From assembly GCA_004296455.1 (NCBI GenBank), contig AP018280.1:6064794-6128793 (forward strand): a stretch of 64,000 bases of DNA, given 5' to 3'. The translations under genes and the position numbers were made by a program. Under the pieces are notes generated by a model, which saw nothing but the letters and a program-made list of their open reading frames with translations, was not told the DNA's origin and ran no database searches. Source of the stretch: Calothrix sp. NIES-4101. GTDB taxonomy: Bacteria; Cyanobacteriota; Cyanobacteriia; Cyanobacteriales; Nostocaceae. Positions 1-64,000 of the stretch are shown here, in pieces. The stretch's first letter is position 1. Each line of letters opens with the position of its first letter.

Positions 1-333
1 CCCCGGATTCATGGGTATGTTTTTCTTGATACTTGCAGTAATTAATTCTGGGTCAACGTGAGGTGTAAAAACATACTCTGCCCCGGCGGAGATGGCATTG
101 TTTAAGTCTCGGAGATTTAATATTGTTCCTGTACCGATGATACAGTCAGGCAATTCGCTGCGGAGTTTGTTAATTAAATTACCTGCATCTCCACTATTCC
201 AAGTAATCTCAATGAGTTTGACTCCACCTGCGGCAACAGCAGTAGCCATGTGCCAACCCAGTTCTAAATGGGAAGCTCGAATTACGGCGATCGCTCGATA
301 TTTTTGTAATTTTGATACCCAACCATCAATCAT
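1..333 (-). CDS. eda: KDPG/KHG aldolase (Eda family), 3' end outside window
   Basis: The reverse strand reads 111 open codons from an ATG at 333 to the window edge, so the C-terminal half is missing. The product begins MIDGWVSKLQKYRAIAVIR and continues with a segment like the class I aldolase TIM barrel of the 4-hydroxy-2-oxoglutarate / 2-dehydro-3-deoxyphosphogluconate aldolase family: AVAAGGVKLIEITWNS (strand 2 with the conserved Glu), then GTGTILN and AGAEYVFTPHVD. The Schiff-base lysine would lie beyond the edge or near it. Family knowledge: Eda cleaves KDPG to pyruvate and glyceraldehyde-3-phosphate in the Entner-Doudoroff route, or hydroxyoxoglutarate to pyruvate and glyoxylate. The N-terminal RAIAVIR and EITWNS patterns make the family call good; the exact substrate is inferred. 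Confidence 0.8.
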   Translation of the reverse strand, partial: MIDGWVSKLQKYRAIAVIRASHLELGWHMATAVAAGGVKLIEITWNSGDAGNLINKLRSELPDCIIGTGTILNLRDLNNAISAGAEYVFTPHVDPELITASIKKNIPMNPG

Positions 334-584
334 CTAATTAAAAATTCACTATTATTCATGAACAAATTATAAAATTAACCAGATTAATGTTACTTTTGTT
401 TACACGTAGCAATACTCATGTGGATTCTGGATTTATGAAGTTGCGACTCTTGATCTAGGTTACATGAGTAGTTGTGAAAAAGCTGTCATGATCTGGTTTT
501 TGGTACATTATGTTACCACTTAACAACCGTGAAGTCTGATATTTATTCTCTGTTTAATTTCCAGGTAAGTGCATCTATTCAGGC

Positions 585-1694
585 ATGAATTACAAAAAAT
601 TATTCAACAAAACAACCGCTTTTCTAGGAATTGTGGCAACTTTAACCTGTGCTCAGGTGAGTCCATCCCGCTCCCAGACAAAAAATCCATCTTTAACATT
701 GCCGACAAACGCGCCAATTGCCAAAAATGTAGACAAAAATCGTCCGCTTTACAGTTTGCGGAAGCATATTTGGGATGTTTCCGATTTAGCTTTTAGTCGT
801 AATGGTAAATTCTTGGTTAGCGCTAGTTTTGACGAAACAATTCAATTGTGGAATCTGCTGACACAAAAGGTAGTGCGTTCATTTCCTGGACATAAAGAGG
901 GTGTACAAGCAATATTAATTACCCCAGACGCACAAACATTAATAAGTGCAGGTGGCACAGCTAAACCGAATAGTGACAAAGCAATTCGGATTATAACCAT
1001 GAAAAATGGTCAAATTATCCGTAATTTAAACAATCACACTTTGGGAATTACAGCGTTAGCCCTCACTCCTGACGGACAAACCTTAGTTAGTAGTAGTTAT
1101 GATAAAACCATTAAACTATGGCATTGGCAAACAGGTAAATTAATCAACACCCTCACCGGGCATGGTAGTTGGGTGCGATCGCTTGCCATTAGTCCTGATG
1201 GTAAAATTCTCGTTAGTGGGGGTGGTTCTCCCGACGAAAAAAGCGACAATAGCTTAAAAATGTGGGATTTACAAACAGGTAAATTAGTTCGTAATATTCC
1301 CGGAAATAGTAGTTATATTAGCTTTGTTGGCTTTACAGCAGACGGCAAAAAAATAATTAGCGGTAGCGAAACCGAAATTAAAATTTGGAACGCCGAGAAT
1401 GGCGAACTTACAAATACAATCAAATCACCTTCTCCCGAAGGCATAAAAGCGATCGCTATTAGTCCGAATAGTTTAACCTTAGCGACAACATCATTAGATG
1501 CTTCCGTCAAGTTATGGAACCTCGCAGATGGGAAACTTCTACAAACCTTGGTTCCAGCAGCTAATAATCATAATCTAGACCGATTGTACCCAAGCAGTGT
1601 TCGCTTTAGTCCCGATGGTGAAAAAATTGCGATCGGACATGGAGGAGGGGCTTATTTATCCCAGTTCCCCATTGATGTACTTCAGGTGAGGTAA
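585..1694 (+). CDS. Secreted WD40-repeat protein (single seven-bladed propeller)
   Basis: 369 aa. Residues 1-30 look like a cleavable signal peptide: basic start MNYKKLFNK, a hydrophobic stretch AFLGIVATLT, then small residues and SRSQ. The rest, from about residue 55, is made of seven WD40-like blades with recurrent endings such as DETIQLWN, DKTIKLWHW, NSLKMWD, TEIKIWN and ASVKLWN, enough for one closed beta-propeller. Blades 2 and 4 carry insertions (AKPNSDKA, SPDEKSDN). No enzymatic domain is present, so it is probably a periplasmic or extracellular protein-interaction scaffold; its partner is unknown. It stands alone, upstream of a PRC-barrel gene. The ATG at 585 is chosen because it starts the signal peptide directly. 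Confidence 0.85.
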   Translation: MNYKKLFNKTTAFLGIVATLTCAQVSPSRSQTKNPSLTLPTNAPIAKNVDKNRPLYSLRKHIWDVSDLAFSRNGKFLVSASFDETIQLWNLLTQKVVRSFPGHKEGVQAILITPDAQTLISAGGTAKPNSDKAIRIITMKNGQIIRNLNNHTLGITALALTPDGQTLVSSSYDKTIKLWHWQTGKLINTLTGHGSWVRSLAISPDGKILVSGGGSPDEKSDNSLKMWDLQTGKLVRNIPGNSSYISFVGFTADGKKIISGSETEIKIWNAENGELTNTIKSPSPEGIKAIAISPNSLTLATTSLDASVKLWNLADGKLLQTLVPAANNHNLDRLYPSSVRFSPDGEKIAIGHGGGAYLSQFPIDVLQVR

Positions 1695-1942
1695 GTCTTG
1701 AGGGTTGAAGCAGGTTTGTCTAAATAAGCCCAAATAATTAGATCAAATTGGGGGGACATAGGGGACGCAGAGAAAAATTTAATGATGACTGATTAGTTTG
1801 ATTTGATATTACTGATAAATCAGACTTTAGATTTTTGCATACTGATTTAACTCAAACTAAAGAAAGATGGAGCAAAATTAAATATTTTTTAGACTGATTA
1901 CAAGCAAATAAAACATTTGATTGTAATTTGAGGGCTAATGAT

Positions 1943-2875
1943 ATGTCACTTTATAAAATTGCTGATTTTGACGCAGATTATCGCGATGTTTTTCAAGAGA
2001 ATGAGATTAAAGGTTTAGGCGTTTATACAGAAACAAGTGATGACAAAATAGGTACTGTTAGTGATATTTTAGTTGATGAAGAAGGTCACTTTCGCTATTT
2101 AGTGGTTGACTTAGGTTTCTGGATTTTTGGGAAAAAAGTATTACTCCCAATTGGGCGATCGCGCATTGATTATAATGCAGACCGCGTTTATGCAATTGGT
2201 ATGACTCGTCAACAAGCAGAAGATTTACCAGAATTTGACGAACGTCTAACTCTTGATTATGACTATGAAGAAAGAGTACGGGGTGTTTATCGGAATCCAA
2301 ACACAGTAAATAACTATGGTGATTCTGCTATTGATACCTCAGCAACACTTGAGTCCGCCACACCCGTTGATGCACCGGCGATTGGTATGGGCGGAGCATA
2401 TCAACCGACCCTAGATACTCCAGTTTATGATCGTGACAGCTACAATTACGCCCAAGAACCATCACTTTACGATTTGAATGAGCGTGACCATCAAACCTTA
2501 CGCTTATACGAAGAACGTTTAGTCGCTAACAAACAACGCCGTAAAACCGGAGAAGTGACGATTGGTAAGCATGTGGAAACTGAAACCGCAAGAGTTGCAG
2601 TACCAGTTGAAAAAGAGCGAGTCGTGATTGAGCGCGTTACACCTAGCGATGCTGGTCAAGCAGTTTCTCCTGGCTCTACAGCTTTCCAGGAAGGAGAAGT
2701 CGCCCGTGTGGATATCTATGAAGAAACCCCGGATATTCGCAAAGAAACTTTTGTCCGTGAAGAAGTGCGGGTTAACAAAGTTGTAGACCAAGAGACCGTT
2801 GAAAGTCAAGAGACAATCCGTCGTGAGGAATTGGATGTTGATGCACCTGGTCTTCCCATCGACGAACGTCATTAA
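1943..2875 (+). CDS. PRC-barrel plus DUF2382 (YsnF/AvaK-type) protein
   Basis: 310 aa from ATG 1943. An in-frame TTG at 1928 exists, but a GAGG sequence about nine bases before 1943 favours the ATG. Residues about 15-95 form a PRC-barrel (GTVSDILVDEEGHFRYLVVD, then KKVLLPIG). A flexible acidic linker follows, and about residues 185-305 are a DUF2382 region rich in Glu, Arg and Val with repeating E-R-V and E-E patterns (LRLYEERLVANK, EVTIGKHVETE, VREEVRVNKVVD). In other bacteria this combination appears in stress-associated proteins; the biochemical role is not known. There is no signal peptide, so it is likely cytoplasmic. It is monocistronic, with a terminator hairpin facing the converging gene at 2996. 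Confidence 0.88.
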   Translation: MSLYKIADFDADYRDVFQENEIKGLGVYTETSDDKIGTVSDILVDEEGHFRYLVVDLGFWIFGKKVLLPIGRSRIDYNADRVYAIGMTRQQAEDLPEFDERLTLDYDYEERVRGVYRNPNTVNNYGDSAIDTSATLESATPVDAPAIGMGGAYQPTLDTPVYDRDSYNYAQEPSLYDLNERDHQTLRLYEERLVANKQRRKTGEVTIGKHVETETARVAVPVEKERVVIERVTPSDAGQAVSPGSTAFQEGEVARVDIYEETPDIRKETFVREEVRVNKVVDQETVESQETIRREELDVDAPGLPIDERH

Positions 2876-2906
2876 GCTGATTTGTCTTGAGGTTGCCGTA
2901 ATCAAC

Positions 2907-2968
2907 GGACATGGAGATGCATAAACCAGGAAAAAGACGTTTTTCTTACCTCTTCATGTCCTTTTATT
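2907..2968 (+). terminator. Terminator-like hairpin between convergent genes
   Basis: GGACATG (2907-2913) pairs with CATGTCC (2955-2961). Inside lies a second small stem GAAAAA/TTTTTC, and TTTTATT follows the outer stem. It sits 30 bases past the stop of the PRC-barrel gene and just before the stop of the DinG-like gene on the other strand. Confidence 0.55.
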
Positions 2969-2995
2969 ATGCCTAATTCCCATCCCAATGAAGAA

Positions 2996-4519
2996 TTAGG
3001 AAATGGAGTTATTGAATAAATTGGGGTCAAGGTAATTAATCCTTGCAAAAGGACTAAGTGTACTGAGGATTTGGGCACCATAACTGCGGTTAACCACACG
3101 ACTATCAAGTAAAGCCACTAAGGCTTTACTTTCGCGTGCGGGTGCGATCGCTCGTTGTAATTCATTGACAGCAGTGGGTAACAAATATAACCGAAACCAA
3201 TCTTGATGCGATCGCTTGTAATGTGTCACTCGACCGGCAACTAGGGGATTTTCTAAGGATGGTAGGGGCAATGTGGCAATTACCATCAATTGTGGTGCTG
3301 GTAAAACACTATGATGTTCGCGCCAAAATTCCCAACCTGTCACCAAAATACCGTTTTCGTCCAGGCAAGTTTTTTCGACTTGTACCCGCGAACCAAATTC
3401 GGATGCCAAAATTGCACCAATTTGGGCTTTGAGGGGTACATCCCCCACTAAAATTACTGTCAATCCGGGTGCTGTGGCACTCAGACAAACCAAGGTACGC
3501 ACCTGATGAATAAAGGCAGCGCGGAATTCCGGTGTATTCGGTAAAGGCAAATTGTAGGGTACGTAAAGTTGAATGGCTTCGCTTTGGTTGTCGGCTGCAA
3601 ATTTTAAACAAGTTACATCTCCCAAACCCAAACGCTCCCGAAATAAGGGAGCTTCAGTTTCCGGTTCTAAAGTCGCACCAATTAAGACTACAGGCTGTCT
3701 CTGCCAAATTGGTTCCAGGTATTTACCCAATTCAACGGGGACACAATGTAAGGAAAATGAACCGTGAATGCGACTGATAGTAGTCCATAGTAAGGGAAGG
3801 GGAGAAAGATGCTGGAATTGGTGATAGAAATTTTGCCAGTTTTTGGGCAGGCAAGTAATACTTAAGACTGAATATAAACGTTGTAATATTTCAATTTCTT
3901 TATCGGCAATTAAATAACATTCATAGGGATTGGCCGGGTGTTGGAGGATTTTGCTACCTAAATCAATGCGGGCATTACGAATAATTTCAGCATTTTCGGG
4001 ACATGCAAGCAGCAGTTCTTCCCAGTCTTGCGGTTCTAATGTCACCGTTAAGCGATCGCGTACCCAATCTTCCAAATCGTCAACACCATCAATAATTGTT
4101 GGGATATCTGGGGGAAAAGCATGACTATTACTTAGTTGTGCCTGTAACCAAGCTTTCGGAGAAGTTAACAGTATTCCTTGGAAATCATCACCAATCCAAG
4201 CATCACCAGTTCTAATCGGTTTGTTGACTTGTAGCCATTGTTGCAGGCGAGGAATTTCAACTTTTAACAAGCGTTGCTGTATGGCTTCTGGCGCAACAAT
4301 AACTACTCCGGCTCGCCACATCAGGGCTGATGCCACAAAACTAGTCCGATACCGTCCCTGATAACCGCAAACTGCGCCCACTTGAATGAGGGCGCTACGT
4401 CCTACACGCAATGCCCGTGCTACCAACCGCGCCATTGTTAAATGATGGTGCCAAGCAGGAAAACCCGTTTGCGATCGTAGGAAGTTATGTAATGACAAGT
4501 GAACTTCTGCCTCAATCAC
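2996..4519 (-). CDS. DinG/XPD-like helicase-fold protein with degenerate ATPase motifs
   Basis: 507 aa, GTG start at 4519. The overall order follows DinG-type superfamily 2 helicases. An N-terminal P-loop position reads QVGAVCGYQGRYRTS instead of a G-x-G-K-T Walker A. A DEAH-box position reads IIDGVDDLEDW instead of IDEAHxLED. A C-terminal helicase half ends with GWEFWREHH, LPLPSLENPLVAGR, LPTAVNELQRAIAPARES and LLDSRVVNRSYG, matching the DinG motif V-VI region, though the usual Q-x-x-G-R arginine-finger pattern is changed. The lysine of Walker A and the acidic pair of Walker B are both missing, so ATP hydrolysis is doubtful. The reading frame is intact over its whole length, which argues for a selected, non-catalytic role rather than decay. 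The precise function is unknown. Confidence 0.75.
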   Translation of the reverse strand: MIEAEVHLSLHNFLRSQTGFPAWHHHLTMARLVARALRVGRSALIQVGAVCGYQGRYRTSFVASALMWRAGVVIVAPEAIQQRLLKVEIPRLQQWLQVNKPIRTGDAWIGDDFQGILLTSPKAWLQAQLSNSHAFPPDIPTIIDGVDDLEDWVRDRLTVTLEPQDWEELLLACPENAEIIRNARIDLGSKILQHPANPYECYLIADKEIEILQRLYSVLSITCLPKNWQNFYHQFQHLSPLPLLWTTISRIHGSFSLHCVPVELGKYLEPIWQRQPVVLIGATLEPETEAPLFRERLGLGDVTCLKFAADNQSEAIQLYVPYNLPLPNTPEFRAAFIHQVRTLVCLSATAPGLTVILVGDVPLKAQIGAILASEFGSRVQVEKTCLDENGILVTGWEFWREHHSVLPAPQLMVIATLPLPSLENPLVAGRVTHYKRSHQDWFRLYLLPTAVNELQRAIAPARESKALVALLDSRVVNRSYGAQILSTLSPFARINYLDPNLFNNSIS

Positions 4520-4555
4520 ACGCTTTCAGTCCCATACAAAACGATGTTTACTCAT

Positions 4556-4733
4556 TGGGTATTTGGGTATTAGTTGTCGGTTATGAGGTGTGGGTGATTG
4601 GTTGGTGATTATGGGTTAGTAGTTGTTACACTAGCCACGTAAGCCCTATTACCCATTGCCTATTCTCCATTGCCGATTAATTAGTACCCATTACTCATTA
4701 ACTATTACCGATTAACCACTAACCATTAACAAC
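4556..4733. repeat. Inverted arms of degenerate heptamer tandem repeats
   Basis: From 4650 to 4733 the sequence divides into twelve consecutive 7-base units: TACCCAT, TGCCTAT, TCTCCAT, TGCCGAT, TAATTAG, TACCCAT, TACTCAT, TAACTAT, TACCGAT, TAACCAC, TAACCAT, TAACAAC. Before it, about 4556-4625, is a G/T-rich stretch with complementary units such as ATGGGTT and TTGGGTA. The two arms could fold into a long imperfect hairpin directly upstream of the M48 protease gene. Heptameric short tandem repeats are known in heterocystous cyanobacteria. Confidence 0.7.
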
Positions 4734-4747
4734 TAAGAAATTGCATT

Positions 4748-5746
4748 ATGGCAACTTATACAGGAATTTCCAGCGAAGCATTCCGACATCCCCTAGATCG
4801 ACAAGCCGAACAAGCCCTTCGCAGTTTACCAGGGTTCGATTTCGTAGCGCGTAAATTTGTGGAATTTTTTGCCGAACGTCCTCAGCTAGTTTATCTAATG
4901 GGCAACACCATCCAAGTTGGACCTCGTCAATACTCCACTATCTACCATATGTTTCGCGAATGTGTGCGGGATTTGGATATTTATCCAGAGCCAACACTGT
5001 TTGTTGAACAAAATCCCCAAGCAAATAGCTATGCTTTGGGAAAAGAACATCCTTACATTGTCATCAATACAGGGATTCTTGACTTACTTAGCGAAGCCGA
5101 AATTAGGGCGGTGTTAGCCCATGAACTGGGGCATATTAAATGTGGTCATACTATTCTAATTCAAATGGCGATATGGGCGAGTCGTGCTGCCACCGCTATT
5201 GGCGAGTTAACTTTCGGTATCGGTAATTTTGTCAGTCAAGGTTTGCTACTTGCGTTCTATGAGTGGCGCAGGAAAGCAGAGTTATCAGCCGATCGCGCAG
5301 CCCTCTTGGTGGTGGAAGATGTAAATATAGTGATGACAACTATGATGAAAATTAGTGGCGGCAGTAACAAATTTGCCAATGAGTGCCACTTACAGGGGTT
5401 TATTAAACAGTCGGAAGATTATCAAGCCCTCGACGAAGATGGACTTAATCAAATATATAAATTTATGATGTATACAGGGTTACTTGGCTCGATGCAAAGT
5501 CATCCTTTCCCAGTCGAGCGATCGCAATACATTCGCGAATGGGCAACTTCTACAGAGTATCAACAAATACGGCAGGGTAATTATATGCGTAATCCTGCGG
5601 AAGGTGCTGTTGATGTTAAAGCTCAGGAGAATGGTAGTAATACTAGTCAAGCTAGTAATAATACAAACAGTGAAGCTGAACAACTCCGCCGTCAATTAGA
5701 AGAGTTACAGCGTGAAATTGATCGCCTTCGCCGCAATCAATCTTAA
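4748..5746 (+). CDS. M48 family zinc metallopeptidase
   Basis: 332 aa. The zinc-binding motif HELGH is at about residue 125 (AHELGHIKCGH), and the third ligand glutamate lies in AELSADRAALL at about residue 180, the standard M48 (HtpX/Ste24-like) arrangement. One hydrophobic segment between them (about residues 145-172, ATAIGELTFGIGNFVSQG) may dip into the membrane. There is no signal peptide. The C-terminus (about 280-332) is Asn/Ser-rich and then a short coiled coil (AEQLRRQLEELQREIDRLRR). Such proteins usually degrade misfolded or membrane proteins; no substrate can be named. It is preceded by the heptamer repeat and followed by a repeat-rich convergent spacer. Confidence 0.9.
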   Translation: MATYTGISSEAFRHPLDRQAEQALRSLPGFDFVARKFVEFFAERPQLVYLMGNTIQVGPRQYSTIYHMFRECVRDLDIYPEPTLFVEQNPQANSYALGKEHPYIVINTGILDLLSEAEIRAVLAHELGHIKCGHTILIQMAIWASRAATAIGELTFGIGNFVSQGLLLAFYEWRRKAELSADRAALLVVEDVNIVMTTMMKISGGSNKFANECHLQGFIKQSEDYQALDEDGLNQIYKFMMYTGLLGSMQSHPFPVERSQYIREWATSTEYQQIRQGNYMRNPAEGAVDVKAQENGSNTSQASNNTNSEAEQLRRQLEELQREIDRLRRNQS

Positions 5747-6213
5747 GATAAAAAAAGAACAAGCGAATTTTCAAGGGTGAGAATATTCACTCAATTCTTG
5801 CCCCTGATTAAATACGGCTCTTCGGCAAGTTTTATGGAGCTTGAGGTTTTTTTGCAGTAAAACCCTTACAAAACAATGATTACAAGCAACTATGATACTT
5901 TTTGAGGCTAAATTCCTATGTAATAAGACTTTCAAGGATTTTTAGCTAAGTTTTCCATAAAAAGAACTGAAGAGCCTTAAATACTAAGGAATGTGGATTA
6001 AATAAAGTACAAAAGTAGGGTGTTGTTAGCAGAGCGTGACGCACCATTCCCCAGCAAATCGAAAGTTGTAGGTTATTTAATTTTCATTCCTAAGTAAATG
6101 ACAATTTCAAGTACTAGTACAGGTTGGCGGAAATAAACCAAACATTGCAAATAGACAAAAAGCTTGTTTTATAGGCTTTATTCCTTCTGCCTCCTGCCTT
6201 CTTACTTCTGCCT
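5747..6213. other. Convergent spacer with two dispersed repeats
   Basis: No gene is seen. The spacer separates the M48 protease (+) from the heme sensor (-). It holds a 57-bp dispersed repeat (5994-6050) and most of a 111-bp element (6114-6224), described separately; the rest is AT-rich and unremarkable. Confidence 0.6.
5994..6050 (+). repeat. 57-bp dispersed repeat, copy 1
   Basis: This segment matches the reverse complement of 44439-44495 with only two differences in 57 positions. It contains the hairpin GGGTG..GTTA/TGAC..GCACC around 6018-6046. Both copies lie between the 3' ends of convergent genes. Confidence 0.85.
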
Positions 6214-6224
6214 TCACGTACTAG
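6114..6224 (-). repeat. Dispersed element with CTAGTAC ends, copy 1 (111 bp)
   Basis: Read on the minus strand it begins CTAGTACGTGAAGGCAGAAG and ends CTGTACTAG, so it has 7-bp terminal inverted repeats. The same ends and interior (AAGCTTTTTGTC, GTTT..TTCATTTCC-like) recur at 52656-52745. This copy has about 21 extra bases from a local duplication of a GAAGGCAG motif. It overlaps the last codons and stop of the sensor gene at 6214. Confidence 0.8.
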
Positions 6225-7122
6225 TATTTCCGTGAGATTTCTTTAATCGATTCATTGCCATTTCTAAACTCAGTTGCATCCGTTTAAATGCTTTGGCAAG
6301 GTTTCCAATTTCGTCATTACCAAACTTGTCAAATTCTGCATCCATATGTCCTGTACTTACTTCCTCGGCAACACGGGTAATATGCTTGAGAGGACGAATT
6401 ACTTGACTGTTCAAAAAGATATTTACTAATAAAATCACGGCGGCAAAAACAGCCGAAACTAATCCGATAATTACAAAAGATGATTTATTCGCTCTATTAA
6501 TAACTGTATTGGCAGGTACAGAGATGATTTGAGCGCCAACAATCTCATTCAACTCCCAACCAAATCCATTTGTACTACCATAACGTTCAATCATACTCTT
6601 TGGCGCTGCTTCGGGAGTACTATGACATTCCAAACAACTTGGCTCTGAAACTGCTAAAGGACGTGCAATATAAAAAATATCCCCACCTGATAGTTTCCGA
6701 AAATCACTCAACTCTTTTAAATTGCTATCCTTGCGGAATTTTTCGACAATTTCTGTCTCGAAGTTATCGGCTTTATCACGTAAATTAGTCGGGTTGAGAG
6801 TTGCTTCTTTATAGAAAAAGTCTCGATAACCTTTCCTTTGACGCAAAACTTCAAATACTTCCCGTGCTGAATATCCTGGTACTGTCTGCGGCAAAAACTT
6901 GACTTCCAGCTTCTCCTTCAATTCCGGATTGATTTGAGCGGTTGTGTATTTACGCACTGAAGTCATGGTTTCCATCAGCATTACACCAGTTGCCGCAATA
7001 TCGTTTTTGGCATTCTGTCTGAGTAGAGTCGATAGAGCAAATCCACTCAAACTCAAACCCATTAATAATATCACCAGCAACAGAATTGTAAATTTTTGTC
7101 TCAAACGCAGATTTTTTAACAT
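6214..7122 (-). CDS. Membrane sensor: DUF3365 (Tll0287-like) heme domain plus HAMP, no output domain
   Basis: 302 aa. An N-terminal transmembrane helix (about residues 10-32, LLLVILLMGLSLSGFAL) is followed by a periplasmic DUF3365 region (about 40-200) holding CLECH, a c-type heme attachment motif, in SCLECHSTPEAAPKSM, and GWELNEIVGAQI. A second helix (about 218-240, FVIIGLVSAVFAAVILLV) leads to a HAMP domain (VIRPLKHITRVAEEVSTGHM). The protein stops just after HAMP, without kinase, cyclase or methyl-accepting output. The cyanobacterial Tll0287 family is thought to sense redox state or a small ligand. Here it must work through a partner, possibly the divergently transcribed kinase at 7521 (inference). 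The final residues T-S-T and the stop are encoded inside a dispersed repeat. Confidence 0.85.
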   Translation of the reverse strand: MLKNLRLRQKFTILLLVILLMGLSLSGFALSTLLRQNAKNDIAATGVMLMETMTSVRKYTTAQINPELKEKLEVKFLPQTVPGYSAREVFEVLRQRKGYRDFFYKEATLNPTNLRDKADNFETEIVEKFRKDSNLKELSDFRKLSGGDIFYIARPLAVSEPSCLECHSTPEAAPKSMIERYGSTNGFGWELNEIVGAQIISVPANTVINRANKSSFVIIGLVSAVFAAVILLVNIFLNSQVIRPLKHITRVAEEVSTGHMDAEFDKFGNDEIGNLAKAFKRMQLSLEMAMNRLKKSHGNTST

Positions 7123-7520
7123 AATTTTTATCTCGCTTGCATCTGAAACTAGTTATTTTGTCTAACTTTATTGTTAGACTACCTAGATTTCACACTCTCA
7201 ATATATTCAATATATAAGAATATATAACGGGCTGGAATAGCTCGTCATAAACATATAAACGCCCTCTGCAAAAGATTTATGCATAGACATTAACTAAAAT
7301 AGAACCGCGTTTTTTTTAAATTAATTTTTATTGTTTATGTAAATTGCTAACATTTCATTTCTTGAGAGTGATTCATATTTAATTAAAGATTAGAATTATT
7401 AATATCTATACTTATCTAAATATTTATTTAATATTTATTTAACATTTGTTCAATATCATTATCTGACTTGATTTTGGAAACAACTTCAGCATCGGTGTCA
7501 TCAGCACTCATAACTATACT
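7123..7520. other. Divergent AT-rich intergenic region
   Basis: Shared upstream region of the heme sensor (-) and kinase-WD40 (+). It is very AT-rich with runs such as ATATTTATTTAATATTTATT near 7425. Promoters for both genes should lie here, but I cannot identify a convincing -35/-10 pair or operator. Confidence 0.4.
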
Positions 7521-9401
7521 ATGGACTGGAATCCAGGACAGGCGTTATTTGGGGGACGCTACATTATCGAAGGTAAACTTGGGGAAGGTGGAATTGGCAT
7601 AACTTATCTAGCGAAAACTCAATCACATCAACTGCGAGTTATCAAAACCCTCAAAGAAGAGATATTAAATAATCGTTCCTGGAAACCACATCGTGATAAA
7701 TTGCGGCAAGATTTTCGTGATGAAGCTGTGAGATTAGCTGTTTGTCGTCATCCCCATGTTGTGCAAATCGAGAATATTTTCGATGAAGAGAATTTGCCTT
7801 GTATGGTGATGGAATATATTCAAGGGGAAGATTTAGGTAAGCGACTTCGACGCACAGGGATAGTCTCAGAAACCGAAGCGCTACTTTACATCAATCAAAT
7901 TGGTGATGCATTGACGGTAATTCATCGTAAAGGTTTACTACACAGAGATATTAAGCCCCGTAACATCATGATTCGCACGGGAAAATTAGAAGCGGTGTTG
8001 ATTGATTTTGGAATTGCCAGAGAATTTATACCGGGCGTTGTCCAACGGCATACAGTATATCGTACACCTGGATTTGCTCCACCGGAACAGTATCAGCTAG
8101 AAGCAATACGAGGTGAATATATTGATGTTTATGGTTTAGCAGCAACTCTTTATACATTATTGACGGGAGTAGTACCGACAAGCGCGGACGATCGCCTTCG
8201 TAATGTGCCCTTGGAAACACCGTTAAAATTTAACCCCAATATTAGTTCTGGGGTGAATCTCGCAATATTACAGGGGATGGAAATGCGATCGCAATTTCGC
8301 CCCCAGTCAGTGGCAGAATGGTTAAGCTTGTTGAGTTCTGGTATTGACGAAGCTTCTTCTGTACCACGGACAATAATACCATCGGTACAAGCAAATATTC
8401 CAACTACTATTATTTCCCAACCTATTCCTCCAACTCACATATTACCAAGGGTTATTCCACCTCAACAGAACTGGAAATATCACAGTGGGCAATCTGGGAA
8501 GCAGAGCTTTTCGCCGGAGGTGTATCGCACCCTCCAGGGACATAGGAGTATGGTTTATGCAGTTGCTATTAGTCCTAGTGGAGATTTTTTTGCTAGTGCT
8601 GGTAACGATAATACTGTCAAATTGTGGAAATTAGAGACAGGGGAAAAACTACGCCAATTAGGACACTGGTTTTCTGGACATAATGATTCAGTTTGGACTC
8701 TTGCCTTCAACCATGACGGAGAAATCCTAGCTAGTGGTAGTTGGGACAATAGTATTAAACTTTGGCAATTTCATACAGGTAAAATAATTTGTACTTTGAC
8801 AGTTCATTGCCACAGTGTCAACGCTCTCGCCTTTAGTCCCGATGGACAATTACTCGCCAGTGGTAGTGCTGATTGCCTCATCAAAATTACACAAGTCAAT
8901 ACTGGTGACGAAATTAAGACCTTTGCTGGACATGAAGATGCTGTTAATTCCCTAGCTTTTAGCCCTGATGGACAATTACTTGCCAGTGCGAGTTCGGACT
9001 TTACAATTAAGGTTTGGGAAGTAAATACAGGTCAAGAAATATACACTCTGTCTGGCCATAGTTTTTTTGTGAATTGTCTTTTATTTGACAATGAAGGTGA
9101 AGTTATTATCAGCAGTAGTAGTGATAAAACAATCAAATTCTGGAATGTGATTACTGGTAAAGAAATCCGCACACTTACAGGACATACTGACGTAGTTTCA
9201 TCAATTTCCCTCAGTCAAAACTCAGATATTCTCGTTAGTGGCAGTTGGGATAAAACAATTAAAGTTTGGCATATGGAAACAGGAGCAGAAATTTGTACCC
9301 TCACGGGACATGAAAACTATATTCGTTCTGTTGCTATTAGTCCAGATGGGAAGACAATTGTCAGTGCTGGGGATGATAATTTGATTAAGATTTGGCGTTA
9401 G
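7521..9401 (+). CDS. Serine/threonine protein kinase with C-terminal WD40 propeller
   Basis: 626 aa. Residues 10-270 are a Hanks-type kinase with intact motifs: glycine loop GKLGEGGIGITY, Lys in RVIKTLKEE, catalytic HRDIKPRNIM, metal-binding IDFGIAREF and APPEQY. A Pro/Ile-rich linker (about 275-335) follows. Residues 335-626 form seven WD40 blades (endings DNTVKLWKL, DNSIKLWQF, DCLIKITQV, DFTIKVWEV, DKTIKFWNV, DKTIKVWHM, DNLIKIWR), one complete propeller. Such kinase-WD fusions are common in filamentous cyanobacteria and likely use the propeller to choose partners. No transmembrane helix is seen. The divergent neighbour is the output-less heme sensor. Confidence 0.95.
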   Translation: MDWNPGQALFGGRYIIEGKLGEGGIGITYLAKTQSHQLRVIKTLKEEILNNRSWKPHRDKLRQDFRDEAVRLAVCRHPHVVQIENIFDEENLPCMVMEYIQGEDLGKRLRRTGIVSETEALLYINQIGDALTVIHRKGLLHRDIKPRNIMIRTGKLEAVLIDFGIAREFIPGVVQRHTVYRTPGFAPPEQYQLEAIRGEYIDVYGLAATLYTLLTGVVPTSADDRLRNVPLETPLKFNPNISSGVNLAILQGMEMRSQFRPQSVAEWLSLLSSGIDEASSVPRTIIPSVQANIPTTIISQPIPPTHILPRVIPPQQNWKYHSGQSGKQSFSPEVYRTLQGHRSMVYAVAISPSGDFFASAGNDNTVKLWKLETGEKLRQLGHWFSGHNDSVWTLAFNHDGEILASGSWDNSIKLWQFHTGKIICTLTVHCHSVNALAFSPDGQLLASGSADCLIKITQVNTGDEIKTFAGHEDAVNSLAFSPDGQLLASASSDFTIKVWEVNTGQEIYTLSGHSFFVNCLLFDNEGEVIISSSSDKTIKFWNVITGKEIRTLTGHTDVVSSISLSQNSDILVSGSWDKTIKVWHMETGAEICTLTGHENYIRSVAISPDGKTIVSAGDDNLIKIWR

Positions 9402-9765
9402 GTATGAATCATAAATCAAGTTCACCTCAATAATTGAAGATAAGAGCGACGCGAAGAAAAACAGCACATGTATAAAAGTATATATATCATCTGAATATCA
9501 TCTGAGCTAATCACTGGCAATTCAAGTTTCTCCGAGTTTCCTCGTCTTTGAGTCTCCGTGCCAGCCTTAACAATAAGTCTTAAATTAGACATTATATGAA
9601 ATAATTTGACGGAGGATTTACTCCTGCCGCCAAAGTAATACCAATTCTCCACAATTTGTGTGTTAACAGATGGTGGAGAAACCAGATACATTGATGATTT
9701 ATTGTCAACCTTGCTAAGTCCTGATGTTATTTGAAGTAACTCTGGACTTCAAATTTGGATCAAGT
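9402..9765. other. Convergent spacer with a dispersed-repeat remnant
   Basis: No gene is seen between the kinase and the oxidoreductase. Around 9520-9590 the sequence (TTTCTCCGAGTTTCC, then TCTCCGTGCCAG and TTAACAATAAG) resembles segments at 24150-24215 and 54645-54705, suggesting a decayed dispersed element. Confidence 0.45.
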
Positions 9766-10788
9766 TTACTTGACAAATTGCGGCATAATTTCTGCGGCGG
9801 TAAAGATTCCGTGGATACCGCGTTTGTAAAGTTGTATTCCAGCTTTCAAATATCCAAATGCGGGCCCACAGACATTAGCTGCCATACTAGTTTCATCACC
9901 TAGTGTAAAAGTATGGGTAGAAATTTTGCCTTCAAAGGTACGTCCGGTAATTTTGACGTTGGTACTGAGGGGCTTTTTAGGGTTGCGGGTATCCACTACA
10001 CCACCAACAGTAACTCGATCGCGATCGCAAATTCCTGCCATTTCTAACATGACATCATCGGCATGTTCCATATTCTCTAATTTCAAAATGCCGTTGGTTT
10101 GATCTAATAATGCTTCCACTTCCTTATCTGTCATTGCCCTAGCAGTTTCTACACTGTAACCGGGCATATGAGCAATATCTTCGCGAATTGTGGCACGATA
10201 TGCTTCCCAATTGGCAATTCCCACACCAAAAGTAATTTCAACTTGATGTATCTCCGCATAGCTTTGGGCGGCTAGTGATGCGGCAGCAGTTAACAAACCG
10301 GGAGTTGCTCCACATCCTGTCATATAGGTAATCCCTGCCGCTTGCAGTTCAGCTTTCATTGCCAAAAGTTGTTCAACTGCACTGGTGCGCTTAATGGCAT
10401 CAACGAGTACGCCACGCCAACCTAATTTGATAAATTGCTTGGCAACCGATGCAATAAAGTCATTGGGAAGATTTGGCAAGGCTAGAAAGTAACCATCAAC
10501 GGGACAACCGCTAGCAATTAACTCTTCAATACTTTCAGTTGTAATTTTTCCATTTGGCTCTAAATATCCCAATGAGCCTTGAGATTGGTATGTGGTGATA
10601 CAGGTTTTCGCATCTAGCCCCTCATTTGCATAAACATAACCATTTTTATCTGCTGCTGCTACCAATAGCATTTCTCGCTTCGGTGCAAGCACCTTGGCTG
10701 CTGCTTGTCCTAATCCTCCAAAACCCAATACTCCAACGCGCATCTTTGCTGACATATTTCTCAAATTGATCGCTTGTTCTGGACTCAT
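9766..10788 (-). CDS. Saccharopine dehydrogenase-like NAD(P)-dependent oxidoreductase
   Basis: 340 aa from ATG 10788; an alternative ATG at 10755 (MSAKMRVG) would place the Rossmann strand nearer the N-terminus and may be the real start. The dinucleotide-binding motif is [15 protein letters not shown]. The mid region has [19 protein letters not shown], typical of the saccharopine dehydrogenase / homospermidine synthase-like superfamily, and the C-terminus ends with [20 protein letters not shown]. The natural substrate is not established for the cyanobacterial branch, so I do not assign lysine metabolism. It is a single gene, convergent with the kinase-WD40 gene. Confidence 0.82.
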
Positions 10789-11323
10789 ATATCAAGTAAA
10801 TCTAAATCAAAATAATTTAGGCAAATTATTCGGGCTAATCCAAAAGCTTATAACATTTTGGATTTGAGTTTTTGGATTTTAGATTTTTATTTATAAATGG
10901 GACTCACTGGCTCTACGTCAGTCCTGATTAGCCTGTGCCCAATTCCCCTAGCAAAGGCACAAATATTAAGATAAATTCAATCATAATGATAAACTTTTTC
11001 AATAAACCTGAGGTATTTTACATGGAATATATCCCTGTAATTCCTTGCTGCATGAGCTTTTACCCCAATCTTATACTTACATTGCAAGTTGATTTGCTAG
11101 CTTGACTAATCCTAAAGGTTAAGGGAAACTTACATATAGCAGATGTATTACCTAATAAAAGTAATAAATTTTGTAAAGATTCTGAGATATATATTTTGAT
11201 AGATGGAACATTAGTTAACAAATGGCAAGTTTGTAACTTCAAGACATGTTCCCAGGCTATTTTATGTAGCCTTTTGCTAGAGCAGTACAATCCGAGCGTA
11301 TTTAATTCGTGGTTGGCATAAAA
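10789..11323. other. Intergenic region, no gene seen
   Basis: About 530 bases between two divergent genes. It is AT-rich and contains a degenerate GATTTTG-type heptamer stretch at about 10857-10890. No ORF of convincing quality and no recognisable RNA is present. Confidence 0.4.
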
Positions 11324-11536
11324 ATGGAAACATTAGAATTCATTATCTATCCAGATGGTCGGGTACAAGAAAAAGTCACTGGCATTGTGGGTGCTTCCTG
11401 CGCTGAAGTCACTGCGGCAATAGAAGCCCAGCTAGGACTAGTACTAAATCATGAGCCAACCTCAGAATATTTTGCGACTCAACAGGTACAGCAAACTGGC
11501 GTGGCGAACGCGCAGACAAGTTTCAGCGACTGGTAA
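11324..11536 (+). CDS. DUF2997 family small protein
   Basis: 70 aa from ATG 11324 (METLEFIIYPDGRVQEKV); an in-frame GTG at 11309 adds five residues of unlikely origin. The family is recognised by the N-terminal strand pattern EFIIYPDGRVQEKVTGIVG and the CAEVTAAIEAQLG helix. Function is unknown. It is first of a co-directional trio with a Ycf35 protein 99 bases later and a ferredoxin, an association conserved in cyanobacteria. This suggests that all three act together, perhaps in an iron-sulfur or photosynthesis-related step (inference). Confidence 0.8.
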   Translation: METLEFIIYPDGRVQEKVTGIVGASCAEVTAAIEAQLGLVLNHEPTSEYFATQQVQQTGVANAQTSFSDW

Positions 11537-11635
11537 ATTTTCGACTGAATTTTTCGATCTAACTTTAAATTTCAACTCTGTTGACTTCAACAGCAATTAC
11601 ATTCACCCGATCGCATTCACAACAATCAAAAAACC

Positions 11636-12022
11636 ATGTCACATTTTAGCCAAATCAAAACCCAAATCCGTAACCTTGAATCCTTGCAAGAAGCACTTAC
11701 AGACTTAGGCATTGATTGGAAGCCAGGACCTTGTCAGGTAAGGGGTTATCGCGGTCAAACTCACGATGCAGAAATTGTGATCGCCCAAGATAACAATTAC
11801 GACATTGGCTTTCGCTGGAATGGTAAAGAGTATGAACTTGTAGCTGATTTACAATATTGGCAGCAAGATTTGTCTGTGGAAGGATTTTTGCGTAAAATTA
11901 CCCAGCGTTATGCATTTCAAACAGTCATGAAAGAGACTGCCCGTGCTGGCTTCCAAGTTGCTGAACAACAAAATCATGAAGATGGTTCGATTCGCTTAGT
12001 TGTGCAGCGTTGGAGTGCATAA
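11636..12022 (+). CDS. ycf35: Ycf35 / DUF1257 protein
   Basis: 128 aa, ATG start (MSHFSQIKTQIRNLESLQEAL). This is the conserved cyanobacterial and red-algal plastid Ycf35 family; typical segments are GHDAE-like TQTHDAEIV, DIGFRWNGKEYELVADLQYW and a C-terminal GSIRLVVQRW. Length is normal. No catalytic residues or membrane segments are evident and no biochemical function is established. It sits between DUF2997 and ferredoxin genes on the same strand and is likely cotranscribed with at least DUF2997. Confidence 0.9.
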   Translation: MSHFSQIKTQIRNLESLQEALTDLGIDWKPGPCQVRGYRGQTHDAEIVIAQDNNYDIGFRWNGKEYELVADLQYWQQDLSVEGFLRKITQRYAFQTVMKETARAGFQVAEQQNHEDGSIRLVVQRWSA

Positions 12023-12204
12023 TCCCTATTAATAAATTCGTCGTATCCTACGGTTGTTACGTTTTAGGGTATCTCGTAGGTTAATTATTAGCCTTGAACC
12101 TATGTAACTTGTCATTGATGCAAGTTCCTAGGGAAGCAGGTTAAAAGCGATTTGCAAGCTACGCAATTGCTTTGTGATTGCGAACATTTTGGAGAATTGG
12201 TGTC

Positions 12205-12669
12205 ATGGCTGATTTTGTAGCCTCGCCAGTAGATGGTGACGACAATCGTTCGGGTTTGGAGCCGGAATTAGGGGGATTTTTACGGGAGTCTCCGGAGCGT
12301 TCTGGATTTGAACCAGAATTAGGCGGTATATTGCGGCAAAAAGGTGTTTACGTTGATGAAATCACCTGTATTGGATGCAAACACTGCGCCCATGTTGCCC
12401 GGAATACATTTTACATTGAACCCGACTACGGGCGATCGCGTGTGATACGTCAGGATGGGGATTCTGAAGAAATGGTGCAAGAGGCAATTGATACTTGTCC
12501 GGTTGACTGCATTCATTGGGTTGATTATACCGAACTCCGGAAGTTGGAGGACGATCGTAAGTATCAAGTGATTCCTGTTGCTGGATATCCAGTGGAAGGG
12601 GCTGTTGCATCTGCCCAGAAACGACGTAGAAAGCAGAAAGCGATTAATAATAAAAAATCCCATGATTAA
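12205..12669 (+). CDS. Ferredoxin with duplicated N-terminal extension
   Basis: 154 aa from ATG 12205, preceded by GGAG; the upstream TTG at 12178 is less likely. Cysteines CIGCKHCAHVARN plus a distal CPVDCIHW give a bacterial-type iron-sulfur ferredoxin domain (about residues 50-110): the CxxCxxC and later CP pattern could hold one 4Fe-4S cluster. Before it lies a 17-residue tandem duplication, RSGLEPELGGFLRESPE followed by RSGFEPELGGILRQKGV. The C-terminus is basic (QKRRRKQKA). It would carry electrons to or from an unknown partner; gene order links it with DUF2997 and Ycf35. Transcription probably ends at the strong hairpin at 12728. Confidence 0.9.
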   Translation: MADFVASPVDGDDNRSGLEPELGGFLRESPERSGFEPELGGILRQKGVYVDEITCIGCKHCAHVARNTFYIEPDYGRSRVIRQDGDSEEMVQEAIDTCPVDCIHWVDYTELRKLEDDRKYQVIPVAGYPVEGAVASAQKRRRKQKAINNKKSHD

Positions 12670-12727
12670 CTATTTTATCAAGTAGTTGGCATCGGGATGT
12701 GATTGGCATGAAATCGGAATGAAATTT

Positions 12728-12760
12728 AAAAGGGTTGTGGTAGCAACCCTTTTGTTTTTT
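12728..12760 (+). terminator. Rho-independent terminator
   Basis: AAAAGGGTTG (12728-12737) pairs perfectly with CAACCCTTTT (12744-12753) around a six-base loop, then GTTTTTT. It lies between the ferredoxin gene and the converging DUF4335 gene. As the stem starts with A residues it could also stop minus-strand transcripts. Confidence 0.85.
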
Positions 12761-12764
12761 ATAT

Positions 12765-14447
12765 TTAATCGGTTTCTGGGAAAGTCTGAACTTTACCATC
12801 AGGAGCAAAAACAGCACGAATACGTATAGATTGCCCATTACGGTTGGGAGATACAAAACGTTCACCAATCAGAGGCATTCCCGTGCGATCAATATAGTCC
12901 CGTGAAGCTCTACCTAAAGGTAAAATTCGCTCAATTGTACCATCAACACCAACTAATAAACTGTATTCTAAACTCTGCTTTAACCCTGTAGGAGGTTGCC
13001 AACGACTTTTGAGGGCATTTCTGGCTTCTGCAACTTGAGGAGTATCAAAAATTGTACCGCTTTGATTAGCAGCACTATTGCTAGTTCTGCTGGTATTGCT
13101 GGTGGTAGCCAAATCGGTAGTATTTCTGGCATCCCGCAATCTACCAATCAATTCTGAAGGATCATTGGCATTTGCTCGCGAAGCTTCTTGAGTTTTTGCT
13201 CCTGTACGGGGATTTGCTGGTTTTGGTTCTGGTGATAAGAGTGGTAGTGCGGAGATATCGCTAGGTAAGTTTCCTCTTCTTGCCGAATTAGAGCTTGTCG
13301 CGCCACTTTGACTAATATTTGGTTGCAAGACAATTGAAGGAGGAAGCGGAGGTGGTGTCTGAGGTATTTTACTGATAGCAATATTCGGTAATTTAGGATT
13401 TGCCGCTCCTGGTATAGAAAAAGTACTTCTTGATGATGGTACGGGTGCAGTTGGAAAACTGAAATTAGCCGGATTAGAAGCGCTGGAAGGAGCGTTAGTC
13501 CCTACATTTGCTGGTAATTGCGCGACTGAGTTAGCAGCAGTACCTGGAGATACTTGTGCATTGGGAGGAATTGCCCCAGGTGTCGCGGTGGTTGGCAAAC
13601 CAGGAACTACGCCAGTGGAACCAGGGGGTGGCGTTGGTGGTAATCCTCCCAAGTTGGGCAAACTTTCTTGTGTTAACAGGCTGGGTAAAGGTGTTGGTAG
13701 TGTCTCTGTAGTTGGAGCTTGCAGAGCAACGTTTTCCTGTTTAGCTGTTTCTTTATTTGCTGTTTGTTGGCGGTTACGATTGGCATACTGTAGAGTCAGA
13801 GGTGTTAAACCTACAGCTACGGCAATAACTGCGGCAATTGGTGCCCAAGCCGGCACAGCAGAACTGCGGCGACGGCTCTCCAGGTTGGGTAATGCCAGTA
13901 CGTCACTAGAGTACTCGTCAAGGGCAGACGCAAGATCGAAAAGTTGCAGGAGGCTAAGTTTAACGACTCCTCCAGGTACTTGGGAAGCTAATGAACCGAG
14001 AAATAAATTATGTGATAAGTGACTGCTGGGTTCGATATAAATATCACCCTTGGGTTCAATTCTGGGTATTTCGGGATTAAATGGTTTTCCTAAAGTGCTG
14101 GTTCGCGATGAAAAATTTGCAGAATCTTGTATTTCTGTATTGTTTAAATCTTGATCTTGGTTTTCTAATGTCGAATAGCTTTCCCAAAATTTATCTGGAG
14201 ATTTTTGGAGGAACTCCTTGACGTAGCCTGTCACCACTGCATACAAGGCTTCCAGCCGATCGCGATCGCCTCTGATTGCAATCCTCTGTTCTTCTGGTAA
14301 TCGTGGATCGTCAAAACGAAGTTCAAAGCGTAGTTGCTTGAGAACTGATTTACCCATCCATTGCGATAATGGTGAGCTTTGCGCCTTAACTTCCAGCGTA
14401 CAAGTAGGAGGTGTATAGCGACGGATGACAGAATTTGATAGAGGCAT
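12765..14447 (-). CDS. DUF4335 protein, single-pass with long Pro/Ser/Thr-rich region
   Basis: About 560 aa from ATG 14447 (MPLSNSVIRRYTPPTCTLEV); a TTG at 14471 is possible. Residues about 1-170 match the cyanobacterial DUF4335 N-terminal region (RRYTPPTCTLEV, LRFELRFDDPRLPEEQ). A transmembrane segment follows at about 195-220 (APIAAVIAVAVGLTPLTL). A long low-complexity stretch rich in Pro, Ser, Thr and Asn (about 225-430) then leads to a C-terminal globular part with YSLLVGVDGTIERILPLG. It lies downstream of DUF3038 on the same strand, a conserved pairing. Function is unknown; the topology suggests a membrane-anchored protein with a large extracytoplasmic or linker domain. Confidence 0.82.
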   Translation of the reverse strand: MPLSNSVIRRYTPPTCTLEVKAQSSPLSQWMGKSVLKQLRFELRFDDPRLPEEQRIAIRGDRDRLEALYAVVTGYVKEFLQKSPDKFWESYSTLENQDQDLNNTEIQDSANFSSRTSTLGKPFNPEIPRIEPKGDIYIEPSSHLSHNLFLGSLASQVPGGVVKLSLLQLFDLASALDEYSSDVLALPNLESRRRSSAVPAWAPIAAVIAVAVGLTPLTLQYANRNRQQTANKETAKQENVALQAPTTETLPTPLPSLLTQESLPNLGGLPPTPPPGSTGVVPGLPTTATPGAIPPNAQVSPGTAANSVAQLPANVGTNAPSSASNPANFSFPTAPVPSSRSTFSIPGAANPKLPNIAISKIPQTPPPLPPSIVLQPNISQSGATSSNSARRGNLPSDISALPLLSPEPKPANPRTGAKTQEASRANANDPSELIGRLRDARNTTDLATTSNTSRTSNSAANQSGTIFDTPQVAEARNALKSRWQPPTGLKQSLEYSLLVGVDGTIERILPLGRASRDYIDRTGMPLIGERFVSPNRNGQSIRIRAVFAPDGKVQTFPETD

Positions 14448-14477
14448 AGCAGAAAGTGCAATGGGGGACAATTTTAA

Positions 14478-14512
14478 GATTTTGGATTTTGGATTTTGGA
14501 TTTTGGATTTTT
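14478..14512 (+). repeat. Heptamer tandem repeat (GATTTTG, five units)
   Basis: Four exact GATTTTG units at 14478-14505 are followed by GATTTTT. The inverse-complement flavour (AATCTAAAAT, CAAATCTAAAAT) appears at about 14597-14630, so the two arms could pair across the DUF3038-DUF4335 spacer. Confidence 0.8.
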
Positions 14513-14617
14513 GCTAGTAGCAGGTAGTTGTTAATTGTTAAGGCTGAGTTTTGAATCAATTAACCATTAACCATGACGCATTAACAACCGACCAATCTAA
14601 AATCTCAAACCTCAAAT

Positions 14618-15223
14618 CTAAAATTTGGTTGAGCGGTCGATAAGTGCTAGCCAAAGACGGCGATGACCACCAGGACCACTGTAAAAAAGTAAATCTACTA
14701 GCAATTTCAACGCCAAATGGGTTAATAAATCCGTGGAGATTTCTTCGTCTTCCTCCATCCGCTCTTGGTATGTGTTGCAGAAAGCGTCAATATAATCTCC
14801 GAGTAGGGCAGCTTGATGGGGTTCGCGATCGCTCTCCGCCATTTGTTCGAGCAAGCTGACTGCCCGACGAATCAATTCTTGATGCTGTTTGGCAAGGTGG
14901 CAGGTGATGAGAACAAGCGATCGCGCTTCTTCAACATCAAGTTTTTTTCTCCCTCCTTGTCCTTTACGTAATGGGTTCGACTGGCGTAGTCGCCACAGCG
15001 CCACGCGATCGGGCACTTTTGATTCTAAGCCTAAATCAATGGCAGCACTCAGCATGGCTTCGGAGCCAATGCCAGTTAATGTTTCAAGCGCCAACAACAC
15101 TAAATCCAACTGAGTTTTGATGTTATCCCACTCTGTTAGGTCGGGAGTAACTATTTTGGTCAAGTCCTCCCACTGTGATGTTGGGTTGGGCGAATTGGCG
15201 GCAGGGTGCATAACTTTTAGCAT
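14618..15223 (-). CDS. DUF3038 protein
   Basis: 201 aa; ATG at 15223 or at 15211 (MLKV or MHPA). It is an all-helical, cyanobacteria-specific family recognised by DRVALWRLRQSNPLRKGQ and the C-terminal FYSGPGGHRRLWLALIDRS. There is no signal peptide or membrane helix. It is transcribed immediately before the DUF4335 gene, with a spacer that holds heptamer repeats. The pair is conserved in order across cyanobacteria, which suggests one process, not yet defined. Confidence 0.85.
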   Translation of the reverse strand: MLKVMHPAANSPNPTSQWEDLTKIVTPDLTEWDNIKTQLDLVLLALETLTGIGSEAMLSAAIDLGLESKVPDRVALWRLRQSNPLRKGQGGRKKLDVEEARSLVLITCHLAKQHQELIRRAVSLLEQMAESDREPHQAALLGDYIDAFCNTYQERMEEDEEISTDLLTHLALKLLVDLLFYSGPGGHRRLWLALIDRSTKF

Positions 15224-15774
15224 ACGCGATCGGGCTGGTAGGGGCTGTTGCTGTTACCCATTTTGAAACCAGACTCTCGGCTATTTCGATTGGTTTCCCA
15301 CCCTGGCGTTGTTCTGGATGTGAGAAAAGGGAGCAAGGGGGAGAGCAAAGCGGAGACAAGCAAGAAAGAATATACTTCTCGTGTTTGTGTTCCCTCGTTT
15401 CCGTATCTTCCTATTTTGTTGCCCTTAATCTGAATCCAGCAAATGGTAGCCAAGTGTCAATAATTTCTAGCGATTTGGTAAACAGCATCTTTTCTTTGTC
15501 TTACTCTAAGACGAAACCCATTTTGAAGAAAGTACGGGCACAAAAAATTATCCTTATTTTACTCATATAAATGAGCCAATAATCTATGTAATCTATCAGC
15601 AAACGCCAATTTATACTCGATAATTTGCCCTGCCGTCAATTCTGCATTTCCTATTTTCCGCAAAGTGTTAGCTGCTAACAGCAATTACTTTCGCTTCTAA
15701 ACTACTTGAAATTTAGATGCAGATAATGTCATTTTTAACAACCCCTACTAGTGATATTTTTTGCTTGGACAATT
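15224..15774. other. Intergenic region with a purine/pyrimidine-arm remnant
   Basis: About 550 bases without a credible gene. At about 15333-15425 a purine-rich arm (AGGGAGCAAGGGGGAGAG) is followed by a pyrimidine-rich arm (TTCCCTCGTTTCCGTATC), like a decayed member of the G-tract/C-tract palindrome family seen elsewhere in the window. Confidence 0.45.
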
Positions 15775-18321
15775 TTAATAAATGTAAGCAATCGTAACAC
15801 CAGTGCCACCATCTGCTTGGGCTGCGGCTTCAAATCGGCTGACTCTTGGGTGTTGACGCAAAAATTCATGGACACCTTCCCGGAGTTTGCCTGTGCCATG
15901 TCCGTGAATAATCCAGATTGCTCCACTAGCTTCAGAAATCGCTTTGTCTACAATTATTTCCGAGTCAGCTACCCGTTTTCCGCGCAAATCAACAGTATTT
16001 TTGGAAGTACGAATAATTGGGACTTCAACGGGTGGAACTACTTCGGGAACTTTCTTGCCTGCGTCCCCACGTCCCCGCGTCTTCTCGACTGGTTCCGGCT
16101 TTTTCCCATCTAGCGACTCAATATCTGCCAATTTCACGGTCATTTTCATGATGCCAAAGCGAACGTTTAATTCTCCATCTTCATTGGGTACTGTGATTAC
16201 TTCCGCAGTTTGCCCTAATTTGGAGATGCGAATGCGATCGCCGACTTTCGGCATAAAACCCACAGGTTTGGCTGGAGAATGCTGTTTCTGGCTAAATTTT
16301 GCGGAAATTTGATTTAAGGCATTTGTTGCCTGTTGGGCATTTTGGGCGGTGGGAGTACCCTGTTGTAGACGACGGATAACTTGGGCTATTTCACCTTTAG
16401 CTTGAGTGATTGCCTGCTGGACTGCAACTTCTTGCTCGGCTTTCAGGGATTTTTCCCGCTCTTCTAAATTAGTTGCTTTCTCGGATACCTCTTTGTAGAG
16501 TTTCTCGGCTTGCTGTAATAATTTCTGAGCTTCTGCAGCTTTGGTTTCCTGGCGTTTGCGTTGAGCTTCCAACCCCGCAATAACTTCATTGACTTCATCA
16601 TTTGCGCCACCCATTTCCTGCTTGGCGGCGGCGACGACTTCCGCTTTTAAACCCAAACGACGAGCGATCGCTAAGGCATTAGAACGTCCAGGAATGCCCC
16701 ACAGCAAGCGATAGGTTGGTGACAGGGTTGTTTCATCAAATTCCACGGATGCATTTTCAAACCGTTCGTCTTGATATTTTAAGGCTTTGAGTTCGCCAAA
16801 GTGGGTACTTGCCATTGTCAGCAGCGCATTGTCCGCAAGATAACGCAGCAAGGAAATAGCTAGGGCACTACCCTCCACTGGATCGGTTCCGGCTCCGACT
16901 TCATCCAGAAGAATGAGTGAGGATGGTGATGGGCAGAGAGTGGAATCTGGAGAGGCAGAGACAGAGATATCTACTCCATTTCCTACATCTATCTCCGCGT
17001 CCCCACGTCCCCGCGTCCCCACGTCTCCATTTCCTACCTCTATCTCAGCGTCCCCACGTCCCCGCATCCCCACGTCTCCATTCCCCAATGCCGCTAAAAT
17101 CCGACTAATCCTGCGAATATGACCGGAAAAGGTCGATAAGCTTTGCTGAAGCGATTGTTCATCGCCAATATCTGCCAGTATCAAATCAAACCACGGCAAC
17201 TCGACAGGCTCCCGTGCAGGGATGAATAAACCGACTTTTGCCATCAATGCAGCTAAAGCGAGTGTCTTTAAAGTTACGGTTTTGCCACCAGTATTTGGTC
17301 CAGTAATTGTGACAACTCGGATTTCTGGCTGCACCAGCATATCCACCGGGATAACATCGTGCCCTTGTTCGTGCTGATTTTGCCAGACTAACAAAGGATG
17401 TCTTAATTGCCGTAAAGTAATATTTTCCCGATTGTCGCGATTAATAAAGCGGGGAGGATTGGCTTTGAGCCAGTAGCTATAACGGGATTTTGCGGTGGCT
17501 AAATCTAAAGTTGTAACAATGGCTAAAAGTCTCTCTAAATCGGGCTTGACTGCGGCAACTTCTTCAGTTAGCTTACGCCGAATTGCTTCAGTTTCCACCT
17601 CTTCGCGGCGGATGAGTTGCCGAAGTTGGTTCCCCATGGGGACAACAGAATTGGGTTCAACATATAAAGTTACGCCACTTGTGGAGGTGTCGTGAACGAT
17701 ACCAGGAATTACGTCTTTATGCGAGGCTTTCACCGGAATCACAAAGCGATCGCCACGTTGGGTAATAATTTGTTCTTGTACCGCATTGGATTTCACCTGC
17801 ATGATGTTATGCAGCTTTTGGGTGATTTGACTGCGGACTTTTCGCAGTTCGGCACGGATATCACCCAGTTTTGGACTAGCGCGATCGGCAACTTGCCCAC
17901 GTTCATCGATACATCGGTGGATTTCCTGCTCAATCTCCGGATACGTCCGCAGTTCTGCCACCAAGTCAGTTAAAATTGTCAAATCTTCGTGGCTATCGAT
18001 GACACGCCGTAAATTACGTGTCCCCGCCAAAGTAGTCGCGATCGCCAGTAATTCATCTCCCGCCAAAATTCCTTGGAGTTCCGCCCGTTCGAGGGAATCC
18101 CCAATATCTTGAATCCCCTCAAAGGATAAACCAGAGGTGAGACGACTTTCGAGTTCGTATACTTCTTTTGTTTGTGTGAGTAACTGCTCGCTTTCGGCTT
18201 GCGAGCCAGGAATTTGCAGATGACGAGATGCGATCGCGCCTAACTTTGTCGCCGCAAAAGTAGACAAATGCTGGCACAGACGCGACCATTCGAGTAGTTC
18301 TAGGGTTTCAGATTGAATCAA
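15775..18321 (-). CDS. mutS2: MutS2 (Smr-domain DNA/ribosome-rescue ATPase) with repeat-derived insertions
   Basis: About 848 aa; no ATG is available, so a TTG at 18321 (L-IQSETLELLEW) or 18357 must start it. Walker A is at about residue 340 (TGPNTGGKTVTLKTLAL), signature region STFSGHIRRIS at about 400, and Walker B ILLDEVGAGTDP at about 470. A coiled clamp (about 560-650) and a C-terminal Smr domain (VDLRGKR, HGHGTGKLREGVHEFLR) follow. MutS2 proteins act in recombination control or in splitting collided ribosomes. Between the signature and Walker B lies a foreign-looking insert of about 55 residues containing two 17-residue repeats (NGDVGxRGRGDAEIxVG). A shorter piece, TRGRGDAG, sits in the linker before Smr. 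Both are encoded by G-rich repeat DNA. The core motifs remain intact. Confidence 0.93.
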   Translation of the reverse strand: MIQSETLELLEWSRLCQHLSTFAATKLGAIASRHLQIPGSQAESEQLLTQTKEVYELESRLTSGLSFEGIQDIGDSLERAELQGILAGDELLAIATTLAGTRNLRRVIDSHEDLTILTDLVAELRTYPEIEQEIHRCIDERGQVADRASPKLGDIRAELRKVRSQITQKLHNIMQVKSNAVQEQIITQRGDRFVIPVKASHKDVIPGIVHDTSTSGVTLYVEPNSVVPMGNQLRQLIRREEVETEAIRRKLTEEVAAVKPDLERLLAIVTTLDLATAKSRYSYWLKANPPRFINRDNRENITLRQLRHPLLVWQNQHEQGHDVIPVDMLVQPEIRVVTITGPNTGGKTVTLKTLALAALMAKVGLFIPAREPVELPWFDLILADIGDEQSLQQSLSTFSGHIRRISRILAALGNGDVGMRGRGDAEIEVGNGDVGTRGRGDAEIDVGNGVDISVSASPDSTLCPSPSSLILLDEVGAGTDPVEGSALAISLLRYLADNALLTMASTHFGELKALKYQDERFENASVEFDETTLSPTYRLLWGIPGRSNALAIARRLGLKAEVVAAAKQEMGGANDEVNEVIAGLEAQRKRQETKAAEAQKLLQQAEKLYKEVSEKATNLEEREKSLKAEQEVAVQQAITQAKGEIAQVIRRLQQGTPTAQNAQQATNALNQISAKFSQKQHSPAKPVGFMPKVGDRIRISKLGQTAEVITVPNEDGELNVRFGIMKMTVKLADIESLDGKKPEPVEKTRGRGDAGKKVPEVVPPVEVPIIRTSKNTVDLRGKRVADSEIIVDKAISEASGAIWIIHGHGTGKLREGVHEFLRQHPRVSRFEAAAQADGGTGVTIAYIY
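16976..17077 (-). repeat. 51-bp tandem repeat (two units) inside mutS2
   Basis: Units 16976-17026 and 17027-17077 are each 51 bp and differ at only a few positions; a third partial start (CCATTCCCC) follows. On the coding strand they are G-rich with the recurring GGGGACGTGGGGAC pattern, and because 51 is divisible by three they add two 17-residue blocks without shifting the frame. Confidence 0.9.
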
Positions 18322-18420
18322 GGGAGTCAAAGGGGAAATCTTAAATAATGTTAACAATATTCAGTGGTTCTAATACTTATCCATTGGGTGTAATTTGTTT
18401 TGTGTCACTTTTCCTGCGTT

Positions 18421-18448
18421 AATGACCAATGACAAATGACTAATGCCC
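18421..18448 (+). repeat. Short heptamer repeat upstream of guaB3
   Basis: AATGACC, AATGACA, AATGACT and AATGCCC form four consecutive 7-base units in the mutS2-guaB3 divergent spacer. Confidence 0.6.
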
Positions 18449-18534
18449 ATATAACCATATATTAGAAAAAAAATCGCTCCAAGTACCCCCACTATTTGAT
18501 ACCCTAGCTTAAACAGATTTGGGAACTTAGCAGC

Positions 18535-19698
18535 GTGGAAATTCAAATAGGACGGGGAAAAACTGCCCGCAGAGCATATGGTATTGATGAAATTGCTCTA
18601 TGCCCTGGAAATCGAACACTCGATCCCAGTTTAGCGGATACAAGATGGAGCATTGGCAATATTGAGCGGGAAATTCCCATTATTGCCAGTGCGATGGATG
18701 GTGTAGTCGATGTCCGCATGGCGGTGGCTTTATCGAAATTGGGTGCATTGGGCGTGCTCAACCTCGAAGGAATCCAAACTCGCTACGAAAATCCAGAGCC
18801 AATTTTAGACCGCATTGCCTCGGTTGGCAAAGATGAATTTGTTGGGTTGATGCAGGAATTGTATGCGGAACCAATTAAACCTGAACTAATTACACAAAGA
18901 ATTAAAGAAATTAAACAGCAGGGCGGTATTGCCGCAGTCAGTGCTACCCCCGCAGGAGCCAGTAAATTTGCCAAAACAGTCGCAGAAGCCGGGGCTGATT
19001 TGTTTTTTGTCCAAGCCACGGTGGTTTCGACAGCCCATTTATCACCGGATGCGGTTGTGAATCTGGACTTGGCAAATTTTTGTCAAGATATGCCAATGCC
19101 TGTAATCTTGGGTAACTGCGTCACTTATGAAGTCACTTTGAATTTGCTTAAAGCTGGCGCAGCTGGTGTATTGGTAGGTATTGGCCCTGGTGCAGCTTGT
19201 ACTTCGCGAGGTGTATTAGGTGTGGGAGTACCTCAAGCCACAGCAATTTCTGATTGTGCTGCTGCCCGTGATGACTTTTTTAGCGAAACTGGGAAGTATG
19301 TTCCGGTGATTGCCGATGGTGGTTTAATTACGGGTGGTGACATCTGTAAATGTATTGCCTGTGGAGCCGATGGTGTGATGATTGGTTCGCCCTTTGCGCG
19401 TGCGGCAGAAGCCCCGGGACGCGGTTTCCATTGGGGTATGGCAACACCTAGCCCAGTTTTACCTCGTGGGACTCGGATTCGCGTTGCTACCACAGGTTCT
19501 TTAGAGCAAATTCTCCGGGGACCCGCAGGACTAGACGATGGCACGCATAACCTATTGGGAGCCTTAAAGACTAGTATGGGAACTTTGGGTGCAAAAAATA
19601 TTAAAGAAATGCAACAAGTCGAAGTAGTTATTGCACCTTCGTTACTTACTGAAGGAAAAGTTTACCAAAAAGCTCAACAATTAGGGATGGGAAAATAA
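18535..19698 (+). CDS. guaB3: GuaB3 family IMP dehydrogenase-related protein
   Basis: 387 aa, GTG start at 18535. The IMPDH barrel is recognised by IPIIASAMDGVVDVRMAVAL, the catalytic loop GPGAACTSRGVLGVGVPQ with its cysteine at about residue 222, and PVIADGGLITGGDICKCIACGADGVMIGSPFA. There is no CBS-domain insertion, and the length of about 387 aa fits the short GuaB3 subgroup of cyanobacteria and actinobacteria rather than canonical GuaB (about 490). IMPDH activity would oxidise IMP to XMP in GMP synthesis. The downstream Yfr1 RNA and trxA reproduce a gene order conserved in cyanobacteria. Confidence 0.92.
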   Translation: MEIQIGRGKTARRAYGIDEIALCPGNRTLDPSLADTRWSIGNIEREIPIIASAMDGVVDVRMAVALSKLGALGVLNLEGIQTRYENPEPILDRIASVGKDEFVGLMQELYAEPIKPELITQRIKEIKQQGGIAAVSATPAGASKFAKTVAEAGADLFFVQATVVSTAHLSPDAVVNLDLANFCQDMPMPVILGNCVTYEVTLNLLKAGAAGVLVGIGPGAACTSRGVLGVGVPQATAISDCAAARDDFFSETGKYVPVIADGGLITGGDICKCIACGADGVMIGSPFARAAEAPGRGFHWGMATPSPVLPRGTRIRVATTGSLEQILRGPAGLDDGTHNLLGALKTSMGTLGAKNIKEMQQVEVVIAPSLLTEGKVYQKAQQLGMGK

Positions 19699-19898
19699 GA
19701 AGAGAAAGAGTAAAAGGGAAAGGGAAAAAGGCATTAGAGGAGATTGAGACAAAAAATCAGAAAATTGAAGATTAAAGATCATTTCTTTAGCTTTTCCCCT
19801 TTGCCTTGATTTTTACCCTATTTTTCATCTTTGATCAAATTATTCAAGAAATTTTTTCAGACTCGCAAACAATCTCTGGAAAAATTTCATATGTCGCC

Positions 19899-19904
19899 TA
19901 CAAT
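19899..19904 (+). promoter_or_regulatory. -10 element of yfr1
   Basis: TACAAT is seven bases before the predicted 5' end of Yfr1. No good TTGACA-like -35 is visible, so another activator-independent element or extended contacts may be used. Confidence 0.55.
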
Positions 19905-19911
19905 AGAGATA

Positions 19912-19980
19912 GCGGAGACGCATGTTTCCGTTCACTCCTCACACCACACTCCGCCCGGACTACTGTTCGGGCGGTTCCTT
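19912..19980 (+). ncRNA. yfr1: Yfr1 regulatory small RNA
   Basis: The unpaired core ACTCCTCACACCACACT (about 19933-19949) is the hallmark of Yfr1. It is preceded by a small stem GGAGAC/GTTTCC and followed by the strong terminator stem CCGCCCG/CGGGCGG (to about 19974) and TTCCTT. The position between guaB3 and trxA is the conserved location of this RNA in cyanobacteria. A -10-like TACAAT lies at 19899-19904, placing the start near 19911. Yfr1 is known to base-pair through its CU/CA-rich core with outer-membrane protein mRNAs. Ends are estimated from the structure. Confidence 0.95.
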
Positions 19981-20173
19981 ATGTAGGCTTAGTGAATGGA
20001 AATTGAGGAAAGATAATTTGTAATGCCCCAATAGTCTCAAAATCATCCTACACAATATAAATAAATTCTAAAGGTAGTTGTAAATGTATATGCACTAGTC
20101 CGAAGCAGTGCATTTCACTGTGGTAGAATTTTCACAAAAATCAAAAACAATAATAGGCATAAGGTTTCAAGGC

Positions 20174-20497
20174 ATGTCAGCAGCCGCACAAGTTACCGAC
20201 TCTACTTTCAAGCAGGAAGTACTAGACAGCGAAGTCCCTGTTCTAGTTGATTTTTGGGCACCCTGGTGCGGTCCCTGCCGCATGGTAGCCCCTGTTGTGG
20301 ATGAAATTTCCGCTCAGTACGAAGGGCAACTCAAGGTTGTCAAAGTTAACACTGATGAGAATCCCAATGTTGCCAGCCAGTATGGTATCCGCAGTATTCC
20401 GACTTTGATGATTTTTAAAGGTGGACAAAAAGTTGATATGGTTGTCGGAGCTGTTCCGAAAACTACATTAGCAAACACTTTGGAAAAGTATCTGTAA
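20174..20497 (+). CDS. trxA: Thioredoxin
   Basis: 107 aa from ATG 20174 ([17 protein letters not shown]). The redox-active site is WCGPC at residues 31-35, followed by the conserved [16 protein letters not shown] and cis-Pro region [13 protein letters not shown]. This is a standard-length cytoplasmic m-type thioredoxin reducing target disulfides. An in-frame upstream extension from 20108 is not needed and would exceed the family length. It follows Yfr1 and is closed by a hairpin terminator at 20565. Confidence 0.97.
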
Positions 20498-20564
20498 AGT
20501 TAAGTAATTTTGTAGAAAAGAACGTGGGAGTCAGCAAGAGTTTTGCGGTAAGTTGCTTTCAGTC

Positions 20565-20604
20565 AAGTCATAAATTTACACGATAAATTTACATGACTTT
20601 TTTG
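20565..20604 (+). terminator. Terminator of trxA
   Basis: AAGTCAT (20565-20571) pairs with ATGACTT (20593-20599), with an inner AAATTTA/TAAATTT extension, and is followed by TTTTTTG. Confidence 0.75.
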
Positions 20605-20897
20605 TGGCAGCGATCGCTATTACTTTTAGTACTTAACTTAACTTTGCTCAATCACATAAATCCTGGTTGTGTAATCACTAGTTATCCTGGCTCCTTTTTG
20701 ATTTTTTAGCTCGCCAAAGAATCCCCTACAGGAATTAGAAGTCAAAAATCAGAAATCAAAATTCATTGTGAATTTTGTCTGACTAAATTGAGATTAGTGT
20801 AAAAAACTACCTTAATCATTTTGACTCCTAAGTCTTGTTTTCTAGATAATTCTTGATTTGTATCAGAATGACTTTAGGTTTAATTAACTAGATACTA

Positions 20898-20930
20898 CGT
20901 CTTTAGTGACACAGCTAAAGACGCTTTTTT
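20898..20930 (+). terminator. Orphan rho-independent terminator
   Basis: CGTCTTTAG (20898-20906) pairs perfectly with CTAAAGACG (20915-20923) over an eight-base loop and is followed by CTTTTTT. It lies about 400 bases after trxA, with no gene in between. Confidence 0.85.
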
Positions 20931-21066
20931 ATTTTGTGACTGTGTTTTAGCTATTTTGCTGAATAATTTGCATAGCTTGCTACAGTGATCGAAGTAGGTT
21001 AAGTTTGAATGGTTACTTTCTGAATGACAGTTGCTAACAAGATAAATGGCGACGATAAACGTCACC

Positions 21067-21103
21067 AGTACCTTGGTTTAAGCGAACCTAAGGTGCTTTT
21101 TGT
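21067..21103 (+). terminator. Hairpin with T-run upstream of the LOG gene
   Basis: AGTACCTTGGTT pairs with GAACCTAAGGTGCT (one wobble, one bulge) and TTTTTG follows. A second small hairpin, GACG/CGTC, precedes it at 21049-21061. It ends about 100 bases before the LOG start, so it may be a terminator of a small RNA or a leader attenuator. Confidence 0.5.
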
Positions 21104-21201
21104 TGTCAAAACGTAAAATGTATACTCCGCAGTGCGGATCATAAAATCTACATCTACATCTAATCCTCAGTAAAATATAAAGCCTTTTGGCAGCATCTCT
21201 C

Positions 21202-22272
21202 ATGACTTCGGATACGTCGTTTGAGACATTAGAGTCTCTCCAAACTGATATTGCTGAATTAATTAATCGTTTACCACAGTCAAAGCATCGGCAATTCATC
21301 CAGCAGGCACTATCAACCATTTTGCGTTTAGCTGATGATGAAGTTGAACGTCTTGATTGGAAAATCTTGTCAGCTTCCTTGGCTGATATGGAACGTGGTT
21401 TTCAGATGTTTTACAATTACCGACATGTACGGAAAGTCACGATTTTTGGTTCAGCGCGTCTTTCGCCAACAACACCAGAATATAAGATGGCGCTGGAATT
21501 TGCCCGTCGGGTAGCCGAGTTAGGTTTTATGGTGATGACTGGTGGTGGTGGTGGAATTATGCAAGCTGGGCATGAAGGTGCTGGGCGGGAAAATTCCTTT
21601 GGTTTGAATATTCAGTTACCATTTGAACAGCAAGCGAATCCGTATATTGAAGGCGATCGCAAATTAATTCATTTCAAATATTTCTTCACCCGGAAGTTGT
21701 TTTTGCTCAAGGAAAGCGATGCTGTCGCTGTTTTTGCAGGTGGTTTTGGGACTCAAGATGAAGTCTTCGAGTGTATGACTTTAAGCCAAACTGGTAAATT
21801 TGGGCCTGTCCCTTTAGTGTTAATTGATCATCCTGGTGGTGATTATTGGTACTCATGGAGTCAGTATGTTGATAAACATTTACTGCAAACTGGTTTAGTC
21901 AGTCCTGAAGACCCAAGTTTGTATACCATCACCGACAATATAGATGTTGCTTGTGATGCGATTATTAAATTTTTCCAAGTTTATCATTCGAGTCGGTATG
22001 TCAATAACAGGCTAGTAATTCGTCTCAAATCAGATTTATCTGATGCTGAAGTTGACCAGCTTAATGTCGATTTTAGTGATATTCTCGTCCAAGGTAAAAT
22101 TGAAAAGACTCAAGCATTACCCCAGGAAGGACAAGACGAAACTTACAATCTGCCTCGTTTAATATTGAGCTTTAACCAACGCGATTTAGGGCGCTTGTAT
22201 CAAATGATTGCTGCAATTAACAAAATGGGTAAACCTAGTGCTGAAGATAGGGCACATCCAGAATTGAAGTAA
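21202..22272 (+). CDS. LOG family protein (TIGR00730-like Rossmann fold)
   Basis: 356 aa from ATG 21202; a TTG at 21187 is also in frame. The LOG domain (about residues 75-260) shows GSARLSP, GGGGGIMQAGHEGAGREN and the PGGxGTxxE-type motif as AGGFGTQDEVFE. These residues bind a nucleoside monophosphate; characterised relatives are cytokinin-activating phosphoribohydrolases, formerly misnamed lysine decarboxylases. This protein is longer than the about 190-aa plant-type enzymes, with an N-terminal helical region and a C-terminal extension of about 90 residues, so the substrate cannot be named. Confidence 0.85.
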   Translation: MTSDTSFETLESLQTDIAELINRLPQSKHRQFIQQALSTILRLADDEVERLDWKILSASLADMERGFQMFYNYRHVRKVTIFGSARLSPTTPEYKMALEFARRVAELGFMVMTGGGGGIMQAGHEGAGRENSFGLNIQLPFEQQANPYIEGDRKLIHFKYFFTRKLFLLKESDAVAVFAGGFGTQDEVFECMTLSQTGKFGPVPLVLIDHPGGDYWYSWSQYVDKHLLQTGLVSPEDPSLYTITDNIDVACDAIIKFFQVYHSSRYVNNRLVIRLKSDLSDAEVDQLNVDFSDILVQGKIEKTQALPQEGQDETYNLPRLILSFNQRDLGRLYQMIAAINKMGKPSAEDRAHPELK

Positions 22273-22418
22273 TTGATTAGACTTTGGGCAAGGTAAGCTA
22301 ATCGCATTTTAGTTGCAGACAAATAGGTCTGAAATCCTGATTAACAGCGAGTTAGTCTGGAAAAATGCATGAGGATTAACTGACAAAAAAATTGAATTAA
22401 AACCAAATAATTTTAATC

Positions 22419-22448
22419 AAACCAGTTTTACATTCAAACTGGTTTTTT
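22419..22448 (+). terminator. Rho-independent terminator after the LOG gene
   Basis: AAACCAGTTT (22419-22428) pairs perfectly with AAACTGGTTT (22436-22445), then TTTT-ATTTT. It lies about 150 bases beyond the stop codon; nothing else is seen in the 22273-22656 spacer. Confidence 0.85.
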
Positions 22449-22656
22449 TATTTTGCTCAAAAATATTGCTCAAAAGTTATTTTTTATTGAGAAATTATTA
22501 TTTTCATAATTTGCTTGGGAACCATAGGGCAGTGCGGTACTTCTGCACAGAAGCAAACTAAGCCTTATTCAATTTTTAGAATCGCCTATAGATGCGGAGT
22601 AAATTCCCACGGGATGAACACAAAGAAAGCCAATATATAATTACTCACATAAAAGA

Positions 22657-24063
22657 ATGCAGAAAAAATCTACTTTAAAAACCTCCACCAGCCGTTTGAC
22701 AGCATTTTATATTGCATCATTGAGTCTTGTGGCATTTTTATCAATTGCGGGGCAAGTGGTGGTGCAGGGAATGCTCTTACAACAAGAGAAAAACTTAGAA
22801 ATAGTTAGTTTAATTAAACAACGACAGACCCTTTGTCAACAAATGACAAAGGCTGTGATGCTAATTAAGCTAGAATCTGACCCGAAGAATCGGCAGCAAC
22901 GGGTGAAGGAACTTCAAAATTTAGTTGTTAGCTGGAAAGATTCCGGTGAAAAGCTGATGGATGCGACTCAAAATATCCCTGGTTTCTCGCCAACACAAAA
23001 AAATATTTGGCAACACAAATTAGAAGAAATGAAACCTGCGGGAACAGAATTTCGTGACATCGCAGTTGAGATGATGGGTAATGGGGCACGAGAAACTTTA
23101 CTACGTCCTGGTAAAAGAAATATCACTCCCAGCAATAAATCATCAATTGCTCAGTTATTAACTGAAGAAAATACTTTGATGCAGGGTTTAGATAAAATTG
23201 CTAATTGGTATAACGAAGAAACCATCGCTGGGGTAAATCGACTCAAGCAACTGGAATATGGTTTGCTGGGGATAATGCTGTTGGTGTTATTGCTGGAGGG
23301 TTTTCTGGTGTTTCGTCCGGCTGTACAAAAAATTCAAGATACAATGTCGAAGTTGGGGGTGGCATTACATGATACCCAAGTTGCCCAAACGCAGTCGGAA
23401 AATTTACTACTAAATATTTTGCCCCAAGCGATCGCCCAAAGACTCAAGCAATCTCAAGGCAATCCCAAAACTAGTAATATGCTGATTGCGGATGGTTTTA
23501 ATGATGCCACGGTCATGTTTGCTGATATTGTTGGATTTACAGATTTATCGGGTCGCATTCCACCGCAAAAATTAGTTGATTTACTCAACCAAATATTTTC
23601 CCGCTTTGATTTACTTGCCGAGTCTTACAAATTGGAAAAAATTAAAACCATTGGTGATGCTTATATGGTTGTCGGTGGTTTACCCAATCCGCGCCCAGAT
23701 CATGCAGATGCGATCGCAAGTATGGCAATAGATATGATTGATGCGATCGCTCAATTTAATCTTGATACTGGTGAACAATTTCAAATTCGGATTGGGATTA
23801 ATAGTGGTGCTGTGGTTGCAGGTGTCATTGGGATTAAAAAATTTATTTATGACCTTTGGGGTGATACCGTAAATATTGCTAGCCGTATGGAATCTCATGG
23901 TAGTCCCGGTCGAATTCACGTTAGTGCTGATACTTTTAAGTTACTGAAAGAGAACTTTTTATTTGAAGAAAGGGGCACGATTTCCGTTAAAGGTAAAGGC
24001 GAAATGCAAACCTATTGGCTGAAAGCGAAGATAAATTCCCAACCCAGACAAATATCCCCATAA
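22657..24063 (+). CDS. Membrane adenylate cyclase (class III) with PilJ-type N-terminal domain
   Basis: 468 aa. Transmembrane helices lie at about residues 18-40 and 200-222 and enclose an extracytoplasmic helical domain of the type IV pilus methyl-accepting (PilJ N-terminal) kind (LIKQRQTLCQQMTKAVMLI). The class III cyclase domain is at about residues 285-455: ATVMFADIVGFTDLS with the metal Asp, EKIKTIGDAYMVVGG, and YDLWGDTVNIASRMES. The Lys in KIKTIGD and the Asp in YDLWG are the purine-specifying pair of adenylate rather than guanylate cyclases, so cAMP is the expected product. The N-terminus ILPQAIAQRL before the catalytic domain is the usual coupling helix. What it senses is unknown. Confidence 0.93.
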   Translation: MQKKSTLKTSTSRLTAFYIASLSLVAFLSIAGQVVVQGMLLQQEKNLEIVSLIKQRQTLCQQMTKAVMLIKLESDPKNRQQRVKELQNLVVSWKDSGEKLMDATQNIPGFSPTQKNIWQHKLEEMKPAGTEFRDIAVEMMGNGARETLLRPGKRNITPSNKSSIAQLLTEENTLMQGLDKIANWYNEETIAGVNRLKQLEYGLLGIMLLVLLLEGFLVFRPAVQKIQDTMSKLGVALHDTQVAQTQSENLLLNILPQAIAQRLKQSQGNPKTSNMLIADGFNDATVMFADIVGFTDLSGRIPPQKLVDLLNQIFSRFDLLAESYKLEKIKTIGDAYMVVGGLPNPRPDHADAIASMAIDMIDAIAQFNLDTGEQFQIRIGINSGAVVAGVIGIKKFIYDLWGDTVNIASRMESHGSPGRIHVSADTFKLLKENFLFEERGTISVKGKGEMQTYWLKAKINSQPRQISP

Positions 24064-24113
24064 ACCGATGTAAAAATGTTGGGTGTGGGAAAACACCTGC
24101 TAATACTTTTGGT

Positions 24114-24226
24114 GCGTAATATCAAGTCCACATAGATCATCAGCTATCATCAATTTTTCTCCACGTTTCCGCTTCTCAATTGATGTCAACTTCACGATTA
24201 GTCTGGAAACGAACTTGATATTACGC
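24114..24226. repeat. 113-bp MITE-like element with 14-bp perfect inverted ends
   Basis: GCGTAATATCAAGT (24114-24127) and its exact reverse complement ACTTGATATTACGC (24213-24226) bound a 113-bp segment. The interior (TTTCTCCACGTTTCCGCTTC) resembles segments at about 9522 and 54650. It fills most of the gap between the convergent cyclase and aminopeptidase genes and ends seven bases before the aminopeptidase stop codon. No transposase is present. Confidence 0.75.
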
Positions 24227-24232
24227 TGTCAG

Positions 24233-25708
24233 TTAACTCAGCACCCAATTTACCAGAGTGCGTACACCGTAACCAGTTGCCCCAGGATTATTGACACCGT
24301 TTTCCTTGTCAGCCCAAACTGGTCCCGCGACATCAAGATGTGCCCAAGCGGGGGTTTCTTTGACAAATTGCTTCAGGAATAATGAGGCAGTAATTGAACC
24401 GCCTGCACGGGGTCCAGTATTTTTCATATCGGCAATACCAGATTTCAAGCCTTCAAAATACCTTTCTTCCATCGGCATCCGCCAGATTTTTTCACCTGCG
24501 GTTTCTGCTGCGGTTTCTAGCTGTTTTGCCAAGTCGTCATTCTGTGTAAATAATCCGGCAATATCTTCACCCAAAGCAATCACACAAGCACCCGTTAGAG
24601 TTGCCAAGTCTACTATTGCCTCTACACCCAATTTATCGGCGTAAACCAAGGCATCAGCCAGCGTTAAACGCCCTTCAGCATCGGTGTTATTCACCTCAAT
24701 GGTTTTGCCGTTGGAAGCGGTGAGGATGTCACCTGGGTGCATTGCTCGTCCGCTAATCATGTTTTCGGTAACGGCAGAAATAAAATGTACTTCCACATCA
24801 GGTTTAATTTGTCCGATCGCTTTTGCTGCCCCTAAGGTTGCTGCAGCTCCACCCATGTCAATTTTCATGGTTTCGATACCGCTTCCCGCACCTTTGATAT
24901 TTAAACCACCAGAGTCAAAGGTTAAACCCTTGCCGACAATTGCCACTTTTTTGCGTGGTGTCCCTGCGGGTTTGTAGGTGAGGTGGATAAATTTGGGGGG
25001 AATTTCCGAAGCTTGGGCAACTCCTAAAAAAGCACCCATACCTAGTCTTTCGCAATCTGCCTGTTCTAAAACTTCCAGTTGCAAACCGGATTCATTGGCA
25101 ATGTCCTGGGCAGTTTCCGCCATTGTAATGGGGGTTAAGGAATTGGCTGGGGCTGCGACTAATTGCCTAGCTAAGATGACACCAGTAGTTATTTGAGTTG
25201 CACGGGCGATCGCGGCTTCTTCCCCCGCTAAACCCAGTAAATCTACTGATTCTACTTGTGTTGCTTTTTCTTCAGGTTCCGACTTAAAGCGAGTATCTTG
25301 GAATAGTGCCAATTGTACCCCTTCAGCGATCGCTTGTGCGGTGGCAGTGGGATTATCATTGGCAATGGGTAAGCTAATCCCTAGAGTTTTGCACTTTTGT
25401 TTTTTTGCCAATCTCGCCACAGCCGCAGCAGCACGTCGAAGAGTTTCGATTTTGAAGGTGTCAGCTTTTCCCAAACCAACCAAAATCATTTTGCGTACAG
25501 GACTACCTGCACCAATACGAGTCACTATAGTGCTACCGACTTTACCTTTAAATTCTTCTTCGGCAATTAATTCTTTGATTACACCGGCAAATTTTTGGTC
25601 GAGAGTCGCCAAATCGCCAGTTATTTCTGTAGCATCTTCAAATAATCCAACAGCTAAACCATCTCCAGACCATTCTAAGAGAGAGTTATTCGTTGCACGA
25701 ACTTCCAT
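24233..25708 (-). CDS. pepA: Leucyl aminopeptidase (M17)
   Basis: 491 aa from ATG 25708 ([15 protein letters not shown]); longer in-frame starts up to 25819 would include repeat-like DNA and are rejected. The M17 signature [20 protein letters not shown] is complete, and the catalytic lysine and metal ligands lie in [17 protein letters not shown] and [13 protein letters not shown]. The arginine of the active site is in EGRLT. Length matches bacterial PepA. It is a cytosolic hexameric, dimetal enzyme that removes N-terminal residues in peptide turnover. It stands alone, convergent with the cyclase gene. Confidence 0.96.
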
Positions 25709-25905
25709 TTTTTTGTATTCTATTTCGACTAACATGTACCAGTATTGCTTAAAATTCTGAAGTTGTGGTTTTTCAGGAAATTGTAGATAATTGGGAATTG
25801 GGAATTGGCAATTGCTCAATATGATGTTGAGCGAATCACTCCTGAGGAAGAAAAATAGGAAAAATTTCCCTATCTGTTTTGAACATTGTGATTGATACGA
25901 AACTC

Positions 25906-27588
25906 CTATCGCTCAATAATCCCCAGTAAATCTTGCACGGTACTGACTAGTTCATCAGGTAAAATTGGTTTCGCCATATGGCTTTGAAAACCAGCCGCGA
26001 TCGCCGCATTTTTGTCATCTTCGCTAGCATAGGCAGTAATAGCGATCGCAGGTATTTTTCCTCCTTGTTGCGGTGTAAGGCTTCTGATTTGGCGAATCAA
26101 GCTGTAGCCGTCTTCTTGGGGCATTCCAATATCGCTCACCAATATATGTGGCTGGAATGAAGAAAATGTGTTTATTGCCGCCGAGACAGAGTCTGCTGTT
26201 GCTGTTTTTGCTCCAGCTTGTAAGAAGGCAAATTCCAGAAATTCTCTGGAGTCGGTGTCATCATCCACTACTAAAATACGCCAGCCAGTTAGTGGAGCAT
26301 GAGCAGAATCTGCAACTATATCGTCATTATTTGCCTCAGTATTCAGGATTTCTGCTGCCGAACTTTGGAGCAGGGGTATGGTGACGGTAAATGTTGCTCC
26401 TTGATTTTCACCGCAACTACTGGCTGTGACTTTACCACCATGAAGTTCGACGAGTTGCCGAACAATTGCTAGCCCCAACCCTAAACCACCGTATTTTCTG
26501 GTAGTTGAACCATCTGCTTGACGGAATGAATCAAATATGTGGGGAATAAAGTTTTCTCTAATTCCAATTCCTGTATCTTTGATGGTAATTAGAGCATAAA
26601 GAGAATGGGATTCTGAGGGGGCAATACTATGTAAATTTACTGTATCTTCTGTATTTATTTGTTCAAGAATTACTTCGACTTTCCCATGAGGGGGAGTAAA
26701 TTTAATTGCGTTTGAGAGTAGGTTCCAGAGGATTTGCTGCAACCGATTTGGATCACCAAGCACTAGAAATGGAGAGATATTGGTGGTTTTAGTTTGACTA
26801 TTTTTCCCTACTGTGGGAGTTTGGCGATCGCTGATGGAAAATATCACATCGAGGGATTTGGCTTGGGCTGCCAAGCGCATTGTATCAATTGCAGCTTCAA
26901 TCGCCGGAATTAAATCGGTTTCTTGGGGACAAAGGGTGAGTTTTCCGCCAATGATGCGGGAAATATCGAGTAAATCTTCGATGAGTTGGGTTTGTAATTT
27001 GGCATTACGTTCGATGGTTTCCAAGGCGCGTTGTAGAGTTGCGGCATCTACTTGGCGGGTGCGAAGAATTTTTGACCATCCGAGAATAGCATTAAGAGGC
27101 GATCGCAATTCATGGGAAAGTACAGCTAAAAATTCATCTTTGATGCGATTGAGTTTTTCTAATTCTTCTTTTTGCTCGCGCATTTTGATTTCCGCATTTT
27201 GGCGGGCGCGACGTTCTTCTGCTTCACACAAAGCACGCTGGATAGAGGGGATTAAGCGTTCTAAACGCTGTTTGAGAACATAATCAGTGGCACCACTTTT
27301 CAAGGTTTCAATCGCTACCTCTTCCCCCATCGTGGCTGTCACAAAAATGAAAGGTACATTAGGAGAAATTCGCTGGGCGATTTCTAAAGCAGCAATACCA
27401 TCAAAGCCTGGTAGGGAATAATCGGCAAGAATCAAGTCAACATGGTTCTGTGACAAGGCAATCTCGAATTCTTGATCTGTTTTTGCTTGGATGATATCGC
27501 AGGTAATGCCTCCCTCAGCAATTAGAGCTTGAATCAATTCAACATCAAGCAAGCTATCTTCTAGTAAGAGAAACATTAGCTGCGACAT
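25906..27588 (-). CDS. Hybrid histidine kinase (receiver - HisKA/HATPase - receiver)
   Basis: 560 aa. An N-terminal receiver (about 1-120) has phospho-acceptor Asp in [14 protein letters not shown] coiled linker leads to the HisKA H-box ([19 protein letters not shown], His at about 160). The HATPase has N box [11 protein letters not shown]1 DTGIGI and G2 [15 protein letters not shown]-terminal receiver (about 435-555) has [13 protein letters not shown]. There is no membrane segment, so it is a soluble signal integrator, probably fed by the kinase and single-domain regulator encoded upstream. It is last in a three-gene minus-strand operon, seven bases after the regulator. Confidence 0.93.
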
Positions 27589-27594
27589 ACCATC

Positions 27595-28095
27595 TTACTC
27601 CTGTCCTGTGATTCCTTGGTTTCTATTAGCTGGTGTTATCAAACCTGGAGGTGGTTCATTAATAATTGCCCAAAATAATCCTAAGCCACGAATAACATCG
27701 ACAAATTCATTAAAATCAATCGGTTTGACAACATAGGCGTTTGTGCCTAGTTCATAACACTGGCTTAAGTCTTGTTCCTCTCGTGATGAGGTAAGAACAA
27801 CAACTGGTATTATTCGCAAACTTGGATCGGTTTTCAGTTGTGATAACACTTCAATACCATCAATTTTGGGTAATTTTAAATCTAGCAGTAAGACAACTGG
27901 GTTCCCTTCACGTCGTAGTCTATACATTCCACGTCGATATAGGTAATCAAGAGCTTCTTCGCCGTCTCTAACCACCACCACTTCATTACCAATGTGGTTC
28001 TCCACCAGAGAAGTCAGGATTAATTCCACGTCATTAATGCTGTCTTCGACTAGGAGAATACGTTTGAGTTCCATTAACCTATCTTGATTCTCCAC
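27595..28095 (-). CDS. Rcp1-type single-domain response regulator
   Basis: 166 aa. The receiver has the acidic pocket LLVEDS, phospho-acceptor Asp in LLLDLKLPKIDG, VVLTSS and K in YVVKPIDF. The C-terminal FVDVIRGLGLFWAIINEPP is typical of Rcp1-like regulators that serve phytochrome-type kinases. No output domain exists, so it probably passes phosphate in a relay. Its first 17 bases overlap the 3' end of the upstream PAS kinase, and it ends seven bases before the hybrid kinase start, indicating translational coupling. Confidence 0.95.
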   Translation of the reverse strand: MENQDRLMELKRILLVEDSINDVELILTSLVENHIGNEVVVVRDGEEALDYLYRRGMYRLRREGNPVVLLLDLKLPKIDGIEVLSQLKTDPSLRIIPVVVLTSSREEQDLSQCYELGTNAYVVKPIDFNEFVDVIRGLGLFWAIINEPPPGLITPANRNQGITGQE

Positions 28096-31069
28096 TCCTT
28101 GTTTCTATCTCCATGGGTAAGGCAAAGTAAAAGGTTGCTCCGCGATTGAGTTCGGCTTCTGCCCAAACACGTCCACCATGACGGTGGATAATGCGCTGTA
28201 CATTTGCTAAACCAACACCCGTGCCTTCAAATCGGGAATCACTATGCAGGCGTTGAAATACGCCAAACAATTTGTGAACATATCGCATATCAAACCCCAC
28301 ACCATTATCTCTGACGTAGAATACTATTTCTTGGCAATTGTGGGGAGAATTGGAACAGGGAAGTGGATCATTTTCGGAGATATGCAGAGGCAGCGAGGGG
28401 GAGAGAGGGGGAGACACTCCCTTGTGAGTCCATCTCTTTGCTAGTTCAACCTCGATTACCCCAATACTGATTTCCGCAACTGGGCGGGTTTTGGTATACT
28501 TAACGGCGTTTTCCAGGAGATTACGCCAGACTAAACGCATCATTGAAGGATCACCAGGTAAAAAGGGTAATGGCTCTATCTGCCAATGAATCTGGCGATT
28601 TTTAAGATCGAGTACCAAATCGCGTTTGGCTTCTTCGACAAGTAAATTCATGTCTAATTGGGTAAAACGTAGCTCGGTGCGCCCCATACGGGAAAATGCC
28701 AGCAAATCGTCAATTAATCTACCTGCTTGTTTGCTGGATTCGGTGATGGTATTGAGATAACGCTGGCTGGTTTCATCGATTTCGGCTTTGCTCAGGCGTT
28801 TCTGTAATAAATCAATGAATCCGGCAATGTGGCGCAGAGGTGCGCGTAAGTCATGGGATACCGAATAAGAGAAAGATTCTAGTTCTTTATTTGCCCCCTC
28901 AAGTTGTGCCGTGCGTTGTTTAACTCGCTGTTCGAGGGTGGCATTCAGTTCGCGGATTTCCGCTTCCGTGCGTTTGCGATCGCTAATATCAATTGTAATG
29001 CCATCGAAGCGGCTGGGTTTTCCTGCTGCGTCCAGAAATGTTTTGCCTTTGGCTTGTAACCAACGAATATTGCCGTCGGGGGCGATTGCCCGATATTCAA
29101 CATCACAGATACCGCCTGTTTTGATTGATTCCTCGACTCCTAAGCTTACTGGTTCGCGATCGTCGGGATGTAACATTTGATAAAATAGGTCAATATTAAC
29201 TTCGGCATCAGCTGGTAAACCAAAGTGAGCTTTGCATTCTTGGTTCCAAATTAAGGAATTGTCTATTAAGTTGTAGTACCATAGCCCAATTTCAGCACCT
29301 TCAATCACTAAGTCTAAACGTTCGCGACTGATTCGCAATGCTTCGGCTTGTTGGCGCATTCTTTTTTCATCGAGTTTGCGTTCAGTAATATCATGGGCAA
29401 CAGCATACATTAAGCCCTCGTCAACTACCGAAACCACATTCCAAAGTATCCATTTGTAGGTACCATTTTGACATCGATAACGATTCTCGAATCCTATCGT
29501 ATTTTTGCCACAAATAACAATTTCGGTTTCGACGGTGGTTTTGGCAACATCATCTGGATGAACAAAATTAATAAACGGTTCCGCGAGAAGTTCTTCTTGG
29601 GTATAGCCCAGAATCCGCTCAAAAGCTGGATTGACAAGTTTAAAATAACCGTCATATCCAATAATACACATCATATCTATGGAAATACTGAAATAGCGAT
29701 CGCGTTGCTTTTCAGCGCGTTTCAGTTCCGATATGTCTAAAATAAATGCTACCGATTGGTCACGGTTATCACCCGTTAAGGTATAACCAACTAATACCTG
29801 TACACGGCTACCATCTTTCCGGATATATTCTTTTTCGTAGGGGGTACAACTTCCCTTTGCCTGCGCTTCAGCTATAGCGATTTCATCGAGGGGTACATAT
29901 TCCGACGGCGTTAAATCAATCCAGTTTATTTCTCTTACCGCCAAATCGGCGCGACTGTATCCAATAATATCCAAGAAAGCATTATTAGTTTTGATAATTC
30001 TTCCGTAGATATCGCCGAACAAAATACCAATCACATTAGAATTTAAAAACAATTCTAAGTATTGGTTTTTCTCGATTAAACACTTTTCGGCATTGACGCG
30101 GTCATCTATATCAGTACAATTACCAAACCACTGTGTAATATTATTTTCGTCATCATAGAGTGGCAAAGCATTACTCATGTGCCATCGGTAGACACCATCA
30201 TTACGCCGCAGACGATATTGGATGTCCTGTAGAGGTTTGCCAGAGTTAACGGCTATTGCCCAGCGTTTGCTGACTTCTGCTTGATCATCTGGATGGACTA
30301 CATGCAACCATCCCAAACCATAACTAGTCTCTGGGGTTAAGCCAGTATAGTCAAACCAACGCTGATTTTGATAAGTAATTTCTCCTTGAGGATTTGCAGT
30401 CCAAACAAATAGGGGCAAGTTCTCAGCCAGGAGGCGATAACGCTGTTCGCTAGCTTGCAAAGCCGCTTCCATAAATTTGCGATCGCTAATATCAATGCTA
30501 ATTCCCACGGTGCCGATAATATTATTGTCAGCGTCGCGGTAAGGTGATTTTGTGGAGATAAAGTTAAATTTCCCTGTTGGTGATGTAACTTCTTCTTCAA
30601 AAACCTGCACCTCTCCTGTTTCTATTACCAAGCGATCGTTTTTAGTGGTTTTCTCGGCATCGGCAACAGATAAAAAATCAGTATCTTGGTAGCCAATGAC
30701 TTCGCTAGCGTCTTTCCCAATAACACGCAATGTTGATGGGTTCGCCATTATCAAACGTTGATTACGATCTTTGACAAAAATTAAAATCGGTGTAGAATTC
30801 ACTGCACTGAGAACCGATAGAGTTTGCTGCAATTCAGCCTCAGTATTGTGAAGTTTACCCTCAATTGTGGCGTTCCCGTGGGCGTTATACCAAACAAGTA
30901 CGATTAAAATTACCGTTAGCAATAGCGATAACAGCAATAAACTAGAGCCAGAATCATAATAATTCGCTTTCTCGCCCTGGAGAATTAACCAGCTACAAAT
31001 GAAGGGTGATGCGATCACAATCAAGCTACAAATCTTTTGAGTTCCCCGTACTGAAGTCCAGCTAGACAT
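28079..31069 (-). CDS. Multi-PAS membrane histidine kinase
   Basis: 996 aa. Two N-terminal transmembrane helices (about 12-30 and 42-62) are followed by about five PAS/PAC units (landmarks DRKFMEAALQASEQRYR, LFLNSNVIGILFGDIYGR, VNPAFERILGYTQEELL, ISRERLDLVIEGAEIGLWYY) and by HisKA with SYSVSHDLRAPLRHIAGF (His at about 740). The HATPase N box NLLENAVKYT, G1 DNGVGFDM and G2 GTGVGLANVQRIIHRHGG show a phytochrome-type kinase core. Between N and G1 boxes, about residues 877-912 form a low-complexity insert (VSPPLSPSLPLHIS) encoded by G-tract repeat DNA (28330-28440). No chromophore domain is seen; the signal is unknown. It is first gene of the relay operon. Confidence 0.93.
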   Translation of the reverse strand: MSSWTSVRGTQKICSLIVIASPFICSWLILQGEKANYYDSGSSLLLLSLLLTVILIVLVWYNAHGNATIEGKLHNTEAELQQTLSVLSAVNSTPILIFVKDRNQRLIMANPSTLRVIGKDASEVIGYQDTDFLSVADAEKTTKNDRLVIETGEVQVFEEEVTSPTGKFNFISTKSPYRDADNNIIGTVGISIDISDRKFMEAALQASEQRYRLLAENLPLFVWTANPQGEITYQNQRWFDYTGLTPETSYGLGWLHVVHPDDQAEVSKRWAIAVNSGKPLQDIQYRLRRNDGVYRWHMSNALPLYDDENNITQWFGNCTDIDDRVNAEKCLIEKNQYLELFLNSNVIGILFGDIYGRIIKTNNAFLDIIGYSRADLAVREINWIDLTPSEYVPLDEIAIAEAQAKGSCTPYEKEYIRKDGSRVQVLVGYTLTGDNRDQSVAFILDISELKRAEKQRDRYFSISIDMMCIIGYDGYFKLVNPAFERILGYTQEELLAEPFINFVHPDDVAKTTVETEIVICGKNTIGFENRYRCQNGTYKWILWNVVSVVDEGLMYAVAHDITERKLDEKRMRQQAEALRISRERLDLVIEGAEIGLWYYNLIDNSLIWNQECKAHFGLPADAEVNIDLFYQMLHPDDREPVSLGVEESIKTGGICDVEYRAIAPDGNIRWLQAKGKTFLDAAGKPSRFDGITIDISDRKRTEAEIRELNATLEQRVKQRTAQLEGANKELESFSYSVSHDLRAPLRHIAGFIDLLQKRLSKAEIDETSQRYLNTITESSKQAGRLIDDLLAFSRMGRTELRFTQLDMNLLVEEAKRDLVLDLKNRQIHWQIEPLPFLPGDPSMMRLVWRNLLENAVKYTKTRPVAEISIGVIEVELAKRWTHKGVSPPLSPSLPLHISENDPLPCSNSPHNCQEIVFYVRDNGVGFDMRYVHKLFGVFQRLHSDSRFEGTGVGLANVQRIIHRHGGRVWAEAELNRGATFYFALPMEIETRSGESR

Positions 31070-31385
31070 CAGTCACCACCTCAACTTCTAAATAGTATAT
31101 ATGTATACTGGAGTTACTAATCTTTTCTATATTTTTCCTTATACTTGCTTTTAACATCTACTACATGTGTAGCCCCATCTTACAAAGCGGATATCTCCCA
31201 TTAGATACTAAATTAAGCTTTGTTATCCTCTTTAGTGACCCACCTTTAGATAGATAAGCAGTTATACAGGAAATATCTATTGATATACGGTTGACAATTT
31301 TATTTTTGTATAAATGAAAATTTGGTATTATTGGTTTCTGTCCGGCAAAATTATATTTAATATTCACTGGCAATAATATAGTTTT
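31070..31385. other. Intergenic region, nothing recognised
   Basis: AT-rich spacer of about 316 bases between the PAS-kinase promoter side and the hydrolase 3' end. No ORF, hairpin terminator or repeat stands out. Confidence 0.4.
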
Positions 31386-32171
31386 CTACAAAAAATTATT
31401 GACTTTTAAGATTTTGTAGAGATTAATATCTGCCTCCAGCAAACAAGCATGTCCACTATTGGGCAAAGTGACTATTTGGGAATTGGGAAAAAGTTGGTTT
31501 AACCGTTCTGCTTCAGTGGCTGATGGTAAAAGTCGGTCTTCTAAACTCGCCAAGATTAATGTTGGTTGAGTGATTTGCGATAATTTAACTTCATCTATCT
31601 CAAATTCTCGCAAGAGAGAGATGCGCCAAATAATAGTCTCTCTGGGAACTGAACTGACAGTATCCAAAAGCTCCAGGCGATCGTTTTCGGGAATTCGCGT
31701 TAAAGCTGCCAGAAATGGCAATAATCCAACGGAACTGACACCATACACCCATTCGGGCACCAAATCCATTAACGGAGATGCCCAAACATACCAAGAACGT
31801 AATTTAAAGCTGGATGCAGGGTTAACGAGAATCAAACGTTTGAATAAATGTGGTGCTTTAATTGCCACTTTCTGAGCTAAACAGCCACCAAATGACTCAC
31901 CACACAAATAAACCGAACGTTGTGAATTTCGGCTTAATTCCTGTTCAATTAAATCGAGGACATTGTTGGTTAAATCGTCCCAGGTAGTCAAGTCCTGGCG
32001 TGGTATCGCCAAACACCGCACATCAAAACCCATCTCCAATCCTGCGGTTTGCGATCGTAACAGTTGACCAGTGCCATCCATTCCAGGTAAATATACAAAT
32101 AGAGGGTATTCTGGCTGTAATTTTTTTGGACTTAAAAAACAAGGCTTGAATTCAACTTTTGTCGCAGTCAT
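31386..32171 (-). CDS. Alpha/beta hydrolase
   Basis: 261 aa, cytoplasmic (no signal). The nucleophile elbow is CGESFGGCLAQ at about residue 93. The expected acid is in ILASLEDRLLPS (about 212), and the histidine is in LPNSGHACLLE (about 242), completing a catalytic triad. The opening FVYLPGMDGTGQLLRSQ and the overall pattern resemble the hydrolase half of plant phytyl-ester-synthase-like proteins, so a lipid or acyl-ester substrate is plausible, but this is inference. It is a single gene, divergent from metG. Confidence 0.85.
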   Translation of the reverse strand: MTATKVEFKPCFLSPKKLQPEYPLFVYLPGMDGTGQLLRSQTAGLEMGFDVRCLAIPRQDLTTWDDLTNNVLDLIEQELSRNSQRSVYLCGESFGGCLAQKVAIKAPHLFKRLILVNPASSFKLRSWYVWASPLMDLVPEWVYGVSSVGLLPFLAALTRIPENDRLELLDTVSSVPRETIIWRISLLREFEIDEVKLSQITQPTLILASLEDRLLPSATEAERLNQLFPNSQIVTLPNSGHACLLEADINLYKILKVNNFL

Positions 32172-32578
32172 TGGCTAATCGTCGTTTTTGATGATTTATT
32201 TAACGTGAATTTGATAATTAAATCATAAACCCTCTGCATAGACACTTCAGAATCAACAGTATCAAATTGCCCAAAAGCAGAATCTGCATTAATTTTAATT
32301 TTTGTTCCTAATTGTGACACCCTTGCAACTGTATTTCTGGTCACAATAAATTCAACAAGCTATTTGCTCTGACAAAATCAATGGCTGAATATTGCGAATT
32401 TTGTGAAAAGTTAACTAAAATTATCCAAAATTATACTTATTACAAAATAAGCTTATTCAAAATAAATTTGCTAATATGAAGATGTTACTTGAAAAATAGT
32501 GATAGATGTTATACAATTACGTGGTTTTAGCTAAAAACTAAAATATAAATAAAGGTTATAACAAGTTTTTTATTCTGC
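32172..32578. other. metG upstream region
   Basis: About 400 AT-rich bases of divergent spacer. No leader RNA or repeat is recognised. Confidence 0.4.
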
Positions 32579-34183
32579 ATGAATCGAGTGGATATAACAA
32601 AAAAAACATTTGCGCTGACAACACCGCTATATTATGTAAACGATGTACCACATATCGGTAGTGCCTACACCACCATAGCCGCAGATGCCATTGCTAGATT
32701 TCAAAGATTGCTAGGGCATTCGGTTTTATTAGTGACTGGTACTGACGAACATGGCCAAAAAATTCAAAGGAGTGCGGAAGCAAAAGGTTTGAATCCGCAG
32801 GAATTCTGTGATCAAATAGTCCCCAATTTTATTTCGCTATGGGAATTACTAAATATCCAGTACGATCGCTTTAGTCGGACAACTGCGCCGAATCATGCAG
32901 CGATAGTGCAAGAGTTTTTCCAACGTGTCTGGACAAAAGGTGATATATATTTAGGTCAACAAAAGGGTTGGTACTGCGTTTCTTGCGAAGAATTTAAAGA
33001 AGAACGGGAATTATTAGAAGGCAATCGCTGTCCTATTCATACTAATAAGGAAGTCGAATGGCGCGATGAAGAAAACTACTTCTTTCGCTTATCTAAATAT
33101 CAAGACAAATTATTGGAATTTTATCGCGATCGCCCCGATTTCATGCAACCCGAAAGTCGTCGTAATGAAGTCTTAAATTTTGTCAATCAAGGATTGCAAG
33201 ACTTCTCGATTTCACGGGTTAATGTCGATTGGGGTTTTCCCGTTCCCGAAAATCCCAAACACACACTTTATGTCTGGTTTGACGCACTTTTAGCATATAT
33301 TACCGCATTACTGGAACCGGAAGATAAACCAACACTAGAAGCAGCATTAAAAAAATGGTACCCATTCAATCTGCATCTAATTGGTAAAGACATTTTGCGC
33401 TTTCATGCAGTGTACTGGCCTGCAATGTTAATGTCAGCCGAACTACCATTACCAAATCAAGTCTTTGGACATGGATTTTTGACCAAAGATGGGCGAAAAA
33501 TGGGCAAAACAACAGGTAATACTATCGATCCGATTGCCTTGGTAAATACCTACGGTACAGATGCAGTTCGTTATTACTTTCTTAAGGAAATCGAATTTGG
33601 CAAAGATGGCGACTTTAATGAAGTTAGATTCATCGATGTGTTAAATGCAGATTTAGCGAACGATTTCGGAAATTTGCTCAATCGCATTTTAGGCATGGTG
33701 AAGAAATACTGCGGTGGCAACATTCCATCTGTTGCTAACGAAGATATCCCTGCTGAGAATCCATTAAAAGCGATTGGTTTGGGTTTGGGGGAACAGGTGA
33801 AAAATGCTTACGAAGCACTAGCTTTTAATCAAGCTTGCACCTTAGTTCTGTCACTCGTACAAGCTAGCAATAAGTTTATTGATGACCAAGCACCCTGGAC
33901 ATTATATAAAAAAGGAGAACAAGCAGCAGTGGAGAAAGTGCTATATGCGGTGCTGGAATCGGTTAGGCTAGCTGCTTATCTTTTATCCCCTGTAATTCCA
34001 ACTATCAGTACTGCTGCTTATCAGCAACTGGGCTTTGAGATTGATTTTAACAACCAAATTAATACATCTGTTGTCGCAGCTTTTCAAACCCATTCCCAAT
34101 GGGGACTGTTAAATTGCGAACAAAATTTGGGTGTTCCCCAACCCATCTTTAAGCGCATAGAATTACCTAAAAATGATGAGTAG
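32579..34183 (+). CDS. metG: Methionyl-tRNA synthetase
   Basis: 534 aa. Class I synthetase with the HIGH-type motif as PHIGSAYTTIAADA (about residue 24), LLVTGTDEHGQKI, a cysteine pair in WYCVSCEEF with a further Cys in NRCPIH, and the KMSKS-type motif as GRKMGKTTGNTID (about residue 304). An anticodon-binding helical domain (about 360-510) follows. There is no C-terminal tRNA-binding (Arc1/EMAP) domain, so the length of 534 fits the short bacterial form. It charges tRNA-Met for initiation and elongation. Confidence 0.97.
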   Translation: MNRVDITKKTFALTTPLYYVNDVPHIGSAYTTIAADAIARFQRLLGHSVLLVTGTDEHGQKIQRSAEAKGLNPQEFCDQIVPNFISLWELLNIQYDRFSRTTAPNHAAIVQEFFQRVWTKGDIYLGQQKGWYCVSCEEFKEERELLEGNRCPIHTNKEVEWRDEENYFFRLSKYQDKLLEFYRDRPDFMQPESRRNEVLNFVNQGLQDFSISRVNVDWGFPVPENPKHTLYVWFDALLAYITALLEPEDKPTLEAALKKWYPFNLHLIGKDILRFHAVYWPAMLMSAELPLPNQVFGHGFLTKDGRKMGKTTGNTIDPIALVNTYGTDAVRYYFLKEIEFGKDGDFNEVRFIDVLNADLANDFGNLLNRILGMVKKYCGGNIPSVANEDIPAENPLKAIGLGLGEQVKNAYEALAFNQACTLVLSLVQASNKFIDDQAPWTLYKKGEQAAVEKVLYAVLESVRLAAYLLSPVIPTISTAAYQQLGFEIDFNNQINTSVVAAFQTHSQWGLLNCEQNLGVPQPIFKRIELPKNDE

Positions 34184-34654
34184 ACATCTCTAATTTTGAT
34201 CAAATTTTGCGGGTGAGATTTGACTCGCCCAAAAACTAATGATTAAAAAAGAATGTAAGGCTCATCAAGAGCCAAACCAGGGCTTGGGTATTCTCTGCGA
34301 CTGGTAGACTTAGCTTACTTATGGATAAAAGTATAAAGTACTTCATTCCCCACGGTGTTTAAGGGCAGCCTACAATTAAGCATGGTATAAAACCATAGTT
34401 AATAGATTCACTATTTTGAATCAATACTGCTTGACTCACAGAAAGCAGGGGGAAGGTACAAGGTTGAGAATGCTGATAAAACAAGGATTTTGACTTTTTA
34501 ATTTTGAATCTTTTTTCCTCAACCTAACAGTATTGAATTTTGACTTTTGTAAGTTAGCCTATGCACAGGCTAGTCTGCTTGATCATAATTCGCGATCAAA
34601 TAAGTAAAAACTCTGAAAATTAGTATCCTTTATTACTTTGATAAGAAATGAGGT
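34184..34654. other. Intergenic region with small hairpins
   Basis: About 470 bases between metG and the NYN gene. Two short stems are seen, GGCTC/GAGCC (34260-34274) and ATGGT/ACCAT (34382-34396), without T-runs. An unrecognised leader or small RNA is possible; no ORF is supported. Confidence 0.4.
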
Positions 34655-35293
34655 ATGACAACAATGTTGAATAATTTAGAAAACGATTCCATATTTACAC
34701 CAGAACAAGTATTAGAAAATCGAGGTCGTGTAGCTATATTTATTGATGGCTCGAATTTATTTTATGCAGCATTACAACTCGGTATAGAAATAGACTACAC
34801 AAAATTACTTTGTCGGTTAACTGGTGGTTCTCGCCTGTTACGCGCTTTTTTCTATACAGGTGTTGATCGAACTAACGAAAAGCAGCAGGGTTTTTTGTTG
34901 TGGATGAGGCGTAATGGTTATCGTGTGATTGCCAAGGATTTAGTGCAGTTACCCGATGGTTCCAAAAAAGCCAATCTGGATGTGGAAATTGCTGTAGATA
35001 TGATGGCACTAGTAGATTCATATGATACCGCAGTCCTGGTCAGTGGAGATGGAGATTTAGCCTATGCAGTTAACTCAGTCAGCTACCGAGGTGTGCGTGT
35101 AGAAGTTGTGAGTTTGCGATCGATGACTAGTGATAGTTTGATTAATGTGAGCGATCGCTATATAGATTTAGAAGCCATCAAAGAAGATATTCAAAAAACA
35201 CCACGTCAAAGCTATCCCTATCGTCCACTATCGGGTATGGGTTTTTTGGAACAACCTGATATGGAAGGACATCTGGAAATCCCAGAATCGTGA
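34655..35293 (+). CDS. LabA-like NYN domain protein
   Basis: 212 aa; GAGGT lies just before the ATG. The NYN (PIN-like) fold is recognised by IFIDGSNLFYAALQ (first Asp and Asn), KKANLDVEIAVDMM and VLVSGDGDLAYAVN, placing the four acidic residues of a PIN-type metal site. NYN proteins are predicted RNases; the name LabA comes from a circadian output regulator of Synechococcus, but membership in the family does not prove a clock role. It lies 12 bases before the lptC reading frame on the same strand, so they may be cotranscribed. Confidence 0.9.
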   Translation: MTTMLNNLENDSIFTPEQVLENRGRVAIFIDGSNLFYAALQLGIEIDYTKLLCRLTGGSRLLRAFFYTGVDRTNEKQQGFLLWMRRNGYRVIAKDLVQLPDGSKKANLDVEIAVDMMALVDSYDTAVLVSGDGDLAYAVNSVSYRGVRVEVVSLRSMTSDSLINVSDRYIDLEAIKEDIQKTPRQSYPYRPLSGMGFLEQPDMEGHLEIPES

Positions 35294-35305
35294 TGCAAGA
35301 AGTAA

Positions 35306-35480
35306 TTGGAGATGGGGATGAGTAAGGAAACAGGACAGGGGGACATAGGGGTAGGGAGATGTAGGGAAATGGGGAGAGATATGGAAAATCAAATTTTCTC
35401 CCCCTCTCCACTCGAATTTCCCCAATGGGGGCAACCCCCACAAGCAAGTGGTTCCCCTGTCACCCTCCCTGCTTCTGGTC
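35306..35480 (+). repeat. G-tract / C-tract repeat at the 5' end of lptC
   Basis: Purine-rich GGGGGACATAGGGGTAGGG and GGAAATGGGGAGAGATATGG are followed by pyrimidine-rich TTTTCTCCCCCTCTCCACTC. Both the composition and the GGAAAT..GATAT order match the palindromic family at 36632 and 43586. Confidence 0.6.
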
Positions 35481-36631
35481 TTCTCTCCCCTGTGCGTCTA
35501 CTTGTGACCATTTTGTTGACAATAGGATTATTTGCTTGCAGCAGTCCTGGTAACAAAGCTCAACCCAAAAATAAACCCACCGAACAAGCATCTGATAGCA
35601 AATTAACCGTATTTGGTGGTTCTTTCGATGCAATTGACGAGGCGGGAAAATTACTTTGGCGAGTCGATGCCAAACAAGCAAAGTACATCAAAGAAAAAGA
35701 AATTGGTCAAGCCGAAAATCCCTATGGTGAGCTTTTTCAGGATGGAAAAGTAGTTTATAAAGTCACCGCAGATAAAGCAGATATTGAGCAAAATGACAAG
35801 AAATTGGTTCTGATTCTCCGAGGTCAGATAGTGGCAACAGACCCAGTCAACGGGGTTGTATTACGGGGAAATGAATTAGAATGGCGACCCAAAGAGGATT
35901 TATTAATTGTTCGCAACAAACTGACTGGTAAACATAAGCAACTAGACGCAGTGGCTCAGGAAGCAAGGGTAAAAACCCGCGAACAACGAGTAGACTTTTT
36001 TGGTGGGGTGATTGCAAATTCCCTGGAGCCACCATTTCAGGTGCGAACCGAGCACTTAATTTGGCAGGTAAAACAAGAGAAATTAATTGGCGATCGCCCT
36101 TTGCAATTTTTTCGCTCTAAAAATAATCAAATTACTGACAGGGGTAAGGGTGACGCTGCGGATATCGATTTAAAAACAAAAATAGTCACCATTACTAAAA
36201 ATGCCCAAATCGAACTTGCAGACCCACGAATGCAAATCGTCAGTAACTCAATGGCATGGAATCTCAAAACAGAAATTGTCACCACCAAAACACCAATTCG
36301 CATCTTGCATCTCACTGAAAACATCTTGGTGACAGCCAACCAAGGAGAACTGAGAATACCACAAAACACAGTATATTTACAGGGAAAAGTTAATGCGATC
36401 GGGAAACGTCGTCAAGCAATTCGGTCAGATAAATTAACTTGGTATTTAAATAACCAACAAGTGGAAGCCCAAGGGAATGTAGTTTATCAACAAGCCGAAC
36501 CATCCCTAACATTTACTGGTGAAACTGCCACAGGCAATATTCAGCAAGAGAAAATAGTTGTCAAAAGTGGTGGTAGTGGACAGAGAGTAATTACCAATAT
36601 TGTGCCATCGGAACCAAAGAGTGGGGAGTGA
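35381..36631 (+). CDS. lptC: LptC-like LPS export lipoprotein
   Basis: About 416 aa from ATG 35381, which has GGGGAG before it; the frame is open back to 35306, and a GTG at 35492 would start directly at the signal peptide. The segment RLLVTILLTIGLFACSS is a lipoprotein signal with lipobox cysteine. After it come repeated beta-strand units of the LptC/OstA fold (FGGSFDAIDEAGKLLWRVDA, GVVLRGNELEW, LRIPQNTVYLQGKV). This suits the periplasmic bridge that takes lipopolysaccharide from the LptBFG transporter. The DNA before the signal peptide is a G-tract/C-tract repeat, so the true N-terminus is uncertain; an LptF/G gene lies at the end of the window. Confidence 0.83.
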   Translation: MENQIFSPSPLEFPQWGQPPQASGSPVTLPASGLLSPVRLLVTILLTIGLFACSSPGNKAQPKNKPTEQASDSKLTVFGGSFDAIDEAGKLLWRVDAKQAKYIKEKEIGQAENPYGELFQDGKVVYKVTADKADIEQNDKKLVLILRGQIVATDPVNGVVLRGNELEWRPKEDLLIVRNKLTGKHKQLDAVAQEARVKTREQRVDFFGGVIANSLEPPFQVRTEHLIWQVKQEKLIGDRPLQFFRSKNNQITDRGKGDAADIDLKTKIVTITKNAQIELADPRMQIVSNSMAWNLKTEIVTTKTPIRILHLTENILVTANQGELRIPQNTVYLQGKVNAIGKRRQAIRSDKLTWYLNNQQVEAQGNVVYQQAEPSLTFTGETATGNIQQEKIVVKSGGSGQRVITNIVPSEPKSGE

Positions 36632-36741
36632 TGGGAGATAGGGGAGATAGGGGAGATGGGGAGATGGGGAGATGGGAAATCAAAAAAAACTTCAATATCT
36701 CCTTGTCCTCGCGTCTCCTTGTCCCCGCGTCCCCTTCCCTA
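36632..36741. repeat. G-tract/C-tract palindromic repeat, intergenic copy 1
   Basis: Between convergent lptC and the PBP4 gene. Several GGGGAGAT units lead into GGGAAATC, a core ACTTCAATATCT and then CTCGCGTCTCCTTGTCCCCG. Its reverse complement shares the core GGACAAGGAGATATTGAAGT with the intergenic copy at 43586-43680. Confidence 0.8.
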
Positions 36742-38061
36742 TCACCTAAAGACGACTTCATTCCGATCGCCAGCACCGAGACTAGGTAAATTTTTAATAC
36801 CAGAGTGAGGTGCGATCGCAGTGGGGACGGTTTGGGGTAATTGTAATTGCTTGACCAGATTTTGTAAGAGTTTATCTTGCTCTTGACGGAATGAGGAAAC
36901 AAACGGGCCTCGATTAATGATGGTAAACCAAACCAAACCGCGATCGCGTGTGGGTACAACCCCAGCTAGAGCACTAACATCCCGCAGGGTTCCTGTTTTC
37001 ATCACAGTTGCATTTGGCAAATGACGCGAATGCATAGTCCCACGATGATCTATCCCGGAAGTGGGGAATAAATCTGCTATTGTCATCCCATTCACAACCG
37101 CTTCACGCTGTAAAACCATCAACATTGAACAGACAGCACGGGGAGAAATACGATTGTCAACTCCCAAACCGGAACCATTAATTAATTGAATTTCGGATTC
37201 GGGCACTCGTGCTAATTTTGCCGCAGTTGCTTGGACAACAGTATGCCCTCCTACAGCCTCAGCTAGCATTTCCGCCATGTCGTTATTGCTAAACACATTC
37301 ATCTCGTTAATCAACTGTTTCAGGGGTAACGAGCGATGTCTCACAAGTAGGGTGGTTGAGGCAACTGGTTCTGTTGCTAATATGACTCGACCTGCAATTT
37401 TCAACTGCGGCTTCGGCGTGCCTTTGGGCATGAGCGAGTAATGTAGGGTGATATCCCGCGACCAAGTAGTGTAGTTAAGGGTTTTTTTAAAAAATTCACC
37501 TGCAAGGGTGGGATTGCGTTGGAAATTCATGGCAAAATTACCAACCACAATTAAATTACCCTTAACCTCTTTAATCCCCATTTTGTGCAGGGTATTAGCA
37601 AGTGCGATCGCCTCTTGAACCACAAATAATGGATCGCCACCACCAGTAATTACCAAGTCGCCCTGCAATACGCCATTTTGAATTGCTCCCTTAGCGCTAA
37701 TCAAAGTCTCAAATTGGTGTTCTCCCCCCAACATTTTTAGGGACACCAGCGAGGTGGCAATTTTGGTCAACGAAGCGGCAGGCATCGGTTTTGTACCTTC
37801 ATGATTGGCCATGAGAATTGGGCCTGACTGTATCCAAATCCCCTGGCTGGCGATCGTATTTCCCGCCACTAGTTTCCCTGTGACTAAGTCCTGAAAATAC
37901 TGTTCAACCGTTTTGGCTCCTGCTGGGTTTGGATCGGGTGCAACAACTAACCCGGGACTCGTTTGCCAAGCTAACGCTTCCAAGGCATCTAAAGGTTTAA
38001 CTTGTACCCCAGCCATGTCTAGCCAAAGTGAAAACAAGCCAGACCCAAACAATTCCAGCAT
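36742..38061 (-). CDS. dacB: D-alanyl-D-alanine carboxypeptidase/endopeptidase (PBP4, S13)
   Basis: 439 aa. The three penicillin-binding motifs are present: SLTK (PAASLTKIATSL, about residue 92), SNN (NVFSNNDMAEMLAEA) and KTG (VMKTGTLRDVSALAG). A large domain inserted between SxxK and SxN is typical of the S13 family. The N-terminus (MLELFGSGLFSLWLDMAG) is only moderately hydrophobic and not a classical signal peptide, so the route to the periplasm is unclear. It trims or cleaves D-Ala cross-bridges in peptidoglycan. It is convergent with lptC, the spacer being wholly occupied by repeat DNA. Confidence 0.92.
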   Translation of the reverse strand: MLELFGSGLFSLWLDMAGVQVKPLDALEALAWQTSPGLVVAPDPNPAGAKTVEQYFQDLVTGKLVAGNTIASQGIWIQSGPILMANHEGTKPMPAASLTKIATSLVSLKMLGGEHQFETLISAKGAIQNGVLQGDLVITGGGDPLFVVQEAIALANTLHKMGIKEVKGNLIVVGNFAMNFQRNPTLAGEFFKKTLNYTTWSRDITLHYSLMPKGTPKPQLKIAGRVILATEPVASTTLLVRHRSLPLKQLINEMNVFSNNDMAEMLAEAVGGHTVVQATAAKLARVPESEIQLINGSGLGVDNRISPRAVCSMLMVLQREAVVNGMTIADLFPTSGIDHRGTMHSRHLPNATVMKTGTLRDVSALAGVVPTRDRGLVWFTIINRGPFVSSFRQEQDKLLQNLVKQLQLPQTVPTAIAPHSGIKNLPSLGAGDRNEVVFR

Positions 38062-38565
38062 TCTTTAGTCCTCGATAAGGATATTTTTGTTAACTTTCTG
38101 TGGTGTTATCCAGTCTTCTGCGATTTTTCAGACTGAGTAATCATAGTAACTGGTGTTTTTTCGCTGCGGAAGTGGGTTCTGACACAATATGATGAATCAT
38201 TACCAGATATTTGCAAGATGAGAAGTGACTGGTTTCAAAAAATTGTGTTAAGTGCCACCCATCCAAAATGGTTTTTCGACACAAATCACTTTTTGCAAAA
38301 CCATTAATGCACGCAATGAGTATTTTGTCTACTCTTTTCTGTAACTATTTGCCAACATCTGGAAAATTTATGGTCATCTTTTCCGAAAAACTCAATTCTT
38401 GGATATCCCCGCATCTTGCCGACTTCCTCTTATCTCTTACTCATCCCCTTGTTTGAATTGTCAATAATTGTTAACGTAGTTACATGTAATGAGAGAACCC
38501 AGAAGCATACTTCTTTGAGTAAAGGCATCTGGTAAAATTTGTAAGGTTTCTAAAAGCTTTAAGCA
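38062..38565. other. plsX upstream region, no gene seen
   Basis: About 500 bases between divergent genes. Short frames occur but none has a plausible composition or ribosome-binding site. No repeat family is recognised. Confidence 0.4.
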
Positions 38566-39591
38566 ATGGGATCGACTTGCGTGAGGATCGCAATTGACGC
38601 AATGGGAGGGGACTTAGCACCCGGTGAAATCGTGACTGGCGCTCTGCGAGCACGAGAAGAACTTGGTGTGGAAATACTATTGGTAGGTGACCCCCAACAA
38701 ATTGAATCTGTTCTGCCGCCAAATACCAATATGGCGGAGGTTGAGATTGTTCCTTCCGAGGGAGCAGTCGAAATGGAGGAGGAACCGTTAACTGCGGTGA
38801 GGCGCAAGCCTAAGTCCTCCATTAATGTGGCGATGGATTTAGTCAAGCAAAAACGGGCAGATGCAGTATTTTCGGCGGGACACTCCGGAGCTGCTATGGC
38901 ATCGGCTTTGTTGCGCTTAGGTAGACTGCCAGGTATTGACCGTCCGGCAATTGGTGCGGTATTTCCCACAATGGTTGCCAGCAAACAAGTTCTCATACTT
39001 GATGTTGGTGCTAATGTTGACTGCCGTCCCAAGTTTCTAGAGCAGTTTGCCGTCATGGGTTCTGTTTATAGTCAGTACGTACTGGGCGTAAACGAACCCA
39101 AGGTTGGTTTATTAAATATAGGTGAAGAAGACTGCAAAGGTAACGATGCCGCAGTCCGTACCCACCAAATGCTACGGGAAAATCATCAAATCACTTTTAC
39201 TGGCAACGCTGAAGGGCGTGATGTCCTCTCTGGTGATTTTGATGTCATTGTCTGTGACGGCTTTGTCGGTAATGTTTTACTGAAATTTGCAGAAGCTGTC
39301 GGAGAAGTAATGTTGCAAATTATCCGCGAGGAATTGCCTCAAGGTTTGCAAGGTCAAATCGGCTGTGCAATCTTGAAACCAAATCTGAAGCGCATTAAGC
39401 AACGTATGGATCATGCAGAACACGGCGGAGCTTTACTTTTAGGCGTAGACGGAATTTGTATCATCGGTCATGGTAGCTCCCAAGCCCCTTCGGTCTTTAA
39501 TGCGATTCGGATGGCAAAAGAAGCTGTGGATAACCAGGTGTTACAACGAATTCAGTCTCAATATCAAAGCCTACAACACGAAGGTAGTTAA
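38566..39591 (+). CDS. plsX: Phosphate acyltransferase PlsX
   Basis: 341 aa, ATG at 38566. PlsX landmarks are RIAIDAMGGDLAPGEIVTGA at the N-terminus, VFSAGHSGAAMASAL, DVGANVDCRP and VCDGFVGNVLLKFAE, with a C-terminal HAEHGGALLLGVDGICIIGHG. It converts acyl-ACP and phosphate to acyl-phosphate for phospholipid synthesis. It opens a fatty-acid cluster with fabH and fabD, the same order found in other cyanobacteria and bacteria. The fabH spacer is filled with palindromic repeats. Confidence 0.96.
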   Translation: MGSTCVRIAIDAMGGDLAPGEIVTGALRAREELGVEILLVGDPQQIESVLPPNTNMAEVEIVPSEGAVEMEEEPLTAVRRKPKSSINVAMDLVKQKRADAVFSAGHSGAAMASALLRLGRLPGIDRPAIGAVFPTMVASKQVLILDVGANVDCRPKFLEQFAVMGSVYSQYVLGVNEPKVGLLNIGEEDCKGNDAAVRTHQMLRENHQITFTGNAEGRDVLSGDFDVIVCDGFVGNVLLKFAEAVGEVMLQIIREELPQGLQGQIGCAILKPNLKRIKQRMDHAEHGGALLLGVDGICIIGHGSSQAPSVFNAIRMAKEAVDNQVLQRIQSQYQSLQHEGS

Positions 39592-39825
39592 GGAGTGCTG
39601 AGTGCTGAGTATTGTAGGCGCTTTGCCTTCTCGTAAAGTGTACTGTAGAAGCACTGCTTGGGCTTGCCAAAGTCTTGGCTGTGTTTTCAGTACTGAGTCC
39701 TGGGTGCTGGGTGCTGGGTGCTGAGTCGTAGGTGTTGGGTAAAATAACAACTAAATAATTAAGTGCTTTGACTAAAAGAATCTTAATTTGAATACTCAGC
39801 ACTCACAACTCAAAACTCAGTACTA
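39592..39825. repeat. Inverted heptamer-like repeats between plsX and fabH
   Basis: GTGCTGA units at 39594-39608 and GTGCTGG units at about 39700-39724 form G/T arms. ACTCAGCACTCAC with ACTCAAAACTCAGTACT at about 39793-39823 forms the complementary arm. The stretches can pair into a long imperfect stem across the spacer. Confidence 0.7.
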
Positions 39826-39852
39826 TTTCGCCGATCGCGTGGGAGAGTAGGA

Positions 39853-40848
39853 GTGCAACAAAATACAGGAATAGCAATTACAGGAAGTGGTTCGGCTGTG
39901 CCTGCTGCTTGTTTGGAAAATCAGGCAATGACGGCACTTGTCGATACATCTGACGAGTGGATCACTACACGAACAGGGATTAAAAACCGACGAATTACAT
40001 CGGAGCGTGAGTCACTAAGTAGTCTAGCTGCCGCAGCCAGTCTTAAAGCGATCGCTATGGCTGGGATTACCGCTCAGGATATCGATTTAATCTTATTGAC
40101 AACCTCTACCCCTGACGATTTGTTTGGTAGTGCATGTCAAGTTCAAGCAGCATTAGGGGCAAATCATGCTGTTGCTTTTGACTTAACTGCTGCTTGTTCG
40201 GGGTTTTTGTTTGGCATGGTGACAGCTGCCCAGTATATCCGCACGGGAGTATACCAAAATGTACTTTTAATTGGGGCGGATATTCTCTCCCGATGGGTCG
40301 ATTGGGGCGATCGCACAACTTGTGTATTATTTGGTGATGGCGCAGGGGCTGTAGTCATGCAGGCTTCTGCCAGCGACAAATTACTGGGATTTGAACTCAA
40401 AAGCGATGGTACGCAAAATCATTTCCTTAACCTCGCTTATGTCCCTAATACCCAAAAACTAGCCCCAGGTATCACCGTCAGCAAAGGTGGTTATCAAGCA
40501 ATTACTATGAACGGGAAAGAGGTTTATCGATTCGCTGTTCAAAAAGTACCTGAAGTCATTGATAAAGCTTTATTTCGCGCTCACCTCAGCGCCGAAGATA
40601 TCGATTGGTTGCTCTTGCACCAAGCAAACCAACGCATTCTTGATGCTGTTGCCCAGCGTTTGCATGTACCCAAAGATAAAGTCATTAGCAATCTTGCTAA
40701 TTATGGCAATACTTCCGCAGCTTCTATACCCATCGCCCTCGACGAAGCCGTACGCTGTGGGAAAATCAAAGTAAATGATACGATCGCTGCCTCCGGATTT
40801 GGTGCCGGATTAACCTGGGGTGCAGCGATTTTTAAATGGGGCAAGTAA
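39853..40848 (+). CDS. fabH: 3-oxoacyl-ACP synthase III (KAS III)
   Basis: 331 aa, GTG start at 39853 with GGAG-type sequence just before. Catalytic triad residues are seen: Cys in DLTAACSGFLFGM (about 115), His in LLHQANQRILDAV (about 257) and Asn in NYGNTSAASIPIAL (about 287). The N-terminal DTSDEWITTRTGIKNRRI is characteristic. It condenses acetyl-CoA with malonyl-ACP to start fatty-acid elongation. It is second in the plsX-fabH-fabD cluster. Confidence 0.96.
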   Translation: MQQNTGIAITGSGSAVPAACLENQAMTALVDTSDEWITTRTGIKNRRITSERESLSSLAAAASLKAIAMAGITAQDIDLILLTTSTPDDLFGSACQVQAALGANHAVAFDLTAACSGFLFGMVTAAQYIRTGVYQNVLLIGADILSRWVDWGDRTTCVLFGDGAGAVVMQASASDKLLGFELKSDGTQNHFLNLAYVPNTQKLAPGITVSKGGYQAITMNGKEVYRFAVQKVPEVIDKALFRAHLSAEDIDWLLLHQANQRILDAVAQRLHVPKDKVISNLANYGNTSAASIPIALDEAVRCGKIKVNDTIAASGFGAGLTWGAAIFKWGK

Positions 40849-40984
40849 CAAGTTAGAGGTTAAGAATTAGGAGTGATAAATTCTGCTATCAACAGTCAAT
40901 GATCAGATTTTTCCCACTCTTATCTGCACCAGTATCTGAGTCCTTCAGGTTGTTGTAGTTATCCCCTGGTAACTGCCATATCAT

Positions 40985-41033
40985 CCATTCCTCATTCCTA
41001 ACTTCTAACTCCTTACTCCTGACTGCTTACTCC
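40985..41033 (+). repeat. Heptamer tandem repeat between fabH and fabD
   Basis: Seven successive 7-base units: CCATTCC, TCATTCC, TAACTTC, TAACTCC, TTACTCC, TGACTGC, TTACTCC. A complementary stretch, GTTAGAGGTTAAGAATTAGG, lies at 40851-40870, so the whole 200-base spacer may fold back. Confidence 0.75.
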
Positions 41034-41049
41034 TAATTTTTTTGAAGAG

Positions 41050-41931
41050 ATGACTAAAACCGCATGGGTGTTTCCCGGACAAGGTTCCCAGAGTTTGGGA
41101 ATGGGAAGTGATTTAATCGAGCTACCTTTATTTAAAGAAAAATTTGCTCAAGCTGAAGATATTTTGGGTTGGTCGGTAGTTGATATATGCCAAAATGACG
41201 AAGCAAAGTTATCGCGTACTCTCTACACACAACCGTGTTTATACGTGATTGAAAGTATTCTTGTTGACGCATTGTTGACAAAGAAAAAACCCGATTTAGT
41301 TGCTGGGCATAGTTTAGGTGAATATATAGCTCTGTATGCGGCTGGTGTATTTGCATGGTCAGATGGGTTGCGCTTAGTCAAACGCCGTGCTGAACTTATG
41401 GATAGTGCCGCCGGGGGAATGATGGCGGCTCTGATTGGATTTGATCAAGGACAACTGGAACAGATTCTAGCTGAAAACGCTGATGTTGTTTTGGCGAATG
41501 ACAATAGTTCGGCACAAGTAGTAATATCGGGCACTCCAGAAGCCGTCAAGGAAGTGATGGCCAAAGTCAAGGCAAAACGGGCGATTCCTCTAAATGTATC
41601 TGGAGCTTTCCATTCCCCATTTATGGCAGCCGCCGCCGCCGAATATGAAGATGTTTTAGCATCAGTAGAATTTCAGACTGCCAATGTACCAGTTTTATCA
41701 AATGTAGACCCAACACCGACGGTAGATGCGATCGCTCTCAAACAGCGTTTGATGCAACAAATGACTGGAAGTGTGCGCTGGCGAGAAATTTCGCAAGCAT
41801 TACCAGTCAATGGGATTGAAAAAGTCATAGAAATTGGTCCCGGTAATGTGTTGACGGGTTTAATCAAGCGGACTTGTGGCAATTTGCAGTTAGAGAATAT
41901 TCGTACTGCTGCGGAATTACCTGGTGAGTAG
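41050..41931 (+). CDS. fabD: Malonyl-CoA-ACP transacylase
   Basis: 293 aa. The acyltransferase motifs are VFPGQGSQSLGMG at the N-terminus, GHSLGEYIALYAAG with the nucleophilic serine (about 90), and a histidine in SGAFHSPFMAAAA (about 198). It transfers malonyl from CoA to ACP, supplying FabH and the elongation enzymes. It is third in the fatty-acid cluster, about 200 bases after fabH with a heptamer repeat in between. Confidence 0.96.
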   Translation: MTKTAWVFPGQGSQSLGMGSDLIELPLFKEKFAQAEDILGWSVVDICQNDEAKLSRTLYTQPCLYVIESILVDALLTKKKPDLVAGHSLGEYIALYAAGVFAWSDGLRLVKRRAELMDSAAGGMMAALIGFDQGQLEQILAENADVVLANDNSSAQVVISGTPEAVKEVMAKVKAKRAIPLNVSGAFHSPFMAAAAAEYEDVLASVEFQTANVPVLSNVDPTPTVDAIALKQRLMQQMTGSVRWREISQALPVNGIEKVIEIGPGNVLTGLIKRTCGNLQLENIRTAAELPGE

Positions 41932-42044
41932 AATTTGCTTTCGGGGACAAATTTGTGTATAAATGATTTTGCTTTTTTCCTTGCGTTAATTGCGGACGCT
42001 GGAATATAAACAATGAACTACACTAAACACAAAATCCAAGTAAG

Positions 42045-43400
42045 ATGACCTGTTTTGCTACCCTCACTCAGTTAGTCGAAGTTCTTGCAGCCAAAATCAC
42101 GAATGTATCCGATTTGTCTCTGTCATCCGTTTGTACTGGTATTCAAACAGATACAAGGAAACTACAGCCTGGTGAGGTGTTTTTAGCTTTACGTGGTGAA
42201 AATTTTGATGGACATGCATTTGTGGAAATGGCAATCGCTAAAGGAGCGCTAGCTGCGATTGTTGATTTTGCCTATGAAGATATGCAATTCCCCGTATTAC
42301 GGGTAGAAAACACCTTAGTCGCTTATCAACAACTGGGGCATTGGTGGCGCAATCTCTTTAATATTCCAGTGATTGGTGTCACCGGTTCGGTAGGGAAAAC
42401 GACAACAAAGGAGTTGATTGCAGCAGTTTTAGGCACTGCGGGGAAGGTTCATAAAACCCATGCGAATTTCAACAATGAAATTGGTGTACCCAAGACTTTG
42501 TTAGAAATTAACGAAGAGCATGATTTTGCCGTGGTGGAGATGGCAATGCGGGGCAGGGGACAAATCGCTGAACTCACACAAATTGCCTGTCCGAATATTG
42601 GGGTAATTACGAATGTAGGCACGGCTCACATTGAGTTACTGGGTTCGGAAGTAGCTATCGCCCAAGCTAAATGTGAACTGTTGGCGGAAATGCCTCAAGA
42701 TGGTGTCGCCATTCTCAATCATGACAACCCCTTATTAATGGAGATGGCGGCAAAAGTCTGGCAGGGAGAAGTGATTACCTACGGGTTGTCGGGTGGGAAT
42801 ATTCAAGGGAAATTAATCGATAATCACACCATTGAAGTGACGGGAATACGCTTGCCTTTACCATTGGCGGGACGACATAATGCCACAAATTACTTGGCAG
42901 CCTTGGCAGTGGCGAAAGTGCTAAATATCAACTGGTCATCATTACGGTCGGGTGTGACGGTGGATATGCCAGGAGGGCGATCGCAAAGAATTACATTAGC
43001 TAATGATGTCATAATATTAGATGAGACTTATAATGCTGCACCAGAAGCTATGCTAGCGGCATTAAATTTATTAGCAGAAACCCCAGGAACTCGCAGAATA
43101 GCGGTATTGGGGGCAATGAAAGAATTAGGCGAGCGATCGCAGCAACTGCATCAACGAGTCGGCGAAATGGTAAAAAGCTTGAATTTGGACGGTTTATTGG
43201 TGTTGGTTGACGGACAAGATGCCGAAGCAATCATTCAAAGTGCAGAGGGAATTCCATCTGAATGCTTCGCCAATCATGCTGATATGGTGGCGAGGTTAAG
43301 GAGTTATATTCAAGCTGGCGATAGGTTGCTTTTCAAAGCCGCCCACTCTGTCGGACTTGATCAAGTTGTGAACCAATTACGAGCAGAATTTACTCTGTAA
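42045..43400 (+). CDS. murF: UDP-N-acetylmuramoyl-tripeptide--D-Ala-D-Ala ligase
   Basis: 451 aa. Three-domain Mur ligase: N-terminal UDP-binding part (GIQTDTRKLQPGEVFLALRG), ATP P-loop GVTGSVGKTTTKELIAAVL (about residue 113), KTHANFNNEIGVPKTLL, and C-terminal GRSQRITL with DETYNAAPEAMLAAL. It adds D-Ala-D-Ala to the UDP-MurNAc-tripeptide, the last cytoplasmic step of peptidoglycan precursor synthesis. It follows fabD at 113 bases and may share its transcript, linking membrane and wall precursor supply. Confidence 0.96.
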   Translation: MTCFATLTQLVEVLAAKITNVSDLSLSSVCTGIQTDTRKLQPGEVFLALRGENFDGHAFVEMAIAKGALAAIVDFAYEDMQFPVLRVENTLVAYQQLGHWWRNLFNIPVIGVTGSVGKTTTKELIAAVLGTAGKVHKTHANFNNEIGVPKTLLEINEEHDFAVVEMAMRGRGQIAELTQIACPNIGVITNVGTAHIELLGSEVAIAQAKCELLAEMPQDGVAILNHDNPLLMEMAAKVWQGEVITYGLSGGNIQGKLIDNHTIEVTGIRLPLPLAGRHNATNYLAALAVAKVLNINWSSLRSGVTVDMPGGRSQRITLANDVIILDETYNAAPEAMLAALNLLAETPGTRRIAVLGAMKELGERSQQLHQRVGEMVKSLNLDGLLVLVDGQDAEAIIQSAEGIPSECFANHADMVARLRSYIQAGDRLLFKAAHSVGLDQVVNQLRAEFTL

Positions 43401-43585
43401 TGAGTTTGGGTATGATCCAAATTCTTCCATGAATCGCTCATTTTCGCTGAATTCAAACCATTTGGCAGTTCTTCTCTCCCATAAAACAAGTATGAATGAA
43501 TGAGAATTGCTTCAAATAGGCGATCGTGTGGTGTCAACCTGTAAAATCATAATATTAGAACCAAAAATCAGGAAGAAAAATAATG

Positions 43586-43680
43586 ATGGGACAATCGGGA
43601 CGTAGTGACGCGGGGACAAGGAGATATTGAAGTCTTGATTTCCCATCTTCCCCATCTTCCCCATCTCCCTCATCTCCCCT
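43586..43680. repeat. G-tract/C-tract palindromic repeat, intergenic copy 2
   Basis: GGGACGTAGTGACGCGGGGA leads to GGAGATATTGAAGTCTTGAT, then TTCCCATC and several TTCCCCATC units. It shares its core, in opposite orientation, with 36632-36741. It ends just before the ATG of the DUF1995 gene. Confidence 0.8.
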
Positions 43681-43688
43681 TTTAAATT

Positions 43689-44435
43689 ATGTCTGAACTA
43701 CCAAAGACTTTAGAAGACGCTATCATTCAAGCCCAACAAGCAACCCAAGCAGCTTTAGCAGACGGTTATACCCGCTTGCAAGTCGAATTGCTGTTTCCCG
43801 AACTCAAATTCATGCCCGTCGCCGAGCAATTTCTACCAATTTTTGAATCTTACGGCGACAAACTCAAAGTATTTTTTGCTGATGCAGGTGCTTGTGCGCT
43901 GGCACGTCGGGAATGGGCAGATGTAACCTATCAAATCCAAGATATCGGTACTGGAAGAGCAGCATCAATTCAAACAAAAGTCAAGCCAGAAGACGAAGTT
44001 TTCTTATTTGTTTCGCCAACATCAGTAGAGTTACCACAATTAGAGCAAATTTGTCAGGAAATAGGCGAAAATCGTCCCTTTATCATGCTAAATCCTCGTC
44101 TTGAAGATTCAGGAGTAGTGGGAATTGGTTATGCAGGAAGACAAACCCGCCAGCGTTTTATTGGTACTATCGAATCCTGTTATTACCTGCGTCCAATATT
44201 TGAAGAAGCCGCAGTATTTCGCTGTTACCCTGGAATGTGGGAAGTCTGGGTAGAGAATTCTGGCAACTATGAGAAGGTTGCAGAATTACCAAATAAACCA
44301 TCTGGTGATGATCTCGATTTAATTTTAGCGAAAGGAAAACCCACGACAACTACAGAAAATGGGGAAGTCATACCTGCTAAAAAACCTGGAATGATGCGAG
44401 GATTGCAAAGATTTTTAAAAGCTTTGAGTAGTTAG
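43689..44435 (+). CDS. DUF1995 family protein
   Basis: 248 aa, no signal peptide or membrane segment. The family is shared by cyanobacteria and plastids; plant members include proteins needed for photosystem II accumulation. Characteristic stretches are RLQVELLFPELKFMPVAEQF near the start, FVSPTSVELPQLEQICQEIG, MLNPRLEDSGVVGIG and YYLRPIFEEAAVFRCYPGMW. The biochemical role is unknown. It lies after murF, separated by the G-tract repeat, and converges with hpnA. Confidence 0.85.
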   Translation: MSELPKTLEDAIIQAQQATQAALADGYTRLQVELLFPELKFMPVAEQFLPIFESYGDKLKVFFADAGACALARREWADVTYQIQDIGTGRAASIQTKVKPEDEVFLFVSPTSVELPQLEQICQEIGENRPFIMLNPRLEDSGVVGIGYAGRQTRQRFIGTIESCYYLRPIFEEAAVFRCYPGMWEVWVENSGNYEKVAELPNKPSGDDLDLILAKGKPTTTTENGEVIPAKKPGMMRGLQRFLKALSS

Positions 44436-44438
44436 AAT

Positions 44439-44495
44439 GGAATGGTGCGTTACGCTCTGCTAACAGCACCCTACTTTTGTACTTTATTTAATCCA
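44439..44495 (-). repeat. 57-bp dispersed repeat, copy 2
   Basis: Reverse complement of 5994-6050 with two mismatches. It contains the hairpin GGTGCGTTA/TAACAGCACC (44444-44470), sits four bases past the DUF1995 stop and just before the hpnA stop, and could serve as a bidirectional terminator. Confidence 0.85.
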
Positions 44496-44500
44496 GATTC

Positions 44501-45487
44501 TTAATTAATGTAACCATTAGATATAAACCAATCAACAGCATCTTTGAGAGCGATATCTATGGGTGTTTGGGGTAAACCAAGTTCACGAATGGCTTTGCCT
44601 GGGTTGTAGTACATTGGATGTTTTGCCATTCTTACGCCGTCAAGGGGAACTGATGGTGTTTTCCCCAAAGGTGCGAGGATTTTTTCATCAATCCAAGCAA
44701 CGGAAAAAGGTATCCAAGCGGGTATGGCATTTTTTGGTGCGGGAATGTTGCTAATTGTGGCAAGGCGATCGAGAATTTGTTTGAGTGAGAGATTTTGATT
44801 TCCCAGAATGTATCTTTCTCCAGATTTTCCTTTTTGAAGCGCGAGAAGATGTCCCCAAGCAACATCACGCACGTCAATCAAATTCAGCCCGGTATTTATG
44901 TAAGCTGGCATTTGCCGCTTGAGGAAACGCACAATAATGTCTCCTCCTGTGGGGGTTGGTTTTATATCCCAAGGACCAATTGGGGTGCTAGGATTGACTA
45001 TGACTATATCTTGTCCTGATTTTGCGGCTTGAATGGCTTCTTGTTCAGCTAAATATTTAGATTTTTTATAATCTCCAACAAGTTCCTCAATTGGACTTTG
45101 GTGAGTTTCATCAACTGGATTTTTGCCTACACCAATAGCGGCTACAGAACTTGTGTAAACTATACGTTCTACACCTGCTTTTTTAGCTGCGGCGAGGATA
45201 TTTCGGGTTCCCAGAACATTATTTTGATAGAGTAATTCTTTATCGCGTTGCCAGAGTGAATAATGTGCGGCAACGTGAAATAAGTATTGGCAACCCTTAA
45301 TTTTTTCCCACAAATTCGAGTCGTTTAAATCGCCTGGAATTATTTCTAAATTTTGAATATTTTTTAAATTATTGATATTACTATTAGGACGGACAAGTGC
45401 AGAAACGAAATAATTTTCTGATGTGAGTAAGCGAGTAAGATTTGCACCTACAAACCCTGTCGCACCTGTGATAAATGCTTTTTTCAT
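44501..45487 (-). CDS. hpnA: Hopanoid-associated sugar epimerase HpnA
   Basis: 328 aa extended short-chain dehydrogenase. NAD(P)-binding GATGFVGANLTRLL at the N-terminus, VYTSSVAAIG with catalytic Ser/Thr, and YKKSKYLAEQEA with Tyr-x3-Lys are seen. The segment HVAAHYSLWQRD and VNPSTPIGPWDIKPTPTGG match the HpnA family, which is found in hopanoid gene clusters and assigned to nucleotide-sugar or hopanoid side-chain modification. The other hopanoid genes up to 54.5 kb support this. Confidence 0.9.
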   Translation of the reverse strand: MKKAFITGATGFVGANLTRLLTSENYFVSALVRPNSNINNLKNIQNLEIIPGDLNDSNLWEKIKGCQYLFHVAAHYSLWQRDKELLYQNNVLGTRNILAAAKKAGVERIVYTSSVAAIGVGKNPVDETHQSPIEELVGDYKKSKYLAEQEAIQAAKSGQDIVIVNPSTPIGPWDIKPTPTGGDIIVRFLKRQMPAYINTGLNLIDVRDVAWGHLLALQKGKSGERYILGNQNLSLKQILDRLATISNIPAPKNAIPAWIPFSVAWIDEKILAPLGKTPSVPLDGVRMAKHPMYYNPGKAIRELGLPQTPIDIALKDAVDWFISNGYIN

Positions 45488-45542
45488 ATTAGTGAGATTT
45501 GAATTTTTAGGAATTAGTAATTATTAATTTATGGTTTAAATT

Positions 45543-48260
45543 TTAATCAAAAAATTTACGATTGCGAGGAAACAAATCATCAAGAATAGTATATAGAATT
45601 GGGACGACTATTAAACTTAAAATAGTGGAACTAATTAAACCTCCAGCAATAGCTACAGCCATAGGCGATCGCAATTCAAATCCGGCTCCAAATCCCAGGG
45701 CAATAGGCACCATCCCTAATATTGTTGATACTGTTGTCATGATAATGGGACGAAATCTAATTGGTGCTGACTCAAGTATTGCTTCGCTGCGATTTAAGCC
45801 TTCTTTTCGCAGTTGATTAATATAATCTACAAGCAAAATTGCATTTTTATTACTAATACCAAGTAGGAAGACAAAGCCAATTAGGGAAATCATACCAAAG
45901 TCACTTTTTGTCAAAAATAAAGAAATGATGGCTCCAACAATTGCTAAAGGTAAGGAAATACCAATGATTAAAGGGTCTTGCCATCCTCCAAATAAGCCAA
46001 CTAAGACAACAATAATGCATAATCCTGATAGTACAAGTGTGGAGGCAAAACTACCTAAAACCTCTTTTTGTCTGGCAGAATCTCCTTCTAAATTTAATTT
46101 TACATCTGGGGTAATTACTGATTTGGCAACATCAACTAGTTTGTCTGTGGCTGCTCCCAAAAATAAGTTTTCACCTGAATCTATCTGACCTAAATTTGCA
46201 CTAATATAAGTAACACGCTGATTATTCAAGCGTTCAATTTGCAAGATATTCTCATCCGTATTACCTTCCGTTGTATAAGTCACATCTACAAAACCTGGTA
46301 ATTTATTTACAGTTTCCGCAATTTTCTGAGCCGCTTGATTTAGACTATTTAAATTTTCACCTTGTAAAGCAATTTGTAGAGGTTTTTGTACACCACTATC
46401 GACAAATTGGATATCTTCAACACTGACTGTGACATCGGGAATTTTCGGTAATGTATCACGCAATTTTTCTTGTAAATCTCCAGTTTTGAGATTACGTTTT
46501 TCCTTTAGCTTCACATATAATGTCCCCTTATTCGGTTCACCTTGACGAGAACCAACAGTGACAAAAACATTTTCCACATCAGCTTCTTTTCTAACGACAG
46601 CCTCCAGTCTCTTGGCAATATCCAGAGAATCATTCAAAGGATTAGAGACGGCAACCCCAGCCACAGAAAGTGAAGATTGCGTTCCATCAGCACTAAAAAT
46701 ATTTCCCAAAGCATCCTGCGTACTTTGCCGACTTTGTTCAACTAACTTCGTTAAAGATGCGGTATAGGTAATATTAAATTCGCCTCTATCTAACTTCGGA
46801 ATAAAACCTTTGGGAATAACTGGGATAATTGCGATCGCAATTACAAAACTTAATCCTGCTAATCCCATTACTATGCGACGATGCTGCAAAGACCATCGTA
46901 ATAAATCTTGATATTTCTGAGCAAAATAACCCCACTGTTGGGGATTATTCTCAATATTTTCCTGTGTTTGCTGTGGTGTCGGTTTCGGTTTAATCCAATA
47001 AATAGCCAATACCGGAGATAAAGTCCTTGCCACCAACAGCGAAGTTAACATCGCTGCTGCAACCGTAATCCCAAATGGCTTAAAAAACTGTCCGACAACA
47101 CCACCCATTAACCCAATTGGTAAAAATACGGCAACAGCAGTTAAGGTTGCTGCTGTCACTGCGACACCTATCTCCGAAGTCGCAGAAAAAGCTGCTTGAC
47201 GGGGAGTTTCCCCCTTCTCGATGTGGCGGATAATATTTTCCACATCAACGATCGCATCATCTATAATACTGCCAATTACTAACGCTAATGCCAGTAAGGT
47301 AATCGTCTCCAAATTGAAACCAAAGACAGCCATGACAATAAATGTTCCCACTAGGGAAATGGGAATCGCTAAGGCGGAAATAATTGTCGCTTGCCAATTA
47401 CGTAAAAATGGGTAGATTACCAGCACCGACAAAAGTATCGCTTCAATCAGCGAATCAATCGTTGCATGGGTAGCTTTGCGAATAAATTCTGCTTGGGTGG
47501 CGGCTAACTTTAATTTGACATCAGTTAAACTAGAGGCTAATTTGCTCACTTCTGCTTCTACGCGACTGACAACTTCCAAAGTATTCGCATCACCCTGCTT
47601 AATTACTTGAAATGCGATCGCATCTTTGCTATTAAATCTAATTAAGGTTGCACCTTGTCCCGGTAAATTATTTACCCCTTGAGTTGGAACCGGTTGCCCC
47701 AGTAATACCACCTTGAGGACTCCGGGCAATTTCGAGATAGTCGGAATAATCTTTTGCTGAGTTAAATTTGATAAATCTTCTAAATTCAACTTCTCACTCT
47801 CAACGACATAACTAATTACCGCAGACTCATTGAGATTGAAGGGAATAACTTGATATTCTGCGCCTGCTGTTAACTTTACTTGCTTCAGTGCCTCTGTGAC
47901 TTTGCGAGTGGATGCATCTAAATTCGTCCCCACAGGAAATTCTAAACTAACTACCGCTTGTCCTGGATAACTCGAAGAACGAACATCATCAACTTCTTCC
48001 AAAGATTGTAAACGTTGTTCTAAAGGCTTCGTCAATTGCGCTTCTGTATCCAACGCTGTAGCTAAGGGAGCAGTTGCATTTACCACCACTACAGGGAAAG
48101 TGATATCAGGAAACAAAGCATATTTCAGCGAAGTAAACGCCAAAATTCCTGCTACCATCACCGCAATCCAAAAACCCAGCGTCAGCCAAGAATGTTGAAT
48201 TGCCCATCGAGAAATATTATAGCGATCGCGTGTTAATTTCGGGCGAATAGACTTTACCAT
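45543..48260 (-). CDS. RND efflux permease
   Basis: 905 aa. The architecture is that of AcrB/HAE1 transporters: N-terminal helix (about 25-45), porter domain, helices with GFNLETITLLALALVIGSIIDDAIVDVENI (Asp pair used for proton relay), a second porter half and a C-terminal helix bundle with LLGISNKNAILLVDYIN. It is about 130-150 residues shorter than typical AcrB. No membrane-fusion partner is adjacent. Placement between hpnA and an hpnG-like gene suggests export of hopanoids or related lipids, but it is not a member of the HpnN type by what I can see, so this is inference. Confidence 0.88.
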   Translation of the reverse strand: MVKSIRPKLTRDRYNISRWAIQHSWLTLGFWIAVMVAGILAFTSLKYALFPDITFPVVVVNATAPLATALDTEAQLTKPLEQRLQSLEEVDDVRSSSYPGQAVVSLEFPVGTNLDASTRKVTEALKQVKLTAGAEYQVIPFNLNESAVISYVVESEKLNLEDLSNLTQQKIIPTISKLPGVLKVVLLGQPVPTQGVNNLPGQGATLIRFNSKDAIAFQVIKQGDANTLEVVSRVEAEVSKLASSLTDVKLKLAATQAEFIRKATHATIDSLIEAILLSVLVIYPFLRNWQATIISALAIPISLVGTFIVMAVFGFNLETITLLALALVIGSIIDDAIVDVENIIRHIEKGETPRQAAFSATSEIGVAVTAATLTAVAVFLPIGLMGGVVGQFFKPFGITVAAAMLTSLLVARTLSPVLAIYWIKPKPTPQQTQENIENNPQQWGYFAQKYQDLLRWSLQHRRIVMGLAGLSFVIAIAIIPVIPKGFIPKLDRGEFNITYTASLTKLVEQSRQSTQDALGNIFSADGTQSSLSVAGVAVSNPLNDSLDIAKRLEAVVRKEADVENVFVTVGSRQGEPNKGTLYVKLKEKRNLKTGDLQEKLRDTLPKIPDVTVSVEDIQFVDSGVQKPLQIALQGENLNSLNQAAQKIAETVNKLPGFVDVTYTTEGNTDENILQIERLNNQRVTYISANLGQIDSGENLFLGAATDKLVDVAKSVITPDVKLNLEGDSARQKEVLGSFASTLVLSGLCIIVVLVGLFGGWQDPLIIGISLPLAIVGAIISLFLTKSDFGMISLIGFVFLLGISNKNAILLVDYINQLRKEGLNRSEAILESAPIRFRPIIMTTVSTILGMVPIALGFGAGFELRSPMAVAIAGGLISSTILSLIVVPILYTILDDLFPRNRKFFD

Positions 48261-48452
48261 TATTGACTGTGCTTGTCACTGGATATTGATTTTAAAATGT
48301 TTTTCCCTTTCTATAGCGGTAGCAGCAAAAAATTTATTTTTTCCCCGTTTTCTCAAATTGTTATGCACACCAATCAATCTTGAGATAGATGATATTTTTT
48401 CTAAAATAAAACCAGAATTCGTCATTATCTTCATCCCAGGTATTTTATCGGC

Positions 48453-49217
48453 GTGAATCAGCCTCCATCTGCGGTAAATTCAGCAATTTCAGTTATTCTC
48501 GTTCCCCAAGGTGCGGAATATCAAGCAGTACGTAAAGAACTAAGTCGCATTCAGAATCCTATTCACTCAAAAATTCCCAAAGTTATTGCGATTCCCATTG
48601 GCAGCCCAGGATTAATTAAATACCTGCAAAATTTAGATAAAATCGCAGAATTACGCAAACAATTACAACCGCAAATCTTAATAATGGGTTTGTGCGGTAG
48701 CTTAAAAGAAAAATATCAAATTGGTGATGTCGTCATTTACGAAAGTTGTATTTATCACCAGAACTTAGACAGTAAATTGATTCGCGAATTTGACCGCAAT
48801 TTAACAAATAATTTAGAAAATCAATTGCAATTAAATTATCCGCAGAAGATTTCGAGGGTAAAAGGGATCACCTGCGATCGCATTATATCTTCTGCCCAGG
48901 AAAAACAGCATCTAGCAGAAACCAACGACGTAGATGTTGTTGATATGGAAGGGTTTGCAATTCTAGATTTTTTTAATTCTTTTTTTAATTCTATAAATGT
49001 ATCAGTAGGAATGGTGAGGGTAGTGAGCGACGATAGTAAACACGACTTACCCGACTTAAATTTTGCAATTAGTCCAGAAGGTTCATTAAAAACCCTACCT
49101 CTAGCACTAGGAATGCTCCGTCAACCTATCGCCGCCACAAGGTTAATCAAAGGCTCATTACAGGGATTAAAAATATTAGAGCAGATTACAACTGATTTAT
49201 TTCAGGTTAAAAGTTGA
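48453..49217 (+). CDS. hpnG: HpnG-like nucleoside phosphorylase-superfamily protein
   Basis: 254 aa, GTG start at 48453. It has the purine-nucleoside phosphorylase fold landmarks MGLCGSLKEKYQIGDVVIYE and VDVVDMEGFAILDFF with the Met-Glu that contacts ribose, plus GMVRVVSDDSKHDLPD with a catalytic-type Asp. Within a hopanoid locus this matches HpnG, which removes adenine from adenosylhopane to give ribosylhopane. The radical SAM partner HpnH is not in the window. It diverges from the RND gene. Confidence 0.82.
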   Translation: MNQPPSAVNSAISVILVPQGAEYQAVRKELSRIQNPIHSKIPKVIAIPIGSPGLIKYLQNLDKIAELRKQLQPQILIMGLCGSLKEKYQIGDVVIYESCIYHQNLDSKLIREFDRNLTNNLENQLQLNYPQKISRVKGITCDRIISSAQEKQHLAETNDVDVVDMEGFAILDFFNSFFNSINVSVGMVRVVSDDSKHDLPDLNFAISPEGSLKTLPLALGMLRQPIAATRLIKGSLQGLKILEQITTDLFQVKS

Positions 49218-49271
49218 AATAATGCGATCAAATCTGGGACAGCAAAAGTAAAATGATTCAGCTTCTCAGTT

Positions 49272-50597
49272 TCACTCATAAACCCTTCCCTTCCAACCAC
49301 CACCACGCCCTTGCCAATGACGTAAAGCTGAATCAAAAGTCATTAAAGTGTAGAGAAAACCAATCATCGGTAAAGAGAAAGCAAACAACGGCGAACATTC
49401 ATAAAACTTAATAGTCGGGTAATAAGCCAAACTCATTAACAACCATCCCAGTAAGCCCAAACCTGCAACTAGCCAATTCCCCGTTACCAAACCCAAAATA
49501 AATCCCACAGGGGAAGCCAGATAAACCACAAACATCCCTATCAATGTTGCCAATAATAAAAATAACGAGTAATTGAGTTGTGTAAAAGCAGTTCGAGCCA
49601 CCATATCCCAGATAGTTTCTAAAGAATTATAAGGTCGCAAACTCTTTGTAAGCGAACTCAATCCCAACCAGATAGGGAAAGATGAAGAGACGTGGCGAGG
49701 GGGAAATAAAGAACTTAAATATCTTTTTTTCCCCATATTCCCATGTCTCCGCGTCTCCGCGTCTCCCTGTCTCCCTATCTCCATATCCCCATTTCCCCAT
49801 TTCACCGCCCCAGCCAAAGCGCAATCATCAATCAAGGCTTCACGAATAGATTCGATTCCGCCAATGCTTTCTAAAGCTTGGCGACGAATGAGAATACAAC
49901 CACCAGCAGCAGCAGCAGTTGATTTATGAGGATTATTAACCCACGAAAACGGATACAACTTTTGGAAAAAAAACACAAAAGCCGGAATTAATAACTTTTC
50001 CCAAAAGCTTTCACAACGCAGTTTCACCATTATCGAAGCTAAATCTAAATTTTCCTGCACAGCCTTGCTAACAAGACGATTTAAATTACTGCAATCGTGC
50101 TGAATATCTGCATCTGTGAGCAAAAAATAATCAGGTTTGAGTAGAGATGCTTGACGAATACCTTGCTCCAATGCCCACAGTTTACCAGACCAACCTGCTG
50201 GCAATGTTTCAGCATTAATTATCCGTAATTGGGATGTTTTTTGTAAACCTTCGGCAATTAACTGAGCAACTTCTCCTGTGCGATCGCTACTATGATCATC
50301 TACAAGGAAGATAGTAAGATTACCAGCATAATCCTGTGAAAGCAACGAAGTCAAAGTTACAGGTAATAAATCAGCTTCATTACGTGCTGGAATGACTGCA
50401 CAGATAGTCGGCAGTGAAGAAGATGGGGACGATGCGGAGATATTCTGTGTCTCACCCTCACCGCGTCTCCTCCTCACCGCGTCTTCCTCCGTCTCCTCCA
50501 ATAAAGGATTTATCCGCCAAAAGCCTCCCCTACCCACAAGTAATACAACCCAGATAACCACAGAAAGAAATGTCAGAACCAATTCAATAACTGTCAT
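49272..50597 (-). CDS. hpnB: Hopene-associated glycosyltransferase HpnB with two repeat-derived inserts
   Basis: 441 aa from ATG 50597 (MTVIELVLTFLSVVIW); upstream frame to 50726 is rejected because the first helix begins at this Met. A GT2 domain has VIPARNEADLLPVTLTSLL, FLVDDHSSDRT, LTDADIQH and LIDDCALAG, with C-terminal membrane helices. Two blocks interrupt it: about residues 32-62 (EETEEDAVRRRRGEG, SSPSSSL) and about residues 267-308 (GDMEIGRQGDAETRRHG, SLFPPRHVSSS) between GAVK and IWLGLSS, where relatives have none or few residues. Both are encoded by G/C-tract repeat DNA (50411-50501; 49674-49799). The gene diverges from squalene-hopene cyclase, 118 bases away. Confidence 0.88.
   Translation of the reverse strand: MTVIELVLTFLSVVIWVVLLVGRGGFWRINPLLEETEEDAVRRRRGEGETQNISASSPSSSLPTICAVIPARNEADLLPVTLTSLLSQDYAGNLTIFLVDDHSSDRTGEVAQLIAEGLQKTSQLRIINAETLPAGWSGKLWALEQGIRQASLLKPDYFLLTDADIQHDCSNLNRLVSKAVQENLDLASIMVKLRCESFWEKLLIPAFVFFFQKLYPFSWVNNPHKSTAAAAGGCILIRRQALESIGGIESIREALIDDCALAGAVKWGNGDMEIGRQGDAETRRHGNMGKKRYLSSLFPPRHVSSSFPIWLGLSSLTKSLRPYNSLETIWDMVARTAFTQLNYSLFLLLATLIGMFVVYLASPVGFILGLVTGNWLVAGLGLLGWLLMSLAYYPTIKFYECSPLFAFSLPMIGFLYTLMTFDSALRHWQGRGGGWKGRVYE
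49674..49799 (-). repeat. G-tract/C-tract repeat embedded in hpnB
   Basis: 126 bases (42 codons), in frame. On the coding strand GGAAATGGGGATATGGAGAT and repeated GAGACGCGGAGACGCGG are followed by AAAGATATTTAAGTTC and TTTCCCCCTCGCCACG. The order G-tract, (A)GATATT-AAGTT core, C-tract equals that of the intergenic copies at 36632 and 43586. Confidence 0.85.
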
Positions 50598-50714
50598 AGA
50601 CCTAGTGCAAGCGATCGCGGTAACATAAGAAAATACGATTTCTCTTTCGCAAGAGACAATACAAGCCATTTTGCTGCCGTATCCACACCTATTTTGGAGA
50701 CTGAGTAGTATTTC

Positions 50715-52622
50715 ATGCAAACTCAAGACAGGGTAATCGCCTCAAAAATTCCAGCAGCCATCACAGCCAGTCAGAACTATCTTCTTTCCATTCAATACCC
50801 TGATGGTTACTGGTGGGCAGAATTGGAATCAAATGTCACGATTACTGCCGAGGTTGTGCTGTTGCACAAGATTTGGGGAACAGACAACACCCGCCCCCTC
50901 CACAAAGCAGAAAAATATTTGCGCTCTCAGCAACGAGTACATGGTGGCTGGGAGCTTTTTTATAATGATGGCGGTGATTTGAGTACTTCTGTTGAAGCCT
51001 ATATGGCTTTAAAATTATTGGGAGTACCGGAATTTGACCCGGCGATGCTAAAAGCGCGAGATTTCATTGTCAAACGCGGTGGCATCAGCAAAACCCGGAT
51101 TTTTACCAAGTTCCATCTCGCCTTAATTGGCTGTTATAGCTGGCGCGGTATCCCTTCCTTACCTCCTTGGGTAATGTTACTGCCAGAAAATTTTTGGTTT
51201 AATATCTACGAATTATCCAGTTGGGCGCGTTCCAGCACCGTCCCCTTGTTAATTGTCTTTGACAAAAAACCTGTTTACGTTACCAATCCTGCCATCTGTT
51301 TAAACGAACTCTATTCAGAAGGGGTAGAAAATATCAAGTATGAATTACCCCGTAATCACAATTGGACGGATATCTTCTTAGGATTGGATGAAGCTTTTAA
51401 ATTTGCTGAGAATTTCAACTTAATTCCCTTCCGCGAAGCCGGTATCCAAGCGGCAGAACGTTGGATATTAGAACGACAGGAAGTAAGCGGAGACTGGGGA
51501 GGAATTATCCCGGCGATGCTGAATTCAATGTTAGCTTTACGATCGCTTGGTTACGATGTGAATGACCCCATAGTTTTACGCGGACTCCAGGCGATCGATA
51601 ATTTTGTCATTGAAACTACTGATACATATTGTGTCCAACCTTGCGTTTCTCCGGTGTGGGATACTGCTTGGGTGATGCGATCGCTGATTGAATCTGGGAT
51701 TGCTCCCGACCATCCAGCTATTGTACGTGGTGGTGAATGGTTACTCCAAAAACAGATTTTTGATTACGGTGACTGGGCGGTAAAAAATAAACGTGGTCAA
51801 CCAGGAGCCTGGGCATTTGAGTTTGAGAATCGCTTTTATCCTGACGTGGATGATACTGCTGTTGTGGTGATGACACTGGCACTCGCTAAACTCCCCAATG
51901 AAAAACTCAAACAAGCCGCAATGACGAGGGCAATCAATTGGGTAGCCACAATGCAATGTCAAGGTGGCGGTTGGGCAGCCTTTGACATGGATAACGATCA
52001 AGATTGGTTGAATCTCCTACCCTATAGTGACCTAAAAGCAATGATTGACCCAAATACGGCGGATGTCACCTCCCGCGTATTAGAAATGTTGGGTTGTTGC
52101 GACACATCAATCAACGAAGATGATTTCAACCGTGCCCTTGATTATCTTCTTCGCGAGCAAGAACCTTCAGGTTGCTGGTTTGGGCGTTGGGGAGTTAATT
52201 ACATTTACGGTACTAGCGGCGCATTGTCAGCCCTCGCTTTAATTGCCCCGCAACAACGCCAAAGCATTACACGGGGTGCAAACTGGTTGGTATCTTGCCA
52301 AAATCCAGATGGAGGTTGGGGTGAAACCTGTCAAAGCTACAAAGACTCCAGTTTGAAGGGAAAAGGTAACAGCACAGCATCACAAACAGCTTGGGCATTA
52401 ATCGGTTTGCTCGCGGCGGCGGAAGTGGTGGGTGATTTTGCCCAAGATGCAATTCAACGTGGTGTCAATTACTTAGTCACAACTCAACACACCGATGGCA
52501 CTTGGAATGAAGATGAATTTACAGGAACAGGTTTCCCCTGTCATTTTTATCTTAAGTACCATTTTTATCAACAATACTTTCCTTTGCTGGCACTGGGGCG
52601 CTATCAAAAACAGTTTGCTTAA
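50715..52622 (+). CDS. shc: Squalene-hopene cyclase
   Basis: 635 aa. The catalytic DxDD motif is YPDVDDTAVVVMTL (about residue 377), which protonates squalene. Several QW motifs of the triterpene cyclase fold are seen (QYPDGYWWAELE, QRVHGGWELF, QCQGGGWAAFD, QNPDGGWGE, QHTDGTWNE). Length is normal. It is a monotopic membrane enzyme producing hopene and hopanol. It is divergent to hpnB with a 118-base promoter region, and a squalene/phytoene synthase gene lies downstream on the same strand. Confidence 0.97.
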   Translation: MQTQDRVIASKIPAAITASQNYLLSIQYPDGYWWAELESNVTITAEVVLLHKIWGTDNTRPLHKAEKYLRSQQRVHGGWELFYNDGGDLSTSVEAYMALKLLGVPEFDPAMLKARDFIVKRGGISKTRIFTKFHLALIGCYSWRGIPSLPPWVMLLPENFWFNIYELSSWARSSTVPLLIVFDKKPVYVTNPAICLNELYSEGVENIKYELPRNHNWTDIFLGLDEAFKFAENFNLIPFREAGIQAAERWILERQEVSGDWGGIIPAMLNSMLALRSLGYDVNDPIVLRGLQAIDNFVIETTDTYCVQPCVSPVWDTAWVMRSLIESGIAPDHPAIVRGGEWLLQKQIFDYGDWAVKNKRGQPGAWAFEFENRFYPDVDDTAVVVMTLALAKLPNEKLKQAAMTRAINWVATMQCQGGGWAAFDMDNDQDWLNLLPYSDLKAMIDPNTADVTSRVLEMLGCCDTSINEDDFNRALDYLLREQEPSGCWFGRWGVNYIYGTSGALSALALIAPQQRQSITRGANWLVSCQNPDGGWGETCQSYKDSSLKGKGNSTASQTAWALIGLLAAAEVVGDFAQDAIQRGVNYLVTTQHTDGTWNEDEFTGTGFPCHFYLKYHFYQQYFPLLALGRYQKQFA

Positions 52623-53686
52623 TTTTGCTTAATTCTGGATGCAATTTCTCAGTCCCTAGTACGTGAAGGCAGAAGGAATAAAGCTTCTAAAATAAGCTTT
52701 TTGTCACTTGAGAATGGTTTGTTCATTTCCACCGAACTGTACTAGGTTCAATTAAATACAAAACCCGAAGAGAGTCTAGTGCCCTCCCCTTATTGGTTTT
52801 GATTGTAACCACATACTTAGCAGTATTTTGCCAAAGTTTTTGTATCTCTATTTCTCAAACTAGAACGGGTATGTTGCCTGTTCTAGCTAACTCTAGATAA
52901 ATTATTGGAGAAAATTACCATTGGGAATGATGTAGCAAAAATAACTTAATTTTGCTTAATCATCAATTATTAGTGTAACTAATATGGCAATTTTGCTGAA
53001 GTCAAAAGAGTAATTTAACTGTAATCTCACTTGAGTCAAGCCTTAAGAAAACATCAAATTTGATTCATTAAAATCATCCGAAAGTATGATATGCTCTGGG
53101 AAACTTTGACAAAAAAATAGCAGTCTACATAATTCTCTAAAGGAGTGGATTTGATTATTTCTATCTGCTTTTAAATACTGAGAATATATGGCAGGTTGAT
53201 GACGAATACAGCTTTGACTAACATGAAAGTGTGAGTTTTTGCAAGTAGTATATTAACTGTAAGAATATTGTCTGCTATGCTTTTGATATTTAAAATTACC
53301 TTTAAAACTATTTACTAAAGTCATCATGCCATAATCTGGATTATCGATAAGTCATGCCTATCATATTTTGCGATCGCTAACACACCATCACTCATGCAAA
53401 TTCATAAAAACTGTATATTTATGTAAACGCTTCCTGACAATTTTATCTAAATTTTGTAATAACTTCATCTGTGATTTTTTAACTATTACTTATCTACAGT
53501 AATAGCAATAATTAGCCTTTAATAATCACCCTTTCCTTGTTAAAGTTGTGTTTGATGACACCGCCAATATGTAAAAGTAAAAAAAAATAAAATTTGATGC
53601 TTAAGTTTTAGTTAAATATATGTAGAGCATAAAGTCTCATAATAGAGACTGCAATTGGGGGAAAATAATTAAGAGGAGTGTGATAA
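52623..53686. other. Long intergenic region between cyclase and synthase
   Basis: About 1060 bases. A CTAGTAC-ended element occupies 52656-52745. A 10-bp stem, CTAGAACGGG/CCTGTTCTAG with one wobble, lies at 52860-52886 without a T-run. The remainder is AT-rich, with no ORF over about 40 codons that I can support. The promoter of the downstream synthase should lie here. Confidence 0.45.
52656..52745 (+). repeat. Dispersed element with CTAGTAC ends, copy 2 (90 bp)
   Basis: Begins CTAGTACGTGAAGGCAGAAG and ends CTGTACTAG, with interior AAGCTTTTTGTC. It aligns with the reverse complement of 6114-6224 minus an internal duplication. Confidence 0.8.
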
Positions 53687-54511
53687 ATGGATTTGCGTAG
53701 AGATGCTTTAGAATTATTAAAAGAAACTAGTCGGACTTTTTACATCCCTATAGTTCGTTTGCCGCGAGGATTGCAGGAAGCAGTTGCTTCCGCTTATTTA
53801 TGTATGCGTGCAATTGACGAAATCGAAGATCATCCCGAACTCGATAACCTGACAAAAGCGAAATTATTGGAGTCAGTGAGTTTAACCTTACAAGCCGGAG
53901 TTGATGGATTTGCTGCGGATGCCTTTACCGATGGGTTTACTGGATACGAAAATATATTACCAGAAGTGACGCTAAGGATTCGCGAATGGTCAATACTCGC
54001 ACCCGAAAGCATTGCACCTCGCGTTTGGGATGCCACTGCGGCAATGTCCGACAGAATGGCATATTGGGCAAAACGAAATTGGCAAATCGATGATGAATCA
54101 GATTTAGATCGTTATACACTAGGAGTTGCCGGAGCAGTTGGTTTATTACTTTCCGACCTTTGGGCTTGGTACGATGGAACCCAAACAAATCGCACCCAGG
54201 CAATTGGATTTGGGCGCGGTTTACAAGCAGTAAATATACTTCGTAATCATGGTGAAGATTCGACTCGCGGAGTCAGTTTCTTTCCCCCAGATTGGGCTGC
54301 TGACAACATGCAAGCTTATGCACGCCGTAATCTAGCACTTGCAGATGCATATAATGCTTCCTTGGGAAATAGTCCAGCCTTAGATTTTTGTCAAATTCCC
54401 CTGACTTTAGCTTATGGGACATTGGATGCGATCGCACATGGGAAAGAAAAGCTAAGTCGCAGCGATGTCGTGGCACTGTTAGAAGGAGTAATTGGTTTCA
54501 ATCCAGGTTAA
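53687..54511 (+). CDS. Squalene/phytoene synthase family protein
   Basis: 274 aa; GAGGAG lies eight bases before the ATG. The trans-isoprenyl head-to-head synthase fold is shown by ETSRTFYIPIVRLP, the first Asp-rich motif AIDEIEDH (about residue 43-50) and the second region ILRNHGEDSTRGVSFFPPDW (about residue 185-205). The first aspartate of the second motif is replaced by Asn (NHGED rather than DxGED). Given the neighbouring squalene-hopene cyclase, squalene formation from farnesyl diphosphate is the most likely job; a phytoene role is less likely here. Confidence 0.88.
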   Translation: MDLRRDALELLKETSRTFYIPIVRLPRGLQEAVASAYLCMRAIDEIEDHPELDNLTKAKLLESVSLTLQAGVDGFAADAFTDGFTGYENILPEVTLRIREWSILAPESIAPRVWDATAAMSDRMAYWAKRNWQIDDESDLDRYTLGVAGAVGLLLSDLWAWYDGTQTNRTQAIGFGRGLQAVNILRNHGEDSTRGVSFFPPDWAADNMQAYARRNLALADAYNASLGNSPALDFCQIPLTLAYGTLDAIAHGKEKLSRSDVVALLEGVIGFNPG

Positions 54512-54760
54512 AAAAGCTGGTTAACCAAGAATTATTTTTAGACACCCGGTTTCTTCCCTATGCCAAATCCCCAATTAGCATAAATTTCCCTAGAAACTGG
54601 GTTTTTTCTAACACTGATATTATGTTCGACTAGTCACCTAGAATTAAAATTTCTCCGCGTTTTTGGGTCTCTAAGCCTTCGTGTCAGTTTTAATCATAAG
54701 CATTCAACCGGTCATCATATCAGTTTCTGTGATACTTGATTTTTATAACCTGGGTTCAAT

Positions 54761-54910
54761 ATGAATCATGACATTGTGATTTTTCTTGTCAGTATTGCTG
54801 GATTAATTCTATATCTTGTTTTTTCCGCAATCACAGAAATGGGTACAAAATTACCTGGGAAGAGAGGAGAAGAGGAAACGAGAAAAGACAAGCAGATATC
54901 GAGTTGATAT
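54761..54910 (+). CDS. Possible 49-aa single-pass membrane protein
   Basis: ATG 54761 opens a frame of 49 codons. Residues 4-24 (DIVIFLVSIAGLILYLVFSA) form a clean transmembrane helix, and the tail is strongly charged (GKRGEEETRKDKQ). The tail is encoded by purine-rich DNA like the repeat arms elsewhere, so it may have been reshaped by a repeat. There is no strong ribosome-binding site. It overlaps nothing on its strand and ends before the converging Rieske gene. Evidence is composition only. Confidence 0.35.
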
Positions 54911-54946
54911 ATCTTCAATCATATTCCTCGCCTCCCTTCCACATAT

Positions 54947-56371
54947 TTATTTTCCCCGCTTCTCGGCTAAATTTCTGGGTGGAACTAATCTCCCTTCATA
55001 AAATTTCCGTTCGAGTTTACCGAGTTGGAACCAGGTGAAACCCAAAACCAGAAACCCCAAAGATGTGATCGCAATATTTGTCGTACTGGCAGGCATTAAA
55101 GTATTCACTAAAGGAATCAGCGCCCATGTCATCGCCCCGAAAAATCCAATCCCAGTACGAATTTTTTTAATTCTTGCTAAAGCTTGACGACAACTAGCAC
55201 ATTTTTCCGTATGGGAATGATACCTCTCCATTAACTGTTCGCGGGTTTTTGAAGTTGGCGGTAATGCTTCACCTGGGAAGGGTTCGGCTGCATACTCATT
55301 TACCCAACGACGCAATTCTATAATAAAGCGATCGGCTGTGGTGGGTAGATAAAAAGCCTTGGCATAATTTTCACTTCCCCCTAAACCTTGCAGATATCGT
55401 TCTTGAAAATGTAGAAAAATCTGATCATCTTCCAAAACCGAGTTTTGCCCGATATGTGAATACCAGCGTGGTGTAATTTTAAACGCTAACTTGGGAAATG
55501 GGGAAGTAAATTTAAATGGAAAACGAGCAAATAAGCGACATTCTCCTTTACGAATCGGAGTTGCATAGACTACCGTCAACGTGCGTCCAAACTGCTTAGA
55601 AGTAATATCATGCCACATTAAATTAGGGGCGATAAAATTAGTATCCTGTCGTCCCAAAGTCCCCTTTCGTGGCCCTTCTTCCCATTTACCTGTAAACCCA
55701 TGTTTCCCAGACTCCACGACTTCCAATTCCACAGGTGCAGCATTGGCACGGTTGCCGACTGAACGGTGATGGGTAAAAGGCACGTGGCTGGCATCCAGAA
55801 CATTCTCCAACAACGTCAGCGCATCGTAGGGTAAATCGCGAAATGTATCAATACAAACCCAATCATCAGAAATATCTACCAAGGGTTCAACAAGAGGAAC
55901 CTTTGTCATCAGAGCATTTTCGGCTTTTCCTGGATAAACAAACAGCAGCCCTTGATGCACGCTAGTTGCTAAAGACTTGACGCAAGCACGTTTTGAGGAT
56001 TCAGCCTGTCCCCCTGCAACTTGTTGGGGAATCACCTGACATTCGCCACTATTGGTAAAAGTCCATCCGTGGTAAGGACATTCCAAAAGCCCAGCCTCGT
56101 TAATCCGACCTTCTGAAAGTGGAGCAAGGCGGTGCGGACATTTATCTTCGAGTACACTCCAAGATTCGCTGCTTTTATCCCACCAAATGACTATATCTCT
56201 ACCTAATAGAGTGAACTTTGTCGGCACAGATTTATCTAAATCCTGGACGTAATGTACTGGATACCAAGCTTCCAAGATATCAAAACGATTGGTTTGATTA
56301 CCACCCGCAGGTATTACGCCTAGAGATACATCACTAGTGTCTGTCGTTAATAGTAAAGAAGTCTGACTCAT
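54947..56371 (-). CDS. Rieske oxygenase of the pheophorbide a oxygenase family
   Basis: 474 aa. The Rieske cluster ligands are CPHRLAPL and CPYHGWTF (about residues 78-100). The mononuclear iron site is LDASHVPFTHH (about 193-203). A C-terminal CASCRQAL motif and two hydrophobic helices (about 420-460, MTWALIPLVNTLMPA and IAITSLGFLVLGFTW) match the PAO/TIC55/CAO family, whose members act on chlorophyll-related or other ring substrates at membranes. Which reaction this one performs is not determinable. The final residues LAEKRGK lie in repeat-like purine/pyrimidine DNA. Confidence 0.9.
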   Translation of the reverse strand: MSQTSLLLTTDTSDVSLGVIPAGGNQTNRFDILEAWYPVHYVQDLDKSVPTKFTLLGRDIVIWWDKSSESWSVLEDKCPHRLAPLSEGRINEAGLLECPYHGWTFTNSGECQVIPQQVAGGQAESSKRACVKSLATSVHQGLLFVYPGKAENALMTKVPLVEPLVDISDDWVCIDTFRDLPYDALTLLENVLDASHVPFTHHRSVGNRANAAPVELEVVESGKHGFTGKWEEGPRKGTLGRQDTNFIAPNLMWHDITSKQFGRTLTVVYATPIRKGECRLFARFPFKFTSPFPKLAFKITPRWYSHIGQNSVLEDDQIFLHFQERYLQGLGGSENYAKAFYLPTTADRFIIELRRWVNEYAAEPFPGEALPPTSKTREQLMERYHSHTEKCASCRQALARIKKIRTGIGFFGAMTWALIPLVNTLMPASTTNIAITSLGFLVLGFTWFQLGKLERKFYEGRLVPPRNLAEKRGK

Positions 56372-57181
56372 AAAGTCTCAAAATACAGGTGCAAATATCT
56401 ATCTTTACATTTTGCAATATTCTGACAAATATCGGGGGATAGAGGAAAGGAGAAAGTGAGGATTGCGAGTATTCAGCTTAATCATGTGGCAGAAACTGGG
56501 TTTCTTCCTTCTTAAGGTTTAGTTTATAAGTAGCCTCTGAAGAAATATTTTTATCTGCTTAAAGTAATTAAATTATAGTTAAGAAAAGTCTAAGGATATT
56601 TATTTTTTTTTAGATAATTGTCGATTAAATTCAATTATCATTGTTCTTAACTCAGGATAGAAGCTCTTTCCATTCTGATGGGGGATTTAATTCATTCTTT
56701 TAACCTTTAGACTTAGCTAATTAGAAGCCTTTTAATCTGGAAATGGCTTCTAGTTTAATCTTTTTAGCTAAAGACATATATAGAGCTTTAGCTCTGTGAC
56801 AGAGAAATAGAATGTGGTGCGAGTAGTTTGGCAATTCCAGAAACAGCAAAAAGTAACCCTAGATAAAAACAGAATAGTCAAAGTGAGTTGAATCTTTGCA
56901 AGATTTTAGAGATAAGTCACGCATTCATCTATCAGGTGCATTTAATCTTAATTTCAAGTATTTTTCAGAAATAGCGTGGTCAAGACTTGTATCTCTTCTT
57001 GAATAAAAACACAGGGCTGACAAATCTAACGGGTGACATCTAACAACATCAACCAGGGATGGCGTAACCAAATCGCAACAAGTTGTATTCATTTGCTCAG
57101 AGCAGCTATTTGTAACAGCTTGCTGTAACTTGTTAACCGCCGACAGGACTTTACTAACTATTGGATAGGAAGGTTTCGGCT
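56372..57181. other. Intergenic region, small hairpin only
   Basis: About 810 bases between divergent genes. TAGAAGCC (56722-56729) pairs with GGCTTCTA (56745-56752), followed some bases later by TCTTTTTAG. No gene or known RNA is recognised. Confidence 0.4.
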
Positions 57182-58003
57182 ATGACTTACCAAATCGAAA
57201 GCGAACCCACACCACAACGACGCAGTGTTGTTCAAAGTATTTGGGATGTAGGTGTAATAGTATCTCTAGTTATTCTCGCCATCTCTACCCAAAGCGGTAA
57301 CTTCAATCCAGCGAATGTATCTTCAGCGCTCAGACCAATTAATGTAAACGAAGTTGTTAATCATTCCCAGAATCTCAGGGGTAGAACTGTAACGATTAGA
57401 AGTAAAGCAGTTCAACAGATAGGTGCGAGTTCTTTCACCCTCAAAGATGGCTTATTTGCTCTACAAGAGCCAGTATTAGTTGTGAATGCTTCTGGAGTCC
57501 CATTTAATTTACCGAGCGATCGCAATATCGACATTCAAATAACAGGTCAGGTACGAGATTTATCAATTTCCGATCTTGAGCGCGACTACAAGTTAGATTT
57601 AGAGGCTGAACAATACAGTGATTACGTTAACAAACCCGTTATTGTCGCGCAAAATATTATGCTGGCACCTCAACCCAATCAAGTTGTGCAAAATCCAGCC
57701 AGGTATTACGGTAAGACCGTCACAGTTACAGGTGAGGTGAATAATATTACCATTCCAACTCTGATGACAATACACAAAAAACAAGTACTACGCGATCGCA
57801 ATTTACCAGTTTTGCTAACATCATCGCCGAAAGTCGCCATTAACACAGGTCAGAGGGTTGCTGTAGTTGGTGAAATTCGTCCGTTTGTGATCAGTGAAAT
57901 CGAGCAAAAATACAACCTCAACTGGAATCAGGATATCCGCAGACAACTGGAAGCAAAATATCGCAATCAACCCGTTTTAGTTGCTGAAACTGTATATCCC
58001 TAG
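57182..58003 (+). CDS. Membrane-anchored protein with internally duplicated OB-like domain
   Basis: 273 aa from ATG 57182, preceded by AGGAAGG; a TTG at 57161 is less likely. One transmembrane anchor is at about residues 22-38 (VGVIVSLVILAIS). The rest consists of two similar units of about 110 residues. Both read: VVNHS/VVQNP, then G-R/K-T-V-T-(I/V), a beta region, a glycine-containing strand (ITGQVRDLSISDLERDYKLD; VVGEIRPFVISEIEQKYNL), then (Y) N-(K/Q)-PV-(I/L)-VA. The pattern resembles an OB fold. No family name comes to mind and no enzyme motif is visible; it is probably a periplasm-facing binding module. Confidence 0.8.
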   Translation: MTYQIESEPTPQRRSVVQSIWDVGVIVSLVILAISTQSGNFNPANVSSALRPINVNEVVNHSQNLRGRTVTIRSKAVQQIGASSFTLKDGLFALQEPVLVVNASGVPFNLPSDRNIDIQITGQVRDLSISDLERDYKLDLEAEQYSDYVNKPVIVAQNIMLAPQPNQVVQNPARYYGKTVTVTGEVNNITIPTLMTIHKKQVLRDRNLPVLLTSSPKVAINTGQRVAVVGEIRPFVISEIEQKYNLNWNQDIRRQLEAKYRNQPVLVAETVYP

Positions 58004-58755
58004 AAAGGGCAGCCAAGAAAAGAGTGATATTGTGTTTGCTAGATTACCGCTCATGAAGACTGATGCAGAGACTTATACCAATTCGCAATACTCGCTATCG
58101 CGTAGGCGCAAGCCTTCTCGAAGAGTGAAGCTAAAGCTACGCAATTAAAAAACTTAGATGCAGCAAAGCTTTCAGGATTTACATCTGTATTAGATTTTTT
58201 GTGAAATGGTATTAGGGACGCGGAGAAATTTTAATTGTCAGCATTAGACAATGAGGTGAAAAGGTGAATAATTAGGCAGGAACACTTTAATCGCCCTAAC
58301 TTAACTTGAAAATAGGGAAAATAGAAAAGTTCTTTTTAGCCGTCATGCTCGATGCGGTTCATGACGGTTATTTAGCTATTGATACAGCGATGACTAATAT
58401 AACTATAACCAAAAATCAAGTGTGTACGATTACTAATCAGCGCTAATAATTACCCTGTGGCAACACCAAATTTATACATCAAATAACACCAAAATTGTTG
58501 GCAATTACGAAATCAAATTGTTTGTGCCTAAGTTCTATAAATCAAGTTCTCGATTAAATGCACTTAGATAAATATTGAAGCAGGGATAATATTTTCTAGC
58601 CCATATAATAAGCTTATTAGTGGGATTATGATTCATAGTCCTAATTATTAGCTTGTCGGTTCTCAGTCTTAATTATTTTTACCAATTTCTCGCTATCTCT
58701 TTTATTCCCTTGGTCTCCCTTGTCCTCCTTGTCTTAAACATCAAGTAAGTGCATC
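58004..58755. other. Intergenic region with a strong hairpin
   Basis: Contains CCGTCATG/CATGACGG (58340-58347 and 58360-58367), part of an 11-bp stem with a 12-base loop and no T-run. Around 58095-58145 is a GCGTAGGCGCAAGCCTTCTC-type repeat common in related cyanobacteria. No gene is supported. Confidence 0.5.
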
Positions 58756-60960
58756 ATGGCAAAAACCAAAAAAAACCCCGATCGCCTAGATTTCCAAGAC
58801 CCCCAATATTTCCTCAACCGTGAACTCAGCTGGTTGGAATTTAATCACCGGGTATTGCATGAAGCGATGGATCCGCGTACTCCGTTATTGGAGCGCCTCA
58901 AATTTATGGGGATTTTTAGTTCCAATTTGGATGAGTTTTTTATGGTGCGGATAGCTGCACTTAAACAACAGGTAGAAGCAAAGGTGACTCAACTGGCTTT
59001 TGATGGACGTACACCATCACAACAGCTTGATGATATCAGCTTTTCATTACGCCCTTTGGTGATTCAACAACATCAACATTTTCAGAAAATTTTGCGATCG
59101 CAACTCGCTAGCAATCGTATCTATATTCTTGATTACATCGAGTTGGATCAAAATCAACGCAATTATCTCGATAATTATTTTCAAGAACAAATTTTTCCTG
59201 TAATCACTCCTTTGGCAGTTGACCCTAGTCACCCTTTTCCCTACATTTCTAATCTCAGTTTAAATTTGGCGGTTGTAGTCAAAAACCCCGAAACCGACGA
59301 AGAATTTTTTGCCCGGGTGAAAGTCCCCAAGGTATTACCACGATTTTTACCTTTACCACCAGAATTAAGTGTTCAAAATAACGGCAAACCTGCTGTTTGG
59401 ACTGGTATTCCCCTAGAACAAGCCATTGCTCACAACCTCGAATCCCTATTTCCAGGAATGAATATTCAGGAATACCATACCTTCCGCATTACCCGTGATG
59501 CCGATTTAGCACTCGAAGAAGACGAAGCTGACGACTTACTAATTGCCATCGAACAGGAATTACGCAAACGTCGCGTCGGTGGCACTCCAGTCCGCTTGGA
59601 AATTAACCCACAAACTCCCGAACCAGTGCGATCGCGTTTACTGCAAGATTTAGAATTGACAGATCATGATGTTTATGAAGTCGATGGTTTACTTGGCTTA
59701 CGTGACTTGATGTATTTTATGTCACTGCCACTGCCTGACCTCAAAGACCGTTCCTGGCAATCGGTAGTACCTCCCAGATTGCAGAGAGTTCGCGAACCAA
59801 TTGTCAACTCCCAACTGATGGAGATAGAAGAAGGTAAAGACTTCTTTGCGGTTATTCGCGATCGCGATTTACTTCTACACCATCCCTACCAATCATTTAC
59901 AGCATCTGTTGTTAAATTTATTACTCATGCCGCACATGACCCCAATGTTTTAGCCATCAAAATGACACTGTACCGCACCTCTGGGGATTCACCAATCGTC
60001 AATGCTTTAATTGCAGCCGCAGAAAATGGTAAACAGGTGTCGGTATTGGTGGAACTCAAAGCCCGTTTTGATGAAGAAAATAATATATATTGGGCGCGCA
60101 GATTAGAAAGTGTTGGTGTGCATGTTGTTTACGGTTTAGTCGGATTAAAAACCCACTGTAAAACAGTTTTGGTGGTGCGGCGAGAAAAAGACCGGATTCG
60201 GCGTTATGTCCATATCGGTACAGGTAACTACAATCCGAAAACAGCACGTTTGTATACGGATTTTGGTTTATTTAGCTGTCGGGATGAATTGGGTGCCGAC
60301 TTAACCGATTTATATAATTACTTAACCGGATATTCGCGGCAAAAGTCCTACCGACAATTATTAGTCGCTCCAGTCAATATGCGCGATCGCTTCCTGGGAT
60401 TGATTCGTCGTGAGATCGAAAATGCTCAAAATGGCTCCTCTGGGCGTATCGTTGCCAAGATGAACTCCTTAGTTGACCCACAAATTATCGCCAGTTTATA
60501 CGAAGCTTCCCGTGTAGGTGTGCAAATTGATTTAATTGTGCGTGGGGTTTGTTGCTTACGTCCGGGACTCCCAGATATCAGCGACAACATCCGCGTGATT
60601 AGTATTATCGGTCGCTTTTTAGAGCATTCCCGCATCTTTTACTTCCATAACAAAGGACAGGAAGAAATATTTATCGGTAGTGCCGATTGGATGCCCCGAA
60701 ATTTAGACCGTCGTGTTGAGGCGATCGTACCAATTTTAGACCCAGATATAGCTAAAGATTTGCAAGAAGTTTTAGGCATCATGTTAGCTGATAATCGCCA
60801 AGCCTGGGAACTACAAGCGAATGGTAGTTATGTTCAACGCCGTCCCGGTGAAGATTGTCCTGAATATAGTTCCCAAAAAGCCCTAATGAACATGGCATTA
60901 GCTTCGGTTGGTGTTGGCTCCAATGCGATCGAACCTCGAAAAGCTGTGCAAACCTCATGA
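58756..60960 (+). CDS. ppk1: Polyphosphate kinase 1
   Basis: 734 aa. PPK1 domains are in order: N-terminal helical domain with FLNRELSWLEFNHRVLHEA, head domain, and two PLD-like catalytic domains. The autophosphorylated histidine is in VHIGTGNYNPKTARLYTD (about residue 488), and a second is in IFYFHNKGQEEIFIGSADWM (about 645). It polymerises the ATP gamma-phosphate into polyphosphate, the phosphate store of cyanobacteria. It stands alone with a long upstream region; no Pho box was confidently identified. Confidence 0.97.
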   Translation: MAKTKKNPDRLDFQDPQYFLNRELSWLEFNHRVLHEAMDPRTPLLERLKFMGIFSSNLDEFFMVRIAALKQQVEAKVTQLAFDGRTPSQQLDDISFSLRPLVIQQHQHFQKILRSQLASNRIYILDYIELDQNQRNYLDNYFQEQIFPVITPLAVDPSHPFPYISNLSLNLAVVVKNPETDEEFFARVKVPKVLPRFLPLPPELSVQNNGKPAVWTGIPLEQAIAHNLESLFPGMNIQEYHTFRITRDADLALEEDEADDLLIAIEQELRKRRVGGTPVRLEINPQTPEPVRSRLLQDLELTDHDVYEVDGLLGLRDLMYFMSLPLPDLKDRSWQSVVPPRLQRVREPIVNSQLMEIEEGKDFFAVIRDRDLLLHHPYQSFTASVVKFITHAAHDPNVLAIKMTLYRTSGDSPIVNALIAAAENGKQVSVLVELKARFDEENNIYWARRLESVGVHVVYGLVGLKTHCKTVLVVRREKDRIRRYVHIGTGNYNPKTARLYTDFGLFSCRDELGADLTDLYNYLTGYSRQKSYRQLLVAPVNMRDRFLGLIRREIENAQNGSSGRIVAKMNSLVDPQIIASLYEASRVGVQIDLIVRGVCCLRPGLPDISDNIRVISIIGRFLEHSRIFYFHNKGQEEIFIGSADWMPRNLDRRVEAIVPILDPDIAKDLQEVLGIMLADNRQAWELQANGSYVQRRPGEDCPEYSSQKALMNMALASVGVGSNAIEPRKAVQTS

Positions 60961-61189
60961 ATTTAAATTGATCGACCAAAAACTCTGAAGTAAAATTGGG
61001 AATCCAGGATAGAGAGGAGAACATTCAGTCTCTATTCTGTATTCCATCAATCATTATCAAATTTTTAGGAGTTTTATTTCTAAATTTGTATGGATTATAT
61101 GCAATTTATTCAACCATAGGATAGAGTCAGTTTCATAGGGTATTCTTCTAAACTATAAAAGTTATTATTCATCGTTTGTTTTAATTTGG

Positions 61190-61591
61190 ATGTTAATGTT
61201 GTCTTGTAAGTCTTCTACCTTGCGGGTTCTAGTGGTTGACGACCACGAACTTACTCGTTTGACCTTACAGTTAGCACTTTCTTGCCAACAAAATATACAA
61301 GTTGTTGGTTTAGCTACTAACGGTCAAGAAGCAGTCGATTTAGTCAAACGCCACCAACCCGATGTTATTGTCCTAGATTTGCAAATGCCAGTAATGGATG
61401 GTTGGACGGCATCAGATCGCATCAAAGCGATCGCGCCGGAGACCCAAATCATCGCCTACTCATCAGTCGAAGACGCAAACGGCAAGGATGCCACACAACC
61501 TGGAAATTGGGATGTATTTTGTAAAAAAGATGTGCCGACAAAAGAACTAGTTGCCTTAGTACGGCAATTAGGTAGTAGAATCACTCAATAA
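61190..61591 (+). CDS. Single-domain response regulator
   Basis: 133 aa, ATG 61190 or 61196. A receiver only: acidic pocket VVDDHE, phospho-acceptor Asp in IVLDLQMPVMDGW (about 66), Ser in IIAYSS and Lys in VFCKKDVP. The pattern resembles NarL-type receivers, but no DNA-binding domain follows. No kinase is adjacent, so it is an orphan. It lies downstream of ppk1 after about 230 bases. Confidence 0.9.
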   Translation: MLMLSCKSSTLRVLVVDDHELTRLTLQLALSCQQNIQVVGLATNGQEAVDLVKRHQPDVIVLDLQMPVMDGWTASDRIKAIAPETQIIAYSSVEDANGKDATQPGNWDVFCKKDVPTKELVALVRQLGSRITQ

Positions 61592-61768
61592 CCAGTTAGT
61601 TCAAACTACTGAAAAATTTGCTACTCAGTTGCATAGTAAATGTACGATTAATTAAATTCAGGGTATTTGAGAAAACGATCAATTGCGATGATAACGTCAG
61701 TGCCGGTTAAAAATATCCTAAACACCGACGTATCTTTCGTAGTATGTAGCCTTTACTTGACTAAAGTT

Positions 61769-61948
61769 TTAGCTCTCCGTTTCTCCAAAGGTGCGTCTAT
61801 ATTCATCAATTAATTCATCCATTTCTTCTAGGGCTTGATTGACATCTATTCTCAAAGTACCTAAATTCGGCTGCTCTAAAAGTCTGAGTAAATAATCTCG
61901 TTTACTCTGAACTTCAGCAACACGTTCTTTGATAGTTTGTACATCCAT
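61769..61948 (-). CDS. Small coiled-coil protein, 59 aa
   Basis: ATG at 61948 to TAA at 61769, 59 codons. The sequence begins MDVQTIKERVAEVQSKRDYL and is almost wholly helix-forming, with Leu/Val at heptad positions (LLRLLEQPNLGTLRIDVN, EEMDELIDEYRR). Normal codon composition and a full heptad pattern favour a real gene despite its size. No ribosome-binding site is strong. It lies between the orphan regulator and DUF2854, opposite both. Function unknown. Confidence 0.7.
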   Translation of the reverse strand: MDVQTIKERVAEVQSKRDYLLRLLEQPNLGTLRIDVNQALEEMDELIDEYRRTFGETES

Positions 61949-62173
61949 AAATTTTTACAACCTTTAAATAATCATCAATTTAAAATTAACTCATAAACAA
62001 GAAGAGAGAATACAGAATAGATCAAGCATGGTTTTATACCTACCCTTGATTTCCAATTTAAATTGAATAATTATTCTCCTTATCCTTCTTCCCCTTCCTA
62101 AGTGGCGAACAATAGCCGATGATAGTAACACTGAAATCCTCAGATTTCATTATTCATTACATACTTCATTACT

Positions 62174-62722
62174 ATGTTCGGCAAAATTCGCTTGTCTGTC
62201 CTGGGTTTAACTGTAGGCGGCATCTTAACCATCATTGGCTTTGTTGCTTATGCTACTGATAATGCAACACTGAATCTCGCTGGTTTCTTTTACGGAATTC
62301 CTCTGCTTTTAGGGGGTTTAGCACTCAAAGCTAGTGAACTCGAACCTGTACCCTTTAGCCAAGTAACTACCCCAGAAATCCTAAAACTGCGCGAGACGCA
62401 GGCAACTGTGACTCAAAATAAAATCCGTAAAGATATTACCCGCTACTGTTATGGACAAGAAGCCCATCTCGATCAAGCCTTTAAATATCTGCAATTAAGT
62501 TTTTCCGAAGATGAAATGCCTATTGCTACCGGTTTACGGGAAACTGAAACAAATAATGCCTATACTTTAACTGTAGAATTTGATTCACCATTTGTACCAC
62601 TTGCAGCTTGGCAAGCAAAGCAAGAAAAAATGACTAAATATTTTGGGCCTGATGTTGAGATCAAAATTACTGAAACAAGCGAAAATCAAATTGAACTAGC
62701 TCTAATTCGTGTTTTAGAATAA
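62174..62722 (+). CDS. DUF2854 membrane protein
   Basis: 182 aa. Two transmembrane helices at about residues 6-28 (LSVLGLTVGGILTIIGFVAY) and 34-52 (LNLAGFFYGIPLLLGGLAL) are followed by a soluble domain of about 125 residues with TRYCYGQEAHLDQAFKYLQL and TVEFDSPFVPLAAWQ. This family occurs in cyanobacteria and plant plastids; its function is unknown. It converges with the LptF/G-type gene; a GGGTGG/CCACCC hairpin lies between them. Confidence 0.88.
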   Translation: MFGKIRLSVLGLTVGGILTIIGFVAYATDNATLNLAGFFYGIPLLLGGLALKASELEPVPFSQVTTPEILKLRETQATVTQNKIRKDITRYCYGQEAHLDQAFKYLQLSFSEDEMPIATGLRETETNNAYTLTVEFDSPFVPLAAWQAKQEKMTKYFGPDVEIKITETSENQIELALIRVLE

Positions 62723-62880
62723 CTAAACTTTTCAGGACTTATGTAGCTGTCATACATATATTCTTTGCCAGAAAAAAGGACAATAGGAAGCCTGCTTAGT
62801 TTTGAATTCTATATTCTCTGTCACCTAATTGGATGACACTCAATATACACAGAAGAATCAAGCATACATCACTATTAGTT

Positions 62881-62919
62881 AGTAGTTATTCGGGTGGAAA
62901 ACCACCCAATTAAACTACT
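62881..62919. terminator. Hairpin between convergent DUF2854 and permease genes
   Basis: GGGTGG (62892-62897) pairs with CCACCC (62902-62907) over a four-base A loop, and AGTAGTT/AACTACT extends the stem. It lacks a long T-run, so it is at best a weak or bidirectional terminator. Confidence 0.45.
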
Positions 62920-63008
62920 TGTTAACCAACGAATTTACCAATTCATCAATACCTAAATATCTTCAGTATTTGAGTCTAATATTTGTGCCTAAACTTAAGC
63001 CTAAATAT

Positions 63009-64000
63009 TTATCTTTGTGACACTCGTATCAATAAAAAAATACCAATTGCAATACCAACAAAATTAGGTAACCACGCAGCTAAAAATGGTGACAGCACAC
63101 CAGCAATTCCTAAGGCGCTTGCAATTGATGAAAATAAATAAAAGGTAAAAATAATTATGACACTAACTCCAAAACTCGTACCTCTACCCGTACGTTGAGG
63201 TATGGTTCCCATTGCTGAACCAACTAAACCAAATACAACACAAACAAAAGGAACTGAAAATTTTTGCTGGATTCGGACTTTGAGTTTGCGAATTTTTTGT
63301 TCATCACCCGCCAATCTTTCTAACTCCAATTGTTCGAGTGCTTGAGCAATGTTCATTTCTCCATAGTCTCGGCTTTGCTCTGCTAAACTTAATGGTGTAC
63401 GAGGCAATTCAACTTTTTGATGTTGAAAGCGAAAAATGTTGTTATAAGAACGGTCAGCACCCACAAGATAACTGGTACCGTTATAAAAATCCCAAATATT
63501 TTCCTTAGCATTCCATTCACCAGATTCGGAAACCACAATTTGATTTAAACCTTCTGTAGAACGGTCGATAATGGTCAAGCCTTTCATCTGTTTCCCATCA
63601 AATTTATCAGCATAAAATAGGCGGGAGAGTATTTTTTCTTTTTTCTCCTTCCCATTTTCTTTGGTTCTCAGAGTTTTATATTCAGGGTAAAAAATATTTT
63701 CTTGTTTGAAAGAAGGCTTATCAGATTTTAATGCTTGTTCGAGAATTTGAGTTGATTGGTATTTGGCAGCAGGAGCAACTTGGTCATTAAATACAAATGC
63801 AAGTATTGTGACAAGAAAACTCATCAATACGGCAGTAATTGCTATGCGATAAACACTCACACCACAACCCCGTAAAGCAACTAATTCACTTTCACTAGAA
63901 AGACGGCTGTATGTCATCAATGTCGCTAGAAGTATTGACATTGGAAAAGCTAAAACAATAAATTCCGGCATTCTTAACAAGAAAACCTGTGCGGCAGTAC
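63009..64000 (-). CDS. LptF/LptG family LPS export permease, 5' end outside window
   Basis: The frame is open from 63009 to the right edge, so the N-terminus (first helix) is missing; a TTG at 63980 is only an internal codon. LptF/G features seen are FLLRMPEFIVLAFPMSILLATLMTYS, SESELVALRGCGVSVYRI, a periplasmic domain (about 150 residues) and a C-terminal bundle with FVCVVFGLVGSAMG and ALGIAGVLSPFLAAWLPN. It forms the LptB2FG transporter membrane part, working with the LptC-like lipoprotein at 35.4 kb. Cyanobacteria generally use one such permease gene here, so LptF versus LptG is left open. Confidence 0.92.
   Translation of the reverse strand, partial: TAAQVFLLRMPEFIVLAFPMSILLATLMTYSRLSSESELVALRGCGVSVYRIAITAVLMSFLVTILAFVFNDQVAPAAKYQSTQILEQALKSDKPSFKQENIFYPEYKTLRTKENGKEKKEKILSRLFYADKFDGKQMKGLTIIDRSTEGLNQIVVSESGEWNAKENIWDFYNGTSYLVGADRSYNNIFRFQHQKVELPRTPLSLAEQSRDYGEMNIAQALEQLELERLAGDEQKIRKLKVRIQQKFSVPFVCVVFGLVGSAMGTIPQRTGRGTSFGVSVIIIFTFYLFSSIASALGIAGVLSPFLAAWLPNFVGIAIGIFLLIRVSQR

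Follow-up and report, generated by a model that had tools for sequence, protein, structure and literature searches.

The window analysed here is a stretch of 64,000 nucleotides from the genome of Calothrix sp. NIES-4101. It contains hpnB, coding for a hopanoid-associated glycosyltransferase and recognised by TIGR03469 with 551.6 bits against a cut-off of 379.25, and an adjoining squalene-hopene cyclase gene (TIGR01507). The hpnB open reading frame comprises 484 amino acids on the minus strand; we infer that the true start of the gene lies further in than the start of the frame. A repeat, hereafter element A, is embedded in hpnB (Table 1). A first-pass annotation of the same DNA had described it as a 126-base in-frame element without stop codon, and this is borne out: its 126 nt fill exactly the interval between the codons of AVK and those of IWLG, and none of its 42 codons is a stop. 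The proposed position inside the GT2 domain applies to the C-terminal edge of the domain and not to its middle (Pfam GT2 match 110-288, GT21 match 176-309). Likewise, the 42 codons reported to be added are there, but the net gain relative to two same-genus genomes (G001 and G002) is 35 residues, because a linker of seven residues (21 nt) already occupies the site in both of their genes. Small GGG..CCC or TTGG..CCAA pairs are also present at this site in the same-genus genes. Comparison by eye with these two sites without element revealed no target duplication beside element A. A second element-like insert in hpnB, overlooked in the first-pass annotation together with two arrays in mutS2, separates FW from PARNE; 42 residues lie between these motifs in the window protein versus 25 in each same-genus genome.

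Table 1. Genes, elements and octamer arrays in the window
Feature	Position	Strand	Description
hpnB	49272-50726	minus	hopanoid-associated glycosyltransferase, TIGR03469 match
Element A	49674-49799	minus	G-rich octamers, AT-rich core, C-rich arm; 126 nt (42 codons) in hpnB
Second hpnB insert	about 50420-50499	minus	element-like, between FW and PARNE
Copy B	36632-36741	none	intergenic, LptC-like gene on one side, S13 peptidase gene on the other
Copy C	43586-43680	none	intergenic, just upstream of DUF1995 gene
mutS2	15775-18357	minus	860 aa, octamer arrays in frame
mutS2 array	16984-17090	minus	shortly before LLDEVGAG motif
Short mutS2 array	16056-16087	minus	residues about 757-767
Array in PAS histidine kinase gene (28079-31069)	28373-28414	minus	in HATPase domain match

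Two intergenic copies, B and C, had been called identical in layout to element A. This holds for the layout of G tract, core and C tract and not for the sequence. The core pattern GATATTNAAGT...ATTTCC has three exact matches in the 7.59-Mb genome, namely A, B and C, all in the window, and none in the reversed control. The three core copies measure 95-126 bp and span about 13 kb, B lying about 13 kb and C about 6 kb from element A. A profile made from A, B and C recovers its three sources at E 3e-7 or better, as expected by construction; beyond these, it detects only weak kin (E 0.02, 0.34 and 0.38) in 1.263 Mb of the genome, a sample consisting of three stretches plus the window. A second core (GGAGATTAATAAAA...CTCTTTCTT) is common to six copies elsewhere in the genome, and a profile from these six found no further copies. 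Beside the matching genes of G001 and G002, inspection by eye found other DNA in place of copies B and C, and in front of the DUF1995 gene both genomes have separate runs of CCCAAT type. With its 3′ end, the LptC-like reading frame extends into copy B (window 36610-36632), and its last residues are unlike those in G001 and G002. An octamer array also lies within the first residues of this frame (window 35336-35385), whose true start is probably downstream of the array.

The arms are built from units with a period of 8 in this genome. Three consecutive TCTCC units at a spacing of 8 were matched 92 times in the genome, compared to five times for the reversed pattern. The same-genus genomes yielded 1 and 2 such matches, numbers that may be low because both are draft genomes, in 800 and 310 contigs. 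In the 1.263-Mb sample, a unit profile at score 20 returned 111 arrays versus 13 in the reversed sequence, so that about 12% of the calls may be due to chance. Merging of the arrays resulted in 99 elements, 78 of them with one array only. Among the 21 multi-array elements, 18 have the order G then C, and the orders CG, CC and GG occur once each. In the 78 single-array elements, a weak G arm (score >8) was found upstream of the C arm 13 times and downstream once. Thus the palindromic order is genuine, even if a single arm is all that can be recognised in most elements; the number of octamers differs freely between copies. Similar DNA, on which the first-pass idea of a repeat depended, is thus present in the genome: the core matches B and C, and octamer arms occur genome-wide. 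The notion of one dispersed family had to be restated, however. The arms fit it, whereas cores are local, and the exact core of element A marks a group of three confined to the window. Genes were predicted in the sample from codon usage, and about 80% of the DNA is coding; 19 elements lie inside genes, 6 overlap a gene and the other 74 are intergenic. The elements avoid coding DNA, but coding DNA is not closed to them.

Stop codons are rare in the octamers. Among the 25 commonest units, 21 are free of stops in all six frames. In 24-mers taken from arrays, 5.47 of six frames are open, compared to 4.04 in random ones; the share with every frame open is 59% and 8.5%, respectively. Complete elements retain 4.34 of six open frames, compared to 2.20 for intergenic DNA of equal length; in the G-then-C elements the figure is 2.44 versus 0.62 in length-matched intergenic DNA. 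As octamers seldom contain stops, insertion into a gene mostly hinges on length modulo 3. Folding energies relative to shuffled sequences gave z values of −2.51 (coding strand) and −4.05 (other strand) for element A, −3.06 for copy B and −2.67 for the mutS2 array. Copy C folds no better than its shuffles (+0.87) and the second hpnB insert hardly so (−1.32). This supports a hairpin for A and B, not for C.

Orthologue comparison revealed in-frame insertion in several unrelated conserved genes: twice in hpnB, in mutS2, twice in a FadE-like dehydrogenase gene and once in an acyl-CoA-ligase-like gene. The mutS2 spacer preceding LLDEVGAG measures 180 nt here versus 117 and 114 nt in the same-genus genomes. 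Because C-rich runs are present in the same-genus spacers too, the array in the window lengthens a spacer that was already filled with repeats. Of 30 mutS2 loci examined, motif recognition failed in five; all 25 measurable loci are in frame, with spacers of 33-180 nt, and in the 17 that hold both kinds of run the G run always comes first. The 19 in-gene elements of the sample correspond to 14 genes, 13 of which were scanned with Pfam and four compared with orthologues. Arrays were located within Pfam matches including UPF0182, GH38 and the HATPase domain. For the FadE-like and acyl-CoA-ligase-like genes, close orthologues occurred in G023 only, out of four genomes searched. Relative to G023, the FadE-like dehydrogenase has two in-frame inserts and the acyl-CoA-ligase-like protein one; another array of the ligase-like protein coincides with a region that is longer in G023 and represents no clear insert. 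Three neighbouring TPS-domain proteins (C1:2888490, 2893108 and 2896373; L087) carry an array after a near-identical peptide, and these arrays were probably duplicated along with their genes.

To place the hpnB insert among relatives, 104 hpnB loci were considered. Strict motifs failed in 10 of these, and looser motifs left 102 measurable, the remaining two being L225, cut off by the end of its contig, and L234 (G088), which has internal stops. With its several stops, the hpnB of L234 looks broken. The frame is intact and stop-free in all 102 loci with both motifs; loci without either motif are uncounted, so that this figure refers to recognisable genes only. No hpnB match at 1e-70 was obtained in 32 of 135 genomes of the family, and family matches at contig edges (G102, G109) as well as eight strong matches outside the family were left out. 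The tree was calculated by quick search under LG+G4, without mixture model, from 100 HpnB proteins with the insert removed; of 104 rows, L225 and L234 had been dropped by hand and L055 and L236 by motif.

In this tree, the window protein and the two same-genus proteins form a clade (SH-aLRT 98). Since the same-genus pair and also the six next rows (18-36 nt, i.e. <14 aa) are short at the site, a gain of element A on its own branch is the simplest reading of the tree. At least 14 residues occupy the site in 39 of the 100 proteins and fewer in 61, and the first-pass expectation that most cyanobacterial HpnB proteins would not share these residues agrees with this count. Loop length changed state at least 11 times on the tree, which does not distinguish gain from loss. 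The idea that all genera inherited one ancestral insertion was rejected, as the insert studied here stands separately on the tree. A AATTCTTC-like core, by eye common to several genera at the site, suggests that one older insertion may underlie the inserts of those genera.

The loop is filled with repeats in many genera, and the units differ between them. Both GGG and CCC runs are present in 28 of the 39 long inserts and the G run comes first in 27, the exception being L150 with C first; the other 11 inserts are devoid of one or both kinds. At least two runs of each kind were counted in 20 of 39 inserts (51%) versus 10% of random segments from the same loci. Heptamer-like units also occur in inserts of relatives. 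Insert lengths of 21-41 aa occur side by side in one starred clade (L032, L135, L136, L138, L140) and lengths of 31-62 aa in another (L040, L141, L148, L198), with differing sequences in each. L053 (G038) has a 148-aa Asn/Gln-rich insert in the hpnB loop; GGG runs are lacking there, and CCC occurs in three runs close to the end of the insert. The inserts of L141 and L198 contain another stretch resembling a repeat, ACAGACGCGATAACC...GTCTCTAC, which occurs twice in L198. Different repeat types use one and the same hpnB loop in these two loci.

The best reading of these data, to which we assign a probability of about 0.72, is that element A is a small non-coding palindromic repeat that exposed loops tolerate and that is presumably translated there. 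It would be a copy of a hairpin-type dispersed repeat in which octamers like GGGGAGAT or GCGGAGAC are followed by an AT-rich core and roughly complementary octamers. The copy would have arrived in hpnB after the split from the two same-genus genomes and would have been kept owing to its linker position and the frame left open. Its arms may lengthen and shorten by slippage of units, with selection removing lengths that break the frame, and translation of the element would place about 35 additional residues between the membrane part and the glycosyltransferase domain. Within this scheme we infer the translation, the arrival by copying, the arm slippage and the neutrality for the enzyme, and likewise the mobility. 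Against it speak the failure to see a target duplication or a transposase tie, the poor folding of copy C and of the second hpnB insert, and the single array of 78 of the 99 elements.

The strongest competitor dispenses with a mobile unit: a short pair of G run and C run in a variable linker could have expanded in place through replication slippage and hairpin-templated copying. The short pairs at the same-genus hpnB site would be a suitable starting point, the octamer number is free to vary among copies, the region upstream of the DUF1995 gene has its own CCCAAT-type runs in both same-genus genomes, and the same hpnB loop became filled with differing units in many genera. However, the AT-rich core of element A recurs in B at a distance of about 13 kb and in C at about 6 kb, and the second core is common to six copies, whereas slippage alone copies no core between loci. 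For the arms, growth by slippage is a serious alternative, but it does not explain the shared cores, and as an account of the whole element we regard it as unlikely.

Two other explanations concern the enzyme itself. Decay of hpnB, with a frame that is open merely by chance, gains some plausibility from the stop-poor nature of the elements (4.34 open frames versus 2.20). Yet dN/dS relative to G002 is about 0.13 upstream (0.127/0.96) and 0.12 downstream (0.113/0.93) of the insert, values that also cover the time before insertion, so that downstream codons are as constrained as upstream ones. Moreover, both separate inserts keep the frame and the HpnB score lies far above the TIGR03469 cut-off. 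Given codon constraint and intact frame, decay was set aside as the least probable of all explanations. Scarcely more probable is a functional linker, in which lengthening of the loop was adaptive and repeat DNA served as mere raw material. A total of 39 long loops and at least 11 state changes might be expected from such selection, but lengths of 21-41 and 31-62 aa with unlike sequences within single clades, and very low model confidence over the inserts, argue against it. The AlphaFold model of HpnB, based on the window protein and eight related loci, has a mean pLDDT of 78.5. Values below 50 occur at the C-terminus (477-484) and in three segments that take in both inserts (80-83, 88-102 and 314-348). 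The flanks of the main insert, a helix at 300-311 and a strand at 352-362, reach higher confidence (block means of 85 and 87). As the insert positions are largely or wholly empty in the other eight sequences, low pLDDT provides weak evidence that the inserts may be disordered.

Similar DNA lies in frame at the same hpnB loop of many relatives and inside a few other conserved enzymes, so that protein loops seem to be extended recurrently by repeats while the genes stay unbroken. We tentatively extend this to a broader proposal, which we consider possible at somewhat less than even odds: in heterocystous cyanobacteria, frame-transparent hairpin repeats would enter coding DNA, become translated and fill the same enzyme loops (HpnB before IWLG, MutS2 before LLDEVGAG) repeatedly and independently in many genera, and natural mutagenesis of loop length would act constantly on the evolution of proteins.

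Rickettsia is the best-known source of in-frame palindromic repeats. The excerpts available to us describe Rickettsia palindromic elements (RPEs) as about 150 bp long and present in genes 44 times in R. conorii (PMC10969869), with ten families of palindromic sequences lying in frame inside unrelated genes and apparently tolerated (PMC10969869, PMC3733652). The likeness to RPEs put forward in the first-pass annotation is apt as far as behaviour is concerned, judged by description: palindromic layout, in-frame position within conserved genes and no stop codon. In contrast to RPEs, the Calothrix arms are variable octamer arrays, 74 of 99 elements are intergenic and repeats occupy the same loops across many genera. 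By analogy, the element would work like RPEs and intragenic REPs; membership in the RPEs is not claimed. REPs of the GTAG/CGTC families are small palindromes found in many genes, often those for DNA synthesis or repair, and in the recB genes of two Xanthomonas species different REPs occupy about one site; the intragenic ones measure 20-40 bp and have a GTAG or CGTC end (excerpts of PMC3733652). Element A and its relatives are not REPs, as by eye their ends vary with none fixed, and core copies are 95-126 bp long.

Within the same phylum, the heptamer repeats GGGGA(C/T)T of Nostoc allow a further comparison. According to excerpts of the respective report, they are G-rich, genome-wide, over-represented in non-coding DNA and variable in unit number, and only few paired repeats are able to form inverted repeats (PMC4692102). 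The Calothrix octamers resemble them in being short, G-rich, genome-wide and variable in unit number, and differ in their period of 8 from the tandem 7-bp units of STRR/Nostoc heptamers. The excerpted text makes no mention of in-frame insertion of Nostoc heptamers in conserved enzymes (PMC4692102). Excerpts of a further source state, second-hand, that small dispersed repeats of cyanobacteria are some 20 bp long (PMC2884548), which by description makes them smaller than the Calothrix element. REPINs and MITEs are non-autonomous hairpin or inverted-repeat elements according to excerpts (PMC3116915, PMC10969869). The ends of the Calothrix element are not constant, unlike theirs; compared to a MITE, its arms are inverted but variable, and no target duplication was visible by eye beside element A. 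A tie to a transposase, sought via PF01797 (Y1) in this and the two same-genus genomes, was not found: PF01797 counts of 2, 2 and 6 do not parallel the 92, 1 and 2 repeat matches. Elhai et al. (2008) reportedly described repeats of very small size and possible mobility in the genomes of cyanobacteria. The literature searched, seen partly as excerpts and with Elhai et al. outside its scope, held no report of a coding-embedded repeat of the present kind in cyanobacteria, which is no proof of absence.

For the study of in-frame palindromic repeats, Calothrix sp. NIES-4101 adds a second lineage that is very different from Rickettsia. With 92 strict matches, the octamer repeat is abundant in this species, whereas the two same-genus genomes have hardly any (1 and 2) and provide element-free sites for comparison. 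Hence, it becomes testable what copies such repeats and whether a translated repeat is harmless. The repeats also account for low-complexity stretches in predicted proteins, e.g. TRGRGDAE and SPHLRVSPSP, that can mislead annotation and structure prediction. Octamer arrays were seen by eye amid at least three other types of dispersed repeat with flanks of their own, TTTCTCCAAAATCTGGCAACA..., ATCATGTTCGGCTAATCACTTACAATTAAAATT... and CTGACTTGAAAGAGTCATTCG... (e.g. L005, L011, L012 about 1475-1600), as if octamer units were entering or growing inside other small elements.
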